A stretch of 42,739 nucleotides of DNA, taken from NCBI GenBank assembly GCA_011053145.1, contig DRLC01000043.1:1-42739 (forward strand), given 5' to 3'. The notes below the pieces were generated by a model. The model ran no database searches. It saw only the letters and a list, made by a program, of their open reading frames with translations, and was not told the DNA's origin. A program made the position numbers and the translations under genes. This document shows, in pieces, positions 1-42,739 of the stretch. This DNA is from Planctomycetota bacterium (lineage in GTDB: Bacteria; Planctomycetota; UBA1135; GCA-002686595). The first letter of the stretch is position 1. Each line of letters starts with the position of its first letter.

Positions 1-1
1 G

Positions 2-493
2 GAGGGGCGCGTCGAGGAGACCGACTCGGAGGAGGCCGAGTCCCCCGACGACGCGCCTACTCCCCGCTCCGCGCCTTCGATCAGGCCCGCCGCGAAGCCC
101 GAGACGCACGACTTCGCACAGGCTCCCGAGGGAGGGCGAACCGTGCTCCTCGTCGAAGACGAATCAGGCGTGCGTTCGGTGCTCCGCGAACTCCTCGGAG
201 GCCGCGGGTACAACGTGCTCGAGGCGAGCAACGGCCGTGAGGCGCTTCAGCTCCTCGACGGAGATTCCCCGCCCGATCTCCTGCTGACCGACGTCCTCAT
301 GCCGGGAATCTCGGTCGGAGATCTCGTCCAGGGCGTTCGGGAGCGCTCCCCCACCACGAAGATCCTGTTCATGACCGGTCACGCGGGAAGCCATCTCGCC
401 GGCGAGGGGCTGCGCGATATCCCGGTGCTCGAGAAACCGTTCACCCGCCGGACCCTGACCGCGAAGATCGAAGAGGTCTTCGCGCAGCCCTGA
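2..493 (+). CDS. C-terminal receiver domain of a truncated signalling protein (probably hybrid histidine kinase)
   Basis: The reading frame is open from base 2, so the gene starts outside the window and only its last 163 codons are seen. The first 45 or so residues are an acidic, Pro/Ala-rich linker. They are followed by a complete CheY-like receiver domain that begins with GRTVLLVEDE, has the phospho-acceptor Asp in PDLLLTDVLMPG and the conserved Lys in LEKPF. A linker running into 'GRTVLLVEDE' is typical of the C-terminal receiver of hybrid histidine kinases, so that is the likeliest identity; a stand-alone response regulator starting at the GTG at 143 is the alternative. It converges on the next gene with only three bases between the stop codons. 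Confidence 0.85.
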   Translation, partial: EGRVEETDSEEAESPDDAPTPRSAPSIRPAAKPETHDFAQAPEGGRTVLLVEDESGVRSVLRELLGGRGYNVLEASNGREALQLLDGDSPPDLLLTDVLMPGISVGDLVQGVRERSPTTKILFMTGHAGSHLAGEGLRDIPVLEKPFTRRTLTAKIEEVFAQP

Positions 494-496
494 CCG

Positions 497-1354
497 TCAG
501 TGTCCTCGGCGACGGCGCTGGATCTCGATCCCGCGCTGAACGTCGTCCCAGGTGCAGCAGCCGAGGTCCACGAGAGCCTCCCCCATCCGCATCCCGGTGA
601 CCCGCTGGCTCGCGAGTGCCTTCTGAACGTCCTCCTCGGTCACAAGGCCGCACTCCGCCATGACCTCTCCCAGGAGACAGTCCGACACGAGTCGCAGACC
701 GCCGCCCCCCTTGGACTCGCCTCCGAACTTGGGCTTGGAGAGTTCCAGCTTGTTCGCCGAGGCGGGCTCCGGATTCAGACTGCTCCCCCCCACGGCCGCG
801 GGAACACGGCGCTCGGCGATCCCCTCGACGAGACGACGGCACTCGTCTTGGTACGCGAGGGCCGTCTCCACTTGGTGCTGGGTCGCGGCGCCGATTCGCA
901 CGAGGCACTCCCCAAAGGGGAGGCCGGAGTTGCGCTTGAACTCGAGCGCAGCATCGATGTCCGCCTCCCGGATCATCCCGCGCCGCAGCATGATCTCTCC
1001 GAGCAGCATCTGGCCGATCTTCTCGCCGTCCCCGGCCGCATGCCCTCCGACGACGAGCCCGCGGCCGGGCTGCATCTCTACGTTGGTATGATCCCGCAGG
1101 CGACGCTGGGCTTCGTTCACGAGTTCGGCGACCACACCGCTGATCTCACCTCCTCCGACCGACCCCATCCGCGTCAGGTACGTCATCAGCAGGAGGGCGC
1201 CGTCGAGCAGCTCACAGGCCTCGCGCTGCGATCCCCGATCCACGCCGCGGAGAATATCGGTCAGGCGGTCGAGGATCTGGCGCTGCTCGGTCTCGTCGGT
1301 GGGATCCGAGCAGGCGATCCGCCGCGAAAGCGCGGTCAACTGAAGCTTCGGCAT
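497..1354 (-). CDS. Protein with two GspE N-terminal (MshEN-like) domains
   Basis: The protein has 285 residues if started at the ATG at 1354 (MPKLQLTALS). The open frame extends 52 codons further upstream, but that part is Arg/Pro-rich and looks non-coding. Residues about 117-170 and 227-280 are two copies of the small helical domain found at the N-terminus of type II secretion/type IV pilus ATPases, each with the pattern LLGEIM..RGMI.E.DI..AL..Q and a second half LGECLVRIG. No ATPase domain follows. In related proteins such tandem domains can bind cyclic di-GMP, but I cannot confirm the ligand residues. The first 110 residues are helical and unrecognised. It may be an adaptor or regulator of secretion, pili or signalling; that role is inferred from the domain alone. 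Confidence 0.8.
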   Translation of the reverse strand: MPKLQLTALSRRIACSDPTDETEQRQILDRLTDILRGVDRGSQREACELLDGALLLMTYLTRMGSVGGGEISGVVAELVNEAQRRLRDHTNVEMQPGRGLVVGGHAAGDGEKIGQMLLGEIMLRRGMIREADIDAALEFKRNSGLPFGECLVRIGAATQHQVETALAYQDECRRLVEGIAERRVPAAVGGSSLNPEPASANKLELSKPKFGGESKGGGGLRLVSDCLLGEVMAECGLVTEEDVQKALASQRVTGMRMGEALVDLGCCTWDDVQRGIEIQRRRRGH

Positions 1355-1518
1355 GGGAGGGTGGCCGGGGAAACGGGGTACGTCCCTTCCGATCGACACA
1401 AAGCACGGCCGAGCTTGAGCGGTCCCCCGGCGCTGGACGCGGGGCTTCCGCGAGGCGCGATCGGGGGCGATTCCGGCCCCATGTCCCCTTCCCTCCCCCT
1501 CGCCCGTCACCGGCCCTG

Positions 1519-1527
1519 TGCTAGCCT
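1519..1527 (+). promoter_or_regulatory. Candidate extended -10 box before the sulfatase-fold gene
   Basis: The sequence TGCTAGCCT fits a TGN-TANNNT extended -10 element. It ends ten bases before the ATG at 1538, so a transcript would have a leader of only about four bases. No good -35 box is visible. The assignment rests on pattern and position alone. Confidence 0.25.
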
Positions 1528-1537
1528 CTCACCCCCG

Positions 1538-3646
1538 ATGGCACCGAGACCCGCCCCCACCACCCCACGCCGCCCCTCCCTGGCCGCCGCGCTCCTCCTC
1601 GGCCTCCTCACCGGGGCGTGCTCCCGAGCCTCCGATCCCACCTGGATCAGCCTCTCCCGCGGCTTCCACCCCACCCCCGCCGTCGAGGTCGCCGGCCACT
1701 GGGCCGCGGGCCCAGCCGATCGGATCCTTCCGGCCGAGGATCCCGCCGATGCATGGATCGAGCGCACCCTCACCCCGGAGGACTGGCGCGCGGGAGACGA
1801 ACCCGGTGTGTTCGAGGCCGCTCGCCCCCGGGACGGCGCCTTCCGCCACCGAAGCGACGGCCAGACCCGCCTCGTGTTCGGGGAGGAGGTGCTCACACGC
1901 CGCCACGCGGAAGGCCCCCCCCAGCCCGGCGAATACACCGTCGATGCCGATCGCATCCGGGTCGCTCCTGTGGACGGCGGCGCCCCCGGTCCGTCTCGCT
2001 TCGCGGTTCGCATCACGAGCGGAAGGGAGCGCAACGGGAAATGGCACATGCGCGGCAACGGCTCCCTCGGAGCTGCCATTCCGGTCTGGAGCGGGTCGAG
2101 CGAGACGATCACGACGGCGATTCCCGAGGGGTCGCAGCTCCTCTTCGTGACGAACTGGTCGGCCGGGACGGAGGACGGCGCCTCGCCGCCGCGCTTTCGG
2201 GTTCTGCTGGACGACGAACCCATCTTCGACGCCGAGGACGACTCCCTCCAGGGCTTCCGTCGGATCGACCTCCCGCCTGGGGGAGCGGATGCCGCTCGCC
2301 TGACCTTCGAGGTCAGCGGACCGCCCGGCCTCGGCCTGTTCCTCGACCCCGAACTCGCTCCGGTCGAGCACGGGAGCTACCGCGGCCGACCCTGGGGCGA
2401 ACAGCGCCCCGACCTGATCCTGTTCCTCGCCGACACCTTCCGGGCCGACAACCTCGCGGTATATGGGGGCGAGCAGGGCCTGACGCCGAACCTCGATCGC
2501 TTCGCATCGGAGTCCGTTCGCTTCCTGGCCGCGCGGTCGACGTCCTCCTGGACCCTCCCGTCGATCGCTTCGATCCTGACGGGACTGCACCCCGGCCAGC
2601 ACGGCGCGACCGACAAGGACCTCGCCCTCCCCGATTCGATCGAGACGCTCGCCGAGTCCCTCGCGGCGAGCGGGTATCGCACCGGCGCGATCACGGACGG
2701 CGGCTTCTTCTCCCAGGGGTTCGGGCTCGATCAAGGCTTCTCCTGGTTCAGGGAAACCTCCTTCCCCGGATGGAACGTCCGCACGACCCTGGCCGACGCA
2801 GCCGCCTTCCTCGACCGTGACGACGGGCGACCCGTGTTCCTGCTCGTGCACACCTACCGCGTCCACGCCCCGTATCGCGTCGGACCGCAGGAAGACCACT
2901 CGACGTGGAATGAACTCATGAAGCGGGGCTACCGCGCGCTCGCCGAACGCGGCAACACGCGTCACGCACGCGAGGCGACGCTGCTCTCCCTCGCCGACCC
3001 GATGCGCGAGCTCTACCACGAAGGAGTCCGTGACCTCGACGCGGCCTTCGGCGACTTCCGCTCCGACCTCGAGCGCCGAGGGCTCTTCGACCGCGCCCAT
3101 ATCCTGTTCACGTCGGACCATGGCGAAGCCTTCGGAGAACACGGCGACATGGAGCACGGCAAGGACCTCTGGGATGTAAAGGTGCGCGTCCCGCTGCTCC
3201 TGCACGGCCCCGGGATCGAACCGGCGGACATCACCTCGAGTGTCTCGCTCCTCGACATCACTGCGACGCTGGCGCCGCTCGCGGGCGTCGCCGATCCAGG
3301 TCACGGCGGGACGAGCCTACTCGCCGCGGACGGCGATCGCGCGTCGTACTCTTGGCTCCTCGAGTCGACGCGCAAGGAACTCGCGCTGGCTCTCGGGACT
3401 CGCAAGGTCTTTTGCCTCCCGACCGCCGAGGCGCTCTCCCGAGGTGAGGTCGAGCGCGCTTTCCGGCTCGACGAGGATCCCGGGGAGGAAAACGACCTCG
3501 TCGGCGAACCCTGGGCGAGTGAGCTCCTGCGTTCGGAGGCCGAACACGGCGTGGACTACCTCACGCCGCGCGCCGAGGCGCATTCCCTCGGCGCCGCCGC
3601 GCGCGAGCGCGCGGACCTGCGCCAGATCGGGTACGGCGGGGAATGA
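1538..3646 (+). CDS. Lipoprotein with sulfatase/alkaline-phosphatase-superfamily domain, Thr nucleophile
   Basis: The protein has 702 residues. The ATG at 1538 gives a lipoprotein signal peptide with lipobox LTGAC; the same frame stays open upstream but lies antisense to the neighbouring gene. Residues about 30-280 form an unassigned, probably beta-rich exported domain. Residues about 290-690 are a sulfatase-like hydrolase: metal Asp at 299 in LILFLADTFRADN, the active-site loop TLPSIASILTG with Thr339 at the nucleophile position, and DHGEAFGEHG starting at Asp527. Sulfatases need Cys or Ser in C/S-x-P-S-R; here Thr stands there and the Arg is Ile. Thr is the nucleophile in phosphoethanolamine transferases and nucleotide pyrophosphatases of the same superfamily, so phosphoester hydrolysis or transfer is more likely than sulfate-ester hydrolysis. 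The substrate is unknown. Confidence 0.85.
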   Translation: MAPRPAPTTPRRPSLAAALLLGLLTGACSRASDPTWISLSRGFHPTPAVEVAGHWAAGPADRILPAEDPADAWIERTLTPEDWRAGDEPGVFEAARPRDGAFRHRSDGQTRLVFGEEVLTRRHAEGPPQPGEYTVDADRIRVAPVDGGAPGPSRFAVRITSGRERNGKWHMRGNGSLGAAIPVWSGSSETITTAIPEGSQLLFVTNWSAGTEDGASPPRFRVLLDDEPIFDAEDDSLQGFRRIDLPPGGADAARLTFEVSGPPGLGLFLDPELAPVEHGSYRGRPWGEQRPDLILFLADTFRADNLAVYGGEQGLTPNLDRFASESVRFLAARSTSSWTLPSIASILTGLHPGQHGATDKDLALPDSIETLAESLAASGYRTGAITDGGFFSQGFGLDQGFSWFRETSFPGWNVRTTLADAAAFLDRDDGRPVFLLVHTYRVHAPYRVGPQEDHSTWNELMKRGYRALAERGNTRHAREATLLSLADPMRELYHEGVRDLDAAFGDFRSDLERRGLFDRAHILFTSDHGEAFGEHGDMEHGKDLWDVKVRVPLLLHGPGIEPADITSSVSLLDITATLAPLAGVADPGHGGTSLLAADGDRASYSWLLESTRKELALALGTRKVFCLPTAEALSRGEVERAFRLDEDPGEENDLVGEPWASELLRSEAEHGVDYLTPRAEAHSLGAAARERADLRQIGYGGE

Positions 3647-3665
3647 AGAACACTCGCCCCGGTGC

Positions 3666-5432
3666 TCACAGCTCGAACTCGCGCACGACATCCCGCACCT
3701 TCTCGCCAACGTAGCTCACGCTCGCGGTGCCCGATCCCCGGACGATCCAGCGAACGCGCAGCTTCGCGCGCGACCCGATCCCCGCATCCCGCACGAGGCG
3801 CGCCGGATCGAAGTCCTGGAGCTGGATCTCCTCGGGTCGGAAGCGGCTCGACCGAAAGCCTCCGGCCAGGACCTCGATCCCCTCCCCTTCGAGAAGGACG
3901 AGGTCGGGCTCTCCGATGTGGCGGTCGACCGCGAGCTGCATGCGGGTCGGGATCAGATGCTCGTTGCGGATCACGACGTCGATCGCCCGCAGCTCATCCC
4001 CGAGTTCGGTGACGCTCGGCTCTTCGATCACGACGCGCGGCATCGCTTCCGCGTGGCGGATGCAGAACGCGGCGTTCCTGTGCAGCATCTCCTCGATCAG
4101 GAAGGTCGGGGGCACACGTCCGACATCCTTGCGGAAGCCGCCGATTTCGATCTCCCCGTACAGCGGGTGCTCGTACGGATGCCAGTCGACGAAGCCCGCT
4201 CCCATCAGGAGGTTGTCATCGAACCAATGCCGGCGATCCTCCACGCCGTCCAACTTCCCGTCGGGGCTCATGCGCGGCTCCGTCCACAGCTCATTCGTGA
4301 AACTCAGGATGCCGAGACGCTCGTAGGTCCAGTTCACGAAGCCCCCGAAGACCGAATAAAGATCCTTCCAGATCACCATGTAGCGGTAGAACGGCAGCAT
4401 CTTCTCGCCGTCCTTTCCCAGGGCGTCGTACACGGCCACGTCCCGGCGCGGGTAGGAACCGAAGGCCTCCGCCCCCGGGCCGCGCAGGATCATCCCGCCC
4501 GCGTTGTGGTAGGACTGCACCGCCGCAACGTTCGGGTGGTCGAGGAGGAAGCGCGCAATGCACCGGGCCTCGGGCCAGTAGAGCGGGTACGGACCCGCGC
4601 CGTACTGCACGTGGTCGGGCATCCAGAGCGCGGGCCAGGCCCGGTTCATGTCGTACCCGCCGACGCCGTCCTCGTTGACGCGTCCGTCCCCGTCGTTGTC
4701 GATCCCCTCCTGCCCGAGCAGGATCCAATCACCGCGGATGCCTCGGTCATTGGGCGGGACACGCTCCATCACCCGGGGATCGTCCGGGTTCAGGCGCCAG
4801 TCCCCCTCGCCGGGAACGTACTTGCGCATCTGCGTGATGCTCCCATCGCCGTCGAGATCGTCGGGGCCATCCTCGTCGAAGAGCCCATCGCGGTCTCGGT
4901 CGAGGGGCATCACGCCCGAGCGCGAGGAGTGTGGATTGTGGGCCTTCTCGAACCAGTTCGCGCGCCCATCCGGGTTGACCGTCGGCAGGAGGTAGAACGC
5001 GGTCGAATCCAGGAGGTCGGTGATGCGCTCGTTCGTGCCGTAGTTCTCGAGCAGGTACCAGGCGAGGTAGAGCACGCCCTCGCCGCCCTGCACTTCGTTG
5101 CCGTGCACATTGCCGTCCACCCACATCGCGGGCTTCTCCCGATCCGCGCCCGTCCCCGGCGCGTTCAGCGTGTAGACGCGCATCTCGCGGTTCTCGACGC
5201 TGTGTCCGATGACCTGCATCGAGAGGAAGTCCGGGTAGGCCGCGACGAGCCGGTCGAAGTGCGCGTAGAGCTCCTCTCCGGGATAGAGACGGTTGAAGGG
5301 GATCTCGACGCGCGGCGCGCGGCCCGCGGGGAGCCCTGGGAAGCCCGCGGTCGAGCCGGGGCCCGTCTGTTGCGCGAAGTGGGCGCTGGTTCCGAGGAGG
5401 AGAACGAGGAGGCAAGAGAGGGAGAGCTTCAT
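3666..5432 (-). CDS. Secreted M14 family zinc carboxypeptidase, active site intact
   Basis: The protein has 588 residues and starts at 5432 with a signal peptide (MKLSLSCLLVLLLGTSAHFA). The M14 core is complete: zinc ligands His110 and Glu113 in VHGNE, third zinc ligand His309 in QSYHNAGG, substrate-binding region NPDG (from 153) and NR (263-264), and catalytic Glu381 in FTNELW. Between the zinc motifs are two Asp-rich stretches (RDRDGLFDEDGPDDLDGDG at about 179-197 and DNDGDGRVNEDG at about 245-256) resembling calcium-binding DxDxDG loops, a common insertion in planctomycete M14 proteins. The roughly 200-residue C-terminus probably carries a beta-sandwich. The ATG overlaps the stop of the upstream M14-like gene by four bases (ATGA), so the two are translationally coupled and probably act together on peptides outside the cytoplasm. 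Confidence 0.93.
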   Translation of the reverse strand: MKLSLSCLLVLLLGTSAHFAQQTGPGSTAGFPGLPAGRAPRVEIPFNRLYPGEELYAHFDRLVAAYPDFLSMQVIGHSVENREMRVYTLNAPGTGADREKPAMWVDGNVHGNEVQGGEGVLYLAWYLLENYGTNERITDLLDSTAFYLLPTVNPDGRANWFEKAHNPHSSRSGVMPLDRDRDGLFDEDGPDDLDGDGSITQMRKYVPGEGDWRLNPDDPRVMERVPPNDRGIRGDWILLGQEGIDNDGDGRVNEDGVGGYDMNRAWPALWMPDHVQYGAGPYPLYWPEARCIARFLLDHPNVAAVQSYHNAGGMILRGPGAEAFGSYPRRDVAVYDALGKDGEKMLPFYRYMVIWKDLYSVFGGFVNWTYERLGILSFTNELWTEPRMSPDGKLDGVEDRRHWFDDNLLMGAGFVDWHPYEHPLYGEIEIGGFRKDVGRVPPTFLIEEMLHRNAAFCIRHAEAMPRVVIEEPSVTELGDELRAIDVVIRNEHLIPTRMQLAVDRHIGEPDLVLLEGEGIEVLAGGFRSSRFRPEEIQLQDFDPARLVRDAGIGSRAKLRVRWIVRGSGTASVSYVGEKVRDVVREFEL

Positions 5433-7171
5433 TGGTTTTCCTCCGCGGTGCGCATGTCGCTTCCGGCGTGGTCGCTGTCCAGGGTCACGGCGATCTCCAT
5501 CCCCTCCGGTCCGCGGACGAGCGCGGTGTACTCGAAGCGCCCCCCCGAACCGGAAAGGTCCTCGATCAGGACCTGGCGTTTGCCTGCCACGAGCCCTCCG
5601 GCCTCCGGCAAGAGGAGCTTCAGCCGGGCGGGACGCGTGGTGCGCGTCCGCCGCCCGGAACGGGAGAGGAGCGGCAGGAAGCCTGAGTTCTCGATGACCG
5701 CACGCACCTCGAAGAGGCCATCGCCGACACGCTCCCTGGTGCACTCGACGATCTTCGCGCGCGCCGGGAGCGACCCGAGGGTCGTGAACCACGCGAAGTG
5801 GTCCCGCGCGATCTTCGCGCCCTCCTCGGCGGGCGGCTCGACGCGCGCGAAGGGGGCGAAGCCCCCGATCTCGACCTCGCCCAGCTCGGGGTGGTCGAAC
5901 GGGGTCCAGGGAACGAAGCGCCAGGCCTCGCCCTCGTGGGCATCGACCCAGAGAAGGCGCTTGGCGTCCTCGGACGGCTTGCGCTCGGGTTCAGCCTGCT
6001 CTTCCTGGGGGTCCTCGCCTTCCGCCTTCTCGTCCGCGCCGTCGGCCTCGTCCTTGCTCGCCTCCCCGAAGGGAAGCTCCCAGAGATCGGCGCAGAGCAC
6101 GAAGAGCCCGCGGTGTTCGTAGCACCAGCGCCCGAAGGTGCCGGCGTCGTCGTCTTCCCCCTCGGTTTCGTTGCCGACCGCCCGGCGGTAGCGCCGCGCG
6201 ATCTCCTTCAGGTAACCGGCGTCCGACTCGAGCCACCCCGCCGGGGGGATGCGCTGCTTCGCCTTCGCATCGTCGGCGACGCTCTTGGGATCCTCGACGA
6301 GGTTCCCGGGACCGTCGTAGATCACGACCAAGGAGAGGTTCGGGCGCGCGAGCACGAACTCGCACAGCGCACGCGCCTCGGGATCGTCCGTGGCGAAGAG
6401 TCCGGCGGCGGCCTCGCCTTCCTGCCAGCCGGCCGGGAAGTTGCGATCCACGCGCCCATCGTGGGGCTGGTCCTCCCCGAAGCGTTCGTCTCCGTCGCGA
6501 TCCCGCGACTCGGGATAGAGCGCGAAGGTGCCGTGCTCTCCCTTCGCGGGGTCCGCCTTCACGAGGGCACGGGGGTCGTTCGGATCCGGGATCCACTCCC
6601 CGTCCGGATCGGGGACGCGCATCATCGTGACCAGGCCGTCGCCGTTGAGATCCGCGGGCGGGTCTTCCCCCTGCCGCCCGTCTCGGTCGTCATCGACGCC
6701 CACGCCCGATGCGAGGTGCTCCGCGCGCGGTTCGAGAAAGCGCGCCTCGGCCGCATCGGGGTTCGCTCTCGGCACGACCCAGACAACGTTCGCGTCCAGG
6801 AGCATGCGGACGGACTCGGAGTCGGCGTAGCCCTCGAGCAGGCGCCGGGCGTGGTCCAGCGCGACGGCGCTCGCAAAGACGCGCGTCCCCTCGAGATTCG
6901 CCACCAAGAGGATCCCGGGAACGTCCCGGGGCTCGTCGACCGCGGTGATCCGAAGGGCCTCGATGGCCCTACCCGCGCGCGATGTGCCCACCAGTTCGAG
7001 GCGCGCGAGATCCGGGTGGGCCGCGGCGAGTTCGGCCATCGACTCGCGGAGAGCCGCGTGCTCGCGAAGGGAAAGGGGATCGTCGTCGTTGGCCAGGGAG
7101 ACCCTGGGGGGCGCGGGGACGGACAGGAGCGCAGCCAGTCCCAAACCGGCAGCGAAGAGGGAACTCGACAT
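5429..7171 (-). CDS. M14 carboxypeptidase-like protein lacking zinc and catalytic residues (pseudoenzyme)
   Basis: The protein has 580 residues. The ATG at 7171 has GAGGA seven bases upstream and a signal peptide (SSSLFAAGLGLAALLSVPAP). It lines up with the downstream M14 enzyme through the fold: NPDA matches NPDG, the DxDxDG-type loops recur (RDRDGDERFGEDQ at about 223-235), and RNFPAGW matches NRAWPALW. The active site is gone: the HGNE position reads EGTR (94-97), the third zinc His is Asp286 (VVIYDGPG) and the catalytic Glu is Asp362 (LCADLW). A very acidic insert (about residues 372-405, rich in Glu, Asp and Lys) follows. It precedes and overlaps the active paralogue, so a chaperone, inhibitor or substrate-binding partner role is plausible. 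The loss of residues is seen; the role is inference. Confidence 0.87.
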   Translation of the reverse strand: MSSSLFAAGLGLAALLSVPAPPRVSLANDDDPLSLREHAALRESMAELAAAHPDLARLELVGTSRAGRAIEALRITAVDEPRDVPGILLVANLEGTRVFASAVALDHARRLLEGYADSESVRMLLDANVVWVVPRANPDAAEARFLEPRAEHLASGVGVDDDRDGRQGEDPPADLNGDGLVTMMRVPDPDGEWIPDPNDPRALVKADPAKGEHGTFALYPESRDRDGDERFGEDQPHDGRVDRNFPAGWQEGEAAAGLFATDDPEARALCEFVLARPNLSLVVIYDGPGNLVEDPKSVADDAKAKQRIPPAGWLESDAGYLKEIARRYRRAVGNETEGEDDDAGTFGRWCYEHRGLFVLCADLWELPFGEASKDEADGADEKAEGEDPQEEQAEPERKPSEDAKRLLWVDAHEGEAWRFVPWTPFDHPELGEVEIGGFAPFARVEPPAEEGAKIARDHFAWFTTLGSLPARAKIVECTRERVGDGLFEVRAVIENSGFLPLLSRSGRRTRTTRPARLKLLLPEAGGLVAGKRQVLIEDLSGSGGRFEYTALVRGPEGMEIAVTLDSDHAGSDMRTAEENQ

Positions 7172-7378
7172 CGTGTCCTCAGGGGTTCGGTGAGGAGCGC
7201 GCTTCGACGCGGGCCGGCGACTCGCTCTCCGGCCCCGGCGCGCCCCGGGGCAGAGGAGGAGAACCACCGGAAGGAGAATCCGCAAGCCGCACGACGCCGC
7301 ATCGGCCACGTGCGACCCAACTCGAACGCTCGCGCCTCCCAGGGCCCCGTCAGGGGCCGAAGACTGAGCTCGGAGGCC

Positions 7379-7636
7379 TCACCCTTCCCTCGTCTCGCCC
7401 CGCTCCGGATCGAGGATGGACCCCTCGGGTGGGGTCGGCGGACTCTCCCCCGCGCTTTCCTCGACGGCAGATTCCACGGGCCCGTCCCCGAGGCCCGGCT
7501 CGGCCTCCCCGTCGACATCCACCCCTAGGGTGCCTTCCTTGCGCATCTTCTTGCGCAGCGCCTTCTCTTCCTTCTTACGCCGCTTGTCGCGCTCTCGCTG
7601 CCGCTTGTTGCCTTCGGGCTTGCCTCGTCTCGCCAT
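7379..7636 (-). CDS. Small Lys/Arg-rich protein with acidic tail
   Basis: The protein has 85 residues and begins MARRGKPEGNKRQRERDK at the ATG at 7636, which has a good GGAGG site seven bases upstream. The frame is open further upstream, but this site decides the start. Residues 1-35 are almost all Lys, Arg and Glu and should form one charged helix. Residues 36-85 are acidic and Pro/Gly-rich. Small proteins with this 'RRGKPEGNKR' opening recur in bacteria, but I know of no assigned function; the basic part could bind RNA or ribosomes. It lies downstream of the RRM gene on the same strand, which fits but does not prove an RNA-related role. Confidence 0.7.
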   Translation of the reverse strand: MARRGKPEGNKRQRERDKRRKKEEKALRKKMRKEGTLGVDVDGEAEPGLGDGPVESAVEESAGESPPTPPEGSILDPERGETREG

Positions 7637-7707
7637 CCGTTCCTCCGGGATTGATTCCTGTGGGGTCGTCCTCTTCTCCGATCGCGGCCGGCGGCAGCGA
7701 TCACGCA

Positions 7708-7742
7708 AGCGGCCTCGGCATCGCGAAGATGCCGAGGCCGCT
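7708..7742 (-). terminator. Perfect 14-bp hairpin between the RRM gene and the small basic gene
   Basis: Bases 7708-7721 (AGCGGCCTCGGCAT) and 7729-7742 are exact reverse complements around a seven-base loop (CGCGAAG). The hairpin sits 119 bases after the RRM stop codon and 72 bases before the next gene on the same strand. No T-tract follows on either strand, so it is not a textbook intrinsic terminator. It may end or stabilise the RRM transcript. Confidence 0.6.
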
Positions 7743-7860
7743 CGATTCAATCACGGCGTGCGGAGCGCGAAATGCGCTCCAACGGATCGAACCCTGGAAC
7801 GAGGCCGGGTTGGGCCGGTCGTGTTTCGCTCGTGGGAGAATCCGTCTTCACCGGCGTCGC

Positions 7861-8145
7861 CTAGTAGCGACCGCCACCGCCGCCGCCACGCTTCGGGCGT
7901 TCCTGGGCCACGTTCACACGCAGCTCACGGCCTTCGAGGTTCATGCCGTCCATCGACTCGATGGCGGCCTGGGCTTCGGCTTCGGAGTTGAACTCCGCGA
8001 AAGCGAAGCCACGGGGACGGCCGGTCTCACGATCCATGACCATGTGCAGGTCCCGGAGGGTGCGACCGTCTTCGGTGAGAACGGACTGGAGGGTCTCCTC
8101 GGTGGTGTCCCAGGAGAGGTTTCCAATGTAGAGGCGAGTAGCCAT
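7861..8145 (-). CDS. RRM-domain RNA-binding protein
   Basis: The protein has 94 residues. A single RNA recognition motif fills residues 3-80, with RNP2 as LYIGNL (5-10) and RNP1 as RGFAFAEF (45-52), followed by a short Gly-rich tail (PKRGGGGGGRY). This is the layout of the small bacterial RRM proteins known from cyanobacteria, planctomycetes and others, often cold-induced and binding single-stranded RNA. The ATG at 8145 has GGAAG upstream. About 500 bases without a gene lie upstream and a strong hairpin lies downstream, which fits a separately transcribed gene with a possibly long leader. Confidence 0.95.
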   Translation of the reverse strand: MATRLYIGNLSWDTTEETLQSVLTEDGRTLRDLHMVMDRETGRPRGFAFAEFNSEAEAQAAIESMDGMNLEGRELRVNVAQERPKRGGGGGGRY

Positions 8146-8645
8146 GTCAGTGTCTTCCTTTGTCTAGTGCCCTAAGTCGCCATCCAGACATCGGAAGGAG
8201 AGAGTCGGGTCATCGGTTCAGAAAATGGTTGTGCGTCGATCCAGATGATCGGCGCGCTTGCTCCGCATCCCGGTTGTCCCTCTCGCAGAGGGAACTCCAT
8301 GGGGATGGCGGTGCTCGTCACTTCGCGGACCTTCCCGGCCTCGAGTTCTCTCGCCACGGATGCCCAACAGGCAACGGGCGCTGAAAGGGGCAACGAGGCT
8401 CGGCTCGGTGCCGCAAGTGTCGGGAGAGAATCGATCGGTCTACGCGGAAGGTCGGCGGGTCGGGGCGCTCGCGGCGCAAACCCGACGGGTCGAGGCCCGG
8501 GAGCCTAGCGACCTTTGCACTCAATCGGCCGGGAATCCGAGAAAAAGGCACGAATTCCCCAGATCGGAGCAAGAACGTCTCTTTTTGGAGAAATGCGCAG
8601 ACCTTCGCTCGGCGACCGATGCGCAAATGTGAGAGGATCCGCTCC
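8146..8645. other. 500-bp divergent intergenic region, no convincing gene
   Basis: This is the largest gene-free stretch of the window, between the divergent RRM and SlyD-like genes. Short open frames exist on both strands (for example 8172-8393 minus and 8258-8632 plus), but they have no ribosome-binding sites and unnatural composition. The last 130 bases before the SlyD gene are locally richer in A and T, with runs such as GAGAAAAAGG and CTCTTTTTGG. It presumably holds both promoters and perhaps a long RRM 5' leader; I cannot point to a clear -35/-10 pair. Confidence 0.6.
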
Positions 8646-9128
8646 ATGCAGATCACCAAGAACGCAGTGGCATCGATCGAGTACGAGCTGACGGACGACG
8701 AAGGCAACGTGATCGATTCCTCGAAGGGCCGCGAGCCGCTCACATTCCTCTTCGGCGTCGGAGGGCTCATCCCCGGGCTCGAGGCCGAACTCGAAGGCAA
8801 GGCGGCCGGCGATGCCTTCAAGGTCCGAATCGCTCCCGAAGACGCCTACGGTGAGCGCCATGAGGAAATGATGGCGGATGTGCCGCGATCCCAGTTCCCC
8901 GCGGACGCGGACATCCAGCCCGGAATGCAGTTCCAGGCCAGCGGCCCGCAGGGATCCCAGGTCATCACCGTCGTCGGCGTCGAAGCCGACACCGTGCGTG
9001 TCGATGGAAACCACCCGCTCGCGGGCGTGCACCTGAACTTCGACGTCAAGGTCGTCGACGTGCGTGAAGCGAACGCCGAGGAGCTCGAGCACGGTCACGT
9101 GCACGGCCCCGGCGGGCACGGGCACTGA
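8646..9128 (+). CDS. slyD: SlyD-type FKBP peptidyl-prolyl cis-trans isomerase
   Basis: The protein has 160 residues, started at the ATG at 8646, which has AGAGGAT eight bases upstream. The FKBP domain (residues about 5-70 and 125-142) has the expected IEYELTDDEGNVIDSS opening, GVGGLIPGLEAELEGK and PEDAYGER. The insert-in-flap chaperone domain occupies about residues 71-125, and the C-terminus is His-rich (HGHVHGPGGHGH), as in metal-binding SlyD proteins. It should act in the cytoplasm as prolyl isomerase and folding helper, possibly binding nickel or other metals. Length and order match the family. It converges on the Cys-cluster gene with six bases between. Confidence 0.95.
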   Translation: MQITKNAVASIEYELTDDEGNVIDSSKGREPLTFLFGVGGLIPGLEAELEGKAAGDAFKVRIAPEDAYGERHEEMMADVPRSQFPADADIQPGMQFQASGPQGSQVITVVGVEADTVRVDGNHPLAGVHLNFDVKVVDVREANAEELEHGHVHGPGGHGH

Positions 9129-9134
9129 ACCGAG

Positions 9135-9578
9135 CTACTCCGGCACGACCCCGCTCGTCCCGTCGCTCTCGACGCAGGCGCGGATCTCCTCCGCGTCGAA
9201 GAGGGGTCCATGGTCGATGCCCGGACACCCCTCGGCGGCCCGGGCCCAGTGCCCTTCGCTCGCAACGTTCGCTCGCCAGAAGGGCCAGGTCCTGCACTGC
9301 CGGGGCCGCACGGGATAGATCAGGCAGCCCACCTGCTCCCGCCAAAACACGCACGCATTGCCGGAACGCTCGCGCAGTGCGACACCGCCGCTCGACAGGC
9401 GGTGGGTGTAGAGATCCCGGAAGACCGCTTCCTCGAGCCCCGCGTGGCCCGCCATGCGCGCCACCTCATCGTCGCTCGCCCGCACGATGCCAGGTTCGCC
9501 GGTGCAGCAGTTCCCGCAGCCGGTGCATGCGAAGCGGAGGCCGTCGGCGTACCAGGGATCCTCGTCTCGATCGTTCAC
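9135..9578 (-). CDS. YkgJ-family cysteine-cluster protein
   Basis: The protein has 147 residues and starts with GTG at 9578 (reading MNDRDEDPWY). Near the N-terminus is the cluster CTGCGNCC (Cys18, 21, 24, 25). Further Cys residues lie in CVFWREQVGC and PRQCRTWPFW, matching the YkgJ/CxxCxxCC family (formerly UPF0153), thought to bind a zinc or iron ion. The function of the family is not settled. It lies 32 bases downstream of the hybrid kinase gene's end on the same strand and could be the last gene of that transcript. Confidence 0.88.
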   Translation of the reverse strand: MNDRDEDPWYADGLRFACTGCGNCCTGEPGIVRASDDEVARMAGHAGLEEAVFRDLYTHRLSSGGVALRERSGNACVFWREQVGCLIYPVRPRQCRTWPFWRANVASEGHWARAAEGCPGIDHGPLFDAEEIRACVESDGTSGVVPE

Positions 9579-9610
9579 GGGCCCCTTCTACACGGACCCG
9601 CTCCCCGGCG

Positions 9611-11401
9611 CTACTCCTCGACGGACGACGGAACGTCCTTCGCTTCGCCTGGCAGCGGAGCAGTCGTGGTCGCGTGGGCGAGAACTCGGCGGCAGGCACG
9701 CACGAGGCCGCCCTGGTCGAGAGGCTTGGTCGCATAGTCGTCACAGCCCGCCTCCATGCACTTCTCGCGATCCCCCACCATCGCGTGGGCGGTAAGCGCG
9801 ATGATCGGGCGCGAGTAGCCCGAGGCGCGGAGTCGCCGCGTCGCTTCATAGCCGTCGAGAACGGGCATCTGCATGTCCATGACGACGATATCGAAGGGCT
9901 CGCCCCTCTCCTCGGCTTCGCGCACGGACTCGAGGGCTTCCGCCCCGTTCCCGACCACGTGCACATCGGCTCCGGCTCGCCGCAGGAAGGCCTTGATCAG
10001 GGTCTGGTTGAACTTGACGTCCTCGGCGACGAGCACCCGGCCCTCGAGGCGCACCGGCCCCTCTTCGAGCTCCTTCGGATGTTCCTCGGTCGGTCCGCGC
10101 TCGAGCGAGCACTCGGCCTCATCGTATTCCCGCATCATCACGGGACCGAGCTGCCCCGCGTAGAGGTCCAGGGTGAAGACGCTTCCCCCTTCCTCGCGGC
10201 GCGCAACCTTGATTCCTCCCCCGAGCAGGACAGCGAGGCGGCCGGCGATCGTGAGGCCGAGCCCGGTCCCCCCGTACCGCCGCGTGAGCGACCCATCCAC
10301 TTGGGAGAAGGGATCGAAGATCGTCGACTCGAAGTTCTCCGGAACACCGATGCCGGAGTCCTCGACCGACACCTTGAGGTAACGGTGCTCGGCGCCCGTG
10401 CACGGGTCCAGTTCCAGCACCACGCGCACGAAACCCTCCTCGGTGAACTTGATCGCGTTCCCGATCAGATTCATCAGGATCTGCCGGAGGCGGACACGAT
10501 CACTTTCGATGACCTCGGGAATCGCGCCTTCGACGCGTAGTTCGAACTCGAGATCCTTCTCCGCGGCCTGGGGCCGCATCAGGCGCATGACCTCGTGGAC
10601 CACCTCGAAGGGTGAGAGGTCGGTGCGGTTGATCACCAGGCGAGAAGCTTCGATCTGCGAGACATCCAGGATGTCGTTGAGGATCGCGAGCAGATGGTCC
10701 CCGCTCCTCTTGATCGTCTGGCCGTAGCGCTCCCGCTCCTCCTGGGTCGCTCCCGGGTCGCAGAGCAGGCTCAGGTAACCGAGCATCGCGTTCATCGGCG
10801 TGCGGATCTCGTGGCTGACGTTCGCGAGGAACTCGGACTTGGCGCGGTTGGCCGAATCCGCGCGCACGTTCGCCTCCTCGAGCTCGGCGATCTTCGCCTG
10901 GATCGCGCGGCTCATGTTCCACTTCTCTGTCAGCGCACCCGCGAGCTGGCGAACCTCGACCGGATCGAACGGCTTCTTCAGGATCAGGAGGCGGTCGGAG
11001 TGTCCGAGGGAATCGATGATTTCGTCGAACGAGTAGTCGGAGTAGGCCGTGCAGATCACCACCTGCAGATCCGGGTCGATGTTCCAGAGCTCCCGAATCG
11101 CCTGCACCCCATCGATTCCGGGGGGCATGCGGACGTCCACGAACGCGAGAGCGAAGGGGGCTCCGGCTTCCACCGCACTGCGCAGCAGGGCGACTCCCTC
11201 TTCCCCCTGCGAGGCGGTGGTCAACTCGAATTCGATTCCGCTCGAAGCGTCCTCGTCCTCGCCGCCGAAAAAGGCGTTCTTCGCGTCTCCGAAGCCCGTA
11301 TCAGAGCCCGACGCCGCGGGACAGAGGATCTTGCGGAAGTCTTCGCGGATGGACTCTTGGTCGTCGAGCACCAGGATCCGGCGGTTCATGGGAGAGGTCA
11401 T
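9611..11401 (-). CDS. Hybrid histidine kinase with receiver domains at both ends
   Basis: The protein has 596 residues. An N-terminal receiver (about 7-160; phospho-acceptor Asp89 in FVDVRMPPG, Lys at LKKPF) carries an acidic insertion at about 28-60. A coiled-coil linker (about 165-190) leads to a HisKA domain with His197 in FLANVSHEIRTPMN, and a HATPase domain with NLIGNAIKF, DSGIGVPE and GGTGLGL. A second receiver (about 453-575; Asp509 in VVMDMQMPV, Lys in ATKPL) ends the protein. There is no membrane segment or PAS domain, so the kinase is soluble and its input is probably phosphorylation of the N-terminal receiver by another kinase. It follows the CHASE4-type kinase gene by six bases, so that kinase is the obvious candidate donor. 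Confidence 0.94.
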   Translation of the reverse strand: MTSPMNRRILVLDDQESIREDFRKILCPAASGSDTGFGDAKNAFFGGEDEDASSGIEFELTTASQGEEGVALLRSAVEAGAPFALAFVDVRMPPGIDGVQAIRELWNIDPDLQVVICTAYSDYSFDEIIDSLGHSDRLLILKKPFDPVEVRQLAGALTEKWNMSRAIQAKIAELEEANVRADSANRAKSEFLANVSHEIRTPMNAMLGYLSLLCDPGATQEERERYGQTIKRSGDHLLAILNDILDVSQIEASRLVINRTDLSPFEVVHEVMRLMRPQAAEKDLEFELRVEGAIPEVIESDRVRLRQILMNLIGNAIKFTEEGFVRVVLELDPCTGAEHRYLKVSVEDSGIGVPENFESTIFDPFSQVDGSLTRRYGGTGLGLTIAGRLAVLLGGGIKVARREEGGSVFTLDLYAGQLGPVMMREYDEAECSLERGPTEEHPKELEEGPVRLEGRVLVAEDVKFNQTLIKAFLRRAGADVHVVGNGAEALESVREAEERGEPFDIVVMDMQMPVLDGYEATRRLRASGYSRPIIALTAHAMVGDREKCMEAGCDDYATKPLDQGGLVRACRRVLAHATTTAPLPGEAKDVPSSVEE

Positions 11402-11407
11402 GGGACT

Positions 11408-13354
11408 TCAGGCAGCGTGTGCGGGCTGCTGGCATTCGAGGGGAAGGTCGATCGTGAATGTGGCGCCTTGTCCGAGGCCGTCGCTCTCGACGCGCAGTGT
11501 GGCGTCCATTTCCACGGCCGCGTTCGCGGACACGTGGAGTCCGAAGCCGTGTCCGTCCGGCTTCGTGCTGAATCCGTGACGGAACACGTTGGTCAGGTCC
11601 TCGGGGGCGATGCCGCATCCGGTGTCCGCCACTTCGATCCGCAGCGTTTCCTCGGAGACACGGCGAAGGCGCAGGGTCAGGACGGCGGGCTTGTCCCCGC
11701 ACGCAGCCATCGCCTGTACCGCGTTCTGAATCAAGTTGACGAGGATCTCCATCAGGCGGTGCTTGTCGGTGCGGACGCTCGGGACGTCTTCGAATTCGCA
11801 GCGCACCTCGACGCCGGCGAGACCGCCCAGCGCCTTGCGGCAGATGTCGAGCGCGGACTCGATCTCGCGCGCCAGGTCGGCGTACTCGAACACGCCCTTG
11901 GTCCCCGCGTAGGTCTGCTGCGCGCGAACGAGATCGGCGATGTGTTCGATTCCCGTCGTGACCGCCTCGAGTTCGTCGATGACCGAGCGCTTCTGACGCG
12001 AGAGGGTCCTGGAGATCTCCTCGAGGAAAGGCAGGAAGTGCTTGCCCTTCGGGTCCTCGGTCACGAAACGGCCCAGTTCGTCCCGGTGCTCGACGAGCAC
12101 CGCGACCATGCGCTCGAGATCGGCCGTGGCGAGCTCAGCGATGCTGCGCACCGCCAGACTGCTCGACACATTGACACTGTTCAGGACGTTTCCAACGTTG
12201 TGGAGAACGCCGGTCGCTACCTCGCTCGCCCCCGCCAGGCGTGCGTTCTGCACGACCTGCTCACGGGAGTGAGCGAGCTCATCGAGCATGCGGTCGAATT
12301 CCTTGGAGAGCTGACCGATCTCGTCGTCCCGCTGGATGTTGGTGCGGATCGTCGTATCGTCCTTGCGCCCGATCTCGATCGCCTTGTCCGTCAGTTCCCC
12401 GAGCGGATTCAGGACGAACCGCTGCAGGAGCCTCAGGAGCGCGAAGAGGATCAGGAGCGCGGACCCGAGGGTCGAAAGCAGCGCATAGTCCACCGCGCGC
12501 GCCCCCAGGGCAGTGATGTCCCGGTTCACGATGCCTTCGACGAGCAGGGGCTCCAGGGTTCGCAGATCGTTGCGGCTCGCGAAAACGTGCAGTCGCCCGT
12601 CCTCCCCCACGCGCGCAACGGCACGGCGTTCTCCCGTACTCAGGAGGCTCCGCACCTCGTCGCCGGACTCTCCGAGGTCTCTCTCGCCGTCCGCGGCGAT
12701 CCGAATCTCCATGCCGGAAGGATCGCCGAGGCTTCGGCGCAACGGCTCGTCCAAGAAACGGCCGGCGATCACCAGGCCGTGCCGTGCGGCGCGGAACTGG
12801 GTGCCCTCGCTCGTCAACGCGACGCCATCCCTCCCCCGGACGGGAACCGCGGCAACGAGCAGCGGCTCTCGCTCCGTCATCATCAACCCGGACACGAAAT
12901 CCCTGCCGCGCGGTATGTTCCGCAGCGGGTGGCTCGCGCTCAGGGCTCCGAGGGGCAGTTCTCGGGTGATCCGAATCGGCTCACGGGTCCGCGGGTCCAG
13001 GATACGCCCCCATCGAACGTTGCCCGCAGCATCGCAGAACAGGAGGACGTCGAGGCCGAGATCGTCGAGCAACCCGCGACCGAGTTCCTGTTCCGCAGAG
13101 GTCGCGTCGGCGCTCTCTTCGCCGACGAGCCGCGCGACGCTGGCCATGTTCCCCCACGCCAGGCCGAGTTCCTCGAGGGTCTCGACCTCGTCATCCAGCC
13201 GCGCGAGGACTCGGTCCAGGTGCTCCTCCGCGTCCCGCTCCTCCCAGTCCGCAAAGAAGCGGTTGGCGAAGAGCCGCAGGGTTCCATTGTCCACGACCGC
13301 GTACAGGGCTACGACGGCCGAGAGGATGATGAGGATACGGGTACGCAGCGACAT
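11408..13354 (-). CDS. Membrane sensor histidine kinase (CHASE4-like sensor, HAMP, kinase core)
   Basis: The protein has 648 residues. Transmembrane helices lie at about 6-22 and 290-312. They bracket a periplasmic domain of about 265 residues that reads like CHASE4 (ADWEERDAEEHLDRV, ...LAWGNMASVA...). A HAMP domain (about 313-365) is followed by a dimerisation helix with H-box His385 in GVLHNVGNVLNSV, and a HATPase domain with NLIQNAVQAM, DTGCGIAPEDL and GHGFGLHVSANA. The 'LHNVGNxLNS' H-box marks a subgroup of kinases often paired with separate receivers, and none is attached here. It sits between the HAMP protein (nine bases upstream) and the double-receiver kinase (six bases downstream), so the three genes look like one signalling operon. 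The ligand is unknown. Confidence 0.94.
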   Translation of the reverse strand: MSLRTRILIILSAVVALYAVVDNGTLRLFANRFFADWEERDAEEHLDRVLARLDDEVETLEELGLAWGNMASVARLVGEESADATSAEQELGRGLLDDLGLDVLLFCDAAGNVRWGRILDPRTREPIRITRELPLGALSASHPLRNIPRGRDFVSGLMMTEREPLLVAAVPVRGRDGVALTSEGTQFRAARHGLVIAGRFLDEPLRRSLGDPSGMEIRIAADGERDLGESGDEVRSLLSTGERRAVARVGEDGRLHVFASRNDLRTLEPLLVEGIVNRDITALGARAVDYALLSTLGSALLILFALLRLLQRFVLNPLGELTDKAIEIGRKDDTTIRTNIQRDDEIGQLSKEFDRMLDELAHSREQVVQNARLAGASEVATGVLHNVGNVLNSVNVSSSLAVRSIAELATADLERMVAVLVEHRDELGRFVTEDPKGKHFLPFLEEISRTLSRQKRSVIDELEAVTTGIEHIADLVRAQQTYAGTKGVFEYADLAREIESALDICRKALGGLAGVEVRCEFEDVPSVRTDKHRLMEILVNLIQNAVQAMAACGDKPAVLTLRLRRVSEETLRIEVADTGCGIAPEDLTNVFRHGFSTKPDGHGFGLHVSANAAVEMDATLRVESDGLGQGATFTIDLPLECQQPAHAA

Positions 13355-13363
13355 GGGGATGGC

Positions 13364-13852
13364 TCAGGCGGCCTGACGCTCCACTTCCTCTTCCCTCTCG
13401 CCGGAACGATCGCGGTTCGCGTTCTCCTTCCGCAGGGGTTCGGTGACGATGTTGATGATCTCGCACAGCTCCTGGAGCTGGTCCCCCTTTCGCAACTTGC
13501 ACGGACGCACTTCGCGCCCCTCGTGCACCTCCATCAGGTACTTCTCGAACCGATACACCGGGCCCGCGATGCGAAAGGTCACCATCACCCCGATCGCAAC
13601 GGTGAGCGGGAGGAGCATCCCGAACGAGACGGCGAGGATCTCGAGGGGTAGCTCCGGCAGAACCGCCATCAAGTACGTGCCTCCCTCGGGGATCGTCGTC
13701 GACAGCTCGGACAGCCGGAGGGCGACGTGCAGCGACTGGAGCAGGAATCCCAGGGCGGAAAGGCCGACGAAGACGGACGTGAGCCGAAGCTGCAGGCGGG
13801 GCTTGATGAGCTTGATCCGGCGACGGTGTCGCCTGGGAGGGGTCTTTGCCAT
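13364..13852 (-). CDS. Two-helix membrane protein with HAMP-like domain
   Basis: The protein has 162 residues. A basic N-terminus (PPRRHRRRIKLIKPRLQLRL) precedes two transmembrane helices at about 26-48 and 70-94. A HAMP-like segment follows (AGPVYRFEKYLMEVHEGREV...LRKGDQLQELCEIIN), then a highly charged tail (about 140-162). Small proteins with this 'PRLQLRLTSVF...AGPVYRFEKYL' pattern are common in planctomycetes and relatives next to kinase genes and are sometimes annotated as chemotaxis-receptor-like. There is no signalling output domain, so it may present a signal to, or pair with, the kinase encoded nine bases downstream. Confidence 0.85.
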   Translation of the reverse strand: MAKTPPRRHRRRIKLIKPRLQLRLTSVFVGLSALGFLLQSLHVALRLSELSTTIPEGGTYLMAVLPELPLEILAVSFGMLLPLTVAIGVMVTFRIAGPVYRFEKYLMEVHEGREVRPCKLRKGDQLQELCEIINIVTEPLRKENANRDRSGEREEEVERQAA

Positions 13853-14008
13853 GGGTTCAGGTCCGAGTGAGGATCCCCGGGGGAGAGGCAGTCCCGGAGC
13901 GCGTCGGGATCTCTCCTCCTCTTCTCGAACGCTTCCGGAGACGACTGGAGCGAGTTCTCCCTTGCTCCCCGGCGAGACCCGGGTGGAAAACTTTTCGCGA
14001 GTCCCCGA

Positions 14009-15364
14009 TCAGCGGGGATCCCCGGCGCCGACCCACTCGCGCCAGAGCCGCACGTCCTCGGGAAGATCCCCCCCGGTGATGCGCTGAAGCGCGCCGAGCG
14101 CCGCCGTCCGCACGTCCCCGTCACGGCTCTCCAGGAGATCCACCAAGCGCCCACAGGCCACGGGAGATCCCAACTCCCCGAGCGCCCGGCAGGCGAGGGC
14201 GACCAACTCGGGCTCCGGGCGATCGAGGGCCGCGGTGAGATCGAGCGCGAGGGAGGAGCGCTCGTATCGATGGTGAGCGAAGTCGGAGATCGCGGCCAGG
14301 GCCGCTCCGGCATCGCCGCTCTCGATGTCCTGGAGCCGCACGGCCCGCTCCTCCCGGCTCCACTCGAGCTCTTCGCGATACCAGGACTCCCAGAGCCGCG
14401 GTGTGGGACCGAAGTGCAGGCCCGTCAGGATCCGAAGCGCCGACACGGCCGCCGTGCGCGTTCTCTCCCGTTCGTCCCGCAGGCCATCGAGCAAGGATGG
14501 AAAGGCTTCCCAGTCCTCGAGGTCCGCGCAGGTCTCCATCGAGATGCGCTGCACCTCCGGGTCGGGGTCATCCAGCAGCGCGCGCACCTTCGATCGGACC
14601 GAGGGTGGGTAGGGTCCGGGAAACTCGGCGGCCATCGCCCGGATGGCCCGCAGGGTATACGCGTCGGGAGCGGGCGGGCGAGCGAGCAGGGCCGCGAGCG
14701 CCTCGAACCCCAGGGAAGAGCGCGTGTCGCGCAGAGCGTCCACGACCGCACTCGAAAGGCTCGCGTCGATGTCCGGAAACAGATGGACGATCATCGGGAA
14801 GGCGCCGATGTCCCGGGACAGGATCGCCTCCAACGTCTCCCGGAAAACGGTTCGGTGGGCGGGCGGCAGGACGATCGTCTTGCGGTGGGAGGGCGAGGTG
14901 TCGACGCGCAGCGGGGCCGCGAGGCGGATGCAGAGCCGCAGGTCTTGCACCCCAGCAAAACCGCCCAGCAGCTCCAGGCCGCGGCGACGGTATTCGAGCC
15001 GCCCCTCACCCTCCGCGAGTTCCGTGAGAAAGGCCCGCAGTACATCCGGGGAAAGGTCCTCCAGCGCCCTGCGTACTTGCTCCGCGCGCCCGGGGTCGAG
15101 ACGCGCGAACTTCCCCCCATTCGGCAGCCAGGGCCCGGGAATCCCACCTTCGACGAAGACCAGGAAGAGGTCCCCGGTGCAGGCCTCCGCAAGCCCAGCG
15201 AGTTCCTCCTCGAAGCCAGCCGAGGGTTCTGCCCGCAGGAGTTCCACGAGCGCCGCACGATCGTCACCGCGCCCGACTCCCGCGAACGCGAGCATCGAGA
15301 ACGCGCACAGGAACGGCACGATCCCCCCCCGGCGCCCGGGACGCCTTCCCGTCAGTTGCGGCAC
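14009..15364 (-). CDS. Exported HEAT-repeat protein
   Basis: The protein has 451 residues and starts with GTG at 15364 inside the end of the pseudopilin gene (13-base overlap). A signal peptide is likely: Arg-rich start, then IVPFLCAFSMLAFAGVG. The mature protein is almost all alpha-helical. Clear HEAT-like repeats occur at about 230-310 (VRALLDDPDPEVQRISMETC, DERERTRTAAVSALRILTG) and 365-440 (PELVALACRALGELGSP, DGDVRTAALGALQRITG). Such proteins are binding scaffolds. Its coupling to a pseudopilin gene suggests a role at the cell envelope, perhaps with the secretion or pilus-like apparatus; that is inference from position. Confidence 0.82.
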   Translation of the reverse strand: MPQLTGRRPGRRGGIVPFLCAFSMLAFAGVGRGDDRAALVELLRAEPSAGFEEELAGLAEACTGDLFLVFVEGGIPGPWLPNGGKFARLDPGRAEQVRRALEDLSPDVLRAFLTELAEGEGRLEYRRRGLELLGGFAGVQDLRLCIRLAAPLRVDTSPSHRKTIVLPPAHRTVFRETLEAILSRDIGAFPMIVHLFPDIDASLSSAVVDALRDTRSSLGFEALAALLARPPAPDAYTLRAIRAMAAEFPGPYPPSVRSKVRALLDDPDPEVQRISMETCADLEDWEAFPSLLDGLRDERERTRTAAVSALRILTGLHFGPTPRLWESWYREELEWSREERAVRLQDIESGDAGAALAAISDFAHHRYERSSLALDLTAALDRPEPELVALACRALGELGSPVACGRLVDLLESRDGDVRTAALGALQRITGGDLPEDVRLWREWVGAGDPR

Positions 15365-16005
15365 GTGACGACCGTCTCCCTGGTCTCCTGGACCAATCCT
15401 TCCTCCGTCATCCTCTGCAGGGTGAGGCGGATCGTGACGCTCTTGCCGTCCAGCACGAAGCTGAGCCCGGTCTCGTCGGCGAGCGTGTTGCCGTTGTCGT
15501 CGATGCCGTTCGGCACCTCATCCTTGTAATAGTCCGCAACGGTTCGGCACCAGATCACGATGCGTTCTTCCGCGGTCCCTTCGTTGCGCCCCCAGTACAG
15601 ATTGCTCGTTCCGTCCTCCACCGCGATCACCTCCGGGTCCTCCCAGACGACCTCCCCGTTCTCGACGCCGAGGCTCACCCGGTATTCGATCCGGTTCGAG
15701 AAGAACGGAGCCGCTGGATCAGGGAAGATCGTCTCCGGGTCGGAGCCGATGACCGCGTAGGCGATTCGATCGAGCACGTTCTGCGCCTGGTCGTCGAGCG
15801 CCATGACAGCCGACTCGCGCGCCCGCACACGCGAGGTCTGTTTCGCGACGAGGGCCAGTTTCACGAACAGGATGCCGAGCAAGGAGACCGCGATCAGCGC
15901 CTCGAGCACCGTGAATCCGGCCCGCCGACCCGCCGAACCGGGACGCCGGCGAAGTGCCGCGCCCGCCGGAGCGTGCGTGGAGAGGTGTGCGGAGAGTTCA
16001 GCCAT
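15352..16005 (-). CDS. Type II secretion/type IV pilin-like pseudopilin
   Basis: The protein has 217 residues from the ATG at 16005. The prepilin peptidase site is clear: RRAG, then Phe31 opening the hydrophobic helix FTVLEALIAVSLLGILFVK with Glu at mature position +5. Residues about 55-217 form the globular part. They include an Asp-rich loop (NGIDDNGNTLADETG) like the calcium-binding or structural loops of minor pseudopilins, and the only visible Cys are in IWCRTV and the C-terminal TCRN. Only one pilin is present and no assembly genes are nearby, so the machinery must be encoded elsewhere. The earlier in-frame ATG at 16251 lies in Pro/Arg-rich, non-coding-looking sequence and was not used. 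Confidence 0.88.
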   Translation of the reverse strand: MAELSAHLSTHAPAGAALRRRPGSAGRRAGFTVLEALIAVSLLGILFVKLALVAKQTSRVRARESAVMALDDQAQNVLDRIAYAVIGSDPETIFPDPAAPFFSNRIEYRVSLGVENGEVVWEDPEVIAVEDGTSNLYWGRNEGTAEERIVIWCRTVADYYKDEVPNGIDDNGNTLADETGLSFVLDGKSVTIRLTLQRMTEEGLVQETRETVVTCRN

Positions 16006-16208
16006 GGTGCGTGGACACGAAGCGTCCGATCGGGCCTCGAATCCGGCTCGACCGGGTCTTCTTCGATCGGCCTGCTCCGGGATCCAGGATGAACGCGATT
16101 CCAGGCTTCCCCACGGGCCCGCCTTTGGAGGCGGAGAATTCTTCCGGGTCAGGCCCCATTGACGGCTTCGCCCCCCACCCCGAGGCTGGGACTCCTCCGG
16201 AGGCCCCC

Positions 16209-17801
16209 ATGCGATCGATCCTGCTCCCCCTGCTCTTCGCCCTGCACGCACCCACCGCTCCCGCGGCGCCGGGCTCCCACGATGCCGCCGCCCCGGCGAT
16301 CCAGCTCGTGCGCATCGCGGACGGCTTGAAGCTCCCGCTCTTCGCCTGCTCGCCGCCCGGCGACCGGCGCATCTTCGTCGTCCTCAAGGGCGGCGAGATC
16401 AAGATCGTCGAAGACGGCGTCGTGCTCGCGAACGACTTCCTCGACATCCGGTCCGCGGTCACATCCCTCGGCGAGCAGGGACTCCTCGGCCTCGCCTTCC
16501 ACCCGGACTTCGCGACGAACGGCTTCGTGTTCGTCCACTACACCGACGCGAACGGCGACACGATGATTTCGCGTTGGACGGTCAACCCGAACGATCCGAA
16601 CCGGATCGACCCCACCTCCGAGGCTCCGATCCTGCAGCGCAAGCAGCCCTTCGAGAATCACAACGGCGGATGGATCGGTTTCGGGCCCGACGGGTACCTC
16701 TACATCGCGCTCGGCGACGGCGGAGGAGCGAACGACCCGCGCTGTCGCGCCCAGGACCTCGGCCAACTCTTCGGCAAGATCCTGCGCATCGACGTGGATG
16801 CCGCCCTGCCCTATGCGATCCCGCCGAGCAATCCCTTCATCGGCGTGAGCGGCGCGCGTCCCGAGGTCTTCCACTACGGCCTGCGCAACCCCTGGCGCGC
16901 GAGCTTCGACCGACGGACCGGTGACCTCTACATCGGTGACGTGGGCGAGGACCTGCGCGAGGAGATCGACTTCGCGCCCGCCGGTGTCGGGGGCTTGAAC
17001 TTCGGCTGGAAGACGATGGAGGGAACGCTCTGCAATTCGACGCGCAAGTGCACGGTCCCCCCGCCCCCCTGCGGCTCGAACTCCTACACCGACCCGATCT
17101 TCGAGACCTTCCATGGGGGGACGCCCGCCGGCGTCTCGATCACCGGCGGATACGTCTACCGCGGTTGTGCGCTCCCGACCTTCGACGGCCAGTACTTCTT
17201 CAGTGACTACGTCAACGCCCAGATCCACACCTTCGAGTACGACCCGGCCACGGGGGTCGTCTCGAACCACCGCAACCGCACGAGTGCGCTCACCCCACCG
17301 AGCGGTCGCGTCCGCGACATCGCCTCCTTCGGCGAGGACGGCTTCGGCGAACTCCTGATCGTCGAACACCGGCTGAACGGGGCCGTCTACAAGGTCGTTC
17401 CCGCGGGCGCCGTCGCCAGCACGAACACCCCGCGCCTCGGGAGCGGACGCAACCCCGCCTGTTTCCTCGACTCCTCCCCCGCGGTCCTCGGGGCCACCTG
17501 GACCGGGCGGGTGGACGCATCCGTGCTCCCCTCGGCCCTGATGGTCGGCGTCCTCGGCTACGACGCGCCGGTCGCCCCGACGGCAACCTCGGGCGGCGAG
17601 CTCCTGATCGACCTCTCCGGCACCCGCATCTTCTCCGTCGGCACGGTCGTGGCCCCCGGCTCGGGGTCCACCGCGATCACCTGCCCGGTCCCGTGCGACC
17701 CGGCCCTCAACGGCTTCGTCACCTACAGCCAGGCCTTTGTGCTCGGACTCGGCGCCTGGAAGCTCTGCAACGGCTTCGACATCACGACCGGTTGGTACTG
17801 A
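16209..17801 (+). CDS. Secreted PQQ-dependent sugar dehydrogenase (Glucose/Sorbosone dehydrogenase family) with extra C-terminal domain
   Basis: The protein has 530 residues. The ATG at 16209 has GGAGG upstream and a signal peptide (ILLPLLFALHAPTAPAAPG). Residues about 30-398 are the six-bladed propeller of soluble aldose dehydrogenases: GLLGLAFHPDF, the probable catalytic His151 in NHNGGWIGFGPDG, LFGKILRID, YGLRNPWR and ITGGYVYRG. Enzymes of this family oxidise sugars with PQQ and pass electrons to an outside acceptor. Residues about 405-530 (from TPRLGSGRNP) are a separate domain with four Cys that ends TTGWY. Similar C-terminal domains close many secreted planctomycete proteins and may anchor or sort them. 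The gene converges, 13 bases apart, on an operon ending in a membrane cytochrome c, a plausible electron acceptor. Confidence 0.9.
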   Translation: MRSILLPLLFALHAPTAPAAPGSHDAAAPAIQLVRIADGLKLPLFACSPPGDRRIFVVLKGGEIKIVEDGVVLANDFLDIRSAVTSLGEQGLLGLAFHPDFATNGFVFVHYTDANGDTMISRWTVNPNDPNRIDPTSEAPILQRKQPFENHNGGWIGFGPDGYLYIALGDGGGANDPRCRAQDLGQLFGKILRIDVDAALPYAIPPSNPFIGVSGARPEVFHYGLRNPWRASFDRRTGDLYIGDVGEDLREEIDFAPAGVGGLNFGWKTMEGTLCNSTRKCTVPPPPCGSNSYTDPIFETFHGGTPAGVSITGGYVYRGCALPTFDGQYFFSDYVNAQIHTFEYDPATGVVSNHRNRTSALTPPSGRVRDIASFGEDGFGELLIVEHRLNGAVYKVVPAGAVASTNTPRLGSGRNPACFLDSSPAVLGATWTGRVDASVLPSALMVGVLGYDAPVAPTATSGGELLIDLSGTRIFSVGTVVAPGSGSTAITCPVPCDPALNGFVTYSQAFVLGLGAWKLCNGFDITTGWY

Positions 17802-17814
17802 GCGCGGCCCCCGC

Positions 17815-18633
17815 TCAACCGCCGGCCTGTCGCGGCGGCATCGACTCGATCCACGCGCGCAGGGTCGCGAGCTCGTCCTCGTCGAGGGGATCCCCCTCCT
17901 TGGGCATGTGATCCTCGTCGTCCGGCGGCAGGCGGACGAGCTGCAGGAGCAGGCTCTCGTCGGGTTGGCCCGGAAGGACCACCCAAAGTTCGGGCACGTC
18001 CTCGAAGAGCGCGTCTTCGTCCGCGAGCCGCAGCCCCGCCTTCGCGGGCCCCTCGGGTCCGTGGCAGTCGAAGCAGTGCTTCGCGAAGATCGGCAGCACA
18101 TCGGCCTGGAAGGAGACCTCGGCGGGCACGGCATGGACCTCCTCCGCGGACTCTTCCACCGGCCCGGGCTCCACGGTGGGCGACGCGTCGGTCGCCTTTT
18201 CCCGGAAGGGCTCGGTCAAGAAGTCTTCCCCGTAGACCATCGTCCCCCCGAGGTGGCCGGTCCATGAGACGCCGATCGCGACGACGAGGAGCGCCAGTAC
18301 GGGCGCCGGCTTCCCGGCGCGCCGCGCGCGCCCGACCGAAATCGTCGCGGCGACCGCGAGCACGGCTGTTCCGACACCCGCCCAGCGGTGCCACAGGAGG
18401 GCGTCGCGCAGTCCGCGCGCGGGGGGATCGTGCTCGGCGAAGAGCCACCCCAAACCGGCTGCGACGATCGCCGCGATCGCGCCCAGTCGCACGAGGACCA
18501 GGACCGCATCCGAGGTCGGCCGGCGGGCACCGAGGATCCCGAGCAACGCCGCGACGACGAGGAGCGCGATCGGGAAGTGCACCACCGACGGGTGCAGCCG
18601 GCCCAGGAAGGTCAGGAAGGCGTCGAGGTTCAA
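17815..18633 (-). CDS. Membrane protein with C-terminal planctomycete-type cytochrome c domain
   Basis: The protein has 272 residues from a TTG start at 18633, chosen because no ATG or GTG fits between the stop of the upstream gene (seven bases away) and the first transmembrane helix. The frame opens much earlier (18765), but that part overlaps the upstream gene out of frame and looks non-coding. Four hydrophobic helices lie at about 15-35, 45-65, 84-100 and 110-127, with HPSVVHFPIAL at the start as in DUF2231-type proteins. A linker leads to a cytochrome c domain (about 172-265) with haem motif CFDCH (187-191) and likely axial Met243 in EDHMP. It is the last gene of a sugar operon and probably carries electrons from sugar oxidation to the membrane. 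Confidence 0.83.
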   Translation of the reverse strand: MNLDAFLTFLGRLHPSVVHFPIALLVVAALLGILGARRPTSDAVLVLVRLGAIAAIVAAGLGWLFAEHDPPARGLRDALLWHRWAGVGTAVLAVAATISVGRARRAGKPAPVLALLVVAIGVSWTGHLGGTMVYGEDFLTEPFREKATDASPTVEPGPVEESAEEVHAVPAEVSFQADVLPIFAKHCFDCHGPEGPAKAGLRLADEDALFEDVPELWVVLPGQPDESLLLQLVRLPPDDEDHMPKEGDPLDEDELATLRAWIESMPPRQAGG

Positions 18634-18640
18634 GGGAAGG

Positions 18641-19381
18641 TCAATCGAGGGGAAGGAGTCGGATGTTCCGGTACGCCACCCGGGCGCCGTGGTCCTGGAA
18701 CGCGATGTGGCCTTTGCGGTTGCGGCCGTACGCGGGTCGCGTCTTGAACTTCGTCGCGGCGACACGCGCCTCCCAATCGGGGGTCCACAGGTCGTAGGAA
18801 ACGACGCGCACGCCGTTCAACCAGTGCTCCACGTGACCGTGGTCCACGACGAGCAGGGCTCGGTTCCAGGTGCCCGGAGGATTGGTCATGTCCCGCGAGG
18901 GCGCATGCAGCGCGTAGTTCGCGGCGGCCGAGGTGCTCGGGTCGCCGTCCTCTCCGAGGATCGCGTTGTCCAGAACCTGGTACTCGGGTCCGCTCTCCCA
19001 GGTGGCGCCCTGGTCCTCGGAGACGTGAAACATCACGCCGCTGTTGCCGCCGGGCGGGATGCGCCACTCGAACGCGAGCTCGAAACTCCCCCACTCGCCG
19101 CGCGTGATGAGGTCCCCGGCTCCGTCGACCCGCACGAGCGCACCGTCCACGATTCGCCATCCCGCGGGAACGTCCTCGGCACGATAGCCACGGAATGCGT
19201 CGAGTGAGGTGCCGTCGAACAGCGTGATCCATTCCAACGGCACGGTCGGCTCGAAGCGGGCGGTCTCCTCACACGCGCCACAGCCGGGGGGCGGCCCGGT
19301 GTACTGCTCCTTGCTCGCGACGACGAAGCAGGAGGACGCGCAGAGGGCGACGAGGGAAACGGAGAGGCATCTTGCGGTCAT
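18641..19381 (-). CDS. DUF1080 / 3-keto-disaccharide hydrolase-fold lipoprotein
   Basis: The protein has 246 residues. It starts with a signal peptide and a probable lipobox (LCASSC). One concanavalin-like DUF1080 domain fills about residues 52-246, with hallmark segments WITLFDGTSLDAFRG, GGNSGVMFHV, GPEYQVLDN, HAPSRDMTNPPGTWN and the ending GHIAFQDHG...YRNIRLLPL. This family (PF06439) is now described as 3-keto-disaccharide hydrolase and is heavily expanded in planctomycetes. A cell-surface enzyme cleaving 3-keto-glycosides would fit the adjacent dehydrogenase, symporter, isomerase and oxidoreductase genes. Family membership is clear; the substrate is not. Confidence 0.92.
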   Translation of the reverse strand: MTARCLSVSLVALCASSCFVVASKEQYTGPPPGCGACEETARFEPTVPLEWITLFDGTSLDAFRGYRAEDVPAGWRIVDGALVRVDGAGDLITRGEWGSFELAFEWRIPPGGNSGVMFHVSEDQGATWESGPEYQVLDNAILGEDGDPSTSAAANYALHAPSRDMTNPPGTWNRALLVVDHGHVEHWLNGVRVVSYDLWTPDWEARVAATKFKTRPAYGRNRKGHIAFQDHGARVAYRNIRLLPLD

Positions 19382-19388
19382 GGTGGAA

Positions 19389-20687
19389 TCAGCTCGTTCT
19401 CGGGGTTCGGGAACCCGACGGATAGAAGACGAGGAGCAGCGCCAGGCAGGCGAGGGCGGCCCACATCGGGACCTGGAAGAGTTTCGGATAATCGATCACG
19501 CCGTCCCGCGTCGCCCAGGCTCCGATCGCGGTGGAGATCGGACTGCCGACCGCGATGCCGATCCCGACCACGACGAGGTTGAACAGGTTCTGCGCGCTTG
19601 CGCGCACGTCATGCGATGTTTCCTCGTCGACGATCATGAAGGCGACGAAAAGGAAGCACCCGAAGCAGAGGCCGTGCAACGCAACGCCGAGGAGAACCGG
19701 GACGAGGCTGCTCGCGAACGCGAAGAGCGCCATCCGACCCGCGTAGGCGAGGAGCCCCACCGCGAGCAGGGTCTTGCGCGAAACCTTCTTCGCGACGAGC
19801 GGGATCGCTCCGAGGACGACGATCTCCGACATCTGGCCGATCGTCATCAGCCCGCCGCCGCCGACACCGAACACCCGTCCGATCGCATCGGCGAGCTTCC
19901 CGCCCGCCCCCTGGCCGTACTTCGATAGGAAGTCCGAGGTGAACACGAAGTAGAACTGGTGAACGATGCTGACGGGGATCGCGAGCAGGAAGAGCGTGAT
20001 CAGCGGCTGGTGGCGGATCTCGCTGAGTGCTTCGAGGGTCGCGCTCGCGCGCTCCCCCTTGCTCGGCGGCGTGTGCGGCAACGTGAACGAGTAGACGCCC
20101 ATCACGACCCCGAGCAGTGCCGAGAGCCGAAACGCGTCCGCCCGCCCGGCGTCCTGGGCGGCCTGGATCAGCTCGCTCGAGACGCCCGCCGGTGTGTGCT
20201 TCCAGAGCAGCCACTGCCCAACCGCAATCCCAGCGGCAATCCAACCGATCGTCCCCCACAACCGGATGCGGCCGAAGTCCCGGTCGCGGTCGGGCAGGTG
20301 GTGGAACGCGAGGGAGTTCGTCAGCGCCAGGGTCGGCGCATAGACGATGCCGTAGATCGTGGAGAGGACCAGGAAGACCTCGAAGTCGGTCTCGGTGGCG
20401 AGGCGCCAGACCAGTACGGCCCCGATCAGGTGGCTGACGCCGAGGAAGCGCTCGGTCGAGAAGTAGCGGTCCGCCACCTGGCCCGCGAGGAACGGTCCGA
20501 CGATCGCGCCGAGCGCTCCCGCCCCGAGGACCATCCCGACCTCGGAGAGTTCGAACTTGCGGTGTCCCAGCAGGAACGGAAACAGGATCGGCAGCCACGC
20601 TCCCCAGATCGCGAACTGGAGGAACATCATCAGCGAGAGCCGGAAGCCGAGGGAAGCTCCGAGGGGCGGCGCTTGTTCGTTCCTCAT
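19389..20687 (-). CDS. MFS sugar/nucleoside:H+ symporter
   Basis: The protein has 432 residues and about twelve transmembrane helices, starting [21 protein letters not shown]. The opening LMMFLQFAIWGAWLPILFPFL and the later segments GPFLAGQVADRYFSTERFL, RLWGTIGWIAAGIAVG and FCFGCFLFVAFM-like motifs match the nucleoside:H+ symporter (NHS) family of the major facilitator superfamily, which in planctomycetes and Bacteroidetes often sits in sugar loci. Its ATG overlaps the stop codon of the upstream isomerase gene by one base (TGATG), and the DUF1080 gene follows after seven bases. The cargo is more likely a sugar or keto-sugar than a nucleoside, judged from context. Confidence 0.92.
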   Translation of the reverse strand: MRNEQAPPLGASLGFRLSLMMFLQFAIWGAWLPILFPFLLGHRKFELSEVGMVLGAGALGAIVGPFLAGQVADRYFSTERFLGVSHLIGAVLVWRLATETDFEVFLVLSTIYGIVYAPTLALTNSLAFHHLPDRDRDFGRIRLWGTIGWIAAGIAVGQWLLWKHTPAGVSSELIQAAQDAGRADAFRLSALLGVVMGVYSFTLPHTPPSKGERASATLEALSEIRHQPLITLFLLAIPVSIVHQFYFVFTSDFLSKYGQGAGGKLADAIGRVFGVGGGGLMTIGQMSEIVVLGAIPLVAKKVSRKTLLAVGLLAYAGRMALFAFASSLVPVLLGVALHGLCFGCFLFVAFMIVDEETSHDVRASAQNLFNLVVVGIGIAVGSPISTAIGAWATRDGVIDYPKLFQVPMWAALACLALLLVFYPSGSRTPRTS

Positions 20688-21742
20688 CAGGCCTCCTCCT
20701 CGGCTCCGAACGCATCGTCGAATGCTCGGTCGCTGCGCGGGAAGCGCAGCGCACGCGTGAACGCCTGGGCCTCGCGCGCGCCGTGCACACGCTCCATCTC
20801 GGGGTCCTCCCACTCCACGGTGAGGGGGCCGCGATACCCCGCGTGCAGGAGAGCGCGCCAGAGCTCCTCGAAATCGATGCGCCCGCGCCCCGGAGACCGG
20901 AAGTCCCAGAAGCGTCCTGGCTCCCCGAACTCGGTGTGGCCGCCGAACACGCCGGCCTCGGTCGGCCGGTCCGACCACCAGACATCCTTCACATGGACGT
21001 TGAAGATCCGCTCGCCGAAGCGCCGCACGAAGCCCACCACGTCCACGCCCTGGTAGGCGAAGTGGGACGGATCGAGGTTGAAGCCGAAGCGCGGGTGCGC
21101 ATCGATGGCCGCGAGCGCGCGCCCGGCGCTCTTGATGTCGAACGCGATCTCGGTCGGGTGCACTTCGAGGGCGAAGCAGACGTCTTCCTCTTCGAAGACG
21201 TCGAGGATCGGGCGGAAGCGTTCGGCGAACTCGGAGAACCCCGCGTCGATCTCCCCCGGTGCCACGGGCGGAAACGAGTACAGGAGGTGCCAGATCGGGC
21301 TCCCGGTGAACCCGTTCACGACGCACCGGCCCGTCCACGCGATGTGCTCGCGCACACGCGCCGGCGCGGCGTCGAAGAAGCGTCGCGCGGCTCGCGCCGT
21401 GTCGGCGAGTTCGGCGGCGGCGCGGCCCCGCACGCCCTCGGGCTCACCGTCGCCGAAGATGCGCTCGGGGAGGATCGAGCGGTGGCGCTCGTCGATGCGA
21501 TCGCAGACCGCCTGGCCGACGAGGTGAGCGGAGAGCGCGAAGGCGTGCAGTCCGTGCTCGGCGAGGAGTTCCCAGTGTCGCTCGCAGTAGTCGTCTTCCG
21601 CGAGGGCGCGCGCGACGTCGAAGTGATCGCCCCAGGTCGCGAGTTCGAGACCGTCGTAGCCCATCTCGCGCGCCAACGGAGCGAGTTCGGCCAGGGGAAG
21701 GTCGGCCCACTGGCCGGTGAAGAGGCAGACGGGATGGTCCAT
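20687..21742 (-). CDS. TIM-barrel sugar phosphate isomerase/epimerase
   Basis: The protein has 351 residues, at the long end for the family, with no signal peptide. It is an AP-endonuclease-2-like TIM barrel. The metal-binding positions are visible as Glu in [10 protein letters not shown], Asp in [13 protein letters not shown], His in [10 protein letters not shown] and Glu in LTVEWEDPE. The opening [15 protein letters not shown] and the [20 protein letters not shown] segment are shared by planctomycete members found next to Gfo/Idh oxidoreductases. Such pairs epimerise, isomerise or dehydrate keto-sugars in the cytoplasm. It lies 26 bases after the oxidoreductase gene and overlaps the symporter gene by one base. 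Confidence 0.92.
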
Positions 21743-21748
21743 AGGGCT

Positions 21749-21754
21749 AGGGTA
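21749..21754 (-). promoter_or_regulatory. Candidate -10 box (TACCCT) six bases before the isomerase start
   Basis: On the minus strand TACCCT ends six bases before the ATG at 21742, in the 26-base gap behind the oxidoreductase gene. Its spacing is like the other TANNNT boxes in this window and would allow a leaderless internal transcript. No -35 box is evident. Confidence 0.2.
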
Positions 21755-21768
21755 CGGCCCGGCGAGCC

Positions 21769-22926
21769 TCAGCGCACCTCGGAGAGCGGCACCGCGCACC
21801 CCTCCCGGGCGGAGATCGTCGCGGCTTCGAGCACGCGCTGGGTCCGGTAGGCGTCCTCGAAGTCGGGCAGGGGAAGCCGGGCTCTCCCGCCTCCCAGCTC
21901 GGCCAGGATGTCGGCGAGCATGTTCACGAAGCCGTGCTCGTACCCGAGCCCGTGTCCATCGGGCCACCACGCGTCCGCATAGGGATGCGCCCCCGCGTGG
22001 GTGCATTGGATGCGACGCCAGCCCGCCGAGCCGACGTCGAGCGAGGCATCGTGGACCAGGAGGTCGTTCATCCGATCGAACTCGAAGCGCAGGGATCCTT
22101 CCTCTCCGTTGAGCTCGATCGAGTGAGCGTTGTGGTGCGGGCCCGCGACGCGCGTGGCTTCGAAGCTCGCGGTCGCCCCCGAGCGCATCACGCACAAGAA
22201 CGAGGCGGCATCGTCGACGTTGGAGCGCCCCATCCCCCGTCCGTCCTCGGACGGCCGGCGCTGGATGAAGTTCGCCAACACGGCGCCGCGCACCTCGCGC
22301 ACCTCGTCGCCGGTCAGGAAGCGCGCGAGATCGACGAGATGCGAGCCGAGATCCCCGAGCGCTCCGCTGCCCGCGGTCTTCTTCCGAAAACGCCAGGACA
22401 TCGGCGTGTCCGCGCCACCCCAGCTCTGCAGGTAGGTCGCGCGGACGTGGTACACGCGCCCGATGCGCCCTTCGCGCACGAGCCGCCACGCGGTCGCGAG
22501 CGCCGGGCAGCGACGGTAGTGGAACCAGACGAACGTCCGAACGCCCTTGGCGCGCGCGGCCGCATCGCGCATCGCGCGCGCATCGGCGAGTGTCCCCGCG
22601 AGGGGTTTCTCGCAGGCGACGTGCTTGTTCGCCTCGAGCATCGCGACGGCCTGTTCCGCGTGGAGGTGGTTCGGCGTCACGAGGTCGACGAGCTCGATCC
22701 GCGGGTCGGCTGCGATGGAGCGCCAACGCGTCGTCGTCCTCTGCCAGCCCCAGCGCTCGGCGAAGGCGTCGAGCGCCCCCCGATCGCGGCCCGCGACGGT
22801 ATCGAGGATCGGCACGAGGGGCCCGTCGAAGAAACGCCCCACCTGGTGCAGCGCATTCGAATGCGCGCGCCCCATGAAGCGCTGACCGACCATCGCAACC
22901 CGAATCGATTCCTTCTCCGCCGGCAT
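21769..22926 (-). CDS. Gfo/Idh/MocA family NAD(P)-dependent oxidoreductase
   Basis: The protein has 385 residues. The ATG at 22926 has AAGGAG seven bases upstream. The Rossmann domain (1-125) shows [17 protein letters not shown] in place of the more usual GxGxx[10 protein letters not shown], and the catalytic-region motif ACEKPLAG. The C-terminal alpha/beta domain has [19 protein letters not shown], where the Asp/His pair of many members is found. It should oxidise or reduce a sugar hydroxyl or keto group with NAD(P). It is the first gene of the operon that runs through isomerase, symporter, DUF1080 and cytochrome, which supports a keto-sugar pathway. Confidence 0.93.
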
Positions 22927-23110
22927 GTGTACGCTCCTTCGCGTTGCTGCTGAGACGCCCCGAAGCCCCCTCCGACCGGCGCCCGGTGTTCCGCCACGCC
23001 TAAGGTAGCAGCCGGCCGGCGACCGTCCAGGCGGCCGCTCCTCGAGCGCTCGGGGGAGGTGGAAGGCCCACCCGAATCGAATCAGAACATTCGTTCCTCC
23101 GCTCCCGGCC

Positions 23111-23116
23111 TAAAAT
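23111..23116 (+). promoter_or_regulatory. Candidate -10 box (TAAAAT) seven bases before the start at 23124
   Basis: TAAAAT is conspicuous in this GC-rich sequence and ends seven bases before the ATG at 23124, the distance expected if transcription starts on the A of the start codon. No Shine-Dalgarno sequence is present. This supports 23124 over the earlier in-frame ATG at 23115, which overlaps the box. Confidence 0.35.
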
Positions 23117-23123
23117 GTTCGCC

Positions 23124-26100
23124 ATGAAGACTCGCTCCCTCGTCGTCCTCTTCGTTCTCGTCGTCGGCGGTGCCATGGTCGCGCTCTTCTCCGGGGGAAG
23201 CGAACGGGGGACCCGGGCAGCTTCACCTCCCGCCCGAACCGCCGACGCGGCCGAGCCCGCCGCGGATGCGGTTCCTTCGCTCCCGGAGATCGATCGCTCG
23301 GAGGCAGGGCGCTCCGCGGCGGAACTCTCGATCGTCGCTCCCGGGCCGGAGGAAGACATCGATTTCGACACGGTCCGCGCGGTCCCGGTCCGTGTCGTTC
23401 TTCCGATCGGTGTGCCCGCGGACGACGAGTTGATGCTCGACGCCTACGTCCATGCGGCCCCCGGTTCGCTCGACGAAATCCTCGAGGGCAGGCCTCGACT
23501 CGAGCACGAACACCACGCGATCGTCGCCCAGCCCGAAGAGACTCCTGTCCGCGTGAGTCGCCAAGCGATCGAGGGTAGCGGGGTCATCGACGTCCCGTTT
23601 CCCGAAGGAGCCGCGAACATCGCGGTCTTCCTCGATTCGCGCTACGTCACCTCCGCACCGGTCTACTTCTCCCCGGACGATCCGATGCCGACGATCGAAG
23701 GGACCCTGGGGACCTGGATCAGCGGGACGGTGCTCTTCCCCGAGGAAGACTCGGCGCCGATCCCCGCTCCCGAAGCCCTCTCGGTCGAGTTCACGGGGCG
23801 AGGCCAGGGCGGCTTCTTCGCCGCGCGCTTCGGCACGGACTTCCAGGCCGAGGTCGACGCCGACTACCACTTCGAGGCTCGTGGTGTCCCGTCCGACAAG
23901 ACCTACCTCGTGCAGCTCCCGGTGGAGGGCCGGGTCGATTTCCTGCAACGCTCCCTGGAGGTCGAACCGGGTGAGCACGTCACGCTCGACATCCCGCTCG
24001 CGGTGGGCGCTTCGGTGCATGGCATCGTCGTGGGCGAAGACGGCACACCGATCTCCGGCGCCACGGTCGTTGGATACTCGACGAAGAACGTCCTCGCGCG
24101 GGCGCTGGGGGGAAGGGAATCCACGGACACCGACGAGAACGGCGCGTTCTCGCTGACCGGGATCCCCCCGCGCAAGATCGAGCTGACCGCGAGCGCCGCC
24201 GGGCACTTGGAGTCCGAGCCCGTTCCCCTCGAACTCGAGGAGGGGGAGGTGGCCGAGGGCGTGCGCATCCTCCTTCCGAGCGGCAACAGGCTCGGAGGGC
24301 GCGTGCTCTGGCCGGGCGGTGCCCCGGCCGAGGGCGCGAAGGTGACGGTCGAAGACGTGGGGCGCACCGCGGTCGCGGACGACGCGGGCCGGTTCGAAAT
24401 CAGCGGCCTGGGGGAAGGGCCTTTCGATCTGACCGCGAGGGCACGCAAGAGCTCCCCCGAGGGAGTGAACGGGCAGGGAATCGAGTGGATCGCGGTCGCA
24501 CGGAACGTCGCCGCCGGCACGGAGGGGGTCGAACTCATGCTCGAGGCTCCCCGGGTCATCCGCGGCATCGTGGTGGACGATCTCGGCGAACCGATCCCAG
24601 AGTTCCAGGTGGAGGCCACCGAGGCGGGAAAGCCCTACTGGGAGACCGTGATCCAGGGGGGATTCGAGGACGATTCCGGGAGCTTCGAACTGAAGGGCTT
24701 CGTCGATGGCGACTGGACCCTGCGCGCCGAAGCCGACGGCTACGTCGCCACCGGGGTGGACGAAGGGGTCGGTGTGACCGTGCCCCAGTCGGACGCCCCG
24801 GTCCGTATCGTTCTCCAGCGCGCACTTCGCGTGGCCGGAACCGTCGTCGACCCGGGGGGAGCCCCGGTTCCCGGCGCGGAGGTTCGCTTCGACAGTGGGC
24901 CCAGGTCGGGGAGGTTCTGGTCCAGTTCGACTTCGCGCACCGCCGACGACCGGGGACACTTCGAATTCGGCGGCCTCCCCGCCGAGGGGGCGGCCCTGAC
25001 GGCGCGGGCAGAGGGCTGGGCACCGAGCGAACCGACTCCGGTCGCAGGCGATCCCGGCGCGACCGTCCAGGACGTGACCCTGCGCCTTCGCGTCGGCGCC
25101 ACGATCACCGGCGAGGTCTATGACAAGGAGGGCAACCCCGACGCGAACGCCGCGGTCTCCGTCTCCGGGTCGGGGTTCGCCAATCCGTTCCTGGGGGAGA
25201 ACACGACGACGACGGACGCCGCGGGGAAGTTCCGGGTCGAGCACGTCCTCCCCGGAAAGGTCCGCGTCTTTGCGACGCCCCCGGAGGACGACCTGTTCGA
25301 AAGCCTCGACACCGCCGAGAGCGAAGAGCAGGCGATGACCGCGGTCCTCGGCCAGATCCGGAGCGCTTCGGTCGAGGTCGGCGACGGCGAGGAGGTCCAC
25401 GTGACCCTGGGCTTCCCCGCCAGGAAGCCCGTCCATGTGACCGGAACCGTGCACGATGGGAGTGAGCCGGTCGCCGATGCAGTGATCATCGCCCTGGAAG
25501 AGAAGGGCTCGCTCTCCGGCGGGATCCAGGCGACTCGCTCGGACGCGGCGGGGCGCTTCGAGGTGACGGTGAACCTGCCCGGCGACTACGTCTTCCAGGT
25601 GCAGTCGGAGGACGAGAACCCGAGCCCGGTCCTGTTCCCGGTCACGGTGCCGGACGAGCCCGAGTACGACCTGGATCTCGAGCTCCCGAACGGAGTCCTG
25701 GCCGGGATCGTCCTCTCCGCGGACGGGGATCCAGCGGCCAACGTCGGATTCCGGGTGCGCCGTCCCGGCCCCGGAGGGGGCATGCTCGCGTTCACCCAGG
25801 GGAACAGGCGGAGCACGGGCGCCGACGGCCGTTTCCGGGTGGAGCACCTCGCGCCGGGAACCTACACGCTGGTCTTCGGCGACCCGTGGAGCACCTTCGA
25901 CCAGGGCCGCACCGACCTCGCGACGACGGTGGCCGGCCCCCTCGACCTCGCGGAGGGCGAGGTGCGCGACGACCTCGTCGTGCGCGTCGAACGACCGGGG
26001 AAGATCGTCGGAATCGTTCGGGATGCGGACGGCAACCCGGTCCCCGGCGCGGCGGTCTGGGCACGCGACGCCTCGGGCCAGTTGCTCAACCTGATCGCGA

Positions 26101-26540
26101 CGACGAGGACCAATGCCTCGGGCTCCTTCACCTACTCCGGCGTCCCACCTGGGAAGGCTTGGGTCTTCGCGCGCAAGGGAGAGCTCTCCAGCCCCGAGGT
26201 GGGGCCGGTGATCGTGGCCCCCAACGCAGAGGTGAGTGCCGAACTGACCCTCGGCGTCGGGTCCAGCCTGGTGATCACCTTCGAAGTGGACGGCGAGCCC
26301 GCGCGCGCGACGATCACGGTCAGCGACGAGAACGGAAACCAGGTCAGTGGCCTCGCCACAGCGGAGGAACTCCGAGACCTCTTCGCCTCCAAGGGGCCAC
26401 AGCGCGAGTACCGCGTCGGCCCGCTCCCCCCCGGGAAGTACACGGTCCGGGGAACCGATTCGGAGGGTCATACGGCCAGGAAAACGATCCGGGTCGATGA
26501 CCGCGGACGCGAGCGCCGGGTGCGCTTGAGGGCGCGCTAG
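23124..26540 (+). CDS. Large secreted protein with eight CarboxypepD_reg-like beta-sandwich repeats
   Basis: The protein has 1138 residues. It starts at 23124 (MKTRSLVVLFVLVVGGAMVALF), a signal peptide or N-terminal anchor, then a Pro/Ala-rich linker and a unique region (about 65-295). Eight repeats of 90-110 residues begin at about 299, 391, 480, 570, 661, 772, 860 and 962. Each follows GxVxDxxGxPVxGAxV ... TDxxGxFxxxxLPPGxYxLxA, the pattern of carboxypeptidase regulatory-like/CNA-B-like beta-sandwiches. A shorter, variant repeat closes the protein. No catalytic domain is seen, so it is probably a structural or adhesive surface protein. The in-frame ATG at 23115 is an alternative start. Confidence 0.88.
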   Translation: MKTRSLVVLFVLVVGGAMVALFSGGSERGTRAASPPARTADAAEPAADAVPSLPEIDRSEAGRSAAELSIVAPGPEEDIDFDTVRAVPVRVVLPIGVPADDELMLDAYVHAAPGSLDEILEGRPRLEHEHHAIVAQPEETPVRVSRQAIEGSGVIDVPFPEGAANIAVFLDSRYVTSAPVYFSPDDPMPTIEGTLGTWISGTVLFPEEDSAPIPAPEALSVEFTGRGQGGFFAARFGTDFQAEVDADYHFEARGVPSDKTYLVQLPVEGRVDFLQRSLEVEPGEHVTLDIPLAVGASVHGIVVGEDGTPISGATVVGYSTKNVLARALGGRESTDTDENGAFSLTGIPPRKIELTASAAGHLESEPVPLELEEGEVAEGVRILLPSGNRLGGRVLWPGGAPAEGAKVTVEDVGRTAVADDAGRFEISGLGEGPFDLTARARKSSPEGVNGQGIEWIAVARNVAAGTEGVELMLEAPRVIRGIVVDDLGEPIPEFQVEATEAGKPYWETVIQGGFEDDSGSFELKGFVDGDWTLRAEADGYVATGVDEGVGVTVPQSDAPVRIVLQRALRVAGTVVDPGGAPVPGAEVRFDSGPRSGRFWSSSTSRTADDRGHFEFGGLPAEGAALTARAEGWAPSEPTPVAGDPGATVQDVTLRLRVGATITGEVYDKEGNPDANAAVSVSGSGFANPFLGENTTTTDAAGKFRVEHVLPGKVRVFATPPEDDLFESLDTAESEEQAMTAVLGQIRSASVEVGDGEEVHVTLGFPARKPVHVTGTVHDGSEPVADAVIIALEEKGSLSGGIQATRSDAAGRFEVTVNLPGDYVFQVQSEDENPSPVLFPVTVPDEPEYDLDLELPNGVLAGIVLSADGDPAANVGFRVRRPGPGGGMLAFTQGNRRSTGADGRFRVEHLAPGTYTLVFGDPWSTFDQGRTDLATTVAGPLDLAEGEVRDDLVVRVERPGKIVGIVRDADGNPVPGAAVWARDASGQLLNLIATTRTNASGSFTYSGVPPGKAWVFARKGELSSPEVGPVIVAPNAEVSAELTLGVGSSLVITFEVDGEPARATITVSDENGNQVSGLATAEELRDLFASKGPQREYRVGPLPPGKYTVRGTDSEGHTARKTIRVDDRGRERRVRLRAR

Positions 26541-26555
26541 CAGTCGTTTTCGGCT

Positions 26556-26569
26556 GGTCCCGAAGGACC
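26556..26569 (+). terminator. Short GC hairpin after the repeat-protein gene
   Basis: GGTCC and GGACC pair around a CGAA tetraloop, 15 bases after the stop codon at 26540, with a possible outer GGCT/AGCC extension. A TTTT lies before, not after, the stem, so it is at best a weak terminator. Confidence 0.3.
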
Positions 26570-26652
26570 TCCGAGCCTATTCCCCATGTGGGTCAAGACC
26601 GGCCGTTCCCGCGACCGAATCGAGAGGCAGCGCGTCCTCTACGCCCCACACC

Positions 26653-27300
26653 ATGACCTGCCCCCAGTGCGGCCACGACTCCGGCCGGCGCACCCGCTAC
26701 TGTCCCTGCTGCGCGAAGCGGCTCGGCCCGACCCAGACTCCGGGTGGACCGCTGCGGTGCTCCCCCGAGCCGCTCTTCGTCCTCGAACCCGTCCGCGACC
26801 ACGGCGGGGCGCTCCTGGAAGCCGCGCCGTACCTCGTGTTCTTGGTCTCGTGGGCGACGTTCGTGGCGGGTGGACTCTCGTTCTTGGTCGCACGCTCCCT
26901 GGGCGCGAACCCGCACCCCCCGACGTGGTTCGCCTCCGCGGCGCTCCTGTTCCTGCTCCTGATCCCAGCGGGGTGGAGGTTCCTCGAGGGCCGACGGCTC
27001 GCGAGCATGTCCTACACCTTCCGTCCGCACCGACTCGACGTCACCTGGGGCGTCCTGCACGACGCGCCACGGGAGGGAGTGCAGCTTGAAGAGATCACCG
27101 CGGTGCGCGTCGAGACGACGGGCGAGCAGCGGCGTCACGGGCTCGGTACCTTGCGGCTGGAACTGCGCGAGCCCCACCTCGGGCGCAGCCCACTCCTCTC
27201 GATCGAGGACATCGCCGAACCGGAACTCTGGCGCGAGCGCATCGTGTCGCTGCTCGACCGGGTCGTGGACGAGGACGGACGCGACCGGCAGGTCGCGTGA
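26653..27300 (+). CDS. Membrane protein with N-terminal zinc ribbon and PH-like domain
   Basis: The protein has 215 residues. It begins with a zinc ribbon, CPQC (Cys3, Cys6) and CPCC (Cys17, 19, 20). Two transmembrane helices follow at about 58-80 and 91-108. The C-terminal part (YTFRPHRLDVTWGVLHDAPREGVQLEEI onward, about 120-205) reads like the bacterial PH-like domain (bPH2/YdbS type). Such zinc-ribbon membrane proteins are common and uncharacterised. It is followed after 27 bases by the PLP enzyme gene, which seems to have its own promoter box, so a functional link is uncertain. Confidence 0.78.
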   Translation: MTCPQCGHDSGRRTRYCPCCAKRLGPTQTPGGPLRCSPEPLFVLEPVRDHGGALLEAAPYLVFLVSWATFVAGGLSFLVARSLGANPHPPTWFASAALLFLLLIPAGWRFLEGRRLASMSYTFRPHRLDVTWGVLHDAPREGVQLEEITAVRVETTGEQRRHGLGTLRLELREPHLGRSPLLSIEDIAEPELWRERIVSLLDRVVDEDGRDRQVA

Positions 27301-27311
27301 GCCGGTCGCAG

Positions 27312-27320
27312 TGATACGCT
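27312..27320 (+). promoter_or_regulatory. Candidate extended -10 box (TGATACGCT) before the PLP enzyme
   Basis: TG-A-TACGCT fits the extended -10 pattern and ends seven bases before the ATG at 27328. Transcription would start at the start codon, giving a leaderless mRNA; there is no Shine-Dalgarno sequence in this gap. No -35 box is seen, as is usual for extended -10 promoters. Confidence 0.4.
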
Positions 27321-27327
27321 CGGGCGC

Positions 27328-28533
27328 ATGCCCGACGCCGAACCGCGCCCCCTGCCCGCGTCCTGGTACGAGGATCCCACCTCGCTCCTCCCGCCCCGAG
27401 AACTCCTCGACAGCCTCCCGACGCCGCTGCTCGCGATCCACATGGGTCGGGTGCGCGCGAACATCGCACGCGTGCTCGCGCTCACGAACGGGCCGGAGCG
27501 TTGGCGTCCGCACCTCAAGACGACCAAGACGCCCGAGGTCTGGGCCGAGCTCCTCGCCGCCGGCCTGCGGGCGTTCAAGTGCGCGACGGTTCGAGAGGCC
27601 GAGGTGTTCTGCGATCTCGTCGAGCGCGAGGGTCGGGACGGCATCGATCTGCTCCTCGCGCACCCACTCCTCGGTCCCGGCCTCGGGCGGCTCGCGGCGC
27701 TCGCGACCCGCCACCCTTCGGTGACGATCTCGATCCTGGTGGAGGACGCCCGCGCCGCGGCCACGCTGCCCGCTCCGTTGACCGCGTTCGTCGACGTGGA
27801 TCCGGGCATGCACCGCACCGGACTCTCGCCGGAGCACCCGGCGGAGATCCTCCGGGTTGCCGAGGCGCTCGGGGCGCGCCTGCGCGGCATCCACTTCTAC
27901 GAGGGGCACCTGCACGACTCCGACCCGGACGTCCGCCGTGCGGCGGTGCACGCCGCCCTCGACCGACTCGTCGAGCTGCGCGACCGTTTCGTCGCTTCAG
28001 GTCTGGAGATCGGCGAGCTCGTCACGAGCGGAACTCCGGCATTCCTTTCCGCGCTCTCCCATCGTGACCTTCGGGGCCTGGACTCCACGCTCCATCGCGT
28101 TTCCCCGGGCACGGTCGTGTTCCATGACGTGATCAGCGAACACGAGAATCCAGAACTCGGCCTCGCTCCGGCGGCCCTCGTCCTCGCCCGCGTCGTGAGC
28201 CGCCCCGCCCCGGACCGCGCGACCCTCGACACGGGCACCAAGTCGGTCTCTAGCGATGCCGGCGATCCCTGCTGCTTCGTCCTCGGGCACGAAGGATTCG
28301 AGCCCCTGCACCCGAGCGAGGAGCACCTGCCCCTCCGGGTGCCCCCTTCCAGCGCTCCGGAACGTGGCGCACTCCTCGCGCTCGTCCCCCGTCACGTCTG
28401 CCCGACCGTGAACCTCCACGATCGCGCACTGCTCGTCGATGGGACGCAGACCCGCGAGACCTCCGTCGCGGCGCGAGGGCACGGTGAAAAGGTGCCGCGC
28501 TCGGTGCTCCAAGTGCACCGAGCGCGGCGATGA
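27328..28533 (+). CDS. D-threonine aldolase / D-serine dehydratase-like PLP enzyme
   Basis: The protein has 401 residues, the family's usual size. The N-terminal alanine-racemase-like barrel has the PLP lysine Lys64 in RPHLKTTK, followed by GLRAFKCATVREAEVF, FVDVDPGMHRTG and the glycine-rich phosphate region TSGTPAF. The C-terminal domain has His356 and Cys358 in RHVCPTVNLHD, the divalent-metal site of D-serine dehydratases and D-threonine aldolases. Substrates are probably D-beta-hydroxy amino acids. The last codons form one arm of a strong hairpin (28494-28528). Confidence 0.92.
   Translation: MPDAEPRPLPASWYEDPTSLLPPRELLDSLPTPLLAIHMGRVRANIARVLALTNGPERWRPHLKTTKTPEVWAELLAAGLRAFKCATVREAEVFCDLVEREGRDGIDLLLAHPLLGPGLGRLAALATRHPSVTISILVEDARAAATLPAPLTAFVDVDPGMHRTGLSPEHPAEILRVAEALGARLRGIHFYEGHLHDSDPDVRRAAVHAALDRLVELRDRFVASGLEIGELVTSGTPAFLSALSHRDLRGLDSTLHRVSPGTVVFHDVISEHENPELGLAPAALVLARVVSRPAPDRATLDTGTKSVSSDAGDPCCFVLGHEGFEPLHPSEEHLPLRVPPSSAPERGALLALVPRHVCPTVNLHDRALLVDGTQTRETSVAARGHGEKVPRSVLQVHRARR
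28494..28528 (+). terminator. Perfect 14-bp hairpin inside the last codons of the PLP enzyme gene
   Basis: Bases 28494-28507 (GCCGCGCTCGGTGC) are the exact reverse complement of 28515-28528, with a seven-base loop (TCCAAGT). The stem ends three bases before the stop codon at 28531-28533, so it lies wholly in coding sequence. The downstream bases (GATTCCCAGATTTCCC) are only mildly T-rich. It is probably a terminator or RNA-stability element that doubles as coding sequence. Confidence 0.6.
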
Positions 28534-28870
28534 TTCCCAGATTTCCCAGACACCAATCCGTCGAGGCTCTCCTTCCTCGGGCAAGGCGGGGACACACTCC
28601 GGGAACGCTCCCCTCCGGTAGGGGGAGGCCCTCTTCCAGCCCCCTCGAAGGGCCGAGGGAAACCGTCGGGGGGCATCGCGCCGGGTCCCTGTCGCACGCC
28701 TCTCCAAACATGCGAGCGGGACACCGACACCCGGCCGGGACACACCCGCCGACGCGATTCCTCTTCGGTCTCACCCAACCGCTCCGAGAGGAGCTGGAAG
28801 CTGGACGCCCCCTATGTCGGCCGCCCCCACGGTTAGCTTTCGGGGTTTTCCGGTATTCTTCCGAGTCCGG
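28534..28870. other. 337-bp region between convergent genes, no gene seen
   Basis: This separates the ends of the PLP enzyme and the Tat-exported TIM-barrel gene. Open frames here have odd composition and no ribosome-binding sites. A few short GC stems are present, such as CTCCCCTCCGGTAGGGGGAG. A seven-base stem (CCGAGTC/GACTCGG, 28861-28884) spans the stop codon of the minus-strand gene and may help end its transcript. Nothing else is recognised. Confidence 0.55.
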
Positions 28871-29782
28871 TCAATCCGACTCGGCGCGCAGTCTTTCGAG
28901 CAGTGCCTTCGTGAGCCGAATGCCCTCGTCCTCACTGCGCTCCCCGCCCTCGTACTCGATGCCGAGGTGCCCGTGGTAGCCCGCGTCGAGCACGATCGGA
29001 AGCATGCGCCGGTAGTCGGTCTCGGTCTCGTTCCCCTCCGCGTCGAAGCTCCGGGACTTGGCGCTCACGCCCCGTGCGAACGGCATCATGCGGCGCACGC
29101 CGTCGTAGCGATCGAAGGCGCCCTCACCGCTCGCGGTGAAGTTTCCGAAATCGGGGAGGGTGCCGACGCGCGGGTGGTCGGCCCGCGCCATCAGGCCCTC
29201 GATCCAGATCCCGTTCGAGCTGAGCCCGCCATGGTTCTCGACGATCACGTCGACGCCGTATTCGTCCCCGACGAGGGCGAGTCGGTGGAGGGAGTCCGCC
29301 GCGCGCGCCATGTCCTCGTCCCAGTCCCCATCGCCGGCCGCGTTCACGCGGATCGAATGGCAACCGAGAAACTTCGCGGCAGCGATCCACTTGAAGTGGC
29401 GTTCGATCGCGCGGCGGCGCTCCTCGTCGTCCCCCGCGCCGAGCCGCCCCTCCCCATCACACATGATGAGCAGGCTCCGCACGCCCGCGTCCTCCGCGCG
29501 CGATCGCAGCTCGGCGAGCCACTCGAAGTCGGTCGCCTTGTCCATGAAGAACTGGTTCACGTACTCGACGGCGCCGATTTCGTAGCGCTCACGAGCGAAG
29601 GCCGGAAACGCGAGCGGATCGAGCCCGCCTCCGAAGATCATGCGGTGCAACGACCACTGAGCGAGCGAGATCGAGAAGGGTTCGCGGGCCCGGACCGACC
29701 CGATGGCCCCGCCGAGCACGGGCGCGGCGACCGCGGCGGCGCCGACGAGACACTCCCTTCGGGACGGGCGGTGGCTGGACAT
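28871..29782 (-). CDS. Tat-exported TIM-barrel protein (sugar phosphate isomerase/epimerase family)
   Basis: The protein has 303 residues. The ATG at 29782 has GGAGGA upstream and starts a twin-arginine signal peptide (RPSRRECLVGAAAVAAPVLGG). The barrel follows: FSISLAQWSLHRM, a helix with EYVNQFFMDKA, VIVENHGGLSSNG with the metal Glu, TLPDFGNF with Asp, GVSAKSRSFDAEGNE, and GYHGHLGIEYEGG with the last Glu. This 'AQWSLHR...GVSAKS...GIEYEG' type is abundant in planctomycetes and is exported folded, so it acts outside the cytoplasm on an unknown sugar. It stands alone, divergent from the GNAT gene. Confidence 0.92.
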   Translation of the reverse strand: MSSHRPSRRECLVGAAAVAAPVLGGAIGSVRAREPFSISLAQWSLHRMIFGGGLDPLAFPAFARERYEIGAVEYVNQFFMDKATDFEWLAELRSRAEDAGVRSLLIMCDGEGRLGAGDDEERRRAIERHFKWIAAAKFLGCHSIRVNAAGDGDWDEDMARAADSLHRLALVGDEYGVDVIVENHGGLSSNGIWIEGLMARADHPRVGTLPDFGNFTASGEGAFDRYDGVRRMMPFARGVSAKSRSFDAEGNETETDYRRMLPIVLDAGYHGHLGIEYEGGERSEDEGIRLTKALLERLRAESD

Positions 29783-29888
29783 GCTCGTGAACTCCTCCCC
29801 CCGAGCCTCGGGGGTCATGGGGACGGGTGTATTCTGCACGGAGAAAGGCCCCTCGCCCAGGGCCGCAGACCTGCCCAACGCATCCCGG

Positions 29889-30440
29889 ATGCCGCATTCC
29901 ACCCCCACGCTCCACGCGGACGGTCCGCGCACGCTCCTCGCCCCCCTCGCTCCCGGGGACGGACCGGAATTCCTCCGCCTCGCCGAAGCGAGCCGCGCGT
30001 TCCACCACCCCTGGGTCGCGCCACCCCGGACCGAGGAAGGCTTCGCACAGCTCCTCGGACGCATCGGTGATCGCTTCCGGTCCTTCGCGCTGCGGCGCCG
30101 CGGGGACGGAGACCTCGTCGGGGTGTTCAACCTGAGCGAGATCACACGCGGAGCACTTCGCAGCGCCTACCTCGGCTACTACGCCTTTGCGCCGTACGCC
30201 GGCCAGGGCCTGATGGGCGAGGGAATGCACCTCCTGCTCTCGATCGCTTTCGGCCCCCTCGAACTGCACCGCGTCGAGGCGAACGTGCGCCCGGAAAACC
30301 GTGCATCGATCCGATTGGTACGCCGCACGGGCTTCGAGCGGGAGGGCTTCTCTCGGGCCTACCTATTCCTCGACGGCGCCTGGCGCGATCACGAGCGCTG
30401 GGCCATCCGTGAAGAGATCTGGACGCCCCCCACCGTGTGA
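29889..30440 (+). CDS. GNAT N-acetyltransferase (RimJ/RimL type)
   Basis: The protein has 183 residues from the ATG at 29889, the usual size for RimJ/RimL-type acetyltransferases. The frame is open upstream across the divergent promoter region and was not used. Visible are TLLAPLAPGDGPEFLRL, the acetyl-CoA-binding loop after YLGYYAFAPYAGQGLMGEGM, and the conserved ENRASIRLVRRTGFEREG. It probably acetylates a protein N-terminus or small amine; the substrate cannot be told. A TATTCT at 29830-29835 on the same strand is a possible -10 box with a leader of about 45 bases. Confidence 0.9.
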   Translation: MPHSTPTLHADGPRTLLAPLAPGDGPEFLRLAEASRAFHHPWVAPPRTEEGFAQLLGRIGDRFRSFALRRRGDGDLVGVFNLSEITRGALRSAYLGYYAFAPYAGQGLMGEGMHLLLSIAFGPLELHRVEANVRPENRASIRLVRRTGFEREGFSRAYLFLDGAWRDHERWAIREEIWTPPTV

Positions 30441-30515
30441 GCCACACCGCCCGGGGAACCTCCCGGTCTTTCGTGTCTCCCACTGGAATGGAACCAGGAC
30501 CCTGGAGGTGAACCG

Positions 30516-30740
30516 ATGACCACAGAACGCATTCTCCGCGGAATCGCCGGATTCTTCATCCTGCTCTCGATCCTGCTCGCCGGAGGTCTCGGCCAGGTGG
30601 AACTCGGCCGTCCGACCTGGATCTGGTTCACGGCCTTCGTGGGCCTGAACCTCCTGCAGTCCGCCTTCACGGATTGGTGTCCGATGATGGCCCTGCTCCG
30701 AAAATGGAAGCAGGGGGGGCGAGTGATCCACCCCGGGTGA
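30516..30740 (+). CDS. DUF2892 inner-membrane protein, C-terminus inside a palindromic element
   Basis: The protein has 74 residues. The ATG at 30516 has a strong GGAGG site. Two hydrophobic segments (about 8-24 and 33-52) and the family signature FVGLNLLQSAFTDWCPMM identify DUF2892 (the YgaP membrane part). These proteins sit in the inner membrane, sometimes fused to rhodanese; the Cys in DWCPM is conserved. The last eight or so codons (GGRVIHPG and the stop) lie in the left arm of the palindrome at 30715-30942. The native C-terminus may therefore have been replaced or extended by that element. Confidence 0.88.
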   Translation: MTTERILRGIAGFFILLSILLAGGLGQVELGRPTWIWFTAFVGLNLLQSAFTDWCPMMALLRKWKQGGRVIHPG

Positions 30741-30942
30741 TCCCCTGCGAAGGTGGGGCGAGGGGGTTTCCCCTGGGTGAGGCAGGGTTTCGAGGAATCG
30801 ACCCAGTGTGATGCCCGCTTTCCGTGCCCGGTCTTGGCTTTGCCCGAATCGGGGACGGAAAGCGGGCATCGCCATGGGTCGATCGCCTCCACGACCCTCT
30901 TCACCGTCGCAGGGGATCACCCGGGGTGGATCACTCGCCCCC
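30715..30942. repeat. 228-bp near-palindromic element with 36-bp perfect outer arms
   Basis: Bases 30715-30750 are the exact reverse complement of 30907-30942 (36 of 36). A second perfect stem of 16 bases pairs 30810-30825 (GATGCCCGCTTTCCGT) with 30855-30870, and a nine-base stem pairs 30797-30805 with 30875-30883. The tip loop is about 19 bases (30831-30849). The left arm has about 23 extra unpaired bases near 30757-30784. The outer arm is itself nearly self-complementary (GATCCACC...GGTGATC). No transposase, no clear target-site duplication and no second copy is seen here. The shape fits a MITE-like or other small palindromic mobile repeat, or a large transcribed hairpin. It covers the DUF2892 stop codon and ends 21 bases before the sigma factor start. 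Confidence 0.9.
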
Positions 30943-30948
30943 GTCTCC

Positions 30949-30956
30949 TGTATGGT
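30949..30956 (+). promoter_or_regulatory. Candidate -10 box (TGTATGGT) before the ECF sigma gene
   Basis: TATGGT at 30951-30956, preceded by TG, ends seven bases before the ATG at 30964 and begins nine bases after the palindrome's right arm ends. It would give a leaderless sigma mRNA whose -35 region lies inside the palindrome. The in-frame ATG at 30952 overlaps the box and is a less likely start. Confidence 0.35.
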
Positions 30957-30963
30957 GCCCGCG

Positions 30964-31803
30964 ATGGATTCCACCGAGGGGAACGCGGCGGAGAGGGCCG
31001 GCGACCCGAAGGGCGGGGAACCGCGCGACGAGGCGCTCCAGCGTCTCGTGGACGCCCACGCGGGGCGGCTGTTCTCGCTCGGGATGCACTTCTGCGGCAA
31101 CCGCGAGGAAGCCCAGGACCTGGTGCAGGAAACGTTCCTCCAAGCGTTCCGCAACTGGGACCAGTTCGAGGGGCGTTCGAAAGCCTCCACGTGGCTCTAC
31201 ACGATCGCCTCGCGCGTCTGCCAGCGCTTCCACCGCAAGCGTTCCGGCGAACCCGAGCACATCGGGTCGCTCGAGGAGCTGGTGCCCCTCGGAGAAGCGG
31301 AGATGGCCGTCGTCTCCCCTGCCGGTGAGCCCCTGGCCGCGGAGATGCGCGCGGAGGCCCGCCGGGAGGTGGAGCAGGCGATCGCGGAGCTCCCGATCGA
31401 GTTCCGCATGCCGCTCGTCCTGAAGGAGGTGGTCGGCTTTTCGATCGCGGAGGTGGCGGAGATCCTGGGCCTCAAGAAGGCCACCGTAAAGACGCGCCTG
31501 CACCGCGCTCGGCTGCGCATCCGCAAGGCCATCGAGGCCCCGCTCCCGAAGCGCAGCGTCCCTCCCGCGATCTACTCGCGTCAGGTCTGCCTCGATCTCC
31601 TGCAGGCGAAGCAGGAAGCGCTCGACCGGGGGACGACGTTCCGGTTCCCCGACGACGTCATCTGCGAGCGCTGCTCCGAACTCTTCGCGACCCTCGACCT
31701 CGCGACGGACCTGTGCGGCGAGATCGCCGGCGGCGAGATCCCCGAGGAGGTGCGCGCGGCGCTCCTCTCCGGCCTGAAGGGAGGCCGGGACGAGGATGCC
31801 TGA
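30964..31803 (+). CDS. ECF-type RNA polymerase sigma factor with Cys-containing C-terminal extension
   Basis: The protein has 279 residues from the ATG at 30964. Sigma region 2 spans about 24-95 (RLVDAHAGRLFSLGMHFCGN, DLVQETFLQAFRNWDQFEG, STWLYTIASRVCQRFHRK) and region 4 about 135-190 (LPIEFRMPLVLKEVVGFSIAE, LGLKKATVKTRLHRARLRIR). The roughly 85-residue extension (195-279) has Cys209, then CERC (234-237) and Cys251. It resembles the zinc-finger part of anti-sigma factors fused to some ECF sigmas and may sense redox or metal. No separate anti-sigma gene follows; the RND efflux operon starts 199 bases downstream and is a likely target. Confidence 0.92.
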   Translation: MDSTEGNAAERAGDPKGGEPRDEALQRLVDAHAGRLFSLGMHFCGNREEAQDLVQETFLQAFRNWDQFEGRSKASTWLYTIASRVCQRFHRKRSGEPEHIGSLEELVPLGEAEMAVVSPAGEPLAAEMRAEARREVEQAIAELPIEFRMPLVLKEVVGFSIAEVAEILGLKKATVKTRLHRARLRIRKAIEAPLPKRSVPPAIYSRQVCLDLLQAKQEALDRGTTFRFPDDVICERCSELFATLDLATDLCGEIAGGEIPEEVRAALLSGLKGGRDEDA

Positions 31804-32002
31804 GGCGCGATCGGCCCCTGGCGGCCCACCGGACCAACTTTCCGAAATTCTCGCAGCTTCCGGGAACCAGAGGACGGGACCTGGCTCTCACGGGGTGGAA
31901 AGCCATCAGGCTCGCCTCGGGGCCTCTCTCTCCCCTCCTCCAGGATCCGTCCCGGAGGTGGTTCCCCGGGGCGAGCCGTTCCTCACCGACTGGAGAGACG
32001 AC

Positions 32003-33475
32003 ATGGAACGAATCCAAGAGAGAGAGCAGAGGAGGAATCTGTCCGCCCATCGCGGATTCCCGAGGCTGACCGTGGGCCTCACGGCCGTCCTCCTCGCCGG
32101 CTGCGCCGGCTCCCCGGTCTCCGATTCGGACGAACTCGTCCAGGCGGCCTGGTCCACACGGGCCCCTGCCCTCGCCCGCCCCGCGGGCGAGGCCCCGGCC
32201 GCGGAAGAGCACGCCGAGCCCGCGGGCCCCTGGACGCTCGAACGCATCCTCTCCCGGATCCGGGAAGCCAACCCGACCCTGGGCGTCGCACGGCAGCGAA
32301 TCGCCGAAGCGCGCGCGGTCCAGCAGGAGGCGAAGGCGTCCTACCTCCCGGAGTTCTCGGTCGGCCTCCAATACGTCTCCACGGACAACCCGGGCCAGGC
32401 CTTCGGGCTCCTGCTCAACCAGGAGAAGCTGAACCTCGGGCCGGGCTTCGACCCCACCCCGCCGAGGACCGAGAACTTCCGCAAGGAGCTGCGCTTCGAC
32501 TGGCCGCTCTTCGCTCCGGGACGTTCCGAATCGAAAGACGCCGCCGGGGAAGCCGTGGAAGCCGCGACCCTCGCGCGGGGCGCGATCGAACGCCGGCTCC
32601 TGAATGCGGGGGTGCAAGCGACCCTCGGCCTTCGCGCTGCGCGCGACCTCGAGAAGGTCGCCGAGCAAACCGTGCACACGGTCGAGCAGCGGCTCGAGGA
32701 AACCCGCAAGCGGTATCGGGAAGGGGCAGCGCTGCACGCGGACGTCCTGCGCCTCGAGGTCCGTCTCGCCGCCGCCCGTCAGGGCGTCGCCCAGGCAACC
32801 CTCGCGGTGCATCGAGCCGAGTCCGGGCTGAACCGCCTGATGGGACGCGCCCCGAGCGCGTCGATCGAACTCGCGGACGAAACGATCGAGGTCGGCGGCT
32901 CGCTCCCCGACGGGCTCGATGCCCTCACGGAACTGGCTCGCGAACGCCGCCTCGACCTCGCCGCGAAGGCGCACGAAGTTCGCATGGCCGGATTCCAGCG
33001 TCGCGCGGCAAGCTCCCACCGGGGCCCGATCCTCGGAGCCTTCGGCGCCTACGACATCGACGGGCCGGAACCGGGGATCGACACCTCGCTCGACTCGGCC
33101 ACCCTGGGGCTCGCCCTCGTCCTGCCGATTTCGGCGCGAACGGGAGCGCGCATCCAGGGGGCACGAGCGGCCGAACGGCGTGCGCGTGCGGAGCTCGAGG
33201 AACTCGCCCTCTCCATCGGCTCGGAGGTCCGCGAGGCATCGGATGAGGTTTCGGCGGCACTGCGCACACGTGAGCTCGCCGAGACCGCGGTGGGCGCGGC
33301 CGAGGAGGCGTATCGCATCGTCGCCGCCGCGCAGGACGCAGGGGGTGCAACGGTCACCGACGTGCTCGAAGCCGAGAACGCGCTCGATCAGGCGCGCGTC
33401 CGACTCGTCGCGGCACGTGCGGGAGTTCAGATCGCACGGGCGAAGCTCGTCGCGGCAACCGGAGGTGTTCGATGA
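32003..33475 (+). CDS. TolC-like outer membrane efflux lipoprotein
   Basis: The protein has 490 residues. The ATG at 32003 has GGAG upstream; the lipoprotein signal peptide ends in lipobox LLAGC. The mature protein holds two outer-membrane-efflux (OEP) repeats rich in long helices (for example LERILSRIREANPTLGVARQR, ETRKRYREGAALHADVLRLEV and DAGGATVTDVLEAENALDQARV) with beta segments such as LRFDWPLFAPGRS and LGLALVLPISARTGARI. It forms the outer-membrane duct of the RND pump encoded next. Its stop overlaps the adaptor's ATG (ATGA). Confidence 0.93.
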   Translation: MERIQEREQRRNLSAHRGFPRLTVGLTAVLLAGCAGSPVSDSDELVQAAWSTRAPALARPAGEAPAAEEHAEPAGPWTLERILSRIREANPTLGVARQRIAEARAVQQEAKASYLPEFSVGLQYVSTDNPGQAFGLLLNQEKLNLGPGFDPTPPRTENFRKELRFDWPLFAPGRSESKDAAGEAVEAATLARGAIERRLLNAGVQATLGLRAARDLEKVAEQTVHTVEQRLEETRKRYREGAALHADVLRLEVRLAAARQGVAQATLAVHRAESGLNRLMGRAPSASIELADETIEVGGSLPDGLDALTELARERRLDLAAKAHEVRMAGFQRRAASSHRGPILGAFGAYDIDGPEPGIDTSLDSATLGLALVLPISARTGARIQGARAAERRARAELEELALSIGSEVREASDEVSAALRTRELAETAVGAAEEAYRIVAAAQDAGGATVTDVLEAENALDQARVRLVAARAGVQIARAKLVAATGGVR

Positions 33476-34533
33476 GTGCAATGGCTGTCTGGGGCCGCCG
33501 CTTGGTGGTCGCGGTTCTGTTCGCCGCTCTGGTGGTGGTGCTCCTTTGGTTCCAGGGAATCATCCTGCGGCCGGAGGCCGAGACGAGTGACGTCCCCGAG
33601 CCCCCGCGGATCCAGGACACGGACCAAGTGGTCGCCGTCGAGGCTCGCGAACTCCCCCGGATCCGGACCTATCCGGGGTATGTCGAGGCGATCGACCCCG
33701 CCTCCCTCGCGCCGCGGGTGATGGCGTCGGTCCTCGAGGTCCACGGCCGGGAAGGCGAGGCGGTGCGCAAGGGCGAGCTCATCGTGCGCCTCGATGACCG
33801 GGACGCGAAGGCCAAGCTCGCCCAGGCCGAAGCCGCCCTCGCCGCGGCCGAGGCGGAGGCGACGCGTGCCCGACTCGCGTTCGATCGCGCCCAGCGACTC
33901 CTCGACGCGGACGCCCTGACCCAAAGCGAATGGGAGGCGGCGCGCGCGGCACGCGATGCGTCCGAGGCCCAGGTCACGCGGGCGAAGAAGGCGATCGAGG
34001 AGGGGGAAGCCGCCCTCTCCTGGTTCCAGCTCACGGCCCCGTTCGACGGCCATATCCTCGAACGCAACGCCGATCCGGGGGACCTCGCCACCCCCGGTCG
34101 CCCGGTCGTCCGGATCTGGCGCGAGGACCGGTTGCGGTTCCGCGTCGCGGTGCCGGAAGAAGCCGCGGGCGACCTCTCCGTGGGAGACCCCCTGCGCGTC
34201 GTCTTCGATCGGTCCGCGGCCCAGGATGCGAGGCTCGAACGGATCCTCCCCGCCTCGGACCCGCGCACCGGAACGGTCACCCTGCACCTCTCGCTCGAAC
34301 CGGCGCCGGGCCTTCGTCCGGGCCTGCTCGGCAGGCTCGAGCTCGACACCGGAAGCCGCACCGGCCTGGTGGTCCCCGAAGCGGCCGTCGAGCGCATCGG
34401 TCAGGTCGAGCGCGTGCGCCTCGTGCGTGATGGCCACGCGGTCCCGGTCACGGTTCGCACCGGAAAACGCCACGGCAACATGGTCGAGATCCTCGGCGGA
34501 CTCGCCGAGGGCGAACAGGTCCTCGTGCGATGA
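33472..34533 (+). CDS. RND efflux periplasmic adaptor (HlyD/membrane-fusion family)
   Basis: The protein has 353 residues. An N-terminal hydrophobic anchor (about 9-30) is followed by the lipoyl half-motif ASVLEVHGREGEAVRKGELIVRLD, a helical hairpin (about 105-180; LAQAEAALAAAEAEATRARLAF), the second lipoyl half (LTAPFDGHILERNADPGDLATPG), a beta-barrel and the membrane-proximal domain ending GGLAEGEQVLVR. It links the inner-membrane pump to the TolC-like duct. It overlaps both neighbours by four bases (ATGA), so all three genes are translationally coupled. Confidence 0.94.
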   Translation: MSAMAVWGRRLVVAVLFAALVVVLLWFQGIILRPEAETSDVPEPPRIQDTDQVVAVEARELPRIRTYPGYVEAIDPASLAPRVMASVLEVHGREGEAVRKGELIVRLDDRDAKAKLAQAEAALAAAEAEATRARLAFDRAQRLLDADALTQSEWEAARAARDASEAQVTRAKKAIEEGEAALSWFQLTAPFDGHILERNADPGDLATPGRPVVRIWREDRLRFRVAVPEEAAGDLSVGDPLRVVFDRSAAQDARLERILPASDPRTGTVTLHLSLEPAPGLRPGLLGRLELDTGSRTGLVVPEAAVERIGQVERVRLVRDGHAVPVTVRTGKRHGNMVEILGGLAEGEQVLVR

Positions 34534-37500
34534 AAGCCCTCGAACACGAAGAAGACTTCGCCCCGACCTCATGGACGAGCCGTATCGTCGCGGCCTTCCT
34601 CGGGAGCAACTTCTCGATCCTCCTGATCCTGATCTGCACGGGCCTCGGCGCGGTGGCGCTCATCGCCACACCCCGTGAGGAGGACCCCCAGATCGTCGTG
34701 CCGTTCCTCGACGTGATGCTCGAGGTTCCCGGGGCGAGCGCGGAGGAAACCCAACGCCTCGCCGCCGAACCCCTGGAACGCCTGCTGTTCGAAATCCCAG
34801 GAGTCGAGCACGTCTACTCGATGTCGATGCCGGGTCGCGCGATGGTGACCGTGCGCTTCGAGGTCGGCGAGGACCGCGAGAAGGCGCTGGTCAACACCTA
34901 CAACAAGATCCAGTCGAATCAGGATCGAATGCCGCCCCAGGTCGCGCGCTGGATCGTCAAGCCCGTCGAGATCGACGACGTTCCGATCCTCGCGATCACG
35001 CTCCACTCGACCGGAGAGAGCCGGGAACACCTGGTCCGCTATGCGGATGAGATCGCGGCACGCTTGCAGATGGTCGAAGACGTCTCGCGCGTCGAGGTCC
35101 TGGGTGGCTACAGGCGCGTGGCAAGCGTCCAGCTCGATCCCGTGCGTCTGCGCGCCCGCGGACTCGCTCCGATCCAGGTCCTCCAAGCCCTCGGGGGCAA
35201 CAACGAAAACGTCACCGCGGGATCGCTCGAGGACCCTGACGGCGTCCGGAGCGTCGAGGTCGGTCCCTTCCTCGAGGATGTGAGCGAGGTGGGCTCGGTG
35301 ATCGTCACCGCGTCGAACGGCCGGCCGGTCTTCGTGCGCGACGTGGCCGATGTCAAGGAGGAGCCCCGCGATCCGCAGACCTACACGCACCTTGCCTTCG
35401 GTCCAGCGGCGACAGCGATCCCCCATGCGGACATGGTGGACAAGGCGTGGATCGATGGCACGCTGCGCTCCGCGGTGACGATCTCCCTCGCCAAGCGCAA
35501 GGGCACGAACGCGGTCGTGGTCGCGGAACGATCGCTCGAACACTTCCGTGAACTCGCCGACGAGATCCTTCCTCCCGACGTGCACTGGATCGTGACGCGC
35601 GACTACGGCGAAACCGCGAACGAGAAGGTGAATGAGCTCGTCGGCCACCTCTTGATCGCCGTCGGCACGATCGTCGTCCTCGTCGGCGCGAGCCTCGGCT
35701 GGCGCGCGGCGATGATCGTGGCGTTGGCCGTCCCGCTGACCCTGGCGGTGACACTCTTCAGCGACCTCGTCGTCGGTTACACGATCAACCGCGTGACCCT
35801 CTTCGCGTTGATCCTGTCCCTCGGACTCCTCGTCGACGACCCGATCGTCGATGTCGAGAACATCCACCGCCACTTGGTGCTCGGCAAGCTCCCCCCCAAG
35901 CTCGCGACCCTCCACGCGGTGGACGAGGTGCGCCCCCCGGTCATCCTGGCCACATTCGCGGTGATCGTGTCCTTCCTGCCGCTGTTCTTCGTGACCGGCA
36001 TGATGGGCCCGTACATGGCGCCGATGCCGTTCAACGTGCCGATGGCGATGCTCCTCTCGCTGGTGATCGCGTTCACGGTCACGCCCTGGGCGTCCTATCA
36101 CCTGCTGCGGCACCACGCGGCGAAGCATCGCGAAGCCCACGCGGGGAACGTCCCCGAGGGGGTCCTGGTGCGCTCGTACCGGCGGACGATGGAGTTCCTC
36201 CTGGCCTCGAGGACCCGGGTCGTGCTCTTGCTCGGAGCCGTCGGACTCGCGTTCTTCGGGTCGGTCGCGCTCGCGGGTTTCGGGCTCGTCCCGCTGAAGA
36301 TGTTGCCGTTCGACAACAAGAGCGAGTTCCAGATCGTCGTCAACGCGCCCGAGGGAACGACGCTCCAGGAGACCGACCGCGTGGTCGTGGACCTGATGCG
36401 AACCTGCCTCGACATCCCCGAGGTCACCGACGTCACCGGCTACACCGGTCACGCTTCGCCGCACGATTTCAACGGGATGGTCCGCCACTACTTCCTGCGG
36501 CGCGGGAGCAACGTAGGCGACGTGCGCGTGAACCTCGTCCCGCGGCACGAGCGCGGACGCCAGGCCCACGAGATCGTGCTCGCGGCGCGCAAGGCGATCG
36601 AGGAAGCGGCGGCCCGCCACGACGTTCAGATCGCGATCGTCGAGCCTCCCCCGGGTCCCCCGGTCCTCGCGGGCGTCGTGGCCGAGGTCTACGGCCCGAT
36701 CGAAGCCTCCGCCGCGGACCTCGATGCGGCCGCGCTCGAGATCGCGGACCGCTTCCGCGCGATCGACTACCTGCACGACATCGATACGTTCGTCGAAGCG
36801 GACCGCACGAAGCTCCTCTTCGAGGTGGACCGCGAAAAGGCCGCCTTCCGGGGCGTGGCTCCCTCTTCCGTCGCGAACACGGTGCGCCTCGCCCTCTCCG
36901 GGATGCCCGCCGGTGTCCTCCACCGCGACGAGGAGCGCAACGTCGTCCCGATCCTCCTCGAGCTTCCCCGCCCGGCCCGCTCCACCGAAGAGGACCTCCT
37001 GGGACTCTCGGTCCCCAGCGCCACCGGAGAGCAGATCCCGCTCGGCGAACTCGTCCGGCCGCGCGAAGTGCCCGTCGACAAGGTCCGCTTCCGCAAGGAC
37101 CTGCGCGACGTGCAGTACGTCGTCGGCGAAGCGGTGGGCAAGAGCCCGGTGGATGCGATCTTCGCGCTGAAGCGCAGCCTCTCCGAGGACCCGCTCCCCG
37201 AGGGCTACGAGGTCGAACTCGCCGGCGAAGGCGAGTGGGAGGTGACGGTCAAGGTGTTCCGGGACATGGGCATCGCATTCGCGGCCGCTCTGGCCGGGAT
37301 CTATGTCCTGCTCGTCGCGCAGACCAAATCGTTCGGCATCTCCGGGATCATCATGCTCGCGATCCCGCTGACGATGATCGGGATCTTCCCCGGCTTCTGG
37401 CTCCTGAACGTGGTCTTCTCACGGCCGGTCGGAGGCTTCGCGAATCCGATCTTCTTCACCGCCACCGGCATGATCGGAATGATCGCGCTGGCGGGGATCG

Positions 37501-37787
37501 TCGTGCGGAACTCGATCATCCTGATCGACTTCATCCAGCACAACTGCGCCCTCGGACTCTCCACGGCCGAGGCCTGCATCGAGTCCGGCGCGATCCGGCT
37601 GCGGCCGATCATGCTGACCGCCGGCGCCGCGGTGATGGGCGCCTGGGTCATCGTGTTCGACCCGATCTTCTCCGGTCTGGCCTGGTCGTTCGTGTTCGGC
37701 GTGATCGTCAGCACGGCCTTCACGCTGCTCGTGATCCCGCTGACCTACGCGCTCGTGCGTGGATCCGCGGACTCCACGCACGCGTGA
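34530..37787 (+). CDS. RND-family efflux permease
   Basis: The protein has 1085 residues and the twelve-helix, two-large-loop layout of AcrB-type permeases. The first helix follows TSRIVAAFLGSNFSILLILI. Porter-domain signatures include VPGASAEETQRLAAEPLERLL. The proton-relay Asp pair is present in helix 4 (Asp436, Asp437 in LLVDDPIVDVENIHRH), so the pump should be proton-driven. The second half ends in AGIVVRNSIILIDFIQ and GAWVIVFDPIFSGLAWSFVFG. Sequence alone does not show whether drugs, organic acids or metals are exported; the residues that mark CusA-type metal pumps are not obvious to me. Confidence 0.95.
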   Translation: MKALEHEEDFAPTSWTSRIVAAFLGSNFSILLILICTGLGAVALIATPREEDPQIVVPFLDVMLEVPGASAEETQRLAAEPLERLLFEIPGVEHVYSMSMPGRAMVTVRFEVGEDREKALVNTYNKIQSNQDRMPPQVARWIVKPVEIDDVPILAITLHSTGESREHLVRYADEIAARLQMVEDVSRVEVLGGYRRVASVQLDPVRLRARGLAPIQVLQALGGNNENVTAGSLEDPDGVRSVEVGPFLEDVSEVGSVIVTASNGRPVFVRDVADVKEEPRDPQTYTHLAFGPAATAIPHADMVDKAWIDGTLRSAVTISLAKRKGTNAVVVAERSLEHFRELADEILPPDVHWIVTRDYGETANEKVNELVGHLLIAVGTIVVLVGASLGWRAAMIVALAVPLTLAVTLFSDLVVGYTINRVTLFALILSLGLLVDDPIVDVENIHRHLVLGKLPPKLATLHAVDEVRPPVILATFAVIVSFLPLFFVTGMMGPYMAPMPFNVPMAMLLSLVIAFTVTPWASYHLLRHHAAKHREAHAGNVPEGVLVRSYRRTMEFLLASRTRVVLLLGAVGLAFFGSVALAGFGLVPLKMLPFDNKSEFQIVVNAPEGTTLQETDRVVVDLMRTCLDIPEVTDVTGYTGHASPHDFNGMVRHYFLRRGSNVGDVRVNLVPRHERGRQAHEIVLAARKAIEEAAARHDVQIAIVEPPPGPPVLAGVVAEVYGPIEASAADLDAAALEIADRFRAIDYLHDIDTFVEADRTKLLFEVDREKAAFRGVAPSSVANTVRLALSGMPAGVLHRDEERNVVPILLELPRPARSTEEDLLGLSVPSATGEQIPLGELVRPREVPVDKVRFRKDLRDVQYVVGEAVGKSPVDAIFALKRSLSEDPLPEGYEVELAGEGEWEVTVKVFRDMGIAFAAALAGIYVLLVAQTKSFGISGIIMLAIPLTMIGIFPGFWLLNVVFSRPVGGFANPIFFTATGMIGMIALAGIVVRNSIILIDFIQHNCALGLSTAEACIESGAIRLRPIMLTAGAAVMGAWVIVFDPIFSGLAWSFVFGVIVSTAFTLLVIPLTYALVRGSADSTHA

Positions 37788-37789
37788 GC

Positions 37790-37807
37790 GCGGCGGGGCT
37801 CCGCCGC
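37790..37807 (+). terminator. GC-rich hairpin directly after the RND permease stop
   Basis: GCGGCGG (37790-37796) pairs exactly with CCGCCGC (37801-37807) around GGCT, two bases after the stop codon. There is no T-tract, so it may be a weak terminator or a 3'-end protecting structure for the efflux operon. Confidence 0.4.
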
Positions 37808-37830
37808 CCTTCGCGGGGCCGTGGCGGGCC

Positions 37831-37838
37831 TGTATAAA
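37831..37838 (+). promoter_or_regulatory. Candidate -10 box (TGTATAAA) before the second GNAT gene
   Basis: TATAAA stands out in GC-rich sequence and ends six bases before the ATG at 37845. With TG just before it, the box would place the transcription start at the start codon. No Shine-Dalgarno or -35 element is seen. Confidence 0.4.
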
Positions 37839-37844
37839 GGACCC

Positions 37845-38486
37845 ATGCGTCCCACCAAACTCCTCGGCGAACGCGTCCACCTCGTCGCGTTCACGTCGGC
37901 CGACGAGGCCGAACTTACCGAGGTCCTGAACCGCAACGCCGCCCACCTCGGACCCTGGATGCCCTGGGCCCAGGATCTCCCCAGGTCCGCATCCACGAAC
38001 CGCGAGTTCCTCGAGTCCGTAGCGGCAGACCGAGCGAACGACACGGACCACGGCTTCGCGTTGCGACGCGCCGACACCGGCGAGCTCGTCGGCGCGACCG
38101 GGCTCCATCGCCGGGTCGGACCGGGTGGGATCGAGATCGGGTACTGGCTCGACTCCGGGCACACGGGCCGCGGGCTCGTGACGGAAGCGGCCGCGATCGC
38201 CACGGCCGCGGGGTTCGAGCACTTCGGAGCGATGCGCATGGAGATCCACGTCGCCCCCGACAACGCTCGCAGCCTGCGCGTCCCCGAACGCCTCGGCTAC
38301 ACGCGCGAAGGGCTGCTGCGCGCTCGCTCCCCCTGGCCGCGGGGTGGCTGGCGGGACAAGGTGGTCCACTCCCTGCTCGCCTCCGAGTTCCCAGCGAGCC
38401 CGGCCGCCGGTGTGAGGTATCGGGCCTTCGATGAAGGGGGGGACGAGCTCCGCCCCGCCGCCGTCGAACCGGAAGAGCGTCTCTGA
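37845..38486 (+). CDS. GNAT N-acetyltransferase (RimJ/RimL type)
   Basis: The protein has 213 residues from the ATG at 37845. The RimJ/RimL pattern is clear: RVHLVAFTSADEAELTEVLN, LGPWMPWA, GATGLHRRVGPGGIEIGYWL, the acetyl-CoA loop DSGHTGRGLVTEAAAIA, MEIHVAPDN and SLRVPERLGYTREGLLRA. The roughly 30-residue tail after SLLASEFP is low-complexity. The usual 'ENxxS' is APDNARS. It is unlike the GNAT at 29889 in detail. Its stop overlaps the next ATG by one base (TGATG), putting it at the head of a three-gene sugar cassette whose substrate it could modify. Confidence 0.92.
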   Translation: MRPTKLLGERVHLVAFTSADEAELTEVLNRNAAHLGPWMPWAQDLPRSASTNREFLESVAADRANDTDHGFALRRADTGELVGATGLHRRVGPGGIEIGYWLDSGHTGRGLVTEAAAIATAAGFEHFGAMRMEIHVAPDNARSLRVPERLGYTREGLLRARSPWPRGGWRDKVVHSLLASEFPASPAAGVRYRAFDEGGDELRPAAVEPEERL

Positions 38487-39316
38487 TGCGACGCGTCGGG
38501 GTGTGCTCGTGGTCCCTCGCTCCTTCCGGCGCGACCGAGCTCGCCGAGCGGGTCCGCGCGGCCGGGCTCGACGCCGTGCAGCTCGCCCTCGGTCCGCTCG
38601 AACTCGACGGGCAGGGGGAACGCAGCGTCACGGGGACGGCACGCATCCTCGACGGGGCTGGAATCGAGATCCTCTCGGGGATGTTCGCCCCGGTGGGCGA
38701 GGACTACTCGACCCTCGAAACGATCCGCGTCACGGGCGGCCTCGTGCCCGACGAGACTTGGGAACGCAACCGTGAAGGTGCACAGCGCGTGTCCCGCATC
38801 GCCCAAGCCCTCGGGCTCGACCTCGTCACGTTCCACGCCGGCTTCCTCGGCGAACTGGACCACGGGCGGCGCGAGCGCACCCTCGACCGCCTTCGCGTCG
38901 TCGCCGACACCTTCGCGGAACGAGGTGTGCGCCTCGCTCTCGAGACCGGTCAGGAAACCGCGACCGAACTCGCCGGAGCGCTTTCGGAACTCGCGCACCC
39001 GAACCTCGGGATCAACTTCGATCCCGCCAATCTGATCCTCTATGGGAACGGTGATCCGATCGAGGCCCTCGAACTCCTCGCCCCCCACGTCCTGCAGTTC
39101 CACATCAAGGACGCCCTGCCCTCGGACGTCGCGGGCGCCTGGGGACGCGAGGTCGTCGCCGGGACGGGAGATGTGGATTGGAGACGCTTCTTCGCCCTCG
39201 CCGCCTCCCGAGCCCCCGATGCCGACTTCGTGATCGAGCGCGAGGCGGGAGCGGACCGCGTGGCCGACATCCGTGCGGCACACGAGCTGATCGATCGCCA
39301 CGGAGGCGCGCGGTGA
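38486..39316 (+). CDS. TIM-barrel sugar phosphate isomerase/epimerase
   Basis: The protein has 276 residues without a signal peptide. The barrel opens GVCSWSLAPSGATELAERV; the metal ligands appear as Glu in LALETGQE, Asp in INFDPANLILYG, His in LQFHIKDAL and Glu in FVIEREAG, with His in VTFHAGFLG. This is the cytoplasmic type found beside Gfo/Idh oxidoreductases. It overlaps the GNAT stop by one base and the oxidoreductase start by four (GTGA), so the three are coupled. Similarity to the isomerase at 20687-21742 is only at the fold level. Confidence 0.93.
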   Translation: MRRVGVCSWSLAPSGATELAERVRAAGLDAVQLALGPLELDGQGERSVTGTARILDGAGIEILSGMFAPVGEDYSTLETIRVTGGLVPDETWERNREGAQRVSRIAQALGLDLVTFHAGFLGELDHGRRERTLDRLRVVADTFAERGVRLALETGQETATELAGALSELAHPNLGINFDPANLILYGNGDPIEALELLAPHVLQFHIKDALPSDVAGAWGREVVAGTGDVDWRRFFALAASRAPDADFVIEREAGADRVADIRAAHELIDRHGGAR

Positions 39317-40341
39317 CGAACGACGAGGGGATCGGCGTCGGCGTGATCGGCCTCGGATTCATGGGCCACACGCACCTCGCCGCCTACGCGAGCGCGCGCG
39401 CGACGGGCCGGCCGAATCGCATCGTCGCCCTCTGCGACACCGACCCCGAGCGCGCCCTGGAACGCGCGCGCGCGTCGGGAAACCTCGATACGAAGGCCCA
39501 TGACGCCCTGATCGACCGGGAGCGGGTCGCCCTCCTGCGCGATCCCGAGGAGCTCCTCGCGCGGGACGACGTCGAACTCGTCAGCATCACGACGCCGACA
39601 CCGACGCACGTGGAGCTTGCCACCGCCGCCCTGGCGCGAGGCAAGCACGTGCTCGTCGAAAAGCCGGTCGCCCTCACGACCGCCGAAGTGCTCCGCGTGG
39701 TCGACGCCGCCCGCGCCGCGGACCGCATCTGCATGCCCGGACTCTGCATGCGGTTCTGGCCGGGCTGGAGTTGGCTCTTCGATGCGGTGCGCCACGGGAC
39801 CTACGGCGCGGTGCACAGCGCATCGTTCCGCCGCCTCTCCCCACGCCCCACCTGGTCCCCCGGCTTCTACGACGACCCCGCGAACTCGGGCGGCGCGCTC
39901 TTCGACCTGCACGTCCACGACGCCGATCTCGTGCAGTGGCTCTTCGGATTGCCCGAGCGCGTGCGCTCGAACGGAACGATCGATCACGTCGTGACGCATT
40001 ACGAGTATCCGGACGGCCCCGGCGAGGTCGTCGCGGAGGGAAGCTGGGAACTCGCACCCGGCGAGGCCTTCCGGATGGAGTTCGACGTTCGCTTCGAACG
40101 CGCCCGCGCGAGCTTCGTCCTGGGCCGCGATCCCGAGCTCGTCTTCGACACACCGGGGCGCCATCGCCCCGTGCGACCGGTGGCGCGCACGACCGGCTAC
40201 GAGGAGGAGATCCGCCACCTCCTCGCCCGACTCGCGGGCGAGGCCGACCCGGTCGCGACGATCGAGGACGCCGTCCCGCTCACACGCCTCCTCGAAGCGG
40301 AACGCGCAAGTCTTTCCGAGGGCCGCCCCGTCCGACCGTAG
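39313..40341 (+). CDS. Gfo/Idh/MocA family NAD(P)-dependent oxidoreductase
   Basis: The protein has 342 residues from a GTG start at 39313 that overlaps the isomerase stop (GTGA). The frame extends upstream inside the isomerase gene, but that part is Arg-rich non-coding sequence. The Rossmann motif is GVIGLGFMGHTHLAAY, followed by ITTPTPTHVELA and the active-site motif LVEKPVALT; the C-terminal domain has SGGALFDLHVHDADLVQWL with the usual Asp/His pair. It probably interconverts hydroxyl and keto groups of a sugar or inositol together with the isomerase. Confidence 0.93.
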   Translation: MTNDEGIGVGVIGLGFMGHTHLAAYASARATGRPNRIVALCDTDPERALERARASGNLDTKAHDALIDRERVALLRDPEELLARDDVELVSITTPTPTHVELATAALARGKHVLVEKPVALTTAEVLRVVDAARAADRICMPGLCMRFWPGWSWLFDAVRHGTYGAVHSASFRRLSPRPTWSPGFYDDPANSGGALFDLHVHDADLVQWLFGLPERVRSNGTIDHVVTHYEYPDGPGEVVAEGSWELAPGEAFRMEFDVRFERARASFVLGRDPELVFDTPGRHRPVRPVARTTGYEEEIRHLLARLAGEADPVATIEDAVPLTRLLEAERASLSEGRPVRP

Positions 40342-40364
40342 GCGCCCCGAAAACCCCGGACGAC

Positions 40365-40373
40365 TGGTATCCT
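40365..40373 (+). promoter_or_regulatory. Candidate extended -10 box (TGGTATCCT) upstream of the hydrolase gene
   Basis: TG-G-TATCCT fits an extended -10 element, 43 bases before the ATG at 40417, so the leader would be about 36 bases. It lies just after the oxidoreductase stop and suggests that the hydrolase gene is transcribed separately. Confidence 0.35.
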
Positions 40374-40416
40374 CGGGGCCTGTGCTCGCCTCCCCCCCGA
40401 CGAGTCCGCCCTCTCC

Positions 40417-42465
40417 ATGCACATCCAGTCCCTCTCCCTCCTGGCCACCGGTCTCCTCGCCGGCGGCCTCGGGGCCCAGACGGCGAGCGGCGTTTCCGCG
40501 GTCGGTCCGAAGACCGGCTTCCCCGCCGGCCCGTCCCTCGACCGCCAGCTCGACCTCGCGGGCATTCCCACCGACGGCTTCCCGCACTTCACATGCGTGG
40601 ATGCGTTCCAAGAAGGCGACACGATCCGCATCGGGATCGACACGGGACGAAACCCGGGCCTTGCAGGTCGCCCGATCGACATCTACGTGCTGGCCCACCG
40701 CACCCCGGCCCAGTGGCAGGCCGATCCGCACCTCGTCGATCTCGTCGGCGGCCCGCGCGAGATCCGCCCGGTCCCGAAGTCCCTCGCGCGCAACGTGATC
40801 GCGGTGGACACGGGGAGACTCGCGGGCTTCGACGGCAGCGCTTCGATCGGAACCGGGTACGACATCGTGCTCGACACGAACCGGAACGGAGTGCTCGACC
40901 GCGCCGACCGCATCGACGGCTGGGGCAGCGAGCCGGGATTCGTCGTCTTCGGCGACCTGACCCAGCCGGGCCCGTACACGCCGAAGGAGCGCAAGTACAA
41001 CGGCGGCACCTTCAAGCGCCAGGAGATCTTCTTCCCGAGCGAGATCGCGACCCTCGGCGAGCTGCCGCTGATCGTCGTCAGCCACGGGAACGGGCACAAC
41101 TACACCTGGTACAGCCACATCGGCAACCACATGGCGTCCTGGGGCTACATCGTGATGAGCCACCAGAACAACACCGGGCCGGGGATCAAGGCGGCCTCGA
41201 CGACGACGCTCACGAACACCGAGGAGTTCCTCGGGAACCTCGACAAGATCGCGGGCGGTCAACTCCAGGGACACGTCGACACGCACAGCATCGTTTGGAT
41301 GGGACACAGCCGCGGCGGCGAGGGGGTCGTGCGCGCCTACAAGCGGCTCGTGGGGGGCGACCCGATCGCGACGCTGTACTCGGCCGCCGACATCCGACTC
41401 GTCTCGAGCATGGCGCCGACGGACTTCCTAGGGCCCGGCCAGTCCGAGCCCCTCGGCGTTCCCTATCACCTGTGGACCGGCGCCGCGGACAACGATGTGA
41501 ACGGCTGCGCGGACAGCAACGCCGCTCAGCCCTTCCACCTCTTCGGTCGCGCCCGCGGGGAGCGGATGTCGATCTCGATCTACGGCGCGGGGCATGGGGA
41601 CTTCCACAACGGAGGCGGCTCCTCGGTCGCGGCGGGCCCGTGCAAGATCGGGCGCTCGAAGACCCACCGCATCCTGCGCGGGCACCTCTTGCCGCTCGTC
41701 GACTCCGTGCTGCACGGGAACAGCGCGGCGCGCGAATACCTCTGGCGCCAGTGGGAGCGCTTCCGGCCGCTCGGCGCACCGGTCGGCCCCTGCATCGTCG
41801 TCGACCTGATGTACCAGGAAGATCCCGCGGACGGGAAGCTCGTGCTCGACGACTTCCAGACGAACGCTCCACGCACGCTTTCGAGTTCCGGCGGCCAGGT
41901 GGTCGGGAATGTGGACTTCTGGCGCGAGCGACGGCTCGACGATCGCGATCGCGCGTTCACGACGAACACGGACCCGATGAACGGGATGACGATGGCCGGG
42001 CCGAACGACACCTCGTCCGGGATCACCCTCGGGTGGCCCGGGGGCGACACGCGCTACCTCCTCTTCGAGGTCCCCGACGGCTACCGCGACCTCTCCGACT
42101 TCGCGACCCTGTCGCTGCGCGCCGCGCAGGCGAGCCGGCACCCGCTGACCGCGGCGGAGCTCGGGGACCTCGACTTCACGGTGGAACTCTACGACCTCTT
42201 CGGACACCGCAGCGCGATCCGCATCGGTGCCTACGGCGGCGGTATCGAGGAGCCATACCAGCGGGCGGGCTGCGGCAAGGGTCGCGGATGGGCGAGTGAC
42301 TGGGAGACGATCCGGATCCCGCTCGAGGACTTCCGGGCCGACGGGCGCAGGATGGAGATGCGCGCGATCGTCGCGGTGGGACTGCGCTTCGGCCCGCGCT
42401 TCGGCTCGGATCTCGGGCGTATCGGGATCGACGACATCGAATTCACGAAGGACGGCCCGCGATGA
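40417..42465 (+). CDS. Secreted alpha/beta hydrolase with C-terminal jelly-roll-like domain
   Basis: The protein has 682 residues with a signal peptide (MHIQSLSLLATGLLAGGLGAQ). Residues about 20-210 are an unassigned beta-rich N-terminal domain that includes LDTNRNGVLDRADRIDGWG. The hydrolase core follows: oxyanion-region LIVVSHGNGHNY, nucleophile Ser298 in MGHSRGGEG, and a late His such as GAGHGDFH as candidate triad His, resembling the platelet-activating-factor-hydrolase/PET-hydrolase-like group. From about 465 on, a domain reading YLLFEVPDGYRDLSDFATL...IGIDDIEFT looks like a carbohydrate-binding or CIA30-like jelly roll. It is probably an extracellular esterase; the substrate is unknown. 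Its stop overlaps the next ATG (ATGA). Confidence 0.88.
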   Translation: MHIQSLSLLATGLLAGGLGAQTASGVSAVGPKTGFPAGPSLDRQLDLAGIPTDGFPHFTCVDAFQEGDTIRIGIDTGRNPGLAGRPIDIYVLAHRTPAQWQADPHLVDLVGGPREIRPVPKSLARNVIAVDTGRLAGFDGSASIGTGYDIVLDTNRNGVLDRADRIDGWGSEPGFVVFGDLTQPGPYTPKERKYNGGTFKRQEIFFPSEIATLGELPLIVVSHGNGHNYTWYSHIGNHMASWGYIVMSHQNNTGPGIKAASTTTLTNTEEFLGNLDKIAGGQLQGHVDTHSIVWMGHSRGGEGVVRAYKRLVGGDPIATLYSAADIRLVSSMAPTDFLGPGQSEPLGVPYHLWTGAADNDVNGCADSNAAQPFHLFGRARGERMSISIYGAGHGDFHNGGGSSVAAGPCKIGRSKTHRILRGHLLPLVDSVLHGNSAAREYLWRQWERFRPLGAPVGPCIVVDLMYQEDPADGKLVLDDFQTNAPRTLSSSGGQVVGNVDFWRERRLDDRDRAFTTNTDPMNGMTMAGPNDTSSGITLGWPGGDTRYLLFEVPDGYRDLSDFATLSLRAAQASRHPLTAAELGDLDFTVELYDLFGHRSAIRIGAYGGGIEEPYQRAGCGKGRGWASDWETIRIPLEDFRADGRRMEMRAIVAVGLRFGPRFGSDLGRIGIDDIEFTKDGPR

Positions 42466-42739
42466 TCCAGACGATTCGACACCTTCCCATCGCACGCGTC
42501 GGACTCGCGGCCGCGCTCGCCCTCCTCGCCGGCGGCGTCGCGATCGGGTTGGGGCAGAGCGGGGCGGAGCGTACCGCGGCCGTCGCCGGCACGACCCCCC
42601 TCCCGGCGGTAACCGCGCTCGAGCCGATCGAACTCGTCGACGCGCTGCCGTTCGTCCTCGACGAGCCCTTCCCCCACTTCTGGCGTGCCGAGGAGCCCTC
42701 GGTGACCTCCGGGTACCTCTTGGTCCTGCATGCGGACCC
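42462..42739 (+). CDS. Exported protein of unknown function, N-terminal part only
   Basis: Only the first 92 codons are in the window. The ATG at 42462 overlaps the hydrolase stop by four bases. The product starts with a probable signal peptide or anchor (IARVGLAAALALLAGGVAIGLG), followed by an Ala/Thr/Pro linker and the unrecognised segment LVDALPFVLDEPFPHFWRAE. It is probably co-translated with, and a partner of, the secreted hydrolase. Confidence 0.75.
   Translation, partial: MIQTIRHLPIARVGLAAALALLAGGVAIGLGQSGAERTAAVAGTTPLPAVTALEPIELVDALPFVLDEPFPHFWRAEEPSVTSGYLLVLHAD

Follow-up and report, generated by a model that had tools for sequence, protein, structure and literature searches.

The closest described relatives of the repeat family reported here are the REP, BIME and REPIN sequences of the GTAG and CGTC superfamilies. 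Like it, they are extragenic units of 20-40 nt, present in tens of copies in one lineage only, and stand singly or as inverted pairs that fold into hairpins. By published criteria a single REP unit is a stem-loop with a stem of 5-13 bp, and a terminal GTAG or CGTC tag is found in over 90% of members in most families (PMC3733652). REP dimers have also been described in the middle of long palindromes, as in A. variabilis GTAG-15 and H. neapolitanus CGTC-1; those surrounding palindromes share a family consensus (PMC3733652), whereas in the present family the arms differ at every site. A second precedent is quasipalindrome template switching in E. coli and yeast, in which one arm is copied from the other, the arms become identical and multi-base changes result. 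Template switching homogenises the arms of short inverted repeats in other organisms (PMC8604942, PMC7202029) and has been discussed at inverted repeats elsewhere (PMC6649704). The known cases fix a few bases within short repeats, however, whereas here stretches of new flank tens of bases long, gene ends among them, seem to have been added repeatedly around one family. The coding palindromes of nematomorph mitochondria are likewise perfect inverted repeats that overlap coding sequence and show concerted arm evolution, but they are not bacterial and are not tied to a dispersed repeat family (PMC6649704).

The palindrome studied here occupies positions 30715-30942 of the window, the 42.7-kb stretch of DNA analysed, which is the whole of contig C43 in a genome assembly of 4.05 Mb (400 contigs, 91.5% complete). 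We consider it probable that a dispersed repeat specific to this genome gave rise to the element as a nested, palindromic copy, which then grew through inverted duplication of the DNA on its flanks. Its parts and neighbours are as follows.

30516..30740, + strand: YgaP-like_TM gene (formerly DUF2892), with PF11127 over residues 2-66 of 74
30715..30755, + strand: left outer arm, its first 36 bp perfectly complementary to 30907-30942
30725..30745, + strand: truncated unit (positions 1-21) in the left outer arm, profile score 12.3 bits, E 0.03
30764..30795, + strand: tentative degenerate unit (GGGTTTCCCCTGGGTGAGGCAGGGTTTCGAGG), lacking an inverted counterpart on the right
30797..30832, + strand: left unit of the inner pair (positions 2-37), profile E 4.9e-9
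30831..30849, no strand: tip of 19 nt
30848..30884, - strand: right unit of the inner pair (positions 1-37), profile E 4.8e-7
30902..30942, - strand: right outer arm; 21 bp separate its end from the sigma-factor ATG
30912..30932, - strand: truncated unit (positions 1-21) in the right outer arm, matched by profile and pattern
30951..30956, + strand: TATGGT, a possible -10 box read from the sequence, 7 nt before the sigma ATG and outside the palindrome
30964..31803, + strand: ECF sigma-factor gene with PF04542 and PF08281

An earlier note on this DNA had described a 228-bp inverted repeat with 36-bp perfect outer arms, a 16-bp inner run and a 19-nt tip, the inner arms diverged and the outer ones exact, and its coordinates and anatomy hold. 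The outer arms pair at 40/41 positions, with all of the outermost 36 matched, and the inner arms (30797-30830 and 30850-30883) pair at 30/34, including the 16-bp perfect run, around the tip. These two arm pairs are the only ungapped inverted repeats scoring at least 16 across the 42.7 kb, and the predicted fold of 30705-30952 has a dG of -197.7 kcal/mol (z = -13.66), a stability reached by 0/200 dinucleotide shuffles. The near-palindromic look of each outer arm, which the note had also remarked, is that of the GATCCACCCCGGGTGATC fragment of a 38-nt family unit. Units are found in both the inner stem and the outer arms, and the remaining outer-arm sequence is unique to the site; by blastn, the left outer arm outside its unit fragment is not repeated elsewhere in the genome. 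A pattern search with two mismatches also matched 30726-30747 in the left outer arm, and the tentative unit at 30764-30795, where the profile gave no match at E<=1, was recognised by eye against loci L178, L184 and L167. The inner unit pair has an arm-arm identity of 86%, with five unshared changes. The window element is a compound copy of the dispersed family and not a private regulator of the sigma gene.

When the element was compared with its own genome by blastn, its inner part matched at many other places and its outer arms did not. Two consensus searches and two pattern searches placed the unit at about 60 loci, a copy number based on search matches; the second pattern had 72 genome matches vs 2 for a reversed control pattern. 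The profile was built from 66 units, with the 38-nt consensus GATCTACCCTGGGTGATGCCCGGTTTCCGTGCCCGGTT. An unbiased 214-kb sample of the genome held no profile match at E<0.1, and one degenerate copy in it (C4) surfaced through a palindrome scan. Units occur alone or as inverted pairs and are almost always intergenic, only about 4/52 sites lying inside a gene predicted by a hexamer model, which, and not curated annotation, supplied the gene calls around the copies; convergent neighbours are commoner than divergent ones. Seventeen inverted unit pairs form hairpins, with arm-arm identities of 69-100%. An 89-bp consensus had no match in plasmids or in 60 genomes from the same family and order but other genera, the exact core pattern had none in viral contigs, and the family appears so far only in this one genome.

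The family thus has the many short extragenic copies in one genome that define REPs and the inverted doublets that define REPINs. REP membership was nevertheless rejected, on two counts: folds of single units are not significant hairpins (z -1.06, -1.07 and +0.61), and no tag is fixed, GTAG being present in just 15/59 units and GGAG, GTGG, GGAA and others taking its place. Unlike REPs and REPINs, moreover, the copies have outer arms unique to each site and come with no detected Y1 (RAYT) transposase. The search for PF01797 found no match in the assembly, with 6/14 control genomes positive, and a RAYT/Y1 origin was dropped; because the assembly is 91.5% complete, this absence may not be final. 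The earlier suggestion of a mobile repeat stands as far as multiple copies with variable flanks are concerned, as its proposed blastn check of the rest of the genome bore out at about 60 loci. Its classical MITE form is unsupported, with no Y1 transposase, outer arms not repeated elsewhere and no target-site duplication; the proposed comparison of flanks for short duplications gave a mean direct-repeat score of 3.8 vs 3.4 for the cross-site null at 12 simple pairs. At the same 12 pairs, mostly 0-2 T follow the element within 10 nt on either strand, and the intrinsic terminator was dropped as a candidate on the lack of a T-tract, C287, outside this set, being a possible exception. A known RNA family was ruled out, since no Rfam family matches in the window.

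What sets this family apart is the DNA around the units. For each of 48 unit clusters, the right flank was reverse-complemented and the left flank aligned to it; the null comprised all 2256 pairings in which left and right flank came from different sites. The scores of 8/48 clusters exceeded the 99.9th percentile of the null and ten had p below 0.004. Flanks form inverted repeats unique to the site in about 10/48 clusters (about a dozen places overall), and most clusters have no flank duplication. For the window palindrome the flank score is weak when taken alone (p_null 0.028 against the cross-site null), and unique sequence is limited to 10 bp on the outward and 10 bp on the inward side of its outer unit fragment. 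The clusters with flank arms are listed below.

C53: 33/34 bp
C360: 31/31 bp
C117: 27/29 bp
C184: 22/23 bp
C287: 17/17 bp
C180: imperfect arms of 50 bp
C157, C306, C108 and C373: flank arms also present

Eight further sites gave two clean inverted pairs and no flank arms. A palindrome scan covered a 534-kb genome sample, 320 kb of which came from contigs picked for carrying copies, and found eleven ungapped inverted repeats scoring at least 20. Family loci account for six of them and a second palindromic family for three; of the other two, one carries a degenerate unit (C4) and one is unrelated (C66). The site-specific arms include stop codons, C-terminal codons, promoter-like boxes or start codons of the neighbouring genes. 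Stop codons are contained in the arms at C306, C308 and C180; at the divergent pairs, both start codons lie inside the arms at C53, and the arms reach within a few bp of the start codons at C360.

Several palindromes were noticed beside these. The second family, in the same genome, lies at L254:3376-3500 and L254:4630-4736 (C24) and at L273:5212-5308 (C27); its arms of 47-61 bp are nearly perfect and its core is GTCAGGACCATTCCCTCCAG, with TACGGTGTC in C24. TACGGTG motifs like those of this second family occur in palindromes of the relatives G030 and G016. The unrelated inverted repeat (L269:3247-3320, C66) lies between convergent genes; its 34-bp arms are perfect, its loop is 6 nt long and it has no family unit. 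In G016, L292:538-678 is a palindrome with 70-bp perfect arms and a 1-nt loop around a GTACGGTGGCGGGACC motif, possibly the product of the same growth process with another repeat.

Two loci could be compared with relatives that keep the same genes in the same order, and the comparison of empty sites covers these two, the relatives available at the window site being non-congeneric. At C180, a protein without a Pfam match and an EamA transporter converge, and their tails, MGGLRD and MGGWRD, lie inside the two arms. Five relatives keep this convergent pair; their tails are unrelated, and no inverted repeat there scores higher than 10. At C4, a CaxA-like antiporter gene and an agmatinase-like gene converge across an 89-bp gap that holds a degenerate unit, and a 25/27 inverted repeat spans the last codons of both genes. 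Six relatives retain the convergent CaxA-agmatinase pair; there the genes lie 24-33 bp apart, without an inverted repeat. Since the same gene order occurs there without the palindrome, the palindromes at C180 and C4, arms included, were acquired in this lineage, as template switching predicts; the conserved order across both also argues against misassembly there. The ending AL..R is common to the agmatinase homologues and the gene here, whereas the antiporter homologues have other endings, which makes the agmatinase end the probable source at C4 and the CaxA tail the recipient.

The arms within a copy also resemble each other more than they resemble other copies, arm-arm identity in the inverted unit pairs averaging 93% within a site vs 78% between sites. 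This is what is expected if the arms are copies of each other, and selection for pairing predicts the same. At C109, C166, C122, C308 (971-1057) and C373, the two arms share 4-9 departures from the consensus, and neither arm has one of its own. Such shared changes would fit arm-to-arm copying or selection for pairing, not the independent decay of a transposed palindrome. Older copies, the inner pair of the window among them, are decaying. In the window the outer arms are better preserved than the inner ones (1/41 vs 4/34 mismatches), which would make the outer ring the younger, as expected of outward growth and opposite to nesting by insertion; with so few mismatches, this order of ages is only suggestive. 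At C308 (L261:1-2828), a family palindrome follows each of two tandem duplicate genes (94% identical over 957 bp); although these palindromes now differ from one another, the arms within each are nearly identical.

The genes beside the window palindrome were named correctly in the earlier note, as the Pfam matches listed above confirm, but its statement that no protein is encoded in the element does not hold. The palindrome starts at codon 67 of the 74-codon YgaP-like_TM gene, and the left arm holds the codons from there on together with the stop codon (30738-30740). The PF11127 match stops just before the palindrome, at residue 66, and many homologues sharing the DWCPMM core end at 61-63 aa (tblastn), so the last YgaP-like residues (GRVIHPG) come from the palindrome. 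A run of seven G lies at 30713-30719, at the end of this gene. The neighbouring frame reads GGE-stop (GGG GGC GAG TGA), with the TGA at 30724-30726 in the left arm, and judging from the reading frames the native gene end may lie inside the left arm, by way of a shift in the seven-G run.

On the other side, the orthologs of the sigma factor in relatives (49-67% identical) have no family palindrome upstream and no YgaP-like neighbour, and the adjacency of the two genes is not conserved; upstream of one ortholog (L197) there is a 21-bp inverted repeat, but an unrelated one. A conserved regulator of the sigma gene was ruled out on these grounds, and the cruciform controlling the sigma factor, once put forward for this site, loses support with it. 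At C360 (L172:1235-1327; C360:10334-10426), the regions upstream of two divergent genes, encoding a ketoacyl synthase III and a DinB-like polymerase, are mirror-identical. TACCAT precedes a start codon there by the same 7-nt spacing as TATGGT precedes the sigma ATG, and both may be leaderless promoters.

Considering these results, we propose the following course of events. The 38-nt unit is, as documented above, scattered over about 60 places, nearly all intergenic, singly or as inverted pairs. The sequence beside a unit, extending into the ends of neighbouring genes, is then repeated in inverted orientation on the other side of the unit, and a long near-perfect palindrome results, with outer arms found at that site only. 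This inverted duplication is seen in the family, and for the window copy we infer it. The duplication itself may be made by hairpin-primed template switching, in which the nascent strand would fold at the unit or its hairpin, extend on itself while copying the flank backwards and return to the original template; later switches would correct mismatches between the arms. Template switching, if it can lengthen arms by tens of bases of flank at a single repeat family, would explain the unique arms, the shared changes, the inclusion of gene ends and the central unit, of which selection for pairing also predicts the shared changes. In the window, an older and decayed inner pair (86%) would lie inside a recent outer round (36/36), for which the 3' end of the YgaP-like gene, along with a truncated unit, was the probable template. 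The earlier note had not foreseen that the outer arms, apart from the 21-nt unit fragment, are unique to the site, probably through inverted copying of the flank. The palindrome would be tolerated where it is located, with a gene end on one side and the promoter of the following gene on the other. Its function is probably neutral, with protection of the mRNA 3' end or insulation of the sigma gene as hypothetical roles that would be secondary at most.

The same palindromes might instead have arisen where palindromes already present, terminators for example, took up units by insertion into their loops; the unique outer arms would then belong to the host site. C287, with 17-bp perfect arms followed by TTCTGTTCCTT, does look like a terminator with a unit in its loop; at C373 unmatched sequence separates the perfect inner pair from the outer arms, a layout that seems to fit insertion into an older palindrome better; and REP dimers lie within longer palindromes in A. 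variabilis, T. roseum and H. neapolitanus (PMC3733652). We nevertheless regard such insertion as unlikely, given the empty sites at C180 and C4, arms that enter the coding sequence of both flanking genes or reach the start codons of divergent genes, where a terminator is unexpected, and a window palindrome whose inner part looks older than its outer part. A REPIN- or MITE-type origin, in which the whole palindrome is a non-autonomous element transposed in trans, would account for the multiple extragenic copies and for the 17 inverted pairs, REPINs often being inverted doublets (PMC3116915). It leaves unexplained why copies do not share outer arms, and it sits poorly with the absence of target duplications, of a Y1_Tnp match in the 91.5% complete assembly (positive controls worked), of a significant hairpin in the unit alone and of the GTAG tag from all but 15/59 units; we think it quite unlikely.

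Selection on RNA would produce symmetrical substitutions without any copying, if the hairpins are 3'-end or terminator structures whose pairing is kept by compensatory changes, and the very stable folds, the intergenic position and the excess of convergent over divergent neighbours agree with this. Yet the elements are followed by no T-tract and match no Rfam family, copies lie between divergent genes and extend up to start codons (C53, C360), and perfect site-specific arms of thirty bases, with duplicated coding ends, are more than termination needs, which makes this explanation very unlikely. Fold-back chimeras, of which the earlier note had warned, or misjoins at repeats come to mind in an assembly as fragmented as this one, with its 400 contigs, but different genes continue on either side of the palindromes, relatives conserve the gene order across those at C180 and C4, and the family recurs at about 60 loci with divergent copies; an artefact is therefore highly improbable.

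Inverted duplication of flanking DNA around the unit remains our preferred explanation. It is conceivable, although we doubt it, that the 38-nt unit is a palindrome-growing repeat that actively nucleates this duplication, perhaps with the help of a protein dedicated to nicking or stabilising its hairpin; such a repeat would rewrite gene tails and hand the promoter of one gene to its divergent neighbour. A full-text literature search, which covered few subscription papers, found no description of repeats of this kind whose flanks are duplicated in a site-specific manner. The usual view is that extragenic palindromic repeats move as fixed units. Here, one repeat stands at the centre of many palindromes whose arms are made of local DNA, with stop codons, last codons and promoter regions among it. 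If template switching acts in this way, it would give bacteria a repeatable route to new protein tails and mirrored upstream regions, and the origin of long perfect bacterial palindromes would become testable by comparison of strains.
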